Source of the DNA: Hysterangium stoloniferum
Taxonomy: Eukaryota; Basidiomycota; Agaricomycetes; Hysterangiales; Hysterangiaceae
Assembly: GCA_015178975.1 (NCBI GenBank)
Contig: WHVD01000090.1
Coordinates: 186,001-250,000, forward strand
Length of the DNA: 64,000 nt
Direction: 5' to 3'
This document shows positions 1-64,000 of this stretch, in pieces. The stretch's first letter is position 1. Each line of letters opens with the position of its first letter. The notes beneath the pieces are model-generated. The model was not told the origin of the DNA and searched no databases. It was given only the letters and a program-made list of their open reading frames with translations. The position numbers and the translations under genes were made by a program.

Positions 1-494
1 GGTGTATGATAATGGGATGGGAATCCACCTGATATTTGACCACAGCTGAATTTCGACCTGCCGTTGCGGGTGTCGTTCCCGACATTGTTGCGCTGTTGAA
101 GGACTCTTCCCATCTCACTCGATCAATCACAGTATCGGCCCTGGCGAAGTTTTCAGAGCAAGGTGCGGTGGGGGATAATGGGATCAGAATCGAGCTGACA
201 TTTTACCACAGCCGAATTTCGAGCCGCCATTGCCCCTGCCATTCCCGACATTGTTGCACTGTTAAAGGACCCTGACGAGGTCGTTCGATCAAGTGCAGTA
301 TCGGAACTGGCGAAGGTTTCAGAGCAAGGTGCGGTGTGTGATAATGGGATCGGAATCCGGCTGACATTGGACCGCAGCGGAATTTCGACCCGCCATTGCC
401 CGTCTCATTCCCGACATTGTTGCCCTGTTGGAAGACGCATATTTTAAAACTCGAACATATGTTCTGGACCTGCTCGTTCAGCTAGCAGCCCATG
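1..494 (+). repeat. Tandem 166-bp exon+intron units
   Basis: Three tandem units, each a 117-nt HEAT exon followed by an intron. The introns at 163-211 and 329-377 are both 49 nt and share most bases, including a GATAATGGGAT block and a CTGACAT branch-point region. The partial intron at 1-45 is the same sequence. Exon and intron were therefore copied together. The intron after the third unit (495-541) is unrelated, which marks the array's end. Confidence 0.85.
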
Positions 495-1008
495 GTGTGT
501 GCATTGACACGCAAGTCAACATCTCCTCAATGTTTTCAAAGATTCCCTTCGCGAAGCTATTATTGGTTGTAAATTAGAACGTCACTGTATATCCCTTGTG
601 AATAACGACGACGACGAAGTCGTTTCAAATGTTGGAAAATTGTTTGTAGCTTTTGCTCAATATGGTAAGCTTTAATTCTTTCCACCTGTGACTCCTTTTA
701 CCGTCTTGCAGGTTACTTTACCGACATTAAGCTGCACATAGTCATTTCTGCATTGTGTCACCTATATTTACCTGAGCCACCTCTGCAACATCGTGGTACG
801 CTGATTGAAATCCTCTTGAAATCTAGTAAGTGTTTACCTCATCGAGTTGTGATGAATACCGATCTTGGTAGCTTGTACAAGCCATGCCATTCTTGAAGTT
901 GCTCATATTATATCCTTCATTATACATTTCATGGAGGATATTTCTGCTGAGCGCATTCGGGCTTTCATCGTGCAAATGGATAGACACGGACTATTAACAA
1001 CATTGTAG
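46..1008 (+). CDS. HEAT/ARM-repeat protein, 3' part, spliced
   Basis: The 3' end of a HEAT-type repeat gene; its 5' part lies outside the window. Reading through five short introns gives one continuous frame: exons 46-162, 212-328, 378-494, 542-664, 712-825 and 872-1008 (stop TAG 1006-1008). The first three exons are each exactly 117 nt (39 residues) and encode one HEAT-like unit with the core PDIVALL and the end SEQ. The last three exons diverge and look like a C-terminal cap. All introns are GT-AG, 46-49 nt, and all junctions keep frame. HEAT units form superhelical protein-binding scaffolds; the partner here is unknown. The open spliced frame suggests a working gene. The family assignment rests on the repeat pattern only. 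Confidence 0.8.
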
Positions 1009-2315
1009 TCTCACATAGTTTGTGAGTGGTAGAATGGTGACAACTCCAGTCCACCGTTATATATGGTTTACGCCCGATCCACATGTATTCGCTACATTGT
1101 CCCATTTGTTCCCTCATATATTTCTCGTGTCCCTTCCGAGTTTTTGGAAATATCACGAATATCCAATGCACAGACCTACGTTTACTGTTGATCTGACAGT
1201 CACCGCAAAACCTATGCCTGTGACCAAATATAACTTTTAATATGAATGAATAGCGAAGGAACTACGACAGGGTGACTTACCTCAGTCGATACGAACACTG
1301 GAATCGACTGAGGTATTGAGTATTTAGGAAATTGGGAACAATGGGTACTACGACGACGAAAGCAATGTTAGGAACAAAGAAGAGGAATTAATGCCTAAGA
1401 CATGATCGAAAGTACATGTCATTCTAAAATCACACGTGGTTTTCCACCAGAGGAAACGAGCTGTATATCTAACTACACAGTGTTATACGTACTCAAATCC
1501 CTAGCAGGAAATGCGAGCTTCGAATTCAGAGCCTGTTGACTGTTCATGGCTATCGGACGACTCGGCACATGCTGTGTATCACTCTGGGCGTTGGTTATCA
1601 CATGGAAATGTACAATTAGGTCGACGCCTACCTGTAGCTAGCTATTTTACCCTGGCTAATTATCATACCGCTGTACACCGAATATCGTCGATTAGGGATA
1701 TCCTGAGGAAGAAAGGGGAGTCATGCCTTGGTTTTTGGCATGTTCAGATGCCGCAGACAGGTTGGCCTTAATCGACATCACTCGATCAATACCAGACAGG
1801 ACAATGTAATATCTTTAAGCGGCGGAACGGATGACTACAGTACGATAGATGCACTGCTACGATGGTCGAATAGCTACCCGAGAGATCAATAAACTTAGGT
1901 GGATACATTAGTGAGCAACTGTGCCATCAAGGGTCGGAGGAGCCAATTACGGGAAAGAGTGATCAAGGAGTGACGTCAATATGGTAAGCTGGCCAGGGAA
2001 CACAGGGACTTTGACCAAGAATGGGGAGGATGACTCGCCACTGAGGATATATATGAGAAAGAAATGTATTAATTTTATTAGGTGCTTGGAATCGACAAGT
2101 CAGAACAGCGAGTAGTTCCCATGAACACACAGTACAATGATGAACAAGGTAATCAACTTCTAGGAGGTGGTGTGAACATTTTTCATGGCGTAGGGGGAGA
2201 GATTAGAAAGAGAACTTGCCCTCATCCGATTCAGCCCAAGACCGGGATCGGGAATGATATATCACACATCCATACGATCTCCATCTGCCTCATCCATCGC
2301 CCCGATAGCGGCCTA
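1009..2315. other. No recognisable gene
   Basis: About 1.3 kb between the HEAT gene and the next gene. Short open frames occur (for example near 1,511-1,771), but none shows a domain, splice-consistent extension or similarity to other parts of the window. Nothing supportable was seen. Confidence 0.5.
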
Positions 2316-3423
2316 TCAAAAACGAAGAAAAGATTCAACGACAACACGAAACAACACAGTGAACGTAAAAACCTTAGCAGCAAGGACGACCGCCTCTCTT
2401 TGCACTCCGGTGTTTTCCACGACGCTCCTGAACGCCGCCTTCCAGCCGGCCCAACGCGAGGTCCCTTCCGCATCATTGTTCACGAGGCGCAACATGTCAT
2501 CCGTGGCAATAGTCATCCAAATAGCAGCTGCTTCAACTTCCAAAGCGCGCGGTGTCTTGATGCGGTCGTTGTCGTCCTCGATGTCCAAACAAAGGTCATT
2601 AATGAGATCATCATTGGGGTTATAGTCCTCGTCATCGCTCTCACGATCGCTGGCTTGGTCGACTTCGTCAAGAGTTATCGCATGTTCGCGTAGCGAGTCG
2701 TCGTCAGTGTCGTCCGGGGTGCCAGGCTCGGAGGTCACGGAGACCATCCCGATATCCAGATCTAACTCACGGGCGCCTTCACCGACCTCGAGACCGAGAT
2801 GTACGATCGAGGGCCAGCACTCTAGGGAAATCGACATGGACATCATGCCAGAGCCGAGCCGCGAAGCGTTGCAGGTTGAGATATCCCTGGCGGGCTTTGA
2901 CGACTGCGAAGAGGTCGGGTGCAGAAGAGGGCTTGGGCACATCGCCGGCTAGGATATCCTGAACAATTTTGGATGTATCACTGACAGTAGGAGGGATATT
3001 CGGCCCTTCATAACTAACATGTCAACATTTGAGGGTCGGTGACTGAAGCGCCGCCCACTCACCATTCCAAATGTCCTTGGCCACATCGCCTAACAGCGGC
3101 AAGGTATTCCACCCCCCGTTCACATCCCTTACAACCCATTGCTCCCCCGCCTCACTAGCTTTTGCACCCTTCAAAAAGGTGACAAGCCTCTCCTGGACGC
3201 CTTCGTCACCTTCCTCTGCCAGCTTATAAACCCCATCCCACAGCACCCAGAAGAAACTATCAACGCCCGCGGTATCACGTCTATGTGTCTTATCGGTGTC
3301 GTTGGCGTTCGCTATGCATTGGAGTGAAAGAACGATGACAGTCGAGGTAAGTGCTTCGATGGGGATGGTAGAGTCGCCAAGGGCCGCCAGAATGCTTTGG
3401 ACAACTTCAAGGGCCGTCGACAT
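2316..3423 (-). pseudogene. Unknown fungal gene, left copy of a duplicated gene, probably frameshifted
   Basis: Exon 1 starts at the ATG at 3,423 (MSTALEVVQS) and runs to 3,063. A GT-AG intron (2,959-3,062) follows, then a second exon with DILAGD, ARQGYLNLQRF and LWHDVHVDFP. Past that point, at about 2,823, the frame breaks. A coding-like acidic stretch (EPGTPDDTDDDS, ESDDEDYNPNDD) continues to 2,316 in another frame and ends near WAGWKAAF. The splice phase at the intron is also one base off, so the gene is either mis-modelled or broken. A second copy of exon 1 and the start of exon 2 lies inverted at 36,082-36,682. The acid-rich middle and aromatic end recall fungal DUF3632-like proteins, but this is a guess; function unknown. 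Confidence 0.5.
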
Positions 3424-4550
3424 GTTGCGGAGAGTGTGGTGATGATGGTGGAAAGAGGGAGAGTTGTGAGTAGGTGGTCAAGTTGCGAGTGAGTTCTTTT
3501 ATGTGTAGAAGGCGCCAGGGGGGGATACATGTGGTCCCAGCGTTTGGCAACGTATCGATTTCAGCTATATGAGGCAAGCGAGAGCCCCTATAGGTACCTA
3601 TAATTATAATTTACTTTACTGTCAACCATGACGATGGAGGAGCTAAAATGGTACATACAGACAGATAACCTCCCAAGTCGATTCAAAGACGGGTTTGAGG
3701 CATTCTAACAAATTCTGAGTACTTTAGTACACCATTATCACTGAGACGTCATATAAGAGGGCTAATTTGAAGGTTAGATTGAGAGAGGCACGATAATGAT
3801 GGTCGTGAAAGGCAGAACAAGCAATGTAGACGCTTAGGAAGACTTCATCGTGTCACTCTTACGTAGGTCGGTCTACACCTTGATGTTGACTGTATTTTTC
3901 TCTTATTTTTTCCTCTTTTTTCCTCTTTTCTTTTGTAGAGCCACATGGAGGACGATGGCGAAAATAGAATAACCGTCCCAGTCTGTCGAGCAGACTTAAC
4001 CTGTGGCCGACCACGTTATTAGTGCCTGCGTAGTAACTAAAGAATAGGCCTCCGAAAAAATAGTCGCCATGAGTGATATATCCAAATATAAGAACTATAC
4101 AACCACTGGTGTTGATATAAATAATCCCTGTAGCCCTCCGCTTCCAACGTGCTAAGAGTGTAGTAACGGGCCAAGCCATAAGCTAGATATCCTGATTCTT
4201 CAATGTTACTTAGTGTCGAGTGCATAGAATAACCATTTTCTGGGGTATACATAATCAAAGCCCTTCAGTCCTGGGGTTCGCCTTGTGCAGCCATCGGCCG
4301 ATCCACCGAGGGTGTCGCGATTCTCGACAGAAGCTCGCTCATCTCTTCACGACAGTAATCCACGTAAGGCTGGAAGCCATACCTATCCGTACAATCTAAA
4401 ACTGTCGAGAATATTGAAGAAAGAGCGAAGATTCCTCCTCCGTGTCGGAGCGAATTGCACAGAGCTTCAGGATCTGACCTATGGTCCAGTAATGCACCGA
4501 CGGCTCCCAGGACATCCCAGGTAAGTTTAAACCATATCTCGGTAGATGTA
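2823..4550 (-). repeat. Inverted segmental duplication, left copy
   Basis: This 1.73-kb block matches 34,984-36,682 in opposite orientation. It carries exon 1 of the 2.3-3.4 kb gene, the 0.85-kb spacer and the last exon of the 4.3-5.3 kb gene. The match is interrupted only by small indels and scattered substitutions, so it is an old but clear copy. Confidence 0.85.
3424..4264. other. Spacer between two genes, conserved in the duplicate
   Basis: Non-coding by eye. It holds the upstream region of the 3,423 gene and the 3' flank of the 4,265 gene. It is recognisable in the inverted copy at 35,270-36,080, which shows the two genes were copied as one DNA block with their spacer. Confidence 0.6.
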
Positions 4551-5312
4551 GGCTCCCTAATCACGGGTGAGGACAAACACTCTCAGTGTAAACACAGGAT
4601 GTACCTCAGCACATCAAACATCAGTTTGATGATGCCGTCGCAAATCTCATCATTGTTAGCAACCCATTCGCAATTGGACCATTCCCTCAAATTTTTGATA
4701 TCCCCCTCGAGGAGCATATTGAGACCCCCAAATTCTGACCTTTCAGCGACTTTCATATGAACCTTCTCAACGATACGTGGAATCCCCGGGGGGGACAGGA
4801 ATAAATCTCGGAATCTAGAGTCCTGACCTGCACATAAACTGAACAGCTCCATCTCATAGAGTATTCGGACCCTGTCGGGGTTTAATTCAGCGGTGTACCT
4901 GCAACCATAAATTACCCTATGGACGAGGATACTGGAATAAGTCGTACCTCTCAACACGTCGCTTCGCCAAATCCCATAGCATCGAAATTTCATCGCTTGA
5001 TAGCTGCCTCGTCGCCAAAAGCCTCTTAACTGTCATACATAAAATGTGAAAATTTATCGCCTCTTTCGAATCTGTGTACCCAGGTGTTTCGGGACTATAT
5101 ATGACGTGTCGGCACAACACTGATATAAACGCGCAAGCCGCTTGATCTCCATGAATTTCCAGGGGGGCCTTCATGAGCGCGTCAAAGAGGCTGTCTCGGA
5201 CTTGTTCGGGGGAATTGTTAGTTAAGGCAGACACGTATGATTTGCAAAGCTCGGTAGTGCACACCAGGACATTACGGCAACAAAGGGCTAGAATGGATCG
5301 GGAGGAACACAC
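4265..5312 (-). CDS. Orphan three-exon gene, probably intact; first exon may lie upstream
   Basis: Three exons join without frame breaks: 5,312-4,948, 4,898-4,605 and 4,556-4,265, with GT-AG introns of 49 and 48 nt. The product is at least 316 residues, largely alpha-helical by composition (ELNPDRVRILYEMELF, EEMSELLSRIA), with no signal peptide or membrane segment seen. The first codon of this stretch is GTG, with a stop just before it and an AG nearby, so a further 5' exon is likely. I do not recognise the family; it could be an ARM-like helical protein. The last exon is duplicated, inverted, at 34,984-35,269. Confidence 0.65.
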
Positions 5313-5324
5313 TTAATGCTATTG

Positions 5325-5640
5325 AAAAGTCCCTCCTGTATACGAAATTCTGGCAGTATCAGAGTACCTTCGAGAAGGATCATACAGGCGATTATACAGC
5401 GAAGTTACAGCTCCAGTCTCGTTGGCTAGGCAAGAAGCATACCATGCCGCTATCTTTTATCAAAAGTGAGCGAAAGCTCTCGCGGATGCTTCAAAATACA
5501 CTGGAAATGACGCAGTAAGTTATTGATATCCATGAAATATCTCGACTTCCTGATCTCTGTTCCTTTCAGGGATTACTACTCTACTGCTGTTCAACGGCGC
5601 GCACTCAATACACTTAACAGCGCCTGGCGGGTCGACTCTT
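5325..5640 (+). pseudogene. Possible gene fragment of unknown family
   Basis: One frame reads EYLREGSYRRLYSEVTAP, then QEAYHAAIFYQK, a TGA stop, and AKALADASKYTGND. A candidate intron (GTAAGT to TTTCAG, about 5,515-5,570) leads to YYSTAVQRRALNTLNSAWRV. The composition looks coding but there is an internal stop and neither end is complete. It abuts the copia remnant. Family not recognised. Confidence 0.25.
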
Positions 5641-5653
5641 GGCAGTCCGCCCC

Positions 5654-6636
5654 TTACCGTCCCAGGATATTTTCGATATAGGGATAAACTGATTTCGACT
5701 TCGTGTCATACCATATACTCATTCCTAAAATCCAGTGAGCTTCTTCACCTTTGCTCGAAATTCCAAATTGATCATTAATTGCCTTTTCTGGCTCTAGTAG
5801 AAGTCGATCCTCATCTCCCACTGATGTTGCATCGTCCACCCAGACATCCACTACAGCCTAAATTCCATCTTCCCACATCTTTAAAATACTGCGCTGTCAT
5901 AACCTGAACACGTTCAAATGAGTTCCTTGTCCATAAAATCCTATACAGTTTTTCGCCATTTATTTCCCATTTCTCATGCACGTTGTGAGTACCTGAATGC
6001 ATATCTGCCTCTCCTTGCAGCAAATGCTGAGCCTTCTCAGAATGTGGAACGAACTTCTTTTATTATTTCAATTTGACGCAATTAATTGACGATTTCGCCG
6101 ACTGTGTCCAATTCATAGTCAATCGTTGTCGACATGACGTCAAACTCCTCGTCGTCACATTAACGGGCTAAGATAGTAGTCATGTCCTCTATAATGTAAT
6201 CCGCTCCCAATAGTTTCAATCTGATCGAATCCATGTGGGCTTTATATTCGATAATACCAGTTCCGTCATAGTGTATTCAAACAAGTGCTGACAATTACAT
6301 TGTTCGACTATTGGTTAAACACATTCTGTATGTTGTTTTTAATTTGTTCCGTGCGTCCCTTGGATCATCATTCACAATATTTACTACCCTCGGTTCGTCT
6401 TCAATGCGCAACACAATTTAGTTATAGGCTCTTTTCTTCCGAAGCTCATAGGCCTCTTCAATTTGTAACTCCTCTGGTTTAGGGGCTCCTGAATCTGCGC
6501 ATAACGGGCAGTAAGTAACGAGTTTCCAAGGATTTAGTGATTCGAGTATGGTCTTCATATTCGAACTACATGTGACATAGTAATCTCTTCTCACCGGCGG
6601 GGAAGACTTGATAAATACTTCCAGTGCTAATTTCAT
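5654..6636 (-). mobile_element. Decayed Ty1/copia remnant
   Basis: Read on the minus strand, the right end (6,636-6,418) resembles a copia gag: a YYVTCSSNMKTILESLNPWK stretch typical of the UBN2-type capsid. The left end (5,851-5,654) resembles the reverse transcriptase just after the active site: VDDATSVGD, then HWILGMSI and YIENIL. The order gag to RT agrees with one element, but the middle is unreadable and no LTR was found. Frames are broken throughout. Confidence 0.5.
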
Positions 6637-8293
6637 AATCTTTAATTTTCTCGAAAGTAACCATAATCAATATACAGACTGAACTGGTTAACTAAAATTC
6701 AGTATCAGTGATAAATAGGGTTGGGGCCCATAACCCGAAGATAATTTAAATATCGCAGCGGTGAAATGGGGCTGAGACTCGTCGGACTAAAAAATGCAAG
6801 TATAGGAGGCATTAAAACAGGCTGCATTGGTTGTAACAGCAGCGTGTCTAACACCTCCAATGTCGATGGGGCTTATTGCTTTGGTATTTGAGGATAGGGT
6901 TCAGGATCCTGTTGCAGAGGCTTACGATCAGGTTCATTAAAAATGGCAAGTGAGAGAGCTTCTGGTTCTCAACATCCATGGGCGGTGGTGGAAACTGTAA
7001 TGCTTCCTCTGGATATTCAAGGTAAATGGCATGGCTGTACTTTCCTGTCTTGTTGCATCGTTGCATCTTGTGTCTCTTTCTCATGCCCCTTCTATGGACT
7101 TTACACGGGTTTCGACAAGACACGGTAGTCAAATGACAGAGCTTCTGGGACGTTAGTAACTATGAGTAGATGCTGTGACTGCAACAGGACTTTTGGATAT
7201 TCGAGTTGAAGGGTATGCTTCCGCCTTCTTGCTTTCTTTTCTCCTTCTCTGGGTGTTTTGTGGATGTCTGCTGCCATGGCAGTGAACTAGAAACCTTCCT
7301 TGACGCTCTTCTGATAGAAATGTTAGGAATATTAGGAAAACCAATGTATCCCATGAGCTTGTGCGTATGGCTGTGTCGGCACTGTTGGATATGTTGGGCG
7401 ATCACCCCAGGATAATTTAGTTTGACCATAAGAAAGATCAAGGAAGGTGTCTTCAGAAACATCACAATACTATTTCTCAGCCGTAAAGCTACAGTGTTTA
7501 GCATGGCTTAGGCTTTGGGCATGCCCTCAACTCGTCAACATACCTTATTGAAGGCGATGCGCGATAAGACTTGGGTAACTACAGAATTAAAGAAAATATG
7601 CTAGTCAGTTTCAATAGCTTGCATTCAATGCGTCAACTAACACGAACATCCTACGGTTCTGTGACTGCCTTGTCTGTAGGGAACTGCAGGCTGCCCCACT
7701 GCTTGCTGCGGGGTCCAGGTGCCAGCGTCTGCGCAGATATGGACTGACAGACATCTGCACAGGCTTCATAGTGCTGCATGACCCCGGTGGCAGGCTCTGT
7801 GCCCCTTTCTCTGGGATTGCATGCAAAGTGGCCTCAGCCTGATGCATGGGTACACCAGAGGTGATCAGTCCACTGGCTCAAGACTTGAACGATTGAACAG
7901 CGATCGGGTACCTGATCAGGATTTTCGGATTTTTCCAACACTTCTACCTAGCCCCACTTCAACTTTCTCCACATAGCAGGCCAGTTCTCCATGCAGACCT
8001 TTTGGGTATGTATTCATTTTTTTTGAGTCGTAGATCGTCATATAATATTTTTTTTACATTTATTCCCCAACGGTTGGCTATCTAATCGTGCTGTTGGAAA
8101 CAAGTGCAAGAAGGCAATCAATCATTGAAGTTATAGGAGCAACAAGCTCTTTCTTAAATCGTTGTTTGAGAACTTGGAGGACTGAGGAGGTCATCCTTGG
8201 GATATCATACTTTGCGTTACTCTCAGAAGAATCTTGAGCTAGGTCTAACATCATTTAGGTAATAAGTAAGATACATTAGTTGTATGGAACAGT
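6637..8293. other. No recognisable gene
   Basis: Short frames on both strands overlap each other without domain or splice support. A G+C-rich patch lies at about 7,640-7,830. Nothing supportable seen. Confidence 0.45.
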
Positions 8294-9485
8294 CTAGTCA
8301 CACCCCCCAGTCCGTGCGTCTTCAAACGGATAAGTAGTTTGTGTTATAACTTGTCGAGACCCCAATAAATGGAGTCGCAAGCAGACATAGGAGTGAATTT
8401 TATCGTCCATCAAATCATTCAAGCCCCTTGCCAAACACTCCTCCCCAGGCATATAGACAATCCTGTCAGAAAGGTCCAGGAAGTCATGTAGAGCAGGGAT
8501 TGGGTTATCCTCTCGCACTGCCGTACACGCAATTTCGGGTTCTGGAGACTGAAATTAACTAAGATGAGCCCCTTATTAGCTGCGAGGCACCATCACAATG
8601 AAGGGGTTGGTTTTGGGTTCCAAATTAGCATTCTTATGGCCAAATCATTTTGAGACGACAGGTCAGCGATGGTGTAACTGTGAATTCACTGCAGTATTTC
8701 AACCCGATGGAAACAATGATATTCATTCGATCAATGTTTTCTGCCATCAATGTGACATCCTCAAATAATGCATCGAGTTTATTTATGATGCATATGAGAG
8801 ATGTAGCGAGAAAGGTCGGCACACGAAATGAATGGATCTTGGTCTGTAAAACGTCAAGTGCGATATCCAATAGAGTTCCATAAATGCTGCGGAGCCAAGG
8901 ATCCTGTGTGAAACAGCAGGAGAAAATCGTTTCGTCACTTCAACCTCGCCTGTGAATATGAGCCTTTGGGAAACCCTTTGGTACTCCTCTACACGTCACC
9001 TGTTGAAGAAGCACTTCCCAACCAAAATGGATATCTTGGTCCTGTACAATAGCTTCTTCCCGATCCGCTCACAAAGGTAACCGGGGCCGATTTCGACTTC
9101 CGTTGAATTACGAATGACGGGTTCCACCCACCCAGTCATGGCGCGTCTCTGTCAATGTTGGAGATGCCTTGCTCACTCCCTGACGACTCGAGCAACCCTT
9201 GCGGCGGCTCTAGGCAAGTTGGAAAACCACGGCACTAAGCGAAATAAAAGTCCGACACATTGGAGTCGATGTTCGAAATAAAATATTAACATGTCAACAT
9301 ATCAGTTGCAGAATCAATGAATCAATCGCACCCTCGTCGATCGGTACATGCTCGTCACGACCTAGTCTGTGGTAACAGATACCATGACCTTCTCTATTAC
9401 ACGCCCATAGTCTCTGGAGTATATCCTGAAAATGACTTTGAAGGACTGCGATCCGTTGAGATTCCAGGGCAGTAGGCGAAGTCAA
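8294..9485 (-). CDS. Possible multi-exon gene of unknown family
   Basis: Three separate coding-like stretches on the minus strand: 9,485-9,294 (LQSHFQDILQRLWACNREG), 8,870-8,634 (VLQTKIHSFRVPTFLATSL, then LDALFEDVTLMAENIDRMN) and 8,518-8,294 (DFLDLSDRIVYMPGEECLA). Between them AG-rich acceptor-like ends occur, but I could not build one consistent splice model. It may be a decayed gene similar in style to the helical orphan at 4.3-5.3 kb. Function unknown. Confidence 0.3.
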
Positions 9486-9659
9486 TGGGGGTGGCAGGGT
9501 GACTAGGTACTAACCTCGTGGTCAGACATGGGGAACGTGAGATAGAGACAAGAGGCGTGTCGGAAGAATGGAGAGAGAACCGTTGACACGGTTCATCTGA
9601 CTTCTTCTGTGTTTGTGGGATACCGCTTTGAATGTAGTTCAAATTTCCAATTAACACTG

Positions 9660-11400
9660 GTCCACTAAGTCACTGGACAAGGCCCGGCATCCAAAAGTAC
9701 TGTTAGCCGAGAGTCATAAATATTATAATAAATAAAATGAAAATGAAAAGCTGTAAAGTACAAAGCTGTTCTCGTTATCTGATGATTTCCGTGAATCTCG
9801 ACAAGGGACTTTGAAAAACCCTTCATGAGCATATTCCGTATGTAACGGAAACATCAGTGAGAGAACCTTTTCTTTCTATCCTTCTGCCTACGTATGCGGA
9901 CGGGTGTTCACCATACGGATTCCCCCGTCTATATCGTGTATGGCCCTTTCCAATAAAATTGACATCTTAGTGTGATACATACAGTAGCTTGGCCCCGATC
10001 CAGTCTATTGGGAAACTACAAGAGTATTTCGGGCCGACTTGAACTTGTTTCGGACGAATGTTTATTGACAAGGAAGAAATGACTAATCCTATGACCTATC
10101 AGCCGAGTCGAAGATGCTCAAGTATTTATCATGAGGAGCGCGTACACGTTGTCGTGAGAACCGCGTATTTTGGGCACCCCTGCAACTCGGCCGTTCTCTC
10201 TGACGTTCTTGTTGTGACCCATTTTTGAACGCTGACAGCACGAGGTTGGAGCCCAGTGGCTTATGATGAGCCAGATGAAAAAAAGTGATTCCGCCAGCTT
10301 CTCTTCCTTGGTTGGAACAATGCGAAAACGTTAATTAGGCGTGAACACGCCGATGAGACGTTGACCGAACAGCTGATCAGGTCTGATTTGGTCGAAAATT
10401 TAGAGCAACGCCTGGCGAGGGAGCCAGCTTTCGACTAATGCTCAGCCGGCATTCCGCGACCCTAGGGTTGGACAGGTCACGCCAGCTGCCCAAAACGTTG
10501 GTGGTTTCGACCTCCCGCTGGTTGATCAGTTATTATACATCTGATTTATGGGGCCAAGTGGAATACGTGGTAATTACAATACTTCTTGAAACCAGAAATT
10601 GAACGTGCCACCAACAAAGCTTAGTGGTACAAAATACTTACAAGGTGTTATTACAATTCCAAGACCCACATCGACACATGCTTCATTTACCCAACATGAC
10701 CATCAACAACTATGGCATAATAATAATGAATAGATTATTGACAATCACCCGCCGCTTGGTCCTATCATCACTATTTAAAGCAGTATTTATTGGTAAGATG
10801 TTAGAGTAAAAGAAGCATCCATTATTTTACGAGCTGAATTCTATCTATTAATATCATACTGTCACCAATTCATTGACGTTGAGTTTAGACTGTCACGACG
10901 CCATCAGTTCCCTGCCTTCACCTCCCCAGTCAGCCCAACGGCCGCAGGCCTCGGTTTGAGTTTCTGTTTTTCCCATCACCCACTTTCAGCCACTACCGCT
11001 TCCTCAGTACGAGGGATAAACACTTTGGTGCCACGACAGAATATGACGAGGAAAACCGTATTTGACCATAAGTATGAGTGATGGAGTAGGTATATAGTAG
11101 AACGCCCCTCAGACATCCTCTGGTGAACAGAAATGGCATAAAGTGAATGATAGGGAAGTGACGTGTTCGAAAAAAAATTATAGGTTCACGATGAGTAGAA
11201 AGAGCCAAAAGACCAAGAGGCAATGTGGGGACTGATCTACTACTTCAATTCACGGCACGTGGTTGGAATGAGAAAATGAACAATGAATATCAAAGCCGAA
11301 GGCGACAGATATAAGAATAACTCACTCCTGGAGTGGATCGTAGAAGAACTCATAACTTCTGTTACATCCGGGACGTCAAGCTAAGGGCATCCTCCGGCCA
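9660..11400. other. No recognisable gene
   Basis: Mixed-composition sequence; only short unconnected frames. Nothing supportable seen. Confidence 0.45.
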
Positions 11401-11405
11401 AACAA

Positions 11406-12335
11406 TTGAAGCGTCAACTCAACCCAAGAACCATTTTTCATCACCTTTGTCAACACTGCAGTCGTCACAGGATCGTTGGCGATCTGGGGTCCAAACAACG
11501 TCCCTTGGTAACTCTCCACGGTGGGCCAGATGACAACCACGAATACCCCCTCGTGCTCACCGCCCTCGTCTCAACCCACGGAATACCTGTCATATTTTAT
11601 GACCAGATCGGAAGTGGGCCCTCGACGCATCTCCCAGTAAAGAAGGGTGATGGCTCCATCTGGACCGAGCAGCTGTTCTGTGATGAGTTAAATTACCTGG
11701 ATCGTCATCTAGGTATCCCAGATGACTTTGATATACTGAGACATTCATAGAGTGGAATGCTGGGAGCCAGATACGGGACCAGTTAACCGAAGGGGCTTAA
11801 CAAGCTCATCATATCTAACTCTCCGGTGTTGATGGAATTATTTGTTCAAGCAGAAAATACATTAAGAAATGGGCTACCGAAAAATGTTCAGGATACGTTG
11901 ATGAGGCATGAGGGTTGTGGGAGTAGTATGCGGCGGCAACCATAGTATTTTATATACTACATGTGTGCAGGGTTGAAACATGGCCACATGGGCTTAACGC
12001 AACTTTCCGCTCGCTGGAGAAAGATACAACTGTTTATAAAACCATGCACGTTCTTCATATACACACATAGGGATTTAAATCGACCATTTATTATAGGAAT
12101 GGTCCAAACGAATTCCATGTCATCGCGACGTGGTCCATAATTGATCAACTACATAATATCCAACGTTAGCACCGTCCGACTCAACGGATATTACGATGAA
12201 GCACAGGATGAGACTGCACAACCATTTTTAAAAACATTCCCAAGTACAAGTGGGTTCAATTCGCTAATTCGAGCTATACACCCCAGTGGGAGGACAACAC
12301 GTCACTTGGACATTGTTCGCAGCTTTCTGGCCTAA
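11406..12335 (+). pseudogene. Alpha/beta hydrolase of the proline iminopeptidase / L-amino-acid amidase type (family S33), dead
   Basis: Coding remains in the right order for this family: PLVTLHGGP, the oxyanion-side motif (11,490-11,525); IPVIFYDQIGSGPSTHLP (11,585-11,635); ELNYLDRHLGIPDDFDIL, leading to the nucleophile elbow at about 11,745. There the expected GHSWGG is replaced by RHS and a stop. After a frame change LIISNSPVLMELFVQAE and LPKNVQDTLMRHE follow. The C-terminal LNGYYDEAQDE and a degraded region expected to hold the catalytic His lie near 12,190-12,300. Several frameshifts and stops show it is not functional. Intact members release N-terminal residues or hydrolyse amino-acid amides in the cytosol. 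Confidence 0.8.
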
Positions 12336-14992
12336 TATCACTGCAATTTTGAATCAAATTTATTGCAAGCATCAGAATAAAAATTTTAACGTTAAAAAAC
12401 CAGTGCGATTGAGGTGCCACAGCGCTCCTTGTATGTCGATAGTGGGCCCCCTTGGGATCTACAGACGGAATATCGCTACCTTCATAAGATAATCGCCACG
12501 TTGTACATCCGAACGATTAAGTGTGTGTATTTGAGTGAGAAAAAAGGCTTGAGGGAGCTCTGGTGACCCAAGCGTTAGGAAAAGTCCAGGCGTTTGTGAC
12601 TACTTGCCACTCAACTTGCGTACGAACAATTATGCGTCACAATTTTCTATTTATTCAGGTGTCTCCTTATCGAACCGTGTCAAGTTGTAGCATTGAATTA
12701 TTCACAAATTACATATAGTACATTTCATGTTTCAAGCACGATAAGCTTGATGGTCTGAGAGTAGTCGACAGCAGAGCAGGTGGCAAGTAATCGGAACCAA
12801 GACCCAAAGAAGCAGAACAAAAAATGATGCAATCAGAGAAAGTCAACAAGAAGAATGAAAATATTTGATTTGGACATGGGTGAAACGCGGCTTGGTTCAA
12901 CTCGTTAACTTCGGGAACATCGCTGGATGTAAAGATCTGTTTGTTAGTACTTATGTGTCATCTAAACAAGATGTCATAATGCAGTCTCAAAATGTTTATC
13001 ATTAATGGAAGCTTACCAGTTTCGGTAGGACTGATAACCATGCCACACTTTGAGACTGACACAGAGGGGGAGTGCTGGCGATGGACAACTAAACCGTTAG
13101 TTGGGACCGCTGAAGATCGGATGAGCTCAGTACGAAAAAATAACTGCACGGGAGCGAGAGAGCAACTTACAGTTACATCGTTGCAGGGCCGCTATTCGAC
13201 AGATTTTACCATACCAGCTGATACAGTCCGAGGTAGGCCACTAACGGAGTTGTCGCGGGAGGCCGGGGTTGAAGCCAGGAAAGCCCTATGAAATCGGAGT
13301 TAGTAACCGATGTTGAGGTGCTGCAAATAAATATATAGGTGTATAGTGGTGTTAGTCTCTATATATAGGATAATAGATAACTCACTGGGTGTTAATTTTG
13401 AACATTCCCGACGGTCCACCATCCAATCTTGTACTATGTTCGAATTGCCGGGGGGTGGGTGCTGAGGCAGTCGTGCTTCGGTTACGGTACTGAAAAAAAT
13501 GCGTTAGACGAGACCAAATAAAATGAGAATGCTACGTACTTCAACAGTCAGGAATTGCAACTGAGCCCTTGCGTGGATGCCCCGTTGCACCAAGCCGCTG
13601 AAAGACGAAGAAAAAGGGAAGACAACGTTAGAAAAGACTACCACGGTTTAAGAGATGGGCGTACGTTTAATTATCCACCACGCAGCACGTCAGTGATGTC
13701 TCAAGTGCTTTCACAGCAAGTATTCGACCTAGGAAACACAGAAGACACAATACTCACAAAACAGACACAGATGAACGATAATTAATGGGTCAAAATATCG
13801 AGAAAGATGATAAAATAACGCACCCCGTTCTCAAAGATACGAGCCAGAACCAACCGAGTGACCTCCCTAGCCCATAAACCAGATAGATGGATGAAAAGAA
13901 AGAAGTAGAAAGAAAGAAGAAGAAGAAGAACTGGAAAAGAAAGAAGTCTGTCTGGCCTCTGCCACTACTACTCGTCCGCCGCTGCCCCTACTTTTCGTCC
14001 GCCACTTCCTCCCCTCTTGCTCCTGCCTTCGCTTCTGCCGCTGCTTAATCCTTTTATTTCGCTTTCCGCCGTCGGGTACATTATGGTGGAGGCGCACCCG
14101 GAGGCAATGGTTCCATCCGAGCAGCTGGAGGTCCGCCAAGTGTCTTTGCGGAACGTTGCGGTGGGTAGTTGGACATTCGGGACTGGCTTTCCGATCTGTT
14201 GCCACCCCAGGTCAGGCGTAAGCGCTGTCGCACTGAGGCATCCGCCACTTACCTAGATGATAACAGGTGGGTTTAATCGCCAAAATTAATAAAACGAAAT
14301 CGTACTTGTCTAACCCTGTTGGCGGTTCTCCTTGGTGATTAAAAGCCTTGTCTTGTCTCGCCTTTCTCTTTCCCTCGTAATGGGGTTGAGGCATCAACGA
14401 CTTCTGTTTGAAACACTTTGTCCTTCTAAGAACTCAATGTTAGTTGGTGTAAGAAATATAGCCGATGGGACTCACCTGCAACCTGAAGATGTTCCTGCCC
14501 CGGAGCCCGGACAGTTTGAGACATGCGAACTATCACCATGTCCTTCATACTGGCGCTGGTTCTTAGGGTTGTGCATTGATGTGGACGACCCGTCGGATTC
14601 GGCTTCGTCCTGGTAAGGACGTCTGGGATGGCCATCGGTCGGAGACCTTGTGCTTGGTGTTACTTTAGGGGCTGTGTCCGCGGTCGTCAGTTTTGTGTTT
14701 CTTGTGGTATTAAAAGAAGTGACGACTAACGAGGTAGTTCTTGATATTCGGATTCAGGGAAGTCAGGAGGTGAAGACTTTGGCCTCGGCACAGGATCCGG
14801 GCTGTTCATAAGCTCGTCCTGCAAGCGCACCGTGCCCAGTACCGTGGTGTGAGGGCAGATCTTGAATTCAATAAAAGTTAAGGACGTATGAGAGAAACAA
14901 GTGGTGCAACGTACTTCGTACTAGATGATGAACCTCCCCAGATGCCACTATACGACGCCTCTGCATAGACTTCTATATTTGCACAAAATATT
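12336..14992. other. No clear gene; purine-rich tract at 13,888-13,950
   Basis: About 2.7 kb without a supportable gene. A GA-rich run (AGAAAGAAGAAG type) lies at about 13,888-13,950. A short open frame near 14,637-14,815 encodes a hydrophobic segment (VLGVTLGAVSAVVSFVFLVV) that could be the end of a lost membrane protein; no other support. Confidence 0.4.
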
Positions 14993-15289
14993 AATTTCCC
15001 CAATGACACATTAGGATAAAGCAGTCACTACCTTATCCATATCCATGATTATTGATCCCTTCACTGTCCGTCGCGGTGGTGGTAACGCTAGCACTAACGT
15101 GCGGGAGGTCGAGTTGGCAAGACACAACATGGTGAACGAATGGGACAACCGGGAGCAACGCTGTCACAGGAATATCCGCAATTATCGCGGATTTGTATGA
15201 GTTTTTATAGATCCGCACAAAGGACTGAAGTGTACGAACCAAATACTGCAGACAGGTCTGTCTGCGTGCTCGTACCGGCCAACACTTTC
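14993..15289 (-). repeat. 297-bp inverted duplication, copy A
   Basis: Matches 26,013-26,309 in opposite orientation over 297 nt with few substitutions. It covers the last two exons and the intron between them of the acidic repeat gene. At the inner ends similarity stops abruptly. Confidence 0.85.
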
Positions 15290-16679
15290 TGATCAGTGGC
15301 TTCATCGTCGCCATCGTCGTTGAAGGAAGATTCTGTAAATAGCAGGATAGTTGAGTAATATACAATGAAAAGTAAAAACAACCGACACGATCCCGGTACC
15401 GTATACTCCGATCCATCATCGCCGGCAGTTTGTGACTTGGAGTGGATGGTGGTATTCGTCTTGGGACTGATGTGGGGATGGAACGTCTCATCGCTGCTTC
15501 CTGCTCAAATTAAGTCTAGTAACTATATGATGACATTAATTAAACGACGTCGGAAAAACCTTGCACAATGCGCTGGGCGAGGTTCGGCGAATGATCCTGC
15601 CAATAGTGATCCATCCAGCATGAGGGGGCCATACTCTCTAAGATCAAGCCCCATCCCCTTGTCTTCCCACGAGATAAGGGGGGTATAGTCCAGATTGTCT
15701 TCAGCGTTTTTGACGTTACCGTCATCCACATCCACAATATCATGACCGGCAGTTTGTAACTTGGGGCGGAAGGTGATATTTGCCTTGGGAATGAGGTGGG
15801 GATGGAACATCCCAGCATTAGGTCCTGCTCAAATTAAGTCAAGTCAGTATGTGATGGCATTAATTAAACGACGTCGGACAAACCTTGCCCAATGCACTGG
15901 GCAAATGATCCCGTGAACAGCAATCCAGTCAGCATGAGGGGGCCATACTCTCTAAGGTCGACTCCCTTTCCCTTGTCTTCCCACGAGATACATGGGGTAG
16001 AGTTGGGATCTGCGTCGGTGACCTCGACGCTACCATCATCCACAGCGGATGGGCGATCAGCCGCATTGGTGCCCTCGACGTTACCGTCATCCCCAATGGG
16101 TGCGTGATCAGCCGCGTTGGTGCCCACGGCATTCCCGCCATCCACAGCGGGTGCATGATCAGCGGTGTCAATGACCTCGACGTTACCGTCATTCACACCG
16201 TCATTCACAGTGGGTGCGTGATCACCCGCGTCGGCGCCCTCGACGTTCCCGTCATCCCTAGCGGGTGCACAATCAGCCACGTCTGTGCCCTTCACGTTCC
16301 CGTCATCCGCAGCGGGTTCATGATCAGCCGCGTCGGCGCCGTCGACGCTCCCGTCATCCACATCCGGTGCCTGATCAGCCGCGTAGGCATCCTCGACGTG
16401 CGCGTTTTGAAGACGAGAGTGTGCGAAGAAGGGACTAAAACCCCTGTTGAAACCCAGGAGCTGGTAGCCAAGTGATATAGACATATTGGTCAGTATATCC
16501 AACACCTTGAACTGGGTATCCGAGACATAGTGGTGAAGGACGACTGATAAGAATCTTTGCGAGGCGGTGTGGACATCGGTGCTGTGGGAGTCATGTGAGT
16601 ATGGCGGAGGTGGAAATGAGGTGGTCAACGAATTTACTCGGCCTCCCAGATATAAACACCAATACATGTTTCTCGTCAT
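15050..16679 (-). CDS. Acidic repeat protein with duplicated exons, unknown function
   Basis: The main exon (16,679-15,884) starts with a neutral N-terminus, then carries about seven 17-residue acidic repeats of the type ADHAPAVDDGNVEGTNA, then SWEDKG and DLREYGPLML. A 59-nt intron (15,825-15,883) leads to exon 2 (15,824-15,560), which repeats SWEDKG and DLREYGPLML. An intron of the same length (15,501-15,559) leads to exon 3, a copy of the start of exon 2 (FHPHISPKTN), then to an exon with NDDGDDEATDQK. The splice phase after exon 2 is shifted by an indel, so the tail may be out of frame. The Ngaro-like element sits 180 bp upstream of the ATG. Function unknown; a low-complexity, possibly disordered protein. 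Confidence 0.45.
15395..16005 (-). repeat. 324-bp tandem duplication of exon plus intron
   Basis: The segments around 15,395-15,690 and 15,719-16,005 are copies offset by 324 bp. Both contain a 59-nt intron with the same ends and the GACGTCGTTTAATTAATG block (minus strand), and exons ending in the same codons. Confidence 0.75.
16018..16400 (-). repeat. 51-bp coding minisatellite
   Basis: About seven tandem 51-nt units (17 codons) inside the acidic gene, each containing GATCAGCCGCG and a CGTCATCC block on the plus strand. One unit carries an extra 12 nt, so the frame is kept. Units differ by several substitutions. Confidence 0.8.
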
Positions 16680-16860
16680 TATACTTGAGGCATGTATTTC
16701 GGCTGTTTTGAAGCCAAGCTAAAAGTAGAGACGATGTTTCCATATTAACACCACAATTCAAAAAGCAGGGGTAAATACAGAATTTGATCCCCGAGACGTC
16801 CGAAAATCGGCTTAAATACCATACACGAGTCAAGTACCACAGCCCACGGCCTCCCATGAC

Positions 16861-16959
16861 TCCAGCTTCGTCTATGTGTCGTGATGAGAGCAGAGAGCTG
16901 TATGGTTGGGTAGGGGGAGAGCTTAGCTCTCCGCGTATGCGTGGGAAGACTCGCCGCTC
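16861..16959 (-). repeat. Split direct repeat B2
   Basis: 99 nt at the 3' end of the element, identical to 17,262-17,360. Separated from A2 by 127 nt of non-coding sequence. Confidence 0.9.
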
Positions 16960-17086
16960 GGGAGGGCGGGTCCTCTCTCGCAGTACAACTCTCACTCTCA
17001 CTTAACACTAGATTAAACAATCTATAATTACTAAATTTGATTCATTGATTAACCCAAATCTTCAATATGGGGAAGGGTGGGTGGGA

Positions 17087-17360
17087 GAAATAAAAGGAAG
17101 AACTAATGAATGATAATCCGTGAAAGGATGCGAAATTTTAGATACTGTACTGACAAAGATGTCGTAGGAAACAAAAGGCGTGCGACTCCTTCATACGCTC
17201 GGCTGGACGTTGAGTGCCGAACTACTCCCGGCACGCAGGGATCGTGCGGCACTCGATACTATCCAGCTTCGTCTATGTGTCGTGATGAGAGCAGAGAGCT
17301 GTATGGTTGGGTAGGGGGAGAGCTTAGCTCTCCGCGTATGCGTGGGAAGACTCGCCGCTC
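17087..17360 (-). repeat. Internal complementary region (B1 joined to A2)
   Basis: B1 (17,262-17,360) and A2 (17,087-17,261) abut with no spacer. In this element group that junction bridges the two ends of the genomic RNA during replication. The ends match A1 and B2 exactly. Confidence 0.88.
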
Positions 17361-17406
17361 ACCCACAAAGAACAACTGCCTGCCAAACGCGGCGAGGCTA
17401 CGCCGC

Positions 17407-20400
17407 CTACCCAACCAAGGCAGTTGCATTCCTTGTTGAAAGGTTCTCCAAATGCCGTGATGCTATCTGTTCAAAGGCCCTGATGTATGTTTCATATGCT
17501 AATGACTTCCATCTGCCTGCTAATCTCACGATCTCAGGATCAACTCCTTGTGCTAGAAAGAAAGATGCGCCGCCGATACGAAATGAATGTCCGAAGGTTG
17601 TTCCCCATCCCCATGCGTTAAGAATGAGATTTATTCGTTCGAGTGCAGCTTTTTTGACTATCGGTCTTACTGCACCTCTGTCGTCTAGCCAACAAAACAG
17701 TGGTTCTTCCGGTCCGGCCGGTACGACTTTCGATAAATTGATTAGTGCGTCTATTGGGCATGTCCCTTGCTGATCTGTTAGGTATACTGCTTGGGTTATA
17801 CCAGATTTGGCCGTTTTAGCCGCAGGTAAGTCCAAACGTGCATACCTCCTGCCGTCATTGTCATGGCTAATTAGGACGTCCTTCCGCTTCAAATGCTTTT
17901 TGCCATCAAACTGTGTCCTGGATGATACTGTGACCTCCCCGAAACGCATTAAACCCCAAAAGGCGCACGTAGATATGGCCCATACACAGGCATCGAAGGA
18001 GTTGTTCAAATCCAATGACGCCCTCAACGCGAGTAGCATCTTCAATTTTATCGGTGGACGTGGGGGCCGTTTTCGTGTATTGCCTTGTAAGTTCTCTAGC
18101 CCCCTTAGTGACCATTCGATTCTCGTTCGTTCGTCATCTGACAGGGGTGGGGGCCAACCTTGAGCTATGTGCCATGCTCTAACCGCCGCTAAGTATTTCC
18201 GAGTAACTCCAACTGACACAGTCTCAAATGCTGTCCCAGCAGTTAGCTCCTGACTGAGCAATGATGAGTCCGCTGCTGCCCAAAGTGCGAAAGAATGTAA
18301 AATCGAGAAGGATGCCGGCAATCTTTCCGATTCAGATACGGAGAAGATATCACAAAATACATGGAATTTGCGGAGACCCGATCCGTAGCTATTCGCATCC
18401 CGCAGTGATGCTTCAGAGGCTATGGACGCTAGTAACTGCAGTACCGGGTGCTGTACAGTGGATGGAGGCGGTGTGTTGATTCCTTTCCACCTGAAGAGTC
18501 TCTCTTTAGCTCTGCATGGAGGCCTCAGTACTGACGAAATGAGATGCAATTGTCCAGCTGGTAATGTCTGCAATGATGAGGCGAAGGGTGCTGACACCCT
18601 TGCAGGTGCTACGGTGATTGGATCCGGTGTAACAAATGGTTGGGGATGTCTAATGTGGCCCGTGATTGTATTCTGGGGAAGCCTTTGAGGAAGTCGGTGA
18701 TATGGCCTCGGGAAAGGGCATCTGCGATGTTCTCTCTGGATGGTACAAATTCGGCTCTTAATTGTATTCGATTCGTGGCTAACAGTTTGTAAATTTCTTT
18801 TAGAATCATGTTTGTCTCCTTGTTGCGTGACCGGCCTTTGTTCACCACTGCAACGACACCACTGTTGTCCGAACGCACCAAGAAAACTGAATTGGACTGG
18901 TTGCGTCGATGCATCGCCCCAGACTGTAACGCCATCCTCAGCCCCAACTCTACAGCGACTGCTTCTGCCCATCCGATGTCGCATTGGCGATGTGGGCCCA
19001 CTTCGAAACCAGGGGCCCACTTCCACACCGCCCACTGGGTGCCGACTATGACGCCCAATCCGAATGATGTACTGGCGTCCCCCCACCACCCTATGTCGAT
19101 CGGATCCACTGATGCGATGGGGAGCTCGTTTGGCAAGTGCCGCAATATGAAGTAAACCCATGACATATCTGCTTGCAATGCTGGGCTTGGGGGGAATGAT
19201 GCTCTTCGTGATGTGAAACCACGTGCGAATGTGGATATAGAGCGTAGAAAAGGTTTTATCCATGGGAAGATGGATGCCACGTGGACCAACTTCCCATGTA
19301 GCCTCTCCGCCTCGTTTGCTGAGAATCGATGCTCCTCCTGGGCCCATCGCTTGACTAGCTCCAGTGTCGCCTCGAGTTTCTCCTTCGGCACTGCTACAGT
19401 TCTGGCCTCCAAGTCCCATATGAAGCCTATGTATTTCTGTACTGACGAAAAAGGTCTTGTTTTGCTCTCGCTCCAGGGTACACCAAATTGTGCTGTCAAT
19501 GCAATGAAGTCGTTTTCTGTCCAAACCTGCCCTGGCAAACGAATGGCCAGGAAATCGTCGACCCACTTTAGCAACCACCCGAAGCCTGCCTTTCGGTACA
19601 AGGCAATCAGCATATCTGCAATACTCCCGAATACACCTGCACTCGAGGCTAAGCCAAATGCGACCGCCCGATCGACGTATACTAGGCCATCCCAGAAGAC
19701 GCAGCATGCGTTCTGCTGATCTGGTCGTATGGGTGTCATCCGGTAAGCTGCAGAAATGTCGAAGGTGGCGGCCATGGAACCTTCTGGCAGAGATAATATC
19801 AATGCCGCCGCATCTGCAAAGGTGCCCCATTCTGTTGGGAAGTCGTCGGGATTTATGCGACTGTTTATGGAGGAATGTATCGGGTCGTCTCGGGGAAATG
19901 ATAGGTCTTGTATCATGCGGTACGTGCTTGAATTCAGTTTTGGGATCAGCCCCAGGGGAGATGTCTGAAATGGTCCTATGGCTTGCTCCAGTTCCTCTGG
20001 TGTAAAGCCCCTGGAGTAGCGGCCAATCTTTTGTTCGCTTGCTATATACTTGGTTATAAATTCTGTGTCCACTAAGGAGGATCTGTGATTTTCGAAAAAT
20101 GGCTGTACGTGATATGTGCTCTTTCAGTCCGATGTCAAATCCATTATTCAAACCTGCTATAATATTCTGCCAGTCTTGCAATATACCATATTTACTCAAT
20201 ATACGTGCCGCGCCGACAGGGTCGAGCGGCGTTGTGACCCATCTCGGGTCAGAGCTTCCTGCAGGCTCCTGCTCCGTGGGTATCCTCGAAGCAGATGCTG
20301 CACATGTGGGTGTTGGTGCAGTTGGTGCCCCACCTGCACTGAGATTCAAGTGCCCAGCCGAAACAAAACTGCTTGCCGTCAGGGGCTGTGAGGGCATGTT

Positions 20401-20493
20401 TATTTTTGGCTCCTCGTGCGATTGAGGCGGGATTCTTTCCTGCTGTAGTACGCTTTGATTGGCAGTCAGCGGGCAGGTGGCCTTGGACTCCAC
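17407..20493 (-). CDS. 1,028-codon open frame ending in the tyrosine recombinase
   Basis: An uninterrupted frame from 20,493 to 17,407. Only its ends look functional: residues 1-130 (DPRWVTTPLDPVGAARIL, ILQDWQNIIAGLNNGFDIG) read like the start of the polyprotein. Residues from about 640 form the recombinase. Its catalytic set is visible: Arg in WGLMRFGEV (about 845), HSFRIGG with His and Arg (about 968), and the nucleophile Tyr in AYETYIRAF (about 998). The middle (about 130-630) is the alternative frame of the reverse transcriptase and is probably not protein-like. The enzyme would insert the circular element copy without target duplication. The protein appears intact. Confidence 0.8.
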   Translation of the reverse strand: MESKATCPLTANQSVLQQERIPPQSHEEPKINMPSQPLTASSFVSAGHLNLSAGGAPTAPTPTCAASASRIPTEQEPAGSSDPRWVTTPLDPVGAARILSKYGILQDWQNIIAGLNNGFDIGLKEHISRTAIFRKSQILLSGHRIYNQVYSKRTKDWPLLQGLYTRGTGASHRTISDISPGADPKTEFKHVPHDTRPIISPRRPDTFLHKQSHKSRRLPNRMGHLCRCGGIDIISARRFHGRHLRHFCSLPDDTHTTRSAERMLRLLGWPSIRRSGGRIWLSLECRCIREYCRYADCLVPKGRLRVVAKVGRRFPGHSFARAGLDRKRLHCIDSTIWCTLEREQNKTFFVSTEIHRLHMGLGGQNCSSAEGETRGDTGASQAMGPGGASILSKRGGEATWEVGPRGIHLPMDKTFSTLYIHIRTWFHITKSIIPPKPSIASRYVMGLLHIAALAKRAPHRISGSDRHRVVGGRQYIIRIGRHSRHPVGGVEVGPWFRSGPTSPMRHRMGRSSRCRVGAEDGVTVWGDASTQPVQFSFLGAFGQQWCRCSGEQRPVTQQGDKHDSKRNLQTVSHESNTIKSRICTIQREHRRCPFPRPYHRLPQRLPQNTITGHIRHPQPFVTPDPITVAPARVSAPFASSLQTLPAGQLHLISSVLRPPCRAKERLFRWKGINTPPPSTVQHPVLQLLASIASEASLRDANSYGSGLRKFHVFCDIFSVSESERLPASFSILHSFALWAAADSSLLSQELTAGTAFETVSVGVTRKYLAAVRAWHIAQGWPPPLSDDERTRIEWSLRGLENLQGNTRKRPPRPPIKLKMLLALRASLDLNNSFDACVWAISTCAFWGLMRFGEVTVSSRTQFDGKKHLKRKDVLISHDNDGRRYARLDLPAAKTAKSGITQAVYLTDQQGTCPIDALINLSKVVPAGPEEPLFCWLDDRGAVRPIVKKAALERINLILNAWGWGTTFGHSFRIGGASFFLAQGVDPEIVRLAGRWKSLAYETYIRAFEQIASRHLENLSTRNATALVG
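18609..20072 (-). CDS. Reverse transcriptase and RNase H of the Ngaro-like element
   Basis: Open frame of 487 residues, probably extended upstream to about 20,110. Reverse transcriptase motifs in order: YRMIQDLSFPRDD, the catalytic DISAAYRM region (about residue 103), AFGLASSAGVFG, and KWVDDFLAI with the active-site DD (about residue 168). RNase H follows: GWWGDASTSFGLGV, AEAVAVELGLRMAL and VRSDNSGVVAVVNKGRS. It lies in a different frame from the recombinase and fully overlaps the longer open frame there. Its start probably depends on frameshifting, splicing or an internal start; the sequence does not settle which. All key residues are present. Confidence 0.85.
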   Translation of the reverse strand: MDTEFITKYIASEQKIGRYSRGFTPEELEQAIGPFQTSPLGLIPKLNSSTYRMIQDLSFPRDDPIHSSINSRINPDDFPTEWGTFADAAALILSLPEGSMAATFDISAAYRMTPIRPDQQNACCVFWDGLVYVDRAVAFGLASSAGVFGSIADMLIALYRKAGFGWLLKWVDDFLAIRLPGQVWTENDFIALTAQFGVPWSESKTRPFSSVQKYIGFIWDLEARTVAVPKEKLEATLELVKRWAQEEHRFSANEAERLHGKLVHVASIFPWIKPFLRSISTFARGFTSRRASFPPSPALQADMSWVYFILRHLPNELPIASVDPIDIGWWGDASTSFGLGVIVGTQWAVWKWAPGFEVGPHRQCDIGWAEAVAVELGLRMALQSGAMHRRNQSNSVFLVRSDNSGVVAVVNKGRSRNKETNMILKEIYKLLATNRIQLRAEFVPSRENIADALSRGHITDFLKGFPRIQSRATLDIPNHLLHRIQSP

Positions 20494-21764
20494 ATCGAAA
20501 ACAATGTGAGGAGTCCCTGTCAGTGCGCGGTCTCTTTCGTGGAGATCCGGCTGGGGAGGGGGACTCTGCTGGCCATGAGCGCTTGGGTGGTGCCATTGAG
20601 GTCTGGGACACCTTTGCTGACCGAAGTGCTGTTCGAGTCGATATGATCGTCAGCGCCTCGGGATCTAAACAGCCTAAGTCATGAGACAGGTTGCGGGCAG
20701 CCGCCTCCCGTTGTTGAACATCATAGTCCATGGCAACATCCCAACTATGTGACTTCGCAATCGACGTCACAATCGCATGGTGGGCCGCTAACGCATTGGC
20801 TCTTTGGACACCACCATGGACTCGAGTGCGGTCAACTGCTGCCATTGCTGCTGCTAACCAGTCGATTATACTGATGCCCTTCTCATTCTCACGGTCCAGC
20901 CCTCTGGCAATGATGCCACCAGATGGTGAAATGATAAACTCCTCTGCTCCTTTCTCTGCTCTTCGCCGCGCCTCGGAGGTGAGGGAGATGTAAGGAACGT
21001 AGTGAAGGTTCTTAAAGGCTTCCTCCACCTTGCGTGGGATTGCTGAAAAATAAAAAGGAAGGGGGAGTATGAGCATGATGATTGTGTAGACACCACAGAA
21101 TCGAAGCTGACACAATGCACGGCATGCATTCCACAATGCCGTCAAACTGCTGTAGCATATGGCATGCATTCCACAATGCCATCGCACTGTCTGTGAACTG
21201 CGACATGCCTTCCGCAATGCCGTTGGACTGTCTGGACGGTCCACATGTGAAATCATGCGGACCGGCCGTCCATCTGTGAGATAAGGAAAGGATGGACTTA
21301 CGAATCTCTAAAGGGTTGGCCTTAAACCCGGGTATAATCTCAGGAATTGGGGCCTTCCTGTTGGTTCGGGACTCGCTAGTGGGTGAAGGTATGTTCCTTG
21401 CCCGCTGTAGTGCCTCTGGATCGAGGAACAACCTTGTCACAGCCGGGGCTGCTTCAGTTGCACTTCGTCCGTCCAGGTCACCAGGGCTAGCTTCATTTGA
21501 TAGACTATGTTTGTGTGCCAATAGCCGGGCTATTTGCGCATCCAATAGTTCAATCTCGGAAGGTGGTGGGTGTTGGCCTACCCTCTGTGAATCGCAGTTG
21601 GTGCCAGCCCCTTCTGATAGCGGTAATGATGACGGATCCGGCCCTGGATTCGCGTCCGCTGGGGCAGTTTCCACTCGTGCCCCTGTGGGAGGTGGGTTCG
21701 TCTCACCGTTCAGATTTATACCTAAGTGCGCAAACACCCCTTGTGGCACGGCTCCAGACGTCAT
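20249..21764 (-). CDS. Gag-like protein of the Ngaro-like element, one intron
   Basis: Exon 1 runs from the ATG at 21,764 to 21,302; a GT-AG intron (21,043-21,301, 259 nt, GTAAGT donor and a T-rich acceptor) is followed by exon 2 to 20,249. The join keeps frame: PLEI then PIPRKVEEAF. The N-terminal half is Pro/Ala rich. The middle has PRKVEEAFKNLHYVPYISL, a gag-like core. The C-terminus carries a CCHC knuckle (CFRCGVQGHLPADC) and a second Cys/His cluster (CFGWALESQCRWGTNC, then HMCSICF), suited to nucleic-acid binding in the nucleocapsid. No frameshift seen. The intron contains a triplicated 55-60 bp repeat. Confidence 0.8.
21110..21240 (+). repeat. Short tandem repeat inside the gag intron
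   Basis: Three imperfect copies of a 55-60 bp unit containing GGCATGCATTCCACAATGCC. It lies fully inside the 259-nt intron. Confidence 0.65.
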
Positions 21765-21775
21765 AAGTGCGAAGT

Positions 21776-21950
21776 GAAATAAAAGGAAGAACTAATGAAT
21801 GATAATCCGTGAAAGGATGCGAAATTTTAGATACTGTACTGACAAAGATGTCGTAGGAAACAAAAGGCGTGCGACTCCTTCATACGCTCGGCTGGACGTT
21901 GAGTGCCGAACTACTCCCGGCACGCAGGGATCGTGCGGCACTCGATACTA
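21776..21950 (-). repeat. Split direct repeat A1
   Basis: 175 nt at the 5' end of the Ngaro-like element, identical to 17,087-17,261. It should hold the promoter and start of the RNA. Confidence 0.9.
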
Positions 21951-22257
21951 CGACACTGAATATTAACGACTTCCCTATCATGTCCCAAGGGCACCCATGT
22001 CAGATTCAGCGCCATTAAGAAGCATCCTTCCAACGCTTAAAACAGGCGATTAGCCGAGTTCATTGCCGCCTCAGACGCTTTCCGGAAGACCTAATCACCC
22101 CCGCCCTGCATTAGACCCTCCCACGTATCCCAACCCGCTGCATTCACATCCCACCTTTTCTCCACCGACCATTAGGGTAGTTCTCTCCCCAACCGCTATG
22201 TATCTTCGTTATGCGATGCGGTATATAAATGTATTAAAAAAAAAAAAAAAATGATCA
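21951..22257. other. Gap between two elements; A15 run
   Basis: Unrecognised sequence between the Ngaro-like element and the LINE target site. An A-run of about 15 at 22,236-22,250 could be the tail of an older retroposed piece; there is no other evidence for that. Confidence 0.4.
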
Positions 22258-22272
22258 CACGTGACCTAAATT
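22258..22272. repeat. LINE target-site duplication, left
   Basis: CACGTGACCTAAATT, identical to 25,920-25,934. Its end merges with the T run, so one or two bases are ambiguous. Confidence 0.9.
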
Positions 22273-25200
22273 TTTTTTTTTTTTTTTTTTGTTATATTTG
22301 TATCCCGCTTCAAGCAACAATGGCTAACTGCGGCTAGGGGGTGGAAAGGCCCCCAGAGAAACTATGCTACGGTGGTAAGACGTTCCGAGTGAGCTTCGTG
22401 GCTACGATGGATTTTAGAGGGCTCGAGTCAGGGTGGGGACGGTGAAAGTCGGCGTACGGAGTTAGATGTAGCTAGAAAGAGAAAAAGAAAAAGAAGACCA
22501 AGAAAGGGATATGTACATCGGCCATGGCGTTCAGGGACGATCTGTTGTGGAGGGATTGTGGGAGAGGTGTGGGGCGAGCGGGGGAGTCGGCGTCGCGACG
22601 GAGCCAGGTGGCTCTAAGGAGGTTCGTAAGGGCGTGGTGCAAAGGCAGAGGTTTGGCAGATAAATTTTGCAACTGCTCTGAGCCCAGACTTTGTACCCAG
22701 CAGAAAGGCCAGGTCAAGACCGCGTGAGACCTTTCGTAGGGGCCCACGCCAGTCTTCGTAAAGGGGGCAACTCGTTAAGATGTGGTCGCGCGTTTGGAGG
22801 GGTGCATACCCACAGGGGCATGCAGTGAGCAGATTGGGGAGGAAGCGGTTGTAGTATTCCCCAAAGAAGCCGTGTCCAAAGATTGCCTGAATGAGGCGAG
22901 TGTGCTGTGCACGGGAACCAGTGAAGCTTTTGTGGATGGCAGCGAGTTTGAGCGAGGGCGGTTTGGTGAGGACGAGAGCGGAAGCATTAGTGTGTGGCTT
23001 GGCCGCCCACTCTTTGCCCCATTCTTTGACTGCGCGGACTTTGGCCCTTTCCCGGGCCCAGGTCATGGTTGAGTGCAGTACTGACCTGGCTGTTGTGGCC
23101 TGTTTGGCTAGTGCGTCAGCGCGTTCATTTCCCTGTATGCCCGTATGTCCTGGGACCCAGGAAACTTCAACATTGATGTAATGGCGGGAGGACAGCAGCG
23201 AATCAACATGCTTGCGAAAAAGCGCGGAGCAGAGCTGGGCTGGATGTGGGGACACATCAAATATTGATGATATAGCAGCCTGATTGTCAACCATAAATGA
23301 GATGTGCGTAACAGTAGGGAGGTGGTCAAGGATGTTGGTGAGGCGGGCAGCAGCACCCGCAAGAGCAAGCATCTCAGCATCGAAGACACTGGCTCTGCGG
23401 CCAAGGCCCCACTGACCTGAGGCAACCTCCATGCCAAGGTGTACTGCCGAGAAACCACACCCCGTCCGTTTATGGCCCTCGGACCGTTTTCTCGACCCAT
23501 CTGTAAATATGACCAACTGGGTTGGATCTGACGAAAGGACTCGAATGCGAGCCTTAATCTGGTTGATGAGCTTCCGACGGTCTTCTTCAGCGGATTGCCT
23601 GGGTGGGAGGACTGAGCTTAATCGGGCGCCCCATGGGTGTTCCCTCTCCCAGGGAGGCGGGACATACGGCAATAGCCTTTCCGACTTGGGACTTGTGAAG
23701 GTCGCCAGACGGTGGATGACTGTTGAAGGTGGGCGTTTTCCTGCATTCTTTTTTGACTGGCGCATGGGTCGGGGTTGCGGTGACAAGAGGGGATCATGTT
23801 CATCCCAACCGGCAGGAAGTCGGGCGAGGACCTGCGATGCGGCTGGAAGGGCCCGGAACCTCGTGGCGGCATTTTGTGACAGGCGCTTCAGGAGTAGGGG
23901 TATAGGAACTATAGCAGCCAGGTGATGCATTTCGGGAATGGGCGTCGTGCGGAAAGCTCCTAAGAGCCACCGTAGCCCAACAGTTTGGGCACGCTCTAGA
24001 GGCTTCATGAGGCCTTTTTGGCGGACGCCTGTGTACCAGATGGCAGAGCCAAAAGTAAGGATGGGAAGCACCACAGTAATATAAAGGAGGCGAGCACTGG
24101 AGACTGACAGGCCTCTGACACAGTTGGCAAGGATTCGCAAACCTGCCACAGCAGAAAGGGCCTTATTTGACACCTCGGTAACGTGCTGCTTAAATATCAG
24201 CCGACTGTCGAACCACAGCCCTAGCCACCTAATAACGGGCCGTGGGGCGACGGTAAATGGTTGCGCATTTGGTGGGTGGATAGAGAGCTGTGGGCCCGAT
24301 GCAAGCACTGCCTTGGAGCGAGCGAAGTGGATTAGGTCTGTCTTGCCCGAATCTATGGAGAGGCCAAGCGCACTAATAGTGGTGAGCAAGGGCCTTAGGG
24401 CCTCATTGAGTAGGTGGATATTGGACTCAAGAGAATGAGAGAAGGCCAACAAGAGCACGTCATCCACATAGGACTTGACATGCGTTCCTGGGGCTACTGC
24501 CGCAAGACGGAGGATGGGCGATGCGTAGATTGTGGATAGAACAGGCGACAGAGGGGACCCTTGCGGAATGCCAACCTCAGCCAGGGGAGTGGGTGGGCCG
24601 ACAAAGCCATCTACCCGGATCATAACGCTCCGCTGACAGAGGAACGACTTAATCCACCCCACAAGTTGGGGAGCGAATCCCATCAGAACTAAGGTACGAA
24701 TAAGGCGGGGGTGGTTTACGTAGTCAAAAAAGCCCTTGATGTCAAGGGAGACTGCTGTAGCAACCAGGCGCGAGCTCCATGCGGCCTGGATATCGTGCGT
24801 GAGCGTGAGACAAGCATCAATAACTGATGATTTATCTCGCCCCCCGAATTGATTGGTCGGGACCAGGTTGAATTTTCCTACCTCAAAGGTGACCCGTTGG
24901 GCCACAAGCTTTTCAAGAAGTTTACTTAGGCATTCGAGGAGGGAGATTGGACGGTAGGAACGTGGGTTAGACATATCTGCCTTCCTAGGTTTTGGGACAA
25001 CGGCAACAATGGCGGTTTTCAGGCGATGTGGGTGGTGTTGATGGACAATGCATCCATTCAGGAGGTTTGTCACCACTACCGGGTTCACCTCAAAAGCCCA
25101 CTTGACAAGCCTCCAGTTAATCCCTGACCCGCCAGGGGCAGAGACATTGGACGTGGAGGATAGAGCGCCCTTGATCTCACTCTGGGTGAAGGGGGGGAAG

Positions 25201-25919
25201 TCACGAGGTAGGAGGGGGGCCGGATCATCAGGCAGGTCAACCTGGGTTGGTGGGGCGGTGGTGGGGAAAAAGGCACGGGCGAAGACCCGGGCCTGCTCCT
25301 CAGGGTGGGTAGCGACTCCGGCATCGGAGCGTATAGGGGGGGTGCGGGTGTGGCGACGTCCTGTGGCCCATTTAGTGAGATTCCATATTTCTGTTGGGGC
25401 CGTGTCTCTAATGATATCGGAGGCCCACTCCCGCTTGGCGGTGCGGATTGTGCCTCTGAACCTACTCCTGGCAACACTTTTGTTCGCTCGAGCGGCAGTT
25501 TGGATGTTGTGGAGGGCCAAATCACAGGCCTCATTCCACCAGGGAGCACGTTGCCTGTGTTTCGTCTTCGGTTTAGGCATGACAGCCTCCGTAGCAGTGA
25601 GCAGTGCATCGAGGAAAGCATCGAAGGCATGGTCAAGCTCTTGGGCGGAGCGCAGGGGAAGGGTGTCGACTGCCGCAAGAAAGGGAGAGACCCGTTCCTC
25701 CCATTGCTTCTTTCTACCCGGGTCAATGCGAAAGCGCTGCTTTTCCGGGACCAGAGGTGGGGCAGCCTGGTCGGCAGAAATGGACCACAAGATGGCATTG
25801 TGGTCAGAATTCAGCGCGAAGTCGTCTCGGCATTCCCAGGACTGGACCAGATCCATCTCCGTGGCAGCGAGGTTCGTGAGTGTGAGGTCGAGGATAGAGT
25901 CCACTTGATTGGCTTGGCG
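22273..25919 (-). mobile_element. 5'-truncated LINE (Tad1/I-like) with target-site duplication
   Basis: A non-LTR retrotransposon read right to left. Its 3' end is a poly-A tail (T run from about 22,271 to 22,290 on the plus strand). The 15-bp flanks 22,258-22,272 and 25,920-25,934 are identical (CACGTGACCTAAATT), the target-site duplication of endonuclease-primed insertion. The 5' end is cut inside the APE endonuclease, as is usual when reverse transcription stops early. The 3' untranslated part covers about 22,291-22,613. Confidence 0.92.
22614..25919 (-). CDS. LINE ORF2: endonuclease end, reverse transcriptase, RNase H, CCHC-type end
   Basis: An open frame of about 1,100 codons without stops; the start is missing because of truncation. 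Seen in order: end of the APE endonuclease (VDSILDLTLTN, then LNSDHNAILW, residues 6-47); reverse transcriptase with YRPISLLECLSKLLEKL, GIPQGSPLSP and SYVDDVLLL (Tyr about 485); RNase H with IFTDGSRKR (about 805), VDNQAAISSIF and SWVPGHTGIQGNERADALA (about 930); and a terminal Cys/His cluster (CPCGYAPLQTRDHILTSC, about 1,035). The presence of RNase H fits the I/Tad1 group. Without the full endonuclease this copy cannot move by itself, although the frame is unbroken, so the insertion is young. Confidence 0.9.
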   Translation of the reverse strand, partial: RQANQVDSILDLTLTNLAATEMDLVQSWECRDDFALNSDHNAILWSISADQAAPPLVPEKQRFRIDPGRKKQWEERVSPFLAAVDTLPLRSAQELDHAFDAFLDALLTATEAVMPKPKTKHRQRAPWWNEACDLALHNIQTAARANKSVARSRFRGTIRTAKREWASDIIRDTAPTEIWNLTKWATGRRHTRTPPIRSDAGVATHPEEQARVFARAFFPTTAPPTQVDLPDDPAPLLPRDFPPFTQSEIKGALSSTSNVSAPGGSGINWRLVKWAFEVNPVVVTNLLNGCIVHQHHPHRLKTAIVAVVPKPRKADMSNPRSYRPISLLECLSKLLEKLVAQRVTFEVGKFNLVPTNQFGGRDKSSVIDACLTLTHDIQAAWSSRLVATAVSLDIKGFFDYVNHPRLIRTLVLMGFAPQLVGWIKSFLCQRSVMIRVDGFVGPPTPLAEVGIPQGSPLSPVLSTIYASPILRLAAVAPGTHVKSYVDDVLLLAFSHSLESNIHLLNEALRPLLTTISALGLSIDSGKTDLIHFARSKAVLASGPQLSIHPPNAQPFTVAPRPVIRWLGLWFDSRLIFKQHVTEVSNKALSAVAGLRILANCVRGLSVSSARLLYITVVLPILTFGSAIWYTGVRQKGLMKPLERAQTVGLRWLLGAFRTTPIPEMHHLAAIVPIPLLLKRLSQNAATRFRALPAASQVLARLPAGWDEHDPLLSPQPRPMRQSKKNAGKRPPSTVIHRLATFTSPKSERLLPYVPPPWEREHPWGARLSSVLPPRQSAEEDRRKLINQIKARIRVLSSDPTQLVIFTDGSRKRSEGHKRTGCGFSAVHLGMEVASGQWGLGRRASVFDAEMLALAGAAARLTNILDHLPTVTHISFMVDNQAAISSIFDVSPHPAQLCSALFRKHVDSLLSSRHYINVEVSWVPGHTGIQGNERADALAKQATTARSVLHSTMTWARERAKVRAVKEWGKEWAAKPHTNASALVLTKPPSLKLAAIHKSFTGSRAQHTRLIQAIFGHGFFGEYYNRFLPNLLTACPCGYAPLQTRDHILTSCPLYEDWRGPLRKVSRGLDLAFLLGTKSGLRAVAKFICQTSAFAPRPYEPP

Positions 25920-25934
25920 CACGTGACCTAAATT
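25920..25934. repeat. LINE target-site duplication, right
   Basis: CACGTGACCTAAATT, the partner of 22,258-22,272. It marks the exact truncation point of the LINE. Confidence 0.9.
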
Positions 25935-26012
25935 GATGCTTCGTTTCTCAACCGTCTGGTCTTTTTGTGTCTTTGGCCAAATAGAGGTTGTGTAGGGTAT
26001 GAAAAATAATAA

Positions 26013-26309
26013 TAAAGTGTTGCCGGTACGAGCATGCAGACAGACCTGTCTCCATCATTTGGTTCGTACACTTCATTCCTTTGTGCGGATCTATAAAAAC
26101 TCATACAAATCCGCGATAATTGCGGATATTCCTGTGACAGCGTTGCTCTCGGTTGTCCCATTCGTTCACCATGTTGTGTCTTGCCAATTCGACCCCCCAC
26201 ACGCTAGCGCTAACGCTACCACCACCGCGATGGACAGTGAAGGGATCAATAATCATGGATACGGACAAGGTAGTGACTCCTTTATCATAATGTGTCATTG
26301 GGGAAATTA
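26013..26309 (+). repeat. 297-bp inverted duplication, copy B
   Basis: Inverted copy of 14,993-15,289. The intron within it (GTGCGG to GTGACAG, about 58 nt) is kept in both copies, so this was a DNA-level duplication and not retroposition. Confidence 0.85.
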
Positions 26310-26580
26310 GCAGAATTACCCCCTACGGTTTCCCCTTCAGCAGCGGTAATAATTCCCGACTCTCAGCTGAGAAATGACAACATCACGAGAGCAATGAGGG
26401 CTTACAAAATGCTCCGTGAGCAATGGGGTTGCGACGAACTAGGCCACGACTTATGCCTGCAGGGGAACGATTATATCGGTCATATCCAGCTGTCTGAAGA
26501 ACAGATTTCCATTTTGATAGGCGAAATTGTGGGTCATCTATTCATTGAAATATATCATTATCATGATTCACCCACCCGAT
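26015..26580 (+). CDS. 3' part of an unknown gene sharing exons with the acidic repeat gene
   Basis: After the duplicated exons (LLSVVPFVHHVVSCQFD, ATTTAMDSEGINNHGYG) a 43-nt GT-AG intron (about 26,268-26,310) leads, in frame, to an exon reading ELPPTVSPSAAVIIPDSQLR, then ITRAMRAYKMLREQWGCDE, then HIQLSEEQISILIGEIVGHL. That exon looks coding and helical and has no counterpart at 15 kb, where the copy ends at the same intron. The two loci thus hold different parts of what may once have been one gene. No 5' end is present here. Function unknown. Confidence 0.4.
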
Positions 26581-26721
26581 ACCTGATTTCCACAGTGCCG
26601 AGGTCAGGCGACATGCCGCTATCCGCCAGAGGTATTTATTGTCCCAGAGCGCTCTGGATCCAATAGGGACCCAAGCTTTGACCGGGGTGGTAGCGGAACG
26701 ACTGCTGGCGCAGAAGTTGAG

Positions 26722-26869
26722 AAGGAAAATGCAATACAGATGCATGGACGGTTGAGGCATCAGGCTCCGATGAGTCAGATATTTCGATTCTGTAGAGAGG
26801 AAGCATGGAGATGATAGAATGCGTGCTCGGAGAAGCTTCTCGAACACGGCTGGAGATGGGAGCAAGGAG
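26722..26869 (+). repeat. 148-bp direct duplication, copy 1
   Basis: Close match to 31,678-31,825, same orientation, about 5 kb apart. It carries a 3' splice site and the start of an exon (DDRMRARRSFSNT). Confidence 0.8.
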
Positions 26870-28802
26870 CCCCATATGAGGTGGGTATATGCGTTCTGGA
26901 GAGACACCAGACGTGGATATTTGTGTTGGTGGTATGGAATGGTGGGGTAAATGCCATTACATAGTGAGTTTCATTCTCATTTTGATTTTGGTGTTCTAAT
27001 TAATGGCATAGTCTAGCATCGTCTCATCACTCGGTGTGCTCAGCATATTTACATTCCCATCGCCTAACTGCATAATCCCGTGGATGCCGGTGAAGGTGGC
27101 AGTGGTGGCAATGACGACAGCGATAATGGTGATGGGTGGTGATATATTAGTGGTTGGTGGTGGAATAAGAGCATGGTAGAAATGCTCAGTGAATGCAATG
27201 TATTAGTGGAAAGTATTCAGTGTGATTAGTAGTTTATGAATTGGTTTGAAGAGTAATATGAACTGAAATCAAGTGCAAAAATACACAAAAAGTGACATCT
27301 GTCCTGCTTAGAGTCAATGCCTTAAATGCATCATCCAACAACTGCTTAACGGCTTTAAAATCAATGTTTGAACTGTGAAAAGGTGACCTTGCTTGAAGTG
27401 CTTAGAGTGCTTCATTAAGTGCACTGACTTCCTATACCGTGGAACATCGTTGGACTTCATGAACACGTTGAGACTGCTGTCGTTTGATGGACCCCAGTAG
27501 CGGCGCTGGTACCAAATATATTAGCGGATGCAAGAATGCATAGCATCAATTTAGCCTAGTACTACTGCAGTGATCAATCGATTGGCATTGTCGGTTAAAG
27601 AATTACGATTGAAATCACAAAAGTTTCAGTCATTTCCTCGGGTGGTGTGCTGTGAATATCATCCCGGCAGAGCTCAACCTCAAGAACCTCGAATATTCAC
27701 GTTGAGACGCCCAATCTTCATAGAGACGCGAACGCTCCCGCCTAAGGAAGGAGTCTAGTCATCCATTCTGAGTGAACAGATCACATGCAGTGAATGGCTT
27801 TTGAGGCCGAAGTTTCCTTTCAGTCTGATGCAACTATTATATTTACCCTCTATAATTACTGTGATGCGAATGGGATGCAATGGTACTACATGTAATGACT
27901 GATATACACCCTCTGGATAACCTACTGTATTCTTCTCGAATTTGGCTAGGTTCAGGTTGATTTATGTGTATGATTCCACACAATTTTGAGTGAGCGGGTG
28001 CCTTATAAATAAATAAATACAAATATTCTTGCGGCTCTACTAATATCTTGAATACATCTATACATAAATGAGTTGAGATGTGAATTGTATCCAACGATTT
28101 CTGGGGGCTTTTATTTTACTTCATCAAGTGTCATAAATATTTTTAATTGCATGGTCACTGATAATTTTCAGCACATAACCCCTTACATTACTGTGCAGCA
28201 AGGCCTTCAAGACTCCCATCAGAGGTTTCTTCACACCCCTCTGCGGAATGGACGGGGATTCCTCCTTCACAATGTCCCCTCGAAATGAAATCTCCTATAT
28301 AATTATCACCGACGTCCTCAATGACAAAATGTCCAATACTGTGTACGGCCCCTCGGAAGGTACTGAGCCCGCGATTATTCGTCGTATTGATCACGTTACA
28401 TGACGAGTTTAATTCTCGCAGTTCGAGAAAGAAGCGGCAAATGAGAAGGGTGGATATGCTACAGTTGCCATTAAGATGTCAGGTGAAATGCATGAGATAA
28501 ATACTTGCCAGCCCTCCAAGTTTCCAGCGAAGTCGACAAATGAGGTCTGTATTCGATTTGGAATGAGTAGGTGTTATGGAATTCACAAAGGATAAAAGAT
28601 ATTCACGGAAACAAACTTAGAAGAAGTGTAGTAGTATCAGCTAAAAAGGGGGAAAGGAGCACCAATCCCAAACCTTATTTGTAATTAGGACCTGTAAACC
28701 CCAGATGAACATTATGCTGAGAAATCAAAATCAAAATTTTATCAACTAAATCATGTTAATTTAGCACTGACGCAAATCGAAGAACACCTGGGATTGATAT
28801 GG
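26870..28802. other. No clear gene
   Basis: AT-leaning sequence. A short coding-like stretch at about 28,283-28,520 (NTVYGPSEGTEPAIIRRIDH, then a 22-nt gap, then EKEAANEKGGYATVAIKM) might be a gene remnant of unknown family. Otherwise nothing supportable. Confidence 0.35.
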
Positions 28803-29010
28803 TCATATAAGAACACGTAGACTCAAACGCCGAGATAAATTACCTTGCTGCACGAGTAGATAGGTTATAGATTCTTTCCTCAATTCTTTAATACCTATTT
28901 GCAGCCCAATCGTGCCGATGGTGTGGAACAATGTGGTGAATAATATGAGCCCATCGAACGTAACTGCAAGAGCGCTTGTTGCCTCGTCTATAACGATCAT
29001 GTCAACTCGA
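28803..29010 (-). pseudogene. Possible ABC-transporter nucleotide-binding fragment
   Basis: A minus-strand stretch reads MIVIDEATSALAV followed by LFHTIGTIGLQIGIK and YLLVQQGNLS. IDEATSAL fits the Walker B plus D-loop of ABC ATPases (consensus hhhhDEATSALD), and the spacing to the following beta strands is plausible. Walker A, Q-loop and signature motif were not found nearby, so this is at best an isolated fragment. Confidence 0.3.
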
Positions 29011-29445
29011 GGTCTCCAGGCATATGCGATCGACTTCTGTACTCCTGTTTAATGATGTGAATATACAGTCAAGTGATTCTAGCCAAGTGAAACAAACAGT
29101 TTCATAATGTTCCCAGAAATACAATCTTCACGGACTATGAGAAGCTATCACACTGATGGGTATACCGGTCCACACATTGCCAGTAAGTAAACACACCACA
29201 TGGCAGGAGACTTCTCCAAGATATGTGAACACTATTGGGGTTAAGATATATTTATTATCCCTGCTTATAGCGTAAACCCTTGCAAGTAATACCCTGACAC
29301 TCTTGGTTGAGTTATTTGAGAAAGTAAATGATAAATAGATTAATCACCGTGTGCACTAAGCGCCGCGAAAGTGTCCAGAACAGCCGAGGTGTGGAATAGT
29401 GCATTACATGCTCTATGGCTAATCAGTAAACAACTAACATGAGGC

Positions 29446-30103
29446 TCAAATGGTACCACACACTATCAACTGCTGTAAGTCAAGGGACATTTTCAGGCCT
29501 ATCCCTTCACATACCTCTAATGGTCCATCTACAAGATCCATGATGACATCAAGTATAAACTGAAGTAGGGCCGAATATCGGGCGATGATGTACAGCACAG
29601 ATGCTAGTCTGATCCTACTCTTCCATACCAACTGGATTTCGGCTGGAAGAGTCGAGATTGTATCACAACTAAACCAAACTGAGATGCCCGTCTATATAGT
29701 GTGGTAAACAACTGCGACTTTGTGTAGACAGACCTAGTGTTGCCAAATCGGTGTAAGTCCAGAGCTCACTGGAAACCTACGTCAGTGTTGTGTGTGATGA
29801 AATAGCATAAGGTAGTTACTATGCAGTTGCTGCTTGAATTTCTGCCACAGATGCCATGTGAGATTGTGGCAAGTACCAGTGCTGGGTACTCTTAGCTGCT
29901 CAAGAAATTAGATTATTAGCATTCTCGGTGCAGTATGTGACATTATATTCAGTTTGTTAATATATATTAGTTGGAAATACTCCGCTCGGTGAGAAGCAAC
30001 TCTAACCAGTCTGTCGCTTTGGCACATAGTAACTTACGCAATTATGAATTGGACACAAGTTCGCAGCTACCAGCTCCATCAGAACCTTGATGAGAGTACT
30101 CAT
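29446..30103 (-). CDS. DUF6533-like membrane protein gene, left copy, probably broken
   Basis: A likely first exon starts at the ATG at 30,103 (MSTLIKVLMELVAANLCPIH) and ends at a GTAAGT donor. A later exon (about 29,696-29,446) reads CDTISTLPAEIQLVWK, then LASVLYIIARYSALLQFIL. The pattern YD-LLTL-EI-FIWKRK followed by a first membrane helix with IARY is the DUF6533 signature found at the N-terminus of many Agaricomycete seven-helix-like membrane proteins of unknown role. The rest of such a protein is missing. The right copy is at 32.4-33.3 kb in inverted orientation. The TRIM element lies 77 bp upstream of the ATG. Confidence 0.5.
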
Positions 30104-30179
30104 TTGAGTTCCGTCATATAGCAAATTACCATCATTACATAGTAAGCTGCCATCTTCCATCTTCCATCTACTGTCTTCC

Positions 30180-30307
30180 TGTTAGATTGAGTAATGCTAG
30201 CAGTGCTTCCCAGGGTCAGGTGGTGTAATGGTTAACACCCCTGCTATATATGCAGAAGCCCTGGGTTCAATTCCCAGTCTGGCCATTCATTTTCTACACT
30301 TTTAACA
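30180..30307 (+). repeat. TRIM 5' LTR
   Basis: 128 nt, identical to the 3' LTR; most of its length is the tRNA-like segment. Confidence 0.9.
30214..30285 (+). tRNA. tRNA-like sequence in the TRIM 5' LTR
   Basis: 72 nt that fold as a tRNA: acceptor GGTCAGG with TCTGGCC, D stem GTGT/ACAC, anticodon stem CTGC/GCAG with loop TATATAT, and T stem CTGGG/CCCAG with loop TTCAATT. The Pol III A box (TGGTGTAATGG) and B box (GGTTCAATTCC) are well kept. The anticodon loop lacks the usual U33, so it is probably not a decoding tRNA; it may drive or shape transcription of the element. Confidence 0.75.
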
Positions 30308-30320
30308 GGTTATGGGCCCC
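30308..30320 (+). promoter_or_regulatory. Primer binding site of the TRIM
   Basis: GGTTATGGGCCCC directly after the 5' LTR. Complementary to the anticodon-stem region expected in initiator tRNA-Met (contains CAT), as in copia-type half-tRNA priming. The fungal tRNA itself was not available to compare. Confidence 0.6.
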
Positions 30321-30462
30321 GCTGTGTGCTATAGGGCATGGTTCCTGTGTGTAGAGTGAACAGCTATATTTGTGTGTGGTATAGTGGACAAGTCTGGACA
30401 AAAGAGCCAGAGAGGACTTATATCTGCTTATAGTATAGTTGAGTGCTAGCATTAAGGGAGTG

Positions 30463-30590
30463 TGTTAGATTGAGTAATGCTAGCAGTGCTTCCCAGGGTC
30501 AGGTGGTGTAATGGTTAACACCCCTGCTATATATGCAGAAGCCCTGGGTTCAATTCCCAGTCTGGCCATTCATTTTCTACACTTTTAACA
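30463..30590 (+). repeat. TRIM 3' LTR
   Basis: 128 nt, identical to the 5' LTR; followed at once by the CTTCC target copy. Confidence 0.9.
30497..30568 (+). tRNA. tRNA-like sequence in the TRIM 3' LTR
   Basis: Identical to 30,214-30,285, with the same fold and A and B boxes. Confidence 0.75.
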
Positions 30591-30984
30591 CTTCCATGGG
30601 TGCCAAATCAGTATAATCATGCACCTCAACTATATAGTTATGGAGTAGAGCTGTAACCGTGGTAAACCCATCTTGTACTAAGTATGTACCCGTATACCAC
30701 TCTGCATCAGGCCAACTCCCACGGAGAGAGCCGTCAGATGTTTGTCGCTCATACACGTCATTAGAAGAGGCAGTCTGCAGAAGCGTTACACCCGGCTTTC
30801 CACCGACATCTGTTTCCTCTTCCTCCTCGTCACTGTTCTCATCTACTCACTCACCATCAACAGTCGTTCCGGAACCTGGGAAGATCAAATCTTTCTTAAC
30901 ATTTTTAACGTGCCACCTTTTTCACCACTCTTATAATCTTCTCTCGGGCAGACCTCTTGCAGCACGTGCGGATGTTACCAGAGG

Positions 30985-32011
30985 TAACATCAAGGTGGGA
31001 TAATCACGATCCAGCAGCAAGGAAGCGTAGATCCATCATCTTCAAACGACAAAGTCTCATCAAAACCTCTGGCAATCCTCCCCAGTAGACTCGATAATGA
31101 TTCACCTGCCGCATGCGACGAGACAAATCCCCCGCCAGCGGCCTCTGCACCACCATCCCCATCTAAAGTGCGTGCAGTTATTATCATCGCTCGTATCAAG
31201 GCTAACGCGGAGATTCAGGCTGCAACGCAGGCGCAGCAGGGACGAAATTTGTCACTGTTAGGTTTAACGGATGGTGGTGGTGACCTTTCTGACGTGCCGA
31301 AGATGGATAGTCCTGAGTTAGATGAGTCGGGTTTGGGACTTGAGTTGGAGACCATTGTGAAAGGGTTAGACACTAGGTTGGTTTTTCTGTTCATCTTTAA
31401 TAAACAGAAAGTGTGCCGATCAAACGAATATGTGCTATACAGTCTGTCGTCTCCCGCATCAGCCCACACCAGCACATCCAATGAAGTAAATACAATTCCA
31501 CGCGCCATTTCCGCAACCGAGATATGAAAATGACATTATTCCGTGACGACTCCCCCGGCCTATCCACACCCAGAACCACATTCAAACCCAAACCCAAACC
31601 CAAAAGCAATGTCGCATGCCCGCTAGACACGTTTCTTAAATATAATCGCCACGAATAAGCTCACAAGGCCCGTGTCGAAGGAAAACATGACACAAAGGCA
31701 TGGGCGGCTGAAGCGTCAGGCTCAGATGAGTCAGATATTTCGATTTTGTAGACAGGAAGCGTGGAGATGATAGAATGCGTGCTCGGAGAAGCTTCTCGAA
31801 CACGCGTGGAGATGGGAGTGAGGATCCGTTAATGGGTGACGAAGCCGGGGAGGCGCTGTTGGGCAAGGAGGATGCCAGTGTTGTTCGGATGATCTTGCAA
31901 GAGGATAGGAGGAAGACGGTTGTCGTTGAGGTGGTGATGGAGAATGGCTTTACATTTTTGAGTGCGATCGAGAGCGGGATGGCATGTTGTATTCTTTTTG
32001 TTGTGTTGATG
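30985..32011 (+). CDS. Unknown gene inside the inverted repeat, fragmentary
   Basis: One frame is open from about 30,985 to 31,527 and reads SSSNDKVSSKPLAILPSRLD, then NPPPAASAPPSPSKVRAVII, then GLTDGGGDLSDVPKMDSPEL. A later exon (about 31,753-32,011), preceded by TTTTGTAG, reads RMRARRSFSNTRGDGSEDPL, then LLGKEDASVVRMILQEDRRK, then ENGFTFLSAIESGM, and ends with a hydrophobic tail. The composition is coding-like; the join between the parts is not resolved. The start of the last exon is duplicated at 26.8 kb. Family not recognised. Confidence 0.35.
31678..31825 (+). repeat. 148-bp direct duplication, copy 2
   Basis: Partner of 26,722-26,869. In this copy the exon that follows stays open to 32,011, so this may be the original. 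Confidence 0.8.
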
Positions 32012-32429
32012 TAGGGATGTAATTATTGTCTTGGTAACAGGTTGATAACCATCTGATTGCATTCCTCTTAATGAAATCCATCAGAGAAGACAATCCATTT
32101 TTTATGCTGTTGAATAGGTTCTTAGACGATAAAAGTATGTATATTCGTGGTTGATGTTAAAATATCTTTGCAGAGCTCGAGGTAGATTATCAGAAAGCAG
32201 ATGCTCTAATTGACGTATATGGGTACATACTTAACACAGGGTAGCTTTACCACAGTTATAACTCTACTCCACAACTATATGCCCAAATGTATGTGGAATC
32301 AGGATATCAATCAATTGAGGTGTACGATTATACTGATTTGCCACAGATGGAAGACAGTAGATAGCAGATGGAAGATGGCAGTGTAATATGTAACCATGAA
32401 GTGATTGGTAATTTCCCACACATGTTGGA

Positions 32430-33291
32430 AATTATTAGAATTAATATGAGTCCTCTCATGAAGTTTTTGGCTTATCTGTAGCTGTGAACCAAATCATAAT
32501 TGCGTAAGTTGTTGTGTTATAGAGGCACAGACTCGCTAGAGTTGCTTCTCATTGAGCACCTCCAATCAACTACATCTACTGCACCGAGAATGCTGTCAAT
32601 TTAACTTCTTGAGCAGCTAAGAGTGACCCAGCACTGGTACTTGCCAATATCTCACATGGCATCTGTAACAGATCTTCAAAGGTTGGCTATTCAAGAAGCA
32701 ACTCTAAAGTAACTACCTTGTGCCATTTCATCGTACACAACACTGACCGTAGGTTTCCAGTAACCTTTGGACTTGCACCAATTTGGCAACACTAGGTCTG
32801 TCTACATGAAGTCGCAGTTGTTGACCACATTATATAGACGGGTCTCTCAGTTTTATTTAGTTATGATACACTCTTGACTCTTCCAGCAGAAATTCAGTTC
32901 ATATGGAAACGTAAGATGAGACTAGCACCCACACTATACATCATCGCCCGATATTCATTGCTACTTGTGTTTATCATTGCTACTTGTGTTTATCATTGCT
33001 ACTTGTGTTTATCATTGCTACTTGTGTTTATCATTGCTACTTGTGTTTATCATTGCTACTTGTGTTTATCATTGCTACTTGTGTTTATCATTGCTACTTG
33101 TGTTTATCATTGCTACTTGTGTTTATCATTGCTACTTGTGTTTATCATTGCTACTTGTGTTTATCATTGCTACTTGTGTTTATATGTAATATGACCCTTG
33201 ATTTAGCAGATGGATCGTTAGAGGTGCGTGGTGGGATAGGTCTAAAAATTTCTTTTGACTTACAGCAGTTGATAGTGTGTGGTACCATTTG
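32430..33291 (+). pseudogene. DUF6533-like gene, right copy, disrupted by a minisatellite
   Basis: The exon near 32,860-32,960 reads YDTLLTLPAEIQFIWKRK then LYIIARYSLLLVF, a better match to DUF6533 than the left copy. The first exon region (MSPLMKFLAY) is broken by stops. The membrane helix runs straight into the 19-bp repeats, which code for an endless hydrophobic series (LLLVFIIATCVYHCYLCLS). After it SLDLQQLIVCGTI-type sequence ends the copy. Not expected to make a normal protein. Confidence 0.55.
32956..33178 (+). repeat. 19-bp minisatellite, 12 copies
   Basis: Eleven perfect units of TTTATCATTGCTACTTGTG from 32,970 to 33,178 plus a partial leading unit. Because 19 is not a multiple of 3 the encoded repeat is 19 residues per three units and all three frames are open. 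The left arm has one related, unamplified site. Confidence 0.95.
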
Positions 33292-33951
33292 AGAATTTGA
33301 AGGCTGTGGTGAAGGCCAAAAGACCTCTTCTTGCCTGTCAACACATCAAGGCTCGATATGAGTTTGCTATCAAGTACCAGCATTGGACTGAGGAGGACTG
33401 GTTTAGGGTTATCTTCTCAGATGAGACCAAAATCAATCGTTTGGACTCTGATGGGAGGTTGTGGGTATAGAAAAAACCAGGTTCTGCACTCACTCAGCAG
33501 CATATCAATGGAACTATCAAATTTGGAGGGGGGAGTTTAATGATTTGGGGATGTATGACAGCACATGGTGTGGGGTACATGTGCAAGATAGATGGGAGGA
33601 TGGATGGGGAGATGTACAAGGACATATTGGAGGACTATATCTTCAAAACAGTGGAGTATTATGGGATGGACAGGGAAAGGTTTGTCTTCCAGCAGGACAA
33701 TGACCCTAAATACACTTGCAAGTTGGCCAAGGATTGGTTCAAGGACCATCAGGTGGAGGTTTTAGACTGGCCTGCACAGTCTCCAGACCTGAATCCAATA
33801 GAACACTTATGGTGGGAGTTGAAGAGAAGGCTTGGAACATACCCTGAGACACCCAAGAGCATATTGGAGCTCTGGGAGAGAGTGGAGGTGGAATGGGAGG
33901 GTATTCCAAGGGAGAAATGCCTTGAATTGATCAAGAGCATGCCTAGAAGGG
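33291..33951 (+). pseudogene. Tc1/mariner transposase, C-terminal two thirds
   Basis: DDE transposase with all three catalytic acids: Asp in VIFSDETK (about 33,420), Asp in FQQDNDPKYT (about 33,700) and Glu in SPDLNPIEHLW (about 33,800). One in-frame TAG at 33,469 replaces a Trp codon (RLWV-stop-KKPGS); the rest is open to the LTR insertion. The frame continues after the LTR as VAAVLKAKGGYIKY and stop. The DNA-binding N-terminus is absent. Not functional. Confidence 0.85.
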
Positions 33952-34694
33952 TGTTACGACCGTGTTGCAACCCTATTGGTCCCCGAGGTCATCGCCACAC
34001 ATCGACGATTCAAGTCATCGCTCAAGTCACCACATCAGAAACCATCAGCCTCCCGATGCTGACGTATGCTTTCACGATGATCAAACTCCATTTATGCCCA
34101 CGTCAAAATACACTCGTACTATCTGGTTAAACTTTTGATACGTCCCTTTTATTATCATGATCCATTCTATCCTATGTTTCACATATGTCTATATATACCT
34201 GTAACCCTCAAACTATTTCCTTTTCCCGTAATTCTGCTCTCGGTTATTTCTTTGGCCTCCGAACTAATCATATACTTCCCATTCCTAGTCAAGCTTATTG
34301 TTAATACAATTTTCCACCTTTTCTCCTCATTAGTATTTTCTAGACGCCTGTTACTTGTATATGAACCTGCTGTAGTTGTAGTTACTAGGCAATCAGAATA
34401 TCAACTCAGGATACCCTCATACATCTGTAGCAGTCTCATACTAAGGATCCCCTCATCCGCCTTCATGTGCGCTCGCCCACTCTTGGTCACGATCCCTTGG
34501 CCTGACACTCAACTTAACCTTCAGTCCCGATCAGTATCTCGCCAAAAGGAACTCATTAGGATTAGTCTTCGCCCACCTGAAATTTAAGGACACTCAATGG
34601 ACATTTGCGAGGGTGCAGCACATAAGCTGAAGCCAAGTCCTTCCAATTGGTCCCCGTCAGTCCACTGACCTCAGTCAGTTTCCAGTTCTTAACA
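33952..34694 (+). mobile_element. Solo LTR, gypsy-type family 1, copy 1
   Basis: 743 nt from TGTTACGACC to TTCTTAACA. Flanked by AAGGG on both sides (33,947-33,951 and 34,695-34,699), a perfect target duplication. Same family as 52,557-53,301, which ends a gypsy fragment. Left by LTR-LTR recombination. Confidence 0.9.
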
Positions 34695-34985
34695 AAGGGT
34701 TGCTGCAGTACTAAAGGCCAAGGGGGGGTACATTAAATACTGAAACTGGTAAAAACTAGTAATTAATTACAAGAGCAAAAAAAGTGTCTGGATGCACCAT
34801 GTCCATTATTAATTTCCTACTTTCCTGATAAGGAAAGCTATGATGTCATGCCTATGTCATCATGTAGGTCAGATGTATACCTCTTACCTCTGATTTATTC
34901 AGAATGTTATCTATTTTATTTCTGGAGCTGTAAACCCATCTTTCCAATTTCACCAAACATCTGGACGCTTTTTTGGGTCACTGTA

Positions 34986-35269
34986 CATCTACTGAGATAT
35001 GGTTTAAACTTACCTGGGATATCCTGGGAGCCATCGGTGCATTACTGGACCATAGGTCAGATCTTGAAGCTCTGTGCAATTTGCTCCGACAAGGAGGAGG
35101 AATCTTCACTCTTTCTTCAATATTCTCGACAGTTTTAGATTGTACAGATAGGTATGGCTTCCAGCCTTACGTGGATTACTGTCGTGAAGAGATGAGCGAG
35201 CTTCTGTCGAGAATCGCGACACCCTCGGTAGATCGGCCAATGGCTGCACAAGGCGAACTCCAGGGCTGA
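34986..35269 (+). pseudogene. Last exon of the orphan gene, duplicated copy
   Basis: Encodes STEIWFKLTWDILGAIGALL to SVDRPMAAQGELQG, nearly the same as the last exon at 4,556-4,265. The other exons are missing because the Tc1 lies where they should be. An orphan exon; no promoter or start. Confidence 0.75.
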
Positions 35270-36081
35270 AGGGCTTTGATTATGTATACTCCAGAAAATG
35301 GCTATTCTATGCACTCGACAATAAGTAACATTGAAGAATCAGGATATCCAGCTGATGTTACTACACACTTAGCACGTTGAAAGCGAAGGTCTGCAAGGAT
35401 TATTTATATCAACACCAGTGGTTGTATAGTTCTTATATTTGGATCTATCACTCAAAACGACTGTTTTTTTGAAAGCCTATTTTTTAGTTACTCGCAGGCA
35501 CTAATAACATGGTCGGCCACAGGTTAAGTCTGCTCGACAGACTGGGACGGGTATTTTATTTCCGCCATCGTCCTCCATGTGGCTCTACAAAAGAAAAGAG
35601 GAAAAACTAAAGTCAATATTAAACTGATGTAAAGCGACTTACGTAAGAGTGACACAAGACTAGGCGTCTCTTTCGCCTAAGCGTCTACATTGCTTTCACG
35701 ACCATCATTATCATGTCTCTCTCAGTCCAAACTTCAAATTAGCCCTCTTATATGACGTCTCAGTGATAGTGGAGTACTAGAGTCCTCAAATTTTTTTAGA
35801 ATGCCTCAAATCCGTCTTTGAATCGACTTGGGAGGTTTTCTGTCGGTACGTACCATTTTAGCTCCTCCATCGTCATTCTTCACAGTCAAGTAAATTATAA
35901 TTATAGGTTCCTATAGGGGCTCTCGCTTGCCTCATATTGCTGAAATCGATACGTTGCCAAACGCTGGGACCACATGTATCCTCCCTGGCGCCTTCTACAC
36001 ATAAAAGAACTCACTCGCAACTTGACCAACCTTCTCACAACTCTCCCTCTTTCCACCATCATCACCCCATTCTCCGCAACA

Positions 36082-36682
36082 TGTCGACGACCCTCGAAGT
36101 TGTCCAAAGCATTCTGGCGGCCCTTGGCGACTCTACCATCCCCATCGAATCACTTACCTCGACTGCCATCGCTCTTTCACTCCAATGCATAGCGAACGCC
36201 AACGACACCGATAAGACACATAGACGTGATACGGCGGGCGTTGATAGTTTCTTCTGGGCCCTGTGGGATGGGGTTTATAAGCTGGCAGAGGAAGGTAACG
36301 ACGGGGTCCAGGAGAGGCTTGTTACCTTTTTGAAGGGTGCAAAAGCTAGTGAGGCGGGGGAGCAGTGGGTTGTGAGGGGTGTGAAGGGGGGGTGGAATAC
36401 CTTGCCCCTATTAGGCGACGTGGCCAAGGATATTTGGAATGGTGAGTGGGCGGCGCTTCAGTCACCGACCCTCAAATGTTGACATGTTGGTTACGAAGGG
36501 CCAAATATCCCTCCTACTGTCAGTGATACATCCCAAATTGTTCAGGACATCCTAGCCGGCGATGCGCCCAAGTCCTCTTCTGCACCCGATCTATTCGCAG
36601 TCGTGAAAGCCCGCCAGGGATATCTCAACCTGCAACGCTTCGCGGCTCGGCTTTGGCATGATGTCCATGTCGATTTCCCTAA
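36082..36682 (+). pseudogene. Right copy of the gene at 2.3-3.4 kb, 3' truncated
   Basis: Exon 1 (ATG 36,082 to about 36,441, MSTTLEVVQS to VAKDIWN) is open and differs from the left copy by a few residues. The intron and the start of exon 2 (DILAGDAPKSSSAPDLFAVV) follow; coding ends where copia sequence starts at 36,683. The product would be about 160 residues at most. Confidence 0.7.
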
Positions 36683-37830
36683 ACTCACTTCCACAAAGGA
36701 ATCTTACTCCTTATATATCTATTTGGCCTAGGCTGAACATATTCTCATCACACATTGCACACCCACAATTGAAACTGGCAAATTATCAAGCTATTCATGA
36801 TATGTTCAATGGTGGTCTCCTCAAAGGTGCAACACTAACCTCTTCCATAACATTTTCTAAATGTGACTCCTGCATTCTCAGGAAACAGAGTAAAACACCT
36901 ATTCCAAAGGAACAGGAGGGGAGAGTGGGCCATAGAGCAATAAGAAAGTTAGAAAAAGTGTGGATATATTTATCAGGACCTAATCATGTCACTTCATATG
37001 GTGGACTCAGCTATGCTATGAATAAAGTAGACAACTACTCTAGTTTTACTTGGATAATCATGCTTAAACTAAAAGGTGATGCCTTTATCCAACTTTAAAT
37101 TTGGGAATGTGCTTGAGAAGTTGGGACTGGATTAAAGGTAAGAACATATACATAGAATGGATAGTGGGGAACTTAAAAGCCATGAAATGACAAATTGGTG
37201 ATCCTTGTGAGGGACAGACCACCAATCTAACTACTTTTCCCTATACATTAGCACATATCAGGCATGTGGAAAGAGTACACCACACCTTGATGGCAGAAGC
37301 AAGAACCATGCACAGGTTTGCCTGCATATCTATGGGACAAGTTCTACTTCACCGCTGCCCATCTGCATGTTAAAACAACTACCAAATCCCTAAAAAACAG
37401 ATCACCTTGGGACCTGTGGTGTGTGAAATTGGCTGTCAGTCATTGTCTTAATTCAGAACAGAATGAACCCTACAAATGGTCCATCAAATGCATTCTTGTT
37501 GCATATAATGGTAAATCAAAAACATACAGATGCTATGAACCAAAAACACAACAAATTTATGGTTCTTGCCATGTTTGATTCCTGGAGAGCCACAATGGAC
37601 ATCCACATACTCCTATGATAGAGCATAGTGTTGAGGCAAGCGATCCTCCCGCCATATCAATTGAACCTACCCCCCCTAATATATATTCCCCTTATCTGCC
37701 CACCAAGCTTCCCACTGATCCTTCTCCAATATTACCACAACACGAACCATCTCCTGTCCCAGTACCAATCAACGATCCACCTCCCCATTGACGTTCAAGT
37801 CCCACTACTCAACTAGAAGATAACTTGAAG
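36683..37830 (+). mobile_element. Ty1/copia remnant: integrase and linker region
   Basis: A GAG-pre-integrase piece with SKCDSCILRKQSKTPIPKEQ, then the integrase core start (KLEKVWIYLSGPNHVTSYGG, MNKVDNYSSFTWIIML), both typical of copia. After a decayed stretch come LPAYLWDKFYFTAAHLHV, LVAYNGKSKTYRCYEPKT and a Pro-rich linker before the reverse transcriptase. Several stops; no LTRs. It truncates the gene copy at 36,682. Confidence 0.8.
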
Positions 37831-37929
37831 ATTACGTATGGACAGCTTCACCCGCTTACAGGCCTGTCGCTACGGATAATTACTCTGTCTACTACATCAT
37901 TTCCAAAGAATCGCCTTAGGATATTAATA

Positions 37930-39200
37930 TCAAAAATCTGTAAAGTTATAGGTATTTACCCCCTCTTTTATTCTCCAGCGAGGATACTCCCATTCGTACT
38001 CACGGCCACAACTATCTTTCCGTATTTCGAAACTGGGTACAGGGGTTTCGAGTGGTTCCACATATTTCTTTCGCCATGTTTCTGATGAGCTTTCTATTCG
38101 TTGGTTCATTACTCTGAAACCGTTGCTAGAGGCGTCTGGCTCAGTGACGAGGGGACTAGGAAGATGCAGGCCTTGCATTTCTAACCGGTCTCTTGCGTCT
38201 TTAATGTCATGTACTCCAGCAGCAAGGATGGCCCATTCCTCCTCGGTTTCGCTCTTTTTATGATAGGCTGACCCGAAATCGATAACGAAGGGGGAAAGAT
38301 CGGAATTGCGCACAATAATGTTCACACGGCGTACATCGCAGTGCATAACCTGTAAATCCAAGTGAATGTAGAGTAGTCATTAAGAAGGGCTAGACTCACA
38401 CGCCACTTTCTGATCTCTCGAAACGTCGTGAGAATCTTCTGCGAAATTTGCTCCGCTTCTTCCTCAGATACATTTTGGCCAACATGGAGGCCTTCTAATG
38501 TAGTACCATCTATGTACTCGATAGCAAGTCCTGGGATGCGCGAGGTGATATCATCCCCAACGATTCCTTGGGGGAGACGGACTGATACAAATCCGTAAAG
38601 ATGGGGAATCCTAGTTCCCTGTAGAGAATATAACTGACAATAGATGGCTGCTTCTAGTTCCGCCTGGTATAGCATTGTACCATAAAGATAAACCTCCCTT
38701 TCCCATAATGGTCTAAAAGAGATGATCGCATGCTGTGTATAATCCCAAAGTGTTGGTGGACAGAAGTCAGGATGAAAATATACGCCATCTTCCGAAGAAG
38801 AGCTCCGCAATATACCCCTTGTGACGAAAAACGGGCTGGTCGTTGGTCCATGTTTTGACAAATGTTTCATGACCCTTTTGCGTAGTTGTATTTCACTCCT
38901 TGGCGACCACTTTATGAGGGTTCGTTCCACGAAGCGACGATCAAAGAGCTTCAGGCATAAAACTGAGTCTTGTTTTATATTAATCTCTGGGTGTGAAGAT
39001 ATGACACGGGCCTTTAGGGCCTGGCTGTTTGTAAATGGTGTGTACGGGTGTGAGATCTCGACTTTGAGCCGGATAGGTTGTGAGAATGCCTGGTTCCGAA
39101 CAGGATAAAAATCAATGTAAAGTTTACAGCCCGGTAAATATGGGCATGGCGGGAGTTCTTTAGCTCTGCGGGTGAATTTAGAGTTGATGACTATTAACAC
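37930..39200 (-). CDS. Protein kinase-like protein, apparently intact
   Basis: Exon 1 (39,200-38,400) and exon 2 (38,349-37,930) join in phase across a 50-nt GT-AG intron to give 406 residues. Kinase landmarks: the likely ATP-binding Lys in LCLKLFDRRF (about residue 80), the hinge-side sequence LAIEYIDGTTLEGL, the catalytic loop VMHCDVRRVNIIV with Asp and Asn, and VIDFGSA carrying DFG (about residue 293). The glycine loop is not obvious, as in many fungal kinase-like proteins. The N-terminal 75 residues form a separate beta-rich part. The start ATG is the first in frame; a small upstream exon is possible. Role unknown. Confidence 0.75.
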
Positions 39201-40200
39201 AACTGCAATGTGAAAATGAACTTACTCTTCAACTAAAGTGGGAATTTTTAGATCGTTGGAATGCAGTGAAGAGTAGTGAAAATAACGCTTAATGATCTTG
39301 AAGACATTGATAAATTCAAAGGAACTCCGGATAGAGGAGAAGAGCATGAGTACTTCGGGTGGCAGATTTTGGATCACGACGAATCTGAAAGTGTTATTCA
39401 GCATTGGTGGAGTCCATCCGTCCAAAATTTAACCAATAAAACCAGATGTCTCAATAATCGTGGCACTTACGAGCACTTAAAACACTTTCTTCCCCTTCAG
39501 CTGTGTTGTTGAAGTTGAGAAAGATGTCACGCATGACTGACCGTGGTTAGAGTCCGTTCAGCGCTGAAAAACTGCTATCTGGATTTCCCGAAAACTGTGA
39601 TTTTGTACTCGTACATCGATCAAGTTGGGGTGCGCAAGAATACTCGGAAATATTCTATAGGAAAGTGCCGCGCAAGTCCCGCGATATGTTTTTTTTTTCA
39701 AAATAAGTAGATACTTTATCAATTTTGTATTGAAAATTAGCAAAATAAAATTATATTTGACATTAGATCATCAAAACATGAGAACTGTTATGTCTAGTGT
39801 ACATTTTCCTGGTGAAATATACCTTGTGGCACCACTTTAATTGGCACATCCTTAGTTTTAGCTCTGCCTTGAGTAGTATTAATTTTCAAATAAACTTATT
39901 AAAGTCTAAAATAACAAATGTAACTTCTAAATGACATGGGTTCTAGGTTTACACCAGAAACTTGTATGTTGCAGCAGTTACTTTCCTAATTAGGAAATGC
40001 GGCGACACTGAAACAATTTTACTTGTGGATGACAGAGGCTCTAAAAAATGTCAAATACTGTGTGTGAAATGCTCTATATTGTGTTATATGCTCTTAGGAT
40101 GAAAATTATATACAGAAAACTCTTTTATTTGCATTAAAACATTTTATACCATCAAGTCTCTTTATAATTCAGCCTGGGTCATTTTCTGAGTATTCTTTCA
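39201..40200. other. No recognisable gene
   Basis: Becomes AT-rich and CpG-poor from about 39,650. Short frames only; a T9 run at about 39,690. Nothing supportable seen. Confidence 0.45.
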
Positions 40201-40299
40201 GACTGCTTCTCAAATATACTGCCTCACACATTCCCTCTGCTTTGCACTTCTGAGCTGGTTGAAGTTTTCATCTATTTATAGGGAAAATGTGAAATTCTT

Positions 40300-41178
40300 G
40301 AGTGTCTGTTCACTGCCTTCACTAAATTCTGGCCTATGCTACATGAAAGTATGAGCATTAATCTATATCAGATTTTGAAATTCATAGTAAAATACCTGAT
40401 ATTCAGTCTCCTCTGGTTCAGGAATATCACATTCTTTCCAAGAGTAGGGAACAAAAGGATATGGACTCCATTTATTCTGATGATTACCTGCATCCAATCC
40501 CCATTGTTGAAAGCTGGCAGGCCTGCTGCTTATGAAGTCTCAAACATTTCATGTTCAGGTAATCCAATGGCTTCTTTGTCAACATCTATGGCAGGAAATG
40601 GTGGTACCTGGCTATGCTGTGTATGCCATGAGTGCTTCAGTAGGTCTTGAAATAGTCATGTATGTTTAGGAAGGTCCTCAAAAGGTGGGCCATCAGGGGA
40701 TAATTGGGTGTAGGACTGCTTCAGAATCAGAAGAGTCATTTCATGAGCTGCAAGTACTCATTGGATAAATGCATCCTTGTTCCTTGTACCAGATTCTAGG
40801 TTCATATGCAGCCAATAATGTATCATGGCAATTTGTATGGAAGAGGGATTTCCTGAGAACAATATGAGATAGTTTTTAAGGTAAGTGGATTCAGCCTTGA
40901 ACTCTGAAATAGCCTTCCCAGTGTACAGGTAATCCCAAGCAGGACATTCTTCTCTTCTAACTTGTTTTGGTATCTTCACCAGCTTTTTAAGCAATGGAAG
41001 ATGAGGTTTCAGAAGAGCATCAAACATTGGAGATGAGGGATAATGAAGGTATCCAAAATCTTGTCATCCTTATGTGATAATGAGGACACCAAATCCCATT
41101 TTCCCCACTATAAAGTCAAACTTCAGTTATTTTAATAACCACAAATAACTTCAAATAGCTTACTCTAATTTTCCATAT
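40300..41178 (-). pseudogene. 3' part of a large decayed gene
   Basis: Minus-strand coding remains: KPHLPLLKKLVKIPKQVRRE, CPAWDYLYTGKAISEFKAES, YLILFSGNPSSIQIAMIHYW, and after stops EHEMTLL-like and LPEHEMFET pieces. It appears to be the downstream continuation of the gene at 41.9-42.7 kb, cut by the solo LTR. Family not recognised. Confidence 0.35.
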
Positions 41179-41915
41179 TGTTAAGAACTGAAAACTGACT
41201 AATGTCGGTGGCCAACAGGGACCAATCGGAAGGACTTGGCTTCAGCTTATGTGCTGCACCCTTGCAAATATCCGTAGTGTCCTTAAATTTCGGACAGGTG
41301 AAGACTAATCCTAAAGAGTTCCTTCAGCGAGATACCGATCGGGACCGAAGGATAAGTCGAGTGTCAGGCCAAGGGGTCAGGACTGGGAGTGGGTGAGCGC
41401 ACACAAAGGCGGAAGAGGGGATCCTTAGTATGAGACTGCTACAGATGTATGAGGGTATTCTGAGTTGATATTCTGATTGCCTAGTAACTACAACTACAGC
41501 GGGTTCATATACAAGTAACAGGCGTCTAGAAAATACTAACAGGGAGAAAGGCGGAAAACGGTATTAACAATAAGCTTGACTAGGAATGGGAAGTTTATAA
41601 TTAGTTCGGAGGCCGAAGAGATAACTGAGAGTGAAATTATGGAAAAAGGAAATAGTTCGAGGACTACAAATATAGATAGACATATGTGAAGCATAGGATA
41701 GAATGGATCATGATAATAAAAGGGACATATCAAAAGTTTAACCAGATAGTACAAGTATATCTTGATGTGGGTGTAAACAGAGTTTGATCATCGCGAAAGC
41801 ATACATCAGCTTCGGGGGTTGATGGTTTCCGATGTGGTGACTTGAATAGTAACTTGAATCGTCAATAAGTGGCGATAACCTCAGGGACTGATAGGGTTGC
41901 GACACAGTCGTAACA
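41179..41915 (-). mobile_element. Solo LTR, family 1, copy 2
   Basis: 737 nt, TGTTAAGAAC to GTCGTAACA on the plus strand, the reverse of copy 1. Flanks CATAT (41,174-41,178) and CATCT (41,916-41,920) are a near-perfect 5-bp duplication. Inserted in a minus-strand gene. Confidence 0.88.
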
Positions 41916-42684
41916 CATCTGTACTTGGTCCTCCACAAGGTCAATAATGTCATGTTCTGGAATCCATGACTCTGTTGGAGATATATTATGATAGTGATTG
42001 TGTCACCACCAATTTACATGCCATCCTTTGGGATCAGAATCATGATCAAGTTGAATTAGCTGCACAGGATAGTAATACTTCCCATGTTCAGCAAGGGCAC
42101 CCAAACCAAGTCTAAATGTGATGAACATGCAGTAAGATGATTGAAGGTGAATTTCAATTTGGAAACTTGCAAGAGGCACTTGTGCAAAGGTTGAGTAGCA
42201 TGGTTATTGAGCTGTTGAGCTATTTAAAACACATCTGTAAGAGGTTATCCAAATATCAAACAAGTTCACATACCATTCTGATTGAGGCTGCAATCCCAGT
42301 TGCATCTGAACCATATCACATTCATCACAAATGAATGGCTTATTCCAGCTCTTCCTTCATGTTGACAAGCAATATAAGACCAATTATGACATTCATCACA
42401 GTGAAGGTAGTCATTGGTAAACTCCTGAGCTGCTTCCTCATTACCATCACCAGTATGTCCACAGTGACATGAGATTGGAAATAATGAAACATTAGAACTT
42501 ATCCCAGTAATCTCAGGTATTGGAGATAAGGCAGGCATAGACACAGGTTTTTGGAGTCTTTTGGGCTTTGTTTTATGAATGACTACCTGGCCTTCACTAT
42601 CAGCCTCTACTCTTTGGAGGTATATTTGAGGATGCTTCTGTTGGGGATAGGATGCCTCATCATCCTCATCACATTGGCTTGATA
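41916..42684 (-). pseudogene. Zinc-finger (PHD-like) part of a large decayed gene
   Basis: Reads SSQCDEDDEASYPQQKH, a linker, then a cysteine cluster CHCGHTGDGNE then YLHCDECHNWSYIACQHEGR, which has the spacing of a PHD-like zinc finger. In another frame further on come GKYYYPVQLIQLDHDSDPKG and WHVNWWRHN, like a small chromatin-type beta barrel. IPEHDIIDLVEDQVQM precedes the solo LTR. Internal stops and frame shifts make it dead. The layout recalls large transposon-associated genes common in Agaricomycetes; this is inference. Confidence 0.5.
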
Positions 42685-42899
42685 CAGTGCCTCAAAAAAC
42701 CCTTCTCATGTTTTATACTTCAGATGTACATATATTCCACATAACTCAAAGAATAAAAATGTAAAAATATCAAAAATATTTGTGAATATGTTTGTTACGA
42801 CCAGAAATCCTGCTGGACTCCAGGCACTACCTTATGTATATGCACCCACACCCTATACACACCAATGGTCATTTACCGGAAAACCCACCAGACTCCGTT

Positions 42900-44496
42900 C
42901 AGTGGCTCAAAAAACTGTCCCAATGTTTTCTCATTTTTGAAAGGGTAGGTTGGTATGGACCATTGACATAAGTGGAAAATCTAAGTAAATTATCAAAGGT
43001 ACTATAGGATCATGGCTTGAAGATAGGCCTTGGTTCATGTGATTTGAATCAAAACCCACTAATTAATTAATAAAACAAAACAGTTACTCATTGGGACAGT
43101 TTTTTGACCCTTTATTTTTTGACCTGTGTTCCTACTGTTATACACCAGTACAAGGCAGAGGGAGGCCATGGGAACAATAAAACATGTCACATGACTTTAT
43201 TTGTATTTGTTTGATGGGTTTAAAGTGGTTCAACTACATCTTGACTTCTTACCACCATCATGAGATCTATTTCTGCTACTCAATGCTCTTCTATTGTCTC
43301 TCTCCTCAATGAAGACTATTCCTATTGCCAAATCCAGTAAAGAACTGGTCTAGGCAAGAGTACTGTGAATAGGATTAGTAGGGAAGTGGATGGGAACAAG
43401 GAGAATGATCCTGGGGACCATCCTTCCAAGCTTGCTGGTTATGACAAACAGTCAATAATCTGTCAAATCAGCTCTGGACAGCTTGATAATGCAGTTCAGG
43501 CTACCCAATTCATTAATTCTATCATCTCCAACCCTGTCACTCCCCAAACAGTCAGAAATATACTGAAGGAGAATGATTTTTACTCTGCAACAAAGCAAAA
43601 GTGACCATTGCTCAAGGCCATTCATTGTCAGAAGCCACTCAAATTTGCCCAATATCATGAAAATTGGACTGTGGAGGACTGGAAGAGGGTGTTATAGTCA
43701 TATGAGACCAAGATTAACAGGAATGGGTCAGATGGAAAGTCAGATGTATGAAAACAAAGAGGAGAAGCAGTGTCTGACAGGACTACAATACCAACAGTCA
43801 AACATGGAGGAGGAAATAACCTCATGGTATGGGTTGGAATGGGGTGGGAAAGCTCATAGAAGTGCAGGGGAGGATGGATGCTGAACAATACTGTCAAATT
43901 TTGGAGCTGGGAGTAGTGGAAAGTTTTGAAAAGTTGGAAATGGAGGAGGCTAACCATTACTTTCAGCATGACAATGATCCTAAACATACATCTTGGCAGG
44001 CAACAAAATGGTTTGAGGACAAGGAAATTCAAGTACTATCCTGGCCTCCCCAATCCCCTGATCTTAACCCCATAGAACATCTTTGGGAACACCTCAAACA
44101 CTAATTTCAAAAATATAATACATCACCCAAGGGAGTATATGAATTGTGGGAGAGAGTGATGGAGGAGTGGAATGCAATCCAACCAGAAGCCTGCCAAGAT
44201 CTAATAGAAAGTATGCCTAGAAGGATCAGGGCAGTTTTAAAGGAAAAAGGGGGGCATACAAAGTATTAGAAAGTAAAATAATCATAGATCAAAAAACTGT
44301 CCCAATGAGTAGCTGTTTTGTTTTATTTATTATTCAATGGGTTTTGACTCAAATCACATAAACCAAGGCTTACCTTCAAGCCATGATCCTATAGTACCTT
44401 TGATAATTTACTTAGATTTTTTGCTCATGTCAGTAATCCATGCCAATCCAACCTTTCAAAAATGAGAAAACATTGGGACAGTTTTTTGAGCCACTG
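42900..44496 (+). mobile_element. Tc1/mariner element with IR/DR terminal repeats
   Basis: 1,597 bp, CAGTGGCTC to GAGCCACTG. Terminal repeats of about 210 nt (42,900-43,113 and 44,283-44,496). Each has AAAAAACTGTCCCAATG at the outer end and the inverse CATTGGGACAGTTTTTTG at the inner end, so binding sites may be paired. Target TA is kept on the right; the left reads TT, a probable later change. Confidence 0.88.
43260..44267 (+). pseudogene. Tc1/mariner transposase, inactive
   Basis: N-terminal helix-turn-helix half (GYDKQSIICQISSGQLDNAV, TPQTVRNILKENDFYS) ends at a TGA (43,602). The frame goes on as AQYHENWTVEDWKRVL, then stop, then SYETKI where WSDETK is expected, so the first catalytic Asp has become Tyr. 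After a frameshift come FQHDNDPKHTSWQATKWF (second Asp) and SPDLNPIEHLW (Glu). At least three stops and one frameshift. Confidence 0.85.
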
Positions 44497-44985
44497 TATG
44501 TTAGACCTGTCCAGGTTCAACTTCGTTATTCATGTATCAGTTACCAGAATACCCGATGGACTCTGCCCCTGTCTATCTCTGACCCTGTCCCACACATCAG
44601 TCACCAGACCCCACTCAGAAAACCCATCAACCCTCTAACTGAGCCCCATTCCCATTACAGTCAAATGACCTGTCACAATTCAGACTCCGCTCTGTTCCGT
44701 CCCATTCCTAACACCAAGTTTGGTGTTTATTTATCTTGTTTTATGTTTGCTAGTTTAGTTTTCATTATTACTGGATTTGGTATGACATTCATTCCACAGT
44801 CTATATAGTCTGGCAGATGTTGTACATACAATCCAGTCAGAAAATCAACTTAGATTCCCTCCAGTAATCTTAGTATATTTTCCACTCTAAATTCCTCTTT
44901 GAACCACACTGCTCTTACTCGTCGGAGCCCACGGGCTCCGACCCATCTATCACTCGATCCCCAACTTATCTATCTTGACTCCCTG

Positions 44986-45085
44986 ACTTCTTGACCCACG
45001 ACCTCTCAACCCACGACCTCTCAACCCACGACCTCTCAACCCACGACCTCTCAACCCACGACCTCTCAACCCATGACCTCTCAAC
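44986..45085 (+). repeat. 15-bp minisatellite in the family 2 LTR
   Basis: About six copies of CCCACGACCTCTCAA. The other family 2 LTR has only one to two copies at the matching place. Confidence 0.85.
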
Positions 45086-45389
45086 CCACTAACCCCACCC
45101 AGACTCCCTGGGATTCCTGTCCACCCATTTGAAATTGGACGAGATGATCTTGCAAGGGTGCAGCCTATAAGCTGAAGCCAAGTCCTACCAGCTTTCCCAC
45201 AGGGTTTCTCTGGAAACCCTCTGTGTATGCACCTTAACAATGCTCTATAATATCTAGATTGTGGAAGTACAATACCATTACATAATCTCCAAATATGGAA
45301 ATACTACAAATATTTATATACAAGAGACTTGTAAGAAGGGTTTTTTTGCTGACCACTCTGACCCACAAAACTACATATATTCAGTACTT

Positions 45390-45780
45390 GTATAGCCACC
45401 CTTTGCCTTCAACACAGCTGCAACCCTCCTAGGCATACTCTCAATCAAATTCTGACACACCTCTGCATCAATATTGTTCCACTCCTACAAGTGTTCAATG
45501 GGGTTGAGGTCTGGAGACTGTTCTGGCCATGGGAGGACATTAAAATCATTATCTTGAAACCAAGTCTGGGCCTTCTTGCAGGTATGTTCAGGGTTATGAT
45601 CTTGCTAAAAGATGACATCATCCACATATTTTCCATAATAGCTGAGGCTGGCTTGAAGGTTCTCCTCCATAATCTTGAGATAAAGGTCTCCATCCATCCT
45701 CTCATCTATCTTGAAAGAATACCCAGGTCCTTCCCACAGCATGTAGTCCCATAACATCACAAATCCTTCTCCAAACCTCA
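45390..45780 (-). pseudogene. Tc1/mariner transposase C-terminal remnant
   Basis: Reads KIDERMDGDLYLKIMEENLQ, then YYGKYVDDVIF, stop, QDHNPEHTCKKAQTWF, then PEQSPDLNPIEHL, stop, and NLIESMPRRVAAVLKAKGGY. The second Asp and the Glu positions are present; the N-terminal half is deleted. Belongs to the 42,685-45,979 element. Confidence 0.8.
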
Positions 45781-45981
45781 CAAAAAATCCCTTCCAATGA
45801 GTCTCCTATATATAAATATTTGTAGTATTTCCATATTTGGAGATTATGTAATGGTATTGTACTTCCACAATCTAGATATGATAGAGCATATTCACAAATA
45901 TCTTTGATATTTTTGCATTTTTATTCTTTGAATTATGTGGAATATACATCTGAAGTATAAAACATGAGAAGAGGCACTGTA

Positions 45982-46835
45982 TATGAGATTGATTCCTATT
46001 TTGTCTCTTGAGTGTGCTAGGTGCATTTGGAGTAATTTGAATTTGCTTTGGAGTCACATGAGGAATGTCATGTGGGACAAATATAATCTTGAATATCTAG
46101 CCTACTGGGGTTTGTAAGCCAAAAGTGTTCCTTTAATGGAAATAGAGAAAAGGTAGTGGGATTTAGAGTGGCTTGAGGCAGTGTTGCTGAAGAATTGTAT
46201 TTTGCCAGAATATGGTGATTAGCCAAGACTTATTTTTGTATTTTCTGAAACTCTTCCTGAGTTTAATTCCACTTTGCAACACATATAACAGCACTAGTAT
46301 ATGAAGATACATATGTCTGAAAGTGTTCTGAAACTTCTCTTCAAGGTATTGTGATATAGTGTCTTTTTGTATTTTTACTGAGGATCCCAAATGTTGTAAG
46401 CCATCAGGCTCATTAATTGCTTTGATAAACTTCTTTTGAAGGTGTTGTTCACTTAATTGATCATGTTTGGTAGAAATCAATAAAATTTCTTGACCATTGA
46501 ATACCTCACCAACAGTAATCAAATGCTCTTCAAAAATATGGTATAAAAATGAGAGTAATAACTGAGTATCCAGTTGTTGTGAAAGATTTTGATGTAATGC
46601 TGGCCAATGGTGATCAACTGCCTGGTATATGAGTTCAAGAGAAGCATCCAACTAACAGGAGTTTTCCTTCCATTGGTATCCTGGAATAAAAACAGATTTC
46701 TTTTTCTTGCCTTCAGTACCAAGGATAAGTGCCTTAGCAGTATCTGGTGGATGACCATCATTTTGAAATCTATTACAAGTTGGATCTGGTGGACTTAGTT
46801 TGTCCTAACCAATGAGAATTCCTAGTCCAAGGTTT
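45982..46835 (-). pseudogene. Possible cysteine-protease-like part of the large decayed gene
   Basis: Reads DGHPPDTAKALILGTEGKKK, then PGYQWKENSC, a TAG, LDASLELIYQAVDHHWPALH, and continues to RQNRNQSHI at the Tc1 border. NSC-Trp-LDASLEL resembles the Cys box of ubiquitin-protease-like enzymes (consensus NTCWLNA-LQ); the Trp codon has become TAG. A Gln/Leu-rich region follows. The fragment is in register with the PHD-like part beyond the Tc1. Protease identity is inference. Confidence 0.4.
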
Positions 46836-46945
46836 CATAGTCCCATATAGAAGATATCTGAAAACTATTAAGTTTATCAAATTCTAATATACTCTAAAGG
46901 CCATTTAAACATCTGGGATTTGAATCAAACATAATTTGGTTTTTC

Positions 46946-47415
46946 AAACTTTGGGAATGTTTAAAAAGGATATCCTTTTAAATGGTCCATTTCATGCATG
47001 TGTATGTCATTGATATCTCTGAATACATACATATTACATTGGAATGGATCTGTCAATTTGAACAGATTTCTACTTGATTCAACATACCAAGAATATATGT
47101 ATAGGTAGTTTCACTTAATAAAGAAAACCATAGGATGAAAAATCTCCAATGATATCTTACATATTTTATTGGAAATTAACTACAGTTTAGCTTTTAAAAA
47201 ACAAAGTACCAACAAAAGTATTGGCAGGTATTTACATAACTTGGAAAACCATATACAATAGGTTCTATGAATTGACTCTGCATTGAGTAGGATGTAATAT
47301 GGAGAATTGTTTCTCATAGTTGGTGATTAACAATATAATAGTATCAGAATAGATATCACTATTTAAAGATGAAGTTTTGTAGCAATATAATCTTTATTCA
47401 TAAATATTTGATATT
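46946..47415 (+). repeat. Left arm of a 470-bp inverted repeat
   Basis: AT-rich arm that matches 53,570-54,045 in inverse orientation, with blocks such as GGATGTAATATGGAGAA and AATAGATATCACTATTTAAA kept. About 25-30% divergence by eye. The arms are 6.1 kb apart. Confidence 0.75.
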
Positions 47416-48080
47416 ATTGCAATCACAAACATCTTCCTATGCCATTGGTATCCCTAATTGCTTGGAAATGCCCTGCATCTCTAGAAGATTCACAAATGAA
47501 AATAATACCTCTAGACCATCAATGAGTCCTAAATTGTGACCAAGTCCACTGTAAAGACTAATGTAAGACTAGTACCTGCTGCAGGTGCAGACAGACACTA
47601 GGATGAGTGATGAGGAATAAACCACTACTGTATTGAAATCCACATGTACATAATATATACTAGTGGAGAACAATGGGATGTGTGCAACAATGGGATGTGG
47701 ACTACAATGGGATGTGGACAACAATAGGATGTGGACTACAATAGGATGTGGACAACAATAGAACTAATCATTACCAAATCACAGTGTAGGGAGTCTCACT
47801 CCCTTACACTAAAATGCATGGCTTCCTCATCATTCATAGTATCTGGTAGTCACTCCCAGAGATCTTCTTTCATGGTTATAAATGGCTTAAAAAGCATTTG
47901 GAAGTTCTTTCCTGCTACCACCAATCCATCCAGTTTTTAACACCTGGAAAGTCATGTATAAGTGCTGCAGCATGTGCTTTAAAGGCCTCTGCATTGATAG
48001 CCTCTAACAAACCTGGAGCATGTGATTCAAAAGTGTCCTATAGCTGGGGTTGTACCACACCACTAATATTTTTGAGATGA
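47416..48080 (-). pseudogene. 5' piece of the large decayed gene
   Basis: Around 48,070-47,880 the minus strand reads GLLEAINAEAFKAHAAALIH then DFPGVKNWMDWW, then a stop. It lies upstream of, and in the same direction as, the protease-like part at 46.8 kb, separated from it by the AT-rich inverted-repeat arm. About 47,640-47,760 holds four to five imperfect copies of a 16-17 bp GGGATGTGGAC-AACAAT unit. Confidence 0.35.
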
Positions 48081-48211
48081 GTTTATTTCTCTAATGGTAT
48101 ATTATCATAATACCTTTTTGAACTGATTCTAATGTACTATTTATATATTTCCTGTTCCATTATTTTCACAAATTATTTGGATTTCATTCCAGGCCTGATA
48201 TTGTCAATACC

Positions 48212-48988
48212 TGCTACATATGACCGGAATTCCTGCCAGACTCTGGGCACTAACTTATATGCACCTGCATCCTATACACACCAATTGTCAGTTTACTGGA
48301 AAGCCTGCCAGACTCCATACATCAGACTTGTCCATGTTCAACTTCGTTACTTCATGTATCAGTTGCTGGAATACCTGCCGGACTCCGTCCCTGTCTATGT
48401 ATGTCCAACTCTGTCCCACACATCAGTCACCAGACCCCACTCGGAAAACCTGTCATCCCTCTAACTGAGCCTCATTCCTGTTATAGTCAAATGACCTGTC
48501 ATGATTCAGACTCCCCTCTGTTCCATCCCATTCCTAACACCAAGTTTGGTGTTTACTTATCTCGTTTTATGTTTGTTAGTTTCGTTTTCATTATTACTGG
48601 ATTTGGTATGTTATTCATTCCACAGTCTATATAGTCTGGCAGATGTTGTACATACAATCCAGTCAGAAAATCAGCTTAAATTCTCCCAGTAATCTTAGTA
48701 CATTTTCTGCTCTAAATTCCTCTTTGAATTACACTGCTCTCACTAGTTGGAGCCCACAGGCTCTGACACATCTATCACTCGACCTCCGACTTATCTATCT
48801 CGATTCCCAACCTCTCAACCTATGACCTCTCAACCCACAAACTCCACCTGGACTCCCTGGGATTCCCATCTGCCCATTTGAAATTGGACAACATGATCTC
48901 ACGAGGGTGCAGCCTATAAGCTGAAGCCAAGTCCTACTGGCTTTCCCGTGGGTTTCTCCAGAAACCCTCCATGTACACACCCTTAACA
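48212..48988 (+). mobile_element. Solo LTR, family 2, copy 2
   Basis: 777 nt, TGCTACATATGACC to CCCTTAACA. Flanks 48,207-48,211 and 48,989-48,993 are both ATACC, a perfect target duplication. Confidence 0.9.
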
Positions 48989-49239
48989 ATACCACAGACT
49001 ATGAACCAACAATATATATTCCTGGAAAAGGTATGCCAAGTTTCTCTTAATAATTTCTTTATTTTACTAAATTATATACATATGTAGTTGCTGGACTGTA
49101 CCATCATGGGCCTTATCCACACCTAGGATGTTAGCTGGTTATGACCTGGAAGGTACAAACTATACTCAATTATCCCAACTCCCAGGCTCCCCACTTCCCT
49201 CAACACACTCCAATATTGTGATTGGTTCTTCTCAGTAGA

Positions 49240-50885
49240 TCAGTTCTCAGTGATGGAGGCACTTGAGGAACTGTAAAGCCTCAACAATTTCAGGTTTGAG
49301 CCAACTATGACATTTGCTGATGGTCATTCCAGCTGATGAAAATGCACATTCACTAGAGACAGATGATGCCATGACAGGAAGGTAGTCCCAAGCTAGTGAG
49401 GCCCAGACTGGGTACCTGGTTGAATTCCACTGTGATTACAGCATGAGTATATCACATATAGTATACAAGACACACCCATACCACCCACCATTCAAAAATT
49501 GTCATGGTCCCAAGTTCATCCCTTGAATGTAAGTAGCCCTTGAAGTCTTCATGCCATGGGTCATTTGGGTCAGTGTGAGTATCCTGGACATGTGTCTGCA
49601 TCATCTTCATTGTCTGATAGTTCATGAAGCAAGATCCTAACTTTCTGTGTTGTCAAGCTTCCTGTCTGATTTGGTGGTGGCACTGGGCTACCTATATACA
49701 TCTCTGTGTAATGTTCCTTGTACTGACAGCCATTTAATCAGAGTTTCTTTGGTTCATAGATGATGAAACATACAATCTCTTCAGCATATAAGAGGATGTT
49801 GTTGAGTTTATCTACACCCCAGTGTCTCCAAATGTATTTGGTCTTTTGTGAGGGATCAAGAACTGCAAGATATATATGTGTGTTAGCACCAGGAAAAACT
49901 TATGAAATGTTGTTACACACACATAGCAAATGTGTATGTATTGGAATCAGCAGTTCAATCATAGTACTCTGCAATTTTCACCAAGCCTGCATCCAGGGCA
50001 GCAACAAATGCCTGTTACTTCACATGAGCATGTTGACAACTCCATGCCTTATGTAGTGCTTTGAGGGCAGGCAACACAAGGTGCAGGTGGGTGCCTGGTC
50101 TAATGAGAATACATGTTGAGCATTGTCAGCATGCTAGAAACCCTGAACACTCAATGACAACAGGAATAAGAACAAAGTTAGGCTTACAGTGAGAAGATCA
50201 TTGAATAACTTTAGATCATCCCATTCCCCAGCATCAAGCTGTAGATTATCACTTTTTTCACATTTCATGGGTCTTTCTCATCCCTTCCAATTTTTTATAC
50301 AAATGTATCGATACTCTGTTCATGTCACTATATATGCACGTCATCATTACAGTCCACTTACATTACCCATTAATTCAATTTGTGAAGTTGTGATATCTGT
50401 TGATGACCAGCAAACTGGCATGTCAATAAGGAGCTGATGAATTGGCTTCATATTGACATGGTGCTGAAGGTCTGCAAAGAGCTGCTTCCACTTTGCAGAG
50501 GAATGTGTTTGGATTCATGTTTTCAACAGTGGGGTATGGGTGAAAGAAATAGGATGTGGGTTGCCTTGACACTTATCACCCACAGAAGGCCCACCACATC
50601 ACACCCATTACCAGCCATGAAGTCAGTCTCTGGTTCTGCTGGATTGTAGTATTTTGACTTGCTGTGTGTCGAAATCAATGCCTGTGTCACAATGTTGATG
50701 ATATGAGTGATATATCTAGAAGCTGTCCATGTTAAAGGGAGAAGATGAAATAGAGGTCTCATATGCACTGAATACAATCTTTTTCTGGGTGGAATGTCTG
50801 TCCCATCTCTGCACAGACATGTTTTGCAAACTCTTTGAGCATGGTGCCATTTTTTGATGCATTGTTGCAAGTTACATGACCAATC
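49240..50885 (-). pseudogene. hAT transposase, decayed
   Basis: Minus-strand remains in the right order: RYITHIINIVTQALISTHSK with SKYYNPAEPETDF and DVVGLLWVISVKA (50,870-50,523); DNLQLDAGEWDDLKLFNDLL (about 50,230); LVLPALKALHKAWS, then AALDAGLVKIAEYYD (about 50,080-49,960); and the C-terminal dimerisation domain TRYPVWASLAWDYLPVMASS, then ECAFSSAGMTISK and KPEIVEALQFLK (49,435-49,255). Stops and frame changes are frequent. No convincing terminal repeats. A Tc1 end lies just to the right. Confidence 0.8.
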
Positions 50886-50890
50886 TACAG

Positions 50891-51258
50891 TGGCTCACAA
50901 AACCTTTCCAATGTTTGGAGTTGCATATTGGCAAACTGCTACCAGGGGAGAAAAAATAGTAAAAAATATCAAAAATTCACACTAGATAGCTAAACATGTA
51001 TAGAATCGTGGTCTAGAATATTATTACATAATATGTATTTTTGGGCATGCTAAAAATAGTTTAGTCAGGCCTGCTCATTGGAAAGGTTTTGTGGCTGATG
51101 ATTATGATGCAATATATGCTACATTTTAATACTTGGTATACCCTCCCTTGGCCTTTATGAGTGCCTCAACCCTCCTTGGCATGCTTTCAATTAACGTCTG
51201 ACACTCAGAAGCTGGTATATCTTCCCACTCCTTCTCTATCCTCTCCCACAACTCCAGA
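50891..51258 (-). mobile_element. Tc1/mariner fragment: terminal repeat and transposase end
   Basis: Starts TA-CAGTGGCTCACAAAACC, a terminal repeat with an inner inverse CATTGGAAAGGTTTTGTG at about 51,080. Then, on the minus strand, ILELWERIEKEWEDIP, LIESMPRRVEALIKAKGGY and TKY-stop, a transposase C-terminus. Cut at 51,258, where gypsy sequence starts. Confidence 0.8.
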
Positions 51259-52556
51259 ATCCCACTTGGTCGGCTCCAACGGCAAGCTCCTACTACAAGA
51301 AAAGCAACACCAAATGGACAACAATCTTTGTTTGTTGTGTGCAGATCCCAGACAGTGAGTCGCCCGCCGCATGCCCGAAGGCCACAAAAGCCCGATCAGC
51401 CAATACAGCCATGACTTCACAACTGGCTAAGCCGGCTGCCAAGTCAAAAAAAGATTAAGCAACTCTCTGGATTCTGTGCAGTTGGAGAGTTGCATTGAAT
51501 CTCCCTGCACACCAGAAAATTGTCATCTTAACGCATCCGCCCTGTATGATCCCAATTCATTGTTTATAAACCTTACTTCGGAACCCCTCGGGAGTCTCAC
51601 CTTTTGAGCTCTCATAGATTCAGGTTCAACCCATTGTTTTATAAATACAAGTTTTCTCCAAAAAAAATCAGTTAAAAACCTATGCAATAGATCTGATTCC
51701 ACTCTGACTCTTTGATGGTACCTCAAACTCCATAATCTCGCAAGCCTGCGAACTCCGACTTCAGTTCCTGTGTGGAAACTTTCAGACAGTTACATTTTTT
51801 GTAACACAGTTGGACCTGAGCTGCTCCATGGTTCTAGGACATAACTGGCTCACCTGCTACAATCTGTTGATTGATTGGGTATTGGGCAGTATCCATTTCT
51901 GAACCCCATCTGCACCCGATATGACTGGTCCATTTCCACCTGTTTCAGCAAATATGGCCTCTATGGCACCTCTGGCCCCCATGGCAAATCCAAGCTCTCT
52001 GCCGCCCATCTCTCTAATAAACACCACAGCTTTTATGAGAGCCATCAAGTTGAACGGCTCTCAAGCATTTACAGTCAATCTTAAAGTTGACAAAGTCACC
52101 AGTCGCTTTGCATCCCCGGTGACTGAACTGATTGCAGATTTGGAAGGTGTTCCAGAAAAATACCATGAATTTGCAGATGTCTTCAGTAAACAGAAAGCTG
52201 ATTGACTTGCCCCTCACAGGCCTTATGATTTGAAAATTGATATTGAAGAAGGTTCACATCTGCCTGTAGGCCCAGTTTATCCTCTCTCACAGCCCACTTG
52301 CACACTAGATGGTCCACTCAGGACTGACATGGGAGTGACCATCAATGAACCAGGAATGGCTTCGACCCCGAGCCAATGGTCATGGTGGTCAAGGGAAGAG
52401 AAGTGAAAAATCAAGCACCAGAACCCCTTGAATTTTTATATGTAAATTTTTACCAAGTCACATGATGTTTTGACACACCAACTGTACCCAACAAGTTTTC
52501 ATGTATTGAATCTAGATTTTTGGCCTCCTTGGGATTTCGGCCAAATGGGGGGATAC
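51259..52556 (+). mobile_element. Ty3/gypsy remnant, gag end to start of reverse transcriptase, internally deleted
   Basis: A Cys-bearing gag end (LCLLCADP), then SPCTPENCHLNASAL, the protease with ALIDSGSTHCFIN (DSG active site, about 51,612), GHNWL-like then LIDWVLGSI, and the reverse transcriptase lead-in VPEKYHEFADVFSKQKAD, HRPYDLKIDIEEGSHLP. The reading then jumps to non-pol sequence and a purine tract (AAATGGGGGGATAC) before the LTR. Reverse transcriptase core, RNase H and integrase are missing. Several stops. Confidence 0.8.
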
Positions 52557-53301
52557 TGTTACGATGTGTCACAACCCGACAGTCCCCGAGGTTATCGCCA
52601 CCTATCAACAATTCAAGTCATCGTTCAAGTCATCACATCGGAAACCGTCGGTCTCCTGATGCTGATGTATGCTTTCGCAGTGATCAAACTCTATTTACAC
52701 CCCCATCAAAATATACTCGTACTATCTGGTTAAACTCTGTTACATACATCCCTTTTTATCATGATGATCTGTTCTACTCTATGTTTCACATATGTCTATA
52801 TATACTTGTAACCCTTGGACTATTTCCTTTTCTCATAATCCTGCTCTCGGTTATTTCATGGCCTCCGAACTAATTGTAACCTTCCCGTTCCTAGTCAAGC
52901 TTATTTGTCAATACCATTTTCCGCTCTTCTCCTAGTTAGTATTTTCTAGACACTGAATACTTGTATATGAACCCGTTGTAGTTGTAGTTACTAGACAATC
53001 AGAATATCGACTCAGAATACCCTCTTACACCTCTAGAAGTCTCATACTAAGTACTCCACTATCCACCTTCGCATGCGCTCACCCACTTTCAGTTTCCGAC
53101 CCCTTGGCCTGACACTTGACTTATCCTTCAGTTCTGATCGGCAGTTCGCCAAAAGGTACTCATTAGGACTAGTCTTTGCCCATCCGAAATTTAAGGACAC
53201 CTGATGGATAATTGCAAGGGCGCAGCACATAAGCTGAAGCCAAGTCCTTCCGGTCGGTCCCCGTCGGCCTACCGACATTAGTCAGTTTTCAGTTCTTAAC
53301 A
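52557..53301 (+). mobile_element. 3' LTR, gypsy family 1, copy 3
   Basis: 745 nt, TGTTACGATG to TTCTTAACA, directly after the purine tract. Flanks do not match (GATAC, CTCTT), as expected for the 3' LTR of an element and not a solo LTR. It links LTR family 1 to gypsy. Confidence 0.85.
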
Positions 53302-53569
53302 CTCTTGATGACCAACTACTACTTATTCCTTCTTCTCCTTCCCTCTATGTAATATGTATTGTACTAAGTACATTCTTATCAAGGCTAAATGGCTCATTGT
53401 CCTATGAATTGGGAAATACAATAGGACATATTCAAAAATGTTTACAAAATAAGAATATAATAAACCAGTAAATGAATACTTGTCAGATGCGATACCAATG
53501 TAGATGAAAGAAAGGATTAATCAAATTATTCCAGGAACTACATAGGAGGGTGTTTATAATTACTATAAT

Positions 53570-54045
53570 CTCAAATATTTACTAATAAAAGTCTTATTTT
53601 TACAAAACTCCATTTTTAAATAGTGATATCTATTCTGAAACAATTATATCATCAAAAAACAACCATCAGAAATAGTTCTCCATATTACATCCTATACAAC
53701 CCATAGTTATTTAACAAATTCCATTGTATATAATTTCCTTCCTTTTACAGATGGCTACTAATACTTTTATTAGTACTTTGTTTTTTAAAAGTTGTAATGT
53801 AGTTATTTCCATGGAAAATATGTAAAATATTATTGGAAATTTTTCATATGTACCACAGCTGTCTTTATTAAGTAAAACCCTCTATATATTCTGGGTATGT
53901 TGAATTAAGTAGAAATCTTTTCAGATTGACAGATCCATTCCGAAGTAATACATATGTATGTCTTTAGAGGTGCCAATGATATACATATGCATGGAATGGA
54001 CTATCTAAAGGTATCTATTTTTTTTAAATATTAGTGTTTCAAACT
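53570..54045 (-). repeat. Right arm of the 470-bp inverted repeat
   Basis: Inverse match of 46,946-47,415. Confidence 0.75.
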
Positions 54046-55451
54046 ACTAATTTCTTTCATTGTCTACTTGTGCTAATTCCAATGTCTTCCAAGCATTCTT
54101 GAGCCTTAAAGCACATGCCAATGAGAGTGCTGGGTTAACTATCACCCCAACAGATGACATCCCTAAGTTATTCTTGGAGGCTCAAATAGAAACAATGACA
54201 TGGGGCTGCATCACCCCAGTTGACAACAGTAGCCAGAGAATTGAACTGAATCATGTAGTCAGTTATCCACTGGTAGTCTCTCATCTTAATGTTGACCAAA
54301 CTGGCTTTAGTATTAATTATTAATTGGTAGCATTGTGCAGGCCAAGGCTGACTTTCAGTTCAGTCACAGAAGATTGGTAGTCATTATGCCAGCCAGGTTC
54401 ATGATCTGGAAGCTTGGCCAGTCCAGGTACCAATTCTTTCCATGGTACAAAGATAGGATAGGGCAAAGACTACAATTACTTTTCTCTTGTCTGTTGCAAA
54501 TTCATTACACTGGTTGCTGAATTTCTGGTTACACTGTAGTAGGAAAGACTACAATCTGAGGAATCAGCTCCATGAAAATATTGGGGTTAGCTCTGGAACC
54601 TTGGTATGTAGAGCCAATGTCTTTTTGTCATTTATGAGGAAGTTGATGAGGCCTCTTAATACTGTCCTAAGGTTTGGTTCTTCTTCAATTGACAATACTG
54701 GACAGTGTTATGAGCTGAGAACAGAAGTACAAGAGCTTTGATAGACATAGAACTAGAATTGTGATGGGTGCTAGAGGACAAGCTGTCTATTGGGGGAGGC
54801 ACTAACATGAGAATTGGGTGGGTGATTGCTATGGTTAAAATTATGATGTGAGCTATCAATGGAATGATGCGAAATATGATGAAAAGGAGAAGGGTTAAAA
54901 ACACTAATACCAAGACTCAGAACAATTGGGAGAGGCTGAGCCAGACTTGTCCCTGATTCTGTATATACAAATGTAAAAGGTATGGTTTTTTTTTTTCAGA
55001 AACTGCTATTGGTTATCCCAATCCCCTACAAACCAATTTGGTAATACAAAAATTCTATAGGGTATGAGGGAGTGTGGGTTATCACTTAGGGGGTAATTAT
55101 GGGATTCAGAAACAATGAAAGAAGAAAATGAGTGTAAGACATAATAAGGACAATGGCCATGAAACTTGATAAGATGGTACTTTGTTCAATCTTTTATACC
55201 TCAAAATTCTACTGATACACTCTGGACATATGGGTGTCTCAAGCATGTGTTAGTCCTGACAACAAACTCCCTGGTTTTGGCATGTCCATCGGTAAATAAA
55301 TGCTACTCCATCAAAGTCAAAAATAGCTGATGAACTTTGCAGAAATTTTTGAAATCCCGACAGGTGTTAGCAATTACCAGTTACCAAATAAACATCACGT
55401 GATAATGATGTGTTACATTGTGCAAAACATGTTGATGGGGACATGAGCTAG
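54046..55451. other. AT-rich decayed sequence
   Basis: A coding-like stretch at about 54,060-54,323 (FQAFLSLKAHANESAGLTIT, DDIPKLFLEAQIETMTWGCI) could be a gene remnant of unknown family. A T9 run at about 54,988. No domain recognised. Confidence 0.3.
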
Positions 55452-56412
55452 TGTTACGACCGTGTCATAACCCATGTCACAACCTGATGGTCTCCAAGAA
55501 TACTACCATCTATCAATGTTCCAAGTTATTGATCAGGTCATCATTTCAGCAACCTTCAGAACACCAACACTGACATATACCTTCGCGGCGATCAAACCTC
55601 ATTTACGCCCCTGTCAAAATATACTCGTACCATCTGGTTATGCTTTGATACGTCCCTTTTCATTATGATGATCCATTTTACTCTACGTATGTTTCACATA
55701 TGCCCATATATACTTGTAGCCCGTGGACTATTCCCTTTTCTCGTAATCCTGCTCTCGGCTAAATCTCGGCTTCCGATCTTATTGTAACCTTCCGGTTTCT
55801 AGTCAAGTCTATTTGTCAAATAGTGTTTCCGCTCTTCCCTTAGTTAGTAGTTTCTAGATGCCAATAACTCATATATAAGACCCGCTGTAATGTAACTACT
55901 AGTCAATCAGAATATCAACTTAGATCAACTTAGAATATCAACTTAGATCAACTTAGATACCCCTCTAATTTCTGACTCCATTATCTATTCATGACCACAA
56001 TATTCCGACTCCATCCGATTTACGATCCAACCTACATTTACAACTTCCACCTCTAATCTCCGACTCCCTCAGTCTCCGACTCTTGGTCTCTGACTCTCAG
56101 TCTCTGACTCTCAGTCTCTGACTCTCAGTCTCCGACTCTCGGTCTCTGACTCTCAGTCTCCGACTCTCAGTCTCTGACTCTCAGTCTCCGACTCTCGGTC
56201 TCTGACTCTCAGTCTCCGACTCTCGGTCTCTGACTCTCAGTCTCCAACTCTTGGTCTCTGACCCCTCAGCCCAACCCTCGACTTATCCTTCGGTTTCCAA
56301 TCGGTAGTTTACCGAGAGGTTTACTTGACAGGACTAGTTTCTGCCCACCCGAAATTTAAGGACACCCGACGGTAACTTGCAAGGGTGCAGCACATAAGCT
56401 GAAGCCTTAACA
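55452..56412 (+). mobile_element. Solo LTR, family 1, copy 4
   Basis: 961 nt, TGTTACGACC to GCCTTAACA. Flanks 55,447-55,451 and 56,413-56,417 are both GCTAG. Longer than its relatives because of an internal minisatellite. Confidence 0.9.
56058..56262 (+). repeat. 14-bp minisatellite in the LTR
   Basis: About fourteen copies of TCTCYGACTCTCRG; the CpG-containing and TpG-containing versions alternate, which fits local CpG to TpG change. Confidence 0.88.
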
Positions 56413-56958
56413 GCTAGCCCCAATAGCATGCCAAACTAATAGTAAACACATGAATAATCAATCTAAACTACATGTTTTAAGGCAATAAAGGAGCAGGAAA
56501 GGGTGGGATGGTGGGAAAAAGAAAATTACTCAAGGAAAGGCTGAGCAATCCTTGAGGGCCAGCCACTCAGATGACATGGCAAGAGACAAAAGGCAGCAGG
56601 AGCTGATTGCACAACAGCAGAGCTTAAAAGGGGAAAACACTCACATTACAAAGAACACGGACTAATGAAATTACAGTCGATTATGTCATAATGCATAACA
56701 CTCATCCCCACCCTCAGCCAATGCATTATGAGATTTATGCAACACCAGAAGTGTCACACATGTGTGACAATATGTGACATATACGTTGTTTATGGCATTG
56801 TCTAGGGCCAGTCTTCAATGTAAATGATATTTTATTAGAACATTTTGTTTTGCAAAAAGACAATTTTAACAGTGATTTACTGTTGAGAAGGCAATAGGTT
56901 GTCTACTATATTTTTCTCTAGATTGGAAACCATTGATAATAAATGTATATTCCATTAT
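56413..56958. other. No gene; 18-bp perfect palindrome
   Basis: Left flank of the pogo-like gene. TGTCACACATGTGTGACA (56,752-56,769) is a perfect palindrome of unknown meaning. No terminal repeat for the pogo element could be fixed. Confidence 0.45.
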
Positions 56959-58990
56959 CTATGTAGTATGAGCTCTTACCTTAGTGTGCCCAAAAAAGGT
57001 GTCAAGAGTAGTTTGTTTTGAGTTAATAGAGTCTTCATGGACCAAATGGGCACAAAATTTGTGCAGCAGATGATTCAACTTGGGATTGTCAGATGGACTT
57101 GCCCCATACTTGATTACCAATTGTTCCAGTTGTTTTACCAATTTGATTGTATCATGTTGACTGAGATTGTCAGTTGGGTCTGAATCATCATTGTCAGATT
57201 CATCAATTTCCATGATTTCCCCCTTCTCCACTTGCTGTTCATGTACTACCTGTTGCACAATATCCTTATCTCCACCAGGAAATGCATAGGGAGATTCATC
57301 TCCATTATTTTTTCCCCTCTTCAACAGGGTTGATTAGTTCTTCGACAGTTGGTAATTGACCAAAGATACAGTTCTTTTGATGAAGAATTTTCGTAAAGCT
57401 CCCAAGATTTTCTTCAGCTGTTACAAGCTGGGAAGGACAGAATGCTGGGAGTTTGATGGTGAGCTTGGGCCTTCCACAGACAGCAGACAATGCCTGAATG
57501 GCTTCCTGTGCCTTTGAAACATCACCCTCAGCTTCCATTACAGCTTTAAGAGCTGGATGCCAGTGAGCATCCTTGTACTGATCACTAAGATGCTGAATCA
57601 GTGCCATCTCTGCTTGTGGAAGTGTCATGTCACTGCTTGCAAATCTTCGCAAGATATCCCATGCACCAGGATCAGAAGCCACCTGTGGAGTAGTCTTCTC
57701 AGAGCTGTCTTCAGCAGATGTTGACAATAGCTGTCTGTTATACATAAATGCAAAAAAAATAATTAGTAGCTGCATGAAGAGAGTAAAAAGAATCAACCTT
57801 TGAATTTTAGTGTGGTTCCAACAATGCTGAATGGTCTCAGTCGCTACTGCCTCCCAGGCTGCATCAGCCATTTGCATTCCTTCAAGGAGGTCAATTTTAT
57901 AGATGTCTGGTTCATTTGCCTCATCCAGGTCAATTGCACAACAACAGAAAAGGCCATGGTAATGTGCTTTGAAGCAGCAGATTATTCCTGCATCAAGTGG
58001 CTGCACAAAGGAGGTGAGATTTGGCTTGAAATACTCAATGTGTATGTTTTTTTGGCTGATATTCAATGTAATGACCTGAAAAATTATCAATGACAAGCAA
58101 GATGTGCCGTCCTTCAGCTTGCATCTTCAGGTCAAACTTCTTAATCCATCTGTAGCATTAATTAAGTGCTAGCTCTCAATGTCCTGAGTAAATATGGAGG
58201 GAGGGCTTACTCTTGAAATATTTCAGATGTTATCCATGCCGCTTTGTTGTTCCAATAATTAAAGCCATGATCTCGAGGTGATTTTTTTCCAAAGCAGCAG
58301 GGCTGCTTTGACCTTCCAATGTAAATTGGTGGCATTTTCTCATTGCCATCTACATTGCAAGGAAATCCCAAGGTAATTCAAAACTTGTCTCTTTTCTTTC
58401 CACTCACATGTTTGTCTGACAAGCCACGATCAAAAGGATACCTGGAAATGCATGTGATAATCTCTCATTCAAGAAACAAGAATTACCCACTTTGGAAATA
58501 GACTTGTCTCATCAAAATTCCACCAGTCACAGGGCTTGAATGTTTCCATCAAGCTCTGAAGCCTTTTCTGTTCAGCCTCTACAGCACTGAGATCTACAGA
58601 GCCAGCCTCCCCATGTTGCCAGTATTCCTTGAGCTTATAGGTTGCACAAAAGGAAGGGATCCACCCATCACCAGTGAGTTGTTGATCATCAGGCACATCA
58701 AATAAAATCTCAAAATGCTTGCACTTTTCATGCAACATGGGTCCACTAACAGTCTCATTCTTCTCCAGCATATGATTGACCCATAGAACCAATGCACGCT
58801 CAATGTCAGGTCGAGTGACAATGCATGCACACTTTGAAGATAATGCAGTTGGGTTAGATTGCCTGCATTCTTCAAGTGTTGGACATTTGCTGATGGCTCG
58901 AGAGAGTGCTGATTGGGAAAAATGTAAAGCACCATCAATCTTGGTCTTGAAATGGTTGACAATGTCTCCTTGTGAAAGTGGGAATATTAC
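56959..58990 (-). pseudogene. pogo/Tigger-type DDE transposase, decayed
   Basis: Minus-strand gene with introns. Seen in order: DNA-binding part (GALHFSQSALSRAISKCPTL); CENP-B-like region RALVLWVNHMLEKNETVSGP; WWNFDETSLFPKW with the first catalytic Asp (about 58,510); DKHVSGKKRDKF, TGA, then FPCNVDGNEKMPPIYIG; ILLVIDNFSGH with the second Asp (about 58,095); TSFVQPLDAGII and KAHYHGLF (third acid region); then an acidic, helical tail ending TTLDTFFGHTKVRAHTT (56,959). The stop after DKF replaces a Trp codon, and one splice join is out of phase. Nearly full length but dead. Confidence 0.8.
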
Positions 58991-59049
58991 TCAACGTGCG
59001 TTTGTTAGTGTACATCACAATAACCCATGTTGTCTAATCTGGGAGTAAC

Positions 59050-61312
59050 AGTCCGCAAGAAAATCTGAATAATCGATGCCCCGAGGGAAGATACTCGGAG
59101 GAACCAGGTATGTCGTGCGTCATGCTTTACGATCATCATGCTGTAAATATAGACCAAATTAACCGTTATCAAGTTCGCTCAACGCGTGTATTTACCACCA
59201 TTGCTCTCCCGAAGGTTATACTACATCATTCATTTACCAACGTTTTACCCCGCATTGCCTGAGATTACTTTACAGATTTTAATTCTTGGGCTGAAAATGG
59301 TGCAGAAGGTTGGAGTTATGACGAACTTCATCCGTATGTGTCTTGTACATTACTGATGCCAAAAACTGACAGATAATGTGTTCGTAGCTATTTCATGAAG
59401 TCTGAAGGATATACCGCCAGTCCATCAAAACCCGACGTAAAGCTGAAATATCATGGTTGTAATGGCCCTTGGAAAACTAGCGAACCGAATGTCGCTGTAC
59501 GATTTTAGATATTTTCGTCTGATTGCAAGCTGTTATCTGATTCCAGAATTATATAGCCTCTACACTATGTTATTATGGAAGCCTGTGCAGCATTGGGCAT
59601 ACCGTGGAGCCCGCAAGCAGTAGTAGCAGAGTTCAGACTTGAAATTATACTTTCCTGTACAGAGACTTGAACACGCCAAATGGAACCCTGGGCGCGAGCG
59701 CTTTTACCGGCTTCGTTGATAAAAAAAGGCCGCCGTATGTCGCCCTATAATTTCTTTCCCAAGCTGTCACATTACATTTTTATAGGAAACTCTTCCGCAA
59801 CTGCATAATCTTACTCCTGATGTCCTCTCAAGACGGAATCTCACAATTATAGTGAAGTCACGTGTCGACAAGATACCAATACCGCCATCTCACGGCCCAG
59901 GCGATCGGTGTTGAATTCTCCCATGCCCGCAACTCGCCTCGGTATCGTGCTCATTCCAGGAAGGAAGTCATCATTTGTGCTGGGGCTTTCAATACCCCAC
60001 AAGTCTTGCTTTTATCTGGGAACGGGCCGGCTGCAGACTTAGAAGAAAAGGGAATTGAAGTTATAAGGATCACCCTGCTGTTGGCCAGAATCTCTTTGAC
60101 GTCAGTCTTCTTTCAAGCGTTCTTTTTGGGAATTTTAAACGGACTCATTCTGATACATCATAACCAGCATCAATCGTGTGGGACGTTATGTGTACGGACC
60201 AAGGCAGCATTTAGCTGGGATCACATTGCAAAGCCTTTATCGGGAGTGTTTGCGTTGGTTAAATGGCTTTTAAAACATAAAGGTCCATTGACAAGCTTAC
60301 CGTGCCAGGGAGGGGCGTTCTTCAGGTCGGATAATCCATCGTATGTACCAGTTCATAACCGCGATTTTTTGCACATGTGACATTGTGATCATACGTTTCT
60401 CATCTAATAATAGGACATATTTTGAATCCAACAAGAACAAAGGTGATCAAGACATCCAGATCGCTGGTTTGACTTCGGGTCCCAAGTCACCAGATATCGA
60501 ATTCATGTGGTGTATGATTCTCCCCGAGTTACATCCCCAAAACTGGTACACTGACATCATTCTAGTTCCAGTTTTAGCGATCAACAACGGGTTTTCAGCG
60601 GCCCCAGCAAACGTGCAGGGCATGACAATCGTAAGGTTTCATTAACAGACTGGATATTGAACTTCACCTTGTACACAGAGCGCACTTGCGCTGAAACCCG
60701 AGAGCGCAGGTCAGGTTTTTTTGAAAACGACCAGTGTCTGGGATAAACCTATAATCCACTCGAAGTAGGTCCGAGGGTTTCAGCGTCCCGTGTCACCGTT
60801 GACGTTTAAATCTTTGCAGCTTCTTCTCGTCAGAGAACGACATGAAGCTCATCATACGTGCTACACGGCTTCTCCTGAAACTAATCAAGACTGAGCCTCT
60901 TGCCTCCATTGTGGAGTCGACACCTCCTGGCATATCTTATGACTTTTATGGCCAGGGAATGTCTCTGACCCTGACGAAGTAATTATGCCATAATAGTATC
61001 AAATATACCATCTCATCGTTTTAGATTACCGATGAACAGCTACGTGAATGGATCTGTAGAAATATGTCTCCTGCCTTCCATCCGGTACGTCGTGCATGCC
61101 CGAAAATTAACTTATTATATTCACTCACTACTTCTTCCAAAGACATCCTCCGCCAGAATGGGAATATCCGAAAAATCCAGTGTTATCGATTCGAAGTTAT
61201 GCGTTCACGGTGTTGATGGGCTACGCGTTGTGGACGCGTCTGCCTTCCCAACGCAGGTATCGAGACATCCATGTGCGGTGGTAATTGCCATGGCCGAGAG
61301 GGCTGCAGATTG
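59050..61312 (+). pseudogene. GMC oxidoreductase gene, 5' truncated and broken
   Basis: Flavoenzyme of the glucose-methanol-choline family (aryl-alcohol oxidase or choline-dehydrogenase-like). Begins at the conserved PRGKILGGT (about 59,075), so the FAD-binding start is missing. Then FNSWAENGAEGWSYDELHPY, LNTPNGTLGASAF, AIGVEFSHARNSPRYRAH, VIICAGAFNTPQVLLLSGNG (family signature, about 59,970), LPELHPQNW, FLKTTSVWDKPIIHSK, and the end HGVDGLRVVDASAFPTQVS to MAERAAD, stop at 61,312. Several short introns can be drawn, but frame breaks remain and the catalytic HPVGT region is garbled. The 5' side borders the pogo element. Confidence 0.8.
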
Positions 61313-62030
61313 ATTAAAGCGGTAGTGGAGGCGTGAGATGATTGGTCTGAGTCGGATTGCCACGTTAATGTGATTGAGATGGTTACTGATGTTTGGATCT
61401 ATATGGCTCTAGTTAAGGGCGTTTAAGGATGATGGTAATGTTCAATTTTATCAAGTTCTTGTGCTCCTTGTTGTATCCGAACGATATGATCTTTAATGCC
61501 ATCATTTATGTACATTTAGAATGACGTTCATCCACAATGTATTTTATCAAGCTCGTTAATTTACTATTGAATGTGGTGTGCTGTCCATCGTGGCTACCTT
61601 TGTATCTTGTGCCCGATATCTTTAATTTACTATACAGTCTGTTGCTGAATATGCGGTAAAGTTGTATAAGTCTCACCCATGCGTCACTCTGAGGGACCTC
61701 ACTTTGACTGAAACCACTTAGTCAGAATATGTGGTTCGGAACCCTAAGTACCCACATGTATCCATAGTAGTCCTTATCCATGGCTTTGGTTCTGTCCACC
61801 ATGTGGTCAATCTGAGTCTGAGTTTGAGTATGAGTGGTGGTCTATTCGTCCACTAGGGTCACTATTCTGTGCCCTGATCCCCCTTCCCCTCTTTCATTCT
61901 AATAAGAGGGACGCAAAGCCCTTTGTTGTAACAAAGGGGGGTCGGAAGGCGAAAAAGACATCAAGTTACATTTTGAGATAGCCCCTCGTGCGTTGGGTAA
62001 GCAATAATCTAAAAAACAGTCAAAAATTGG
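61313..62030. other. No recognisable gene
   Basis: 3' flank of the GMC gene and unassigned sequence up to a gypsy fragment. Nothing supportable. Confidence 0.5.
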
Positions 62031-63334
62031 GTGATCTGTGATGCCAAAATACATGTACAGATGAAGACACATCCTGGATCCTTGCCACTGAACTTGGAAA
62101 TGCACTGGAAGTCATTCAGGAATTTCATACTGCAAACCTGGACAAGCTGGGTCCTCTTTCAACCATTTAGCAACTTATAGTCAGACCCCTGAATTTCTTT
62201 TAAACTCATCCTCACTACTCCCTGTTGCCTTATGTCTCTCTTCTGTTTATATTATTCTCATTTTCCTTTTTAGCCCCATCCTTTTTTCATCCTACTCAAA
62301 TAATACTCTGGCATCATGTTCTAGAAAGGTCTCAAAGGGTCTTGGTCTAATGGGAGGATACTGTTAGGATCCTCATCATTTTGGACCCCCATGAGTTGTT
62401 TTAGTCTTGAAACCCTCCATTGTCCTGCTATCAGTACCCCCACTCACAGTAGCACCACTCTGACACTTATTTTGTTGTATCATGACATCTTAGCCTTCCA
62501 TCCTATCTCCATTCCATTTGCTCCCCCATCACCATTCCACATATATATCCCATTTGCTACCTCATACCTTTTAGTATACTTTGCTATATTGTATTTAGTC
62601 TTCCTTACATCCCCATTTTCCTTCCCTTACTTCCTTTTGACCCATCATCACTCTCACTTCTCTGATTGCCACTCCAATCATCTGTCTCCCTGTAGTATGG
62701 AGTCCTTTCATGTATCCTACAACTTCTTCAGTTTGAAATCATCTTAGATTACCCCCTGCTAATCCTTGGCCTTTTCCCTCTCCTCATAATGCCCCCTAGG
62801 CATCTTCAGCAAGCCACAATCCCTTACCTCATGACTTTTAGTATTTCAGCCCTCCAGTCAATTGAGCCAAGTGTTGATCTTCATCTCCTATTTTACTATC
62901 TGCTCTGTTTGAAATACTGGAGCACCCAAACAGTTCATACAAGCACAACCCATACATTGAAGCCAAGCTCCACTACATTTATAGAGTCAGGCCTCCTGAC
63001 TAGTATGATCTCTATTGTTGGCCCCCTGATTGACTTAGTTACTATCATCGGCCACCCTGACTAGAGCCCCCCTTCTCCCTTTTAGCATAGATCTTCAGAG
63101 CCCATCAATGCATGTTTTGATAAAGTAAACTGAAGCCTGGGGGATCACACTATGAGGAGCCTCTAATCAGGAGTGTAGCCACTAAGAGTAGAGTGGTGTA
63201 GAAGCAAACCAATGATATAACTAGGCTTCTAGTTGAGATTTCTACTCCTCAACTAGATGTAACTATACATATACTAGATAGATGGTCTGTGCACTGGTCT
63301 GTGTGTAAACCTTATTAGCAAGAGACTTACTAAC
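62031..63334 (+). mobile_element. Ty3/gypsy 3' end: chromodomain remnant and LTR
   Basis: TDEDTSWILATELGNALEVI then QEFHTANLDKLGPLS (62,055-62,168) matches the end of a gypsy integrase chromodomain (W-G-T-E-N-A-E-V-FH pattern). A purine tract (AATGGGAGGATAC) then precedes an LTR at 62,362-63,334: 973 nt, TGTTAG to CTAACA, perfect 6-bp inverted ends. This LTR differs from families 1 and 2. Only the last part of the element is left. Confidence 0.7.
62362..63334 (+). repeat. LTR of the 62-kb gypsy fragment
   Basis: Start fixed by the purine tract and TGTTAG; the end at CTAACA is inferred from the inverted terminal match, since no second copy is in the window. Confidence 0.6.
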
Positions 63335-64000
63335 AAGGTTTACCAGGCTACAGAAAACTAAACTAAATATACTAATCCAGACATCTCCAGATATTGGCTA
63401 ACCAATGGCAGTTGCAAGATGAGATATGAGACTAGTACTAATGGAATATTCACATATTCTAACATGTTTGGTCCAGGTGATCAAGTGTGGCTCCATCATG
63501 GTGTCTGCTACATACCTGACAATCTCATGTATAATGTCCTGCAGTGAGCATAGGATATTCTTTCAGCTTGGTAACCTTGACCTCAGCCAGGTTGAGGGCT
63601 GTCTGATTGTGGCATCTCATGCTTCCTTGTTTGATGGAAGGGTGGTTTTTGGTGGTGTGGAAAGTATAATGATGGGACTGTGTAGTTGGTGGTAGTGTCA
63701 GTATCAGTGTCTGAGGACTCAGGTTTGGCTGTAGTGGGTGTAGGGCACAGAAATATCAAGTTGTCATTAGTGTTCACTAGAGGTTTTACAAGGAAAGGAG
63801 GTAGTCCAAGTTGGCATCTCCATCTCATCTCTGCATGGGTGAGGAGCAGTGTAGGTGTCAATGGTAGTTGAGACACTGTGGCAGTTAAGTTGTCGATGTC
63901 AAAAAAAAAGTGAAAGGCTGTTGTTAAACAGCCTTACTCGCTCGGTGACAGACAGGACAATAATTTGTATTTTTCTTTTCTTGGTGACAATACAAGGGAG
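63335..64000. other. No recognisable gene
   Basis: CpG-poor sequence with short frames only. A 20-bp stem (GGCTGTT to AACAGCC) at about 63,917-63,933 and an A9 run at 63,901. Confidence 0.4.

Follow-up and report, generated by a model that had tools for sequence, protein, structure and literature searches.

The 64,000-nt stretch of the Hysterangium stoloniferum genome analysed here (the window; C545:186001-250000 of the 111-Mb assembly of 554 contigs that was searched) contains a genuine, recently moving miniature LTR retrotransposon, most of whose LTR resembles a tRNA. With a probability of roughly 0.8, this copy is a young Helenus-type TRIM, a non-coding LTR retrotransposon using Copia-type machinery; its family is referred to below as H1. 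The layout of 128 + 155 + 128 nt, with short LTRs on either side of a small non-coding middle, is that of a TRIM (Table 1). The initial annotation had described identical LTRs, a perfect target duplication and a purine tract, and all of them are present as described. Its assignment of the element to the TRIMs is likewise upheld by the anatomy of the LTRs, the non-coding middle and the presence of many copies in the genome.

Table 1. Anatomy of the H1 copy in the window (positions are those of the window)
Feature	Position	Strand	Basis or remark
Left target-site duplication, CTTCC	30175..30179	.	Read from sequence
5' LTR, 128 nt, TGTTA...TTTTAACA	30180..30307	+	100 % identical to 30463-30590
tRNA-like segment, 5' LTR	30214..30285	+	ARAGORN; RF00005, 49.2 bits; cloverleaf fold
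A box of 5' LTR tRNA-like segment	30221..30231	+	Placed by eye
B box of 5' LTR tRNA-like segment	30264..30274	+	Placed by eye
TTTT 3' of tRNA-like segment, putative weak Pol III stop	30290..30293	+	Role inferred
TTTT at LTR end (TTTTAACA)	30300..30303	+	LTR ends of Copia families in this genome share TTTT
Primer-binding site, GGTTATGGGCCCCGC	30308..30322	+	Complements initiator tRNA-Met positions 26-40
Internal region, 155 nt	30308..30462	+	Well below the length of gag or pol
Polypurine tract, AAGGGAG	30454..30460	+	Read from sequence
3' LTR, 128 nt	30463..30590	+	No difference from 5' LTR
tRNA-like segment, 3' LTR	30497..30568	+	ARAGORN; RF00005
Right target-site duplication, CTTCC	30591..30595	.	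Read from sequence

The initial annotation had claimed, from the sequence alone, a tRNA-like segment with A and B boxes in the LTR, and two programs now confirm the tRNA. ARAGORN and Rfam agree on a tRNA in both LTRs, and in a search of the window the covariance model RF00005 scores the segment well above its gathering score of 29 bits (E 1.7e-7). At gathering score, tRNA was the sole Rfam family matched within the window; the segment is thus tRNA-like and not 5S rRNA, and membership in Cassandra can be rejected. Folded alone, the segment adopts a cloverleaf of -27.3 kcal/mol (z -2.36), which 1 of 200 shuffled sequences equals, while the fold of the whole H1 LTR is not exceptional against shuffles (z -1.37). 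The tRNA model is also matched, at 45.7-52.9 bits, by an H1 subfamily whose anticodon position reads TGT and by the LTR of loci L032/L092. The position preceding the anticodon (position 33) is U in tRNAs. Because the segment in the window has an A there, and because Rfam flags one non-standard pair in it, a role as a working, decoding tRNA appears unlikely.

H1 is a multi-copy family. A search with the element, in which 40 of 512 candidates were scored, returned at least 45 matches, and at least 43 of these span its full length. The first 21 bases of the LTR have 153 exact matches in the genome, the start of the internal region has 80 at up to three mismatches, and a pattern joining the LTR end to the primer-binding site finds 91 sites at up to two mismatches, seven of them with an LTR end like that of a second family, H2; the reversed control gave 0 in each case. 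The initial annotation had called for such a count and had regarded an only copy in the genome as grounds for doubt; a single chance copy is ruled out by the numbers of LTR 5' ends and internal starts against their controls. Exact 5-bp duplications flank 29 of the 34 distinct copies read, be they full, solo or rearranged (14 of the 16 that retain internal sequence, 15 of the 18 that are solo LTRs), and mismatched pairs of flanks agreed in 1 of 1,122 cases. Among the 30 loci retrieved through the 5' end of the LTR, 18 are solo LTRs, and tandem copies occur at L025 and L068.

The recent movement suspected earlier is borne out by LTR pairs without any difference in 10 of the 16 copies that have internal sequence, eight of these ten having been chosen as the best matches to the window copy, which is itself included. 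Two further copies have one difference between their LTRs, and in the remaining four the count is distorted by indels, truncation or rearrangement. In one subfamily (27 of the 91 sites) TTAT replaces the first TTTT, and this subfamily too has copies with identical LTRs (L008, L011 and L012). Compared by eye, 12 of the 80 internal starts lack an H1 LTR end where one would be expected; three of them (on C24, C58 and C290) have the LTR end of another family, F4, and the other nine may represent old LTRs or other chimeras. At C520:241364-241832, three sites joining the H1 LTR end to the primer-binding site lie 220 bases apart, compared to the usual unit of 283 bases, and form a putative tandem array in which the H1 unit is shortened.

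The copia-like primer site of the initial annotation is confirmed by the complementarity of its 15 nt to the anticodon arm of the host initiator tRNA-Met. A 35-base pattern for this tRNA (anticodon arm CGGGGCCCATAACCCCG) has three perfect matches in the genome and none in the control; the matches cover the D arm and the anticodon arm. The anticodon-arm pattern alone gave 9 matches at up to two mismatches against 6 in the control; of these, use was made of the three exact ones, which the 35-base pattern confirms. Priming from the anticodon region is known in Drosophila copia and Ty5 (PMC10886601).

The primer site is shared with larger elements. The 19-mer TTTTAACAGGTTATGGGCC has 179 exact sites in the genome, some of which lie outside H1. 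Copia gag and/or Pol_BBD domains were identified in four LTR families (F1, F2, F3 and F5) that have the LTR end and primer site of H1. F4 is a long family as well, but in the ~1.5 kb of it that was read there is no gag frame, long frame or Copia domain, and one of its frames gave no match against Pfam. H2 is a second Helenus-like family, with a 251-nt LTR and an internal region of 66-67 nt; the tRNA-like segment of its LTR scores 48.6 bits and folds no better than shuffled sequences (z -0.30). The LTRs of F2-F5 have in common a motif like AGTCYGTTATA...GACTGAG some 50-80 bases before the LTR end, found by eye upstream of the primer site in L010, L015, L019, L027 and L066; it is perhaps a common R-region hairpin. 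Between ~266,677 and 277,923 on C543, F1 LTR/primer sites on the plus strand recur every 5,414 bases (267065, 272479 and 277893), each preceded at 388 bases by an H2 LTR end on the minus strand, an arrangement that looks like a tandem array of a Copia element carrying an H2 copy.

Miniature and larger elements are also found joined to each other at the primer site. In 98 loci, selected with search patterns for H1, for F1 and for the common 19-mer, junctions at AACAGGTTATGGGCC (up to two substitutions, with enough sequence on both sides) were sorted by the family of the 60 bases on each side. The 67 distinct LTR/primer-site junctions comprise 54 concordant and 11 discordant ones and two under the score threshold; given the choice of loci, 11/67 is not a genome rate. 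Four discordant junctions, in L028 and L066, combine H1 with F4, and seven, in L033, L036, L081, L085 and L097, combine H2 with the Copia family F1. L066 reads [F4 LTR][H1 internal][H1 LTR][F4 internal]. L028 is rearranged, an F4 LTR running into H1 on one strand and an H1 LTR into F4 on the opposite strand. L028, L032 and L034/L035 contain inverted arrangements of LTR and internal sequence that resemble products of autointegration of LTR cDNA.

Target duplications are exact at three of the five H2-F1 loci and established at none of the H1-F4 loci. They are clear at L033 (ACGCG) and L085 (AAAGA), where they flank elements with two unrelated LTRs, and weak at L097, where CTGTC, although exact, sits in a tract of the F1 LTR rich in that motif. 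L081 has no duplication, and L036 continues into Copia sequence. Sabot and Schulman (PMC1950507) use flanking duplications as the criterion for one integration event. Because duplications are clear at two of the five loci and weakly present at one, some chimeras were probably inserted as ready-made recombinants. Chimeras joined at the primer site would imply that two templates were present in common particles, and those between H2 and F1 support a mobilisation of H2 by Copia.

Coordinates alone point to a few further cases: an F4-H1 junction at C290:484584, an apparent F1-H2 unit at C259:33650 and 33332 (318 bases apart, like L036), and an apparent F4 element holding an H2-like unit at C543:56721-57088. 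In the latter F4 appears joined to an H2-like LTR; F4 is therefore not exclusive to H1, and partner specificity is not strict. A comparison of coordinates finds no position shared by the 79 LTR/primer sites of F1 and the 80 internal starts of H1. The chimera partner observed for H1 is F4, in which the ~1.5 kb read contains no coding frame.

These observations can be combined into a mechanistic proposal, whose most far-reaching form we hold tentatively, giving it rather less than an even chance. In that form, the tRNA-like gene would serve as promoter and as R repeat, each Helenus family would ride the particles of particular larger LTR families (F4 plus a helper for H1, Copia F1 for H2), the half-tRNA primer site would be the meeting point, and the chimeras would be the record of particle sharing. 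In the preferred reading, too, Pol III would initiate at the tRNA-like promoter in the 5' LTR, pass the weak TTTT signals there and stop once past the tRNA-like segment in the 3' LTR; that segment could then double as the R repeat in the first strand jump. Both the Pol III transcription and the role as R are putative, and read-through must be assumed because TTTT runs occur also in the 5' LTR. The absence of TTTT from the internal region and U3 agrees with the proposal but is not significant, as 74 % and 68 % of dinucleotide shuffles also lack it. The parallel is Cassandra, which is transcribed from the 5S sequence of its 5' LTR to that of its 3' LTR (PMC10886601).

The Helenus RNA would then be packaged in Copia particles and its cDNA primed by half of an initiator tRNA-Met, and the TGTTA...TTTTAACA ends would be taken by Copia integrase, giving the 5-bp duplication. 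With two cDNAs in one particle, the plus-strand strong-stop DNA of one could pair with the primer site of the other. A single inter-element second-strand transfer is expected to yield [LTR of A][PBS, internal and LTR of B], while a double transfer would yield [LTR of A][internal of B][LTR of B][internal of A], the order found in L066 and L036.

A rival reading is a Pol II-transcribed TRIM whose tRNA-like segment is a passenger left by an old tRNA or SINE insertion and has no present role. The A at position 33 and the non-standard pair, which speak against a decoding tRNA, are compatible with such a passenger, as are the AT-rich, TATA-like sequence upstream of the segment in H2 and the unremarkable fold of the latter. 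Moreover, TTTT and TTAT variants both occur among the copies with identical LTRs, and the first TTTT is therefore dispensable. However, the H1 LTR provides just 34 nt upstream of the segment, and the other tRNA-bearing LTR variants have kept the scores with the tRNA model given above. We consider a mere passenger unlikely. Marginally less probable still is that the chimeras arose by recombination between neighbouring genomic insertions, or by autointegration, rather than from co-packaged cDNAs. The H2-F1 loci without a duplication, the continuation of L036 into Copia sequence, the repeat-rich tract around the duplication of L097 and the autointegration-like arrangements at L028, L032 and L034 fit such an origin, whereas the exact duplications of L033 and L085 argue, by the criterion cited above (PMC1950507), for a single integration of an element that was already chimeric.

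It is highly improbable that the sequence is a SINE or the product of a chance duplication of an ordinary tRNA gene, even though both ARAGORN and Rfam call the segment a tRNA. SINEs have no LTRs, insert by the LINE-type route and make duplications of variable length, which is contradicted here by the LTRs, the primer site and the fixed 5-bp duplications; copies with duplications at their LTR ends equally refute a plain tRNA gene, and the purine tract, the solo LTRs and A33 point the same way. The preferred reading remains a Helenus-type TRIM that would use Copia-type machinery.

Dasheng and RIRE2 of rice exemplify a non-autonomous LTR family and a proposed autonomous partner that are linked by little else than their LTR ends and primer site. 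In wheat, RLG_Wilma similarly has little in common with its proposed autonomous partners, RLG_Sabrina and RLG_WHAM, beyond LTR ends and primer site, and differs from H1 in that no Pol III gene in its LTR is mentioned where PMC9744471 describes it. TRIMs with tRNA-derived LTR sequence have been named Helenus and proposed as the group TRIMp3 (Kojima 2024, PMC10886601); they were described there from rust fungi (113 families) and a few Agaricomycetes as well as from animals and one plant. According to this source they are elements of a few hundred bp with tRNA-derived A and B boxes in the LTR, solo LTRs and several families per genome. The fungal ones have 5-bp duplications and a primer site directed to a tRNA anticodon loop, mostly that of iMet, and are tied to Copia by primer-site and internal similarity; the tRNA is probably non-working and mobilisation by Copia is inferred. 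H1 shows the TRIM layout, the tRNA with A and B boxes, the primer-binding site, the purine tract, the 5-bp duplications and the site for the iMet anticodon region, and is a new family of the Helenus kind, placed by these structural features.

The tRNA-bearing “SINE-like LTR element” of the initial annotation is thus real, although its kind already had a name. The parallel drawn with Cassandra has fared similarly: a tRNA counterpart is independently confirmed but, Helenus having been described in 2024, it is no new class. Cassandra, a plant TRIM, resembles H1 in having a Pol III-type gene in the LTR of a non-coding element and in forming tandem arrays (PMC7215508, PMC10886601); it differs by the 5S rRNA that takes the place of the tRNA-like sequence.

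What is added here are the primer-site chimeras with larger LTR families in the H. stoloniferum genome, which hint at the larger elements with which the miniatures may share copying machinery. The terms “chimer” and “template switch” are absent from the main text of PMC10886601, and a literature search, with most subscription papers outside its scope, found no earlier report of Helenus-Copia chimeras. A parallel is provided by the template-switch LTR elements of the Triticeae, which are complex, have a single set of 5-bp duplications and have been attributed to co-packaged templates (PMC1950507). Their outer LTRs resemble each other and their parents are related, whereas the outer LTRs of L033 and L085 come from unrelated families, joined at the primer site. 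How the dependence of TRIMs on a helper is maintained is stated as not known in PMC10886601; primer-site chimeras with a target duplication offer a genome-only test of whether a TRIM and a larger family share particles, and several such pairs are available here. Recognising these elements also matters for annotation, since Helenus inflates the predicted tRNA gene counts of rust fungi (PMC10886601, Table 2).

The ORFs of the window that were tried gave matches solely to transposase, reverse transcriptase, RNase H and GMC oxidoreductase. A 1,102-aa ORF at 22614-25922 (minus strand) with reverse transcriptase and RNase H domains is, judged by its layout, probably a retrotransposon of the non-LTR type. 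Two DDE transposase fragments, DDE_3 and DDE_1, are found at 33540-34130 (plus strand) and 57305-58096 (minus strand), and an exon-like ORF matching GMC oxidoreductase lies at 59862-60380 (plus strand). Elsewhere in the genome, the region ~913,500-1,219,100 of C112 contains 24 of the 62 tRNA matches listed (63 of 5,384 RF00005 candidates scored); they are mostly ~95 nt long and lie on both strands, and probably form a large tRNA-gene cluster or a repeat-borne tRNA array.
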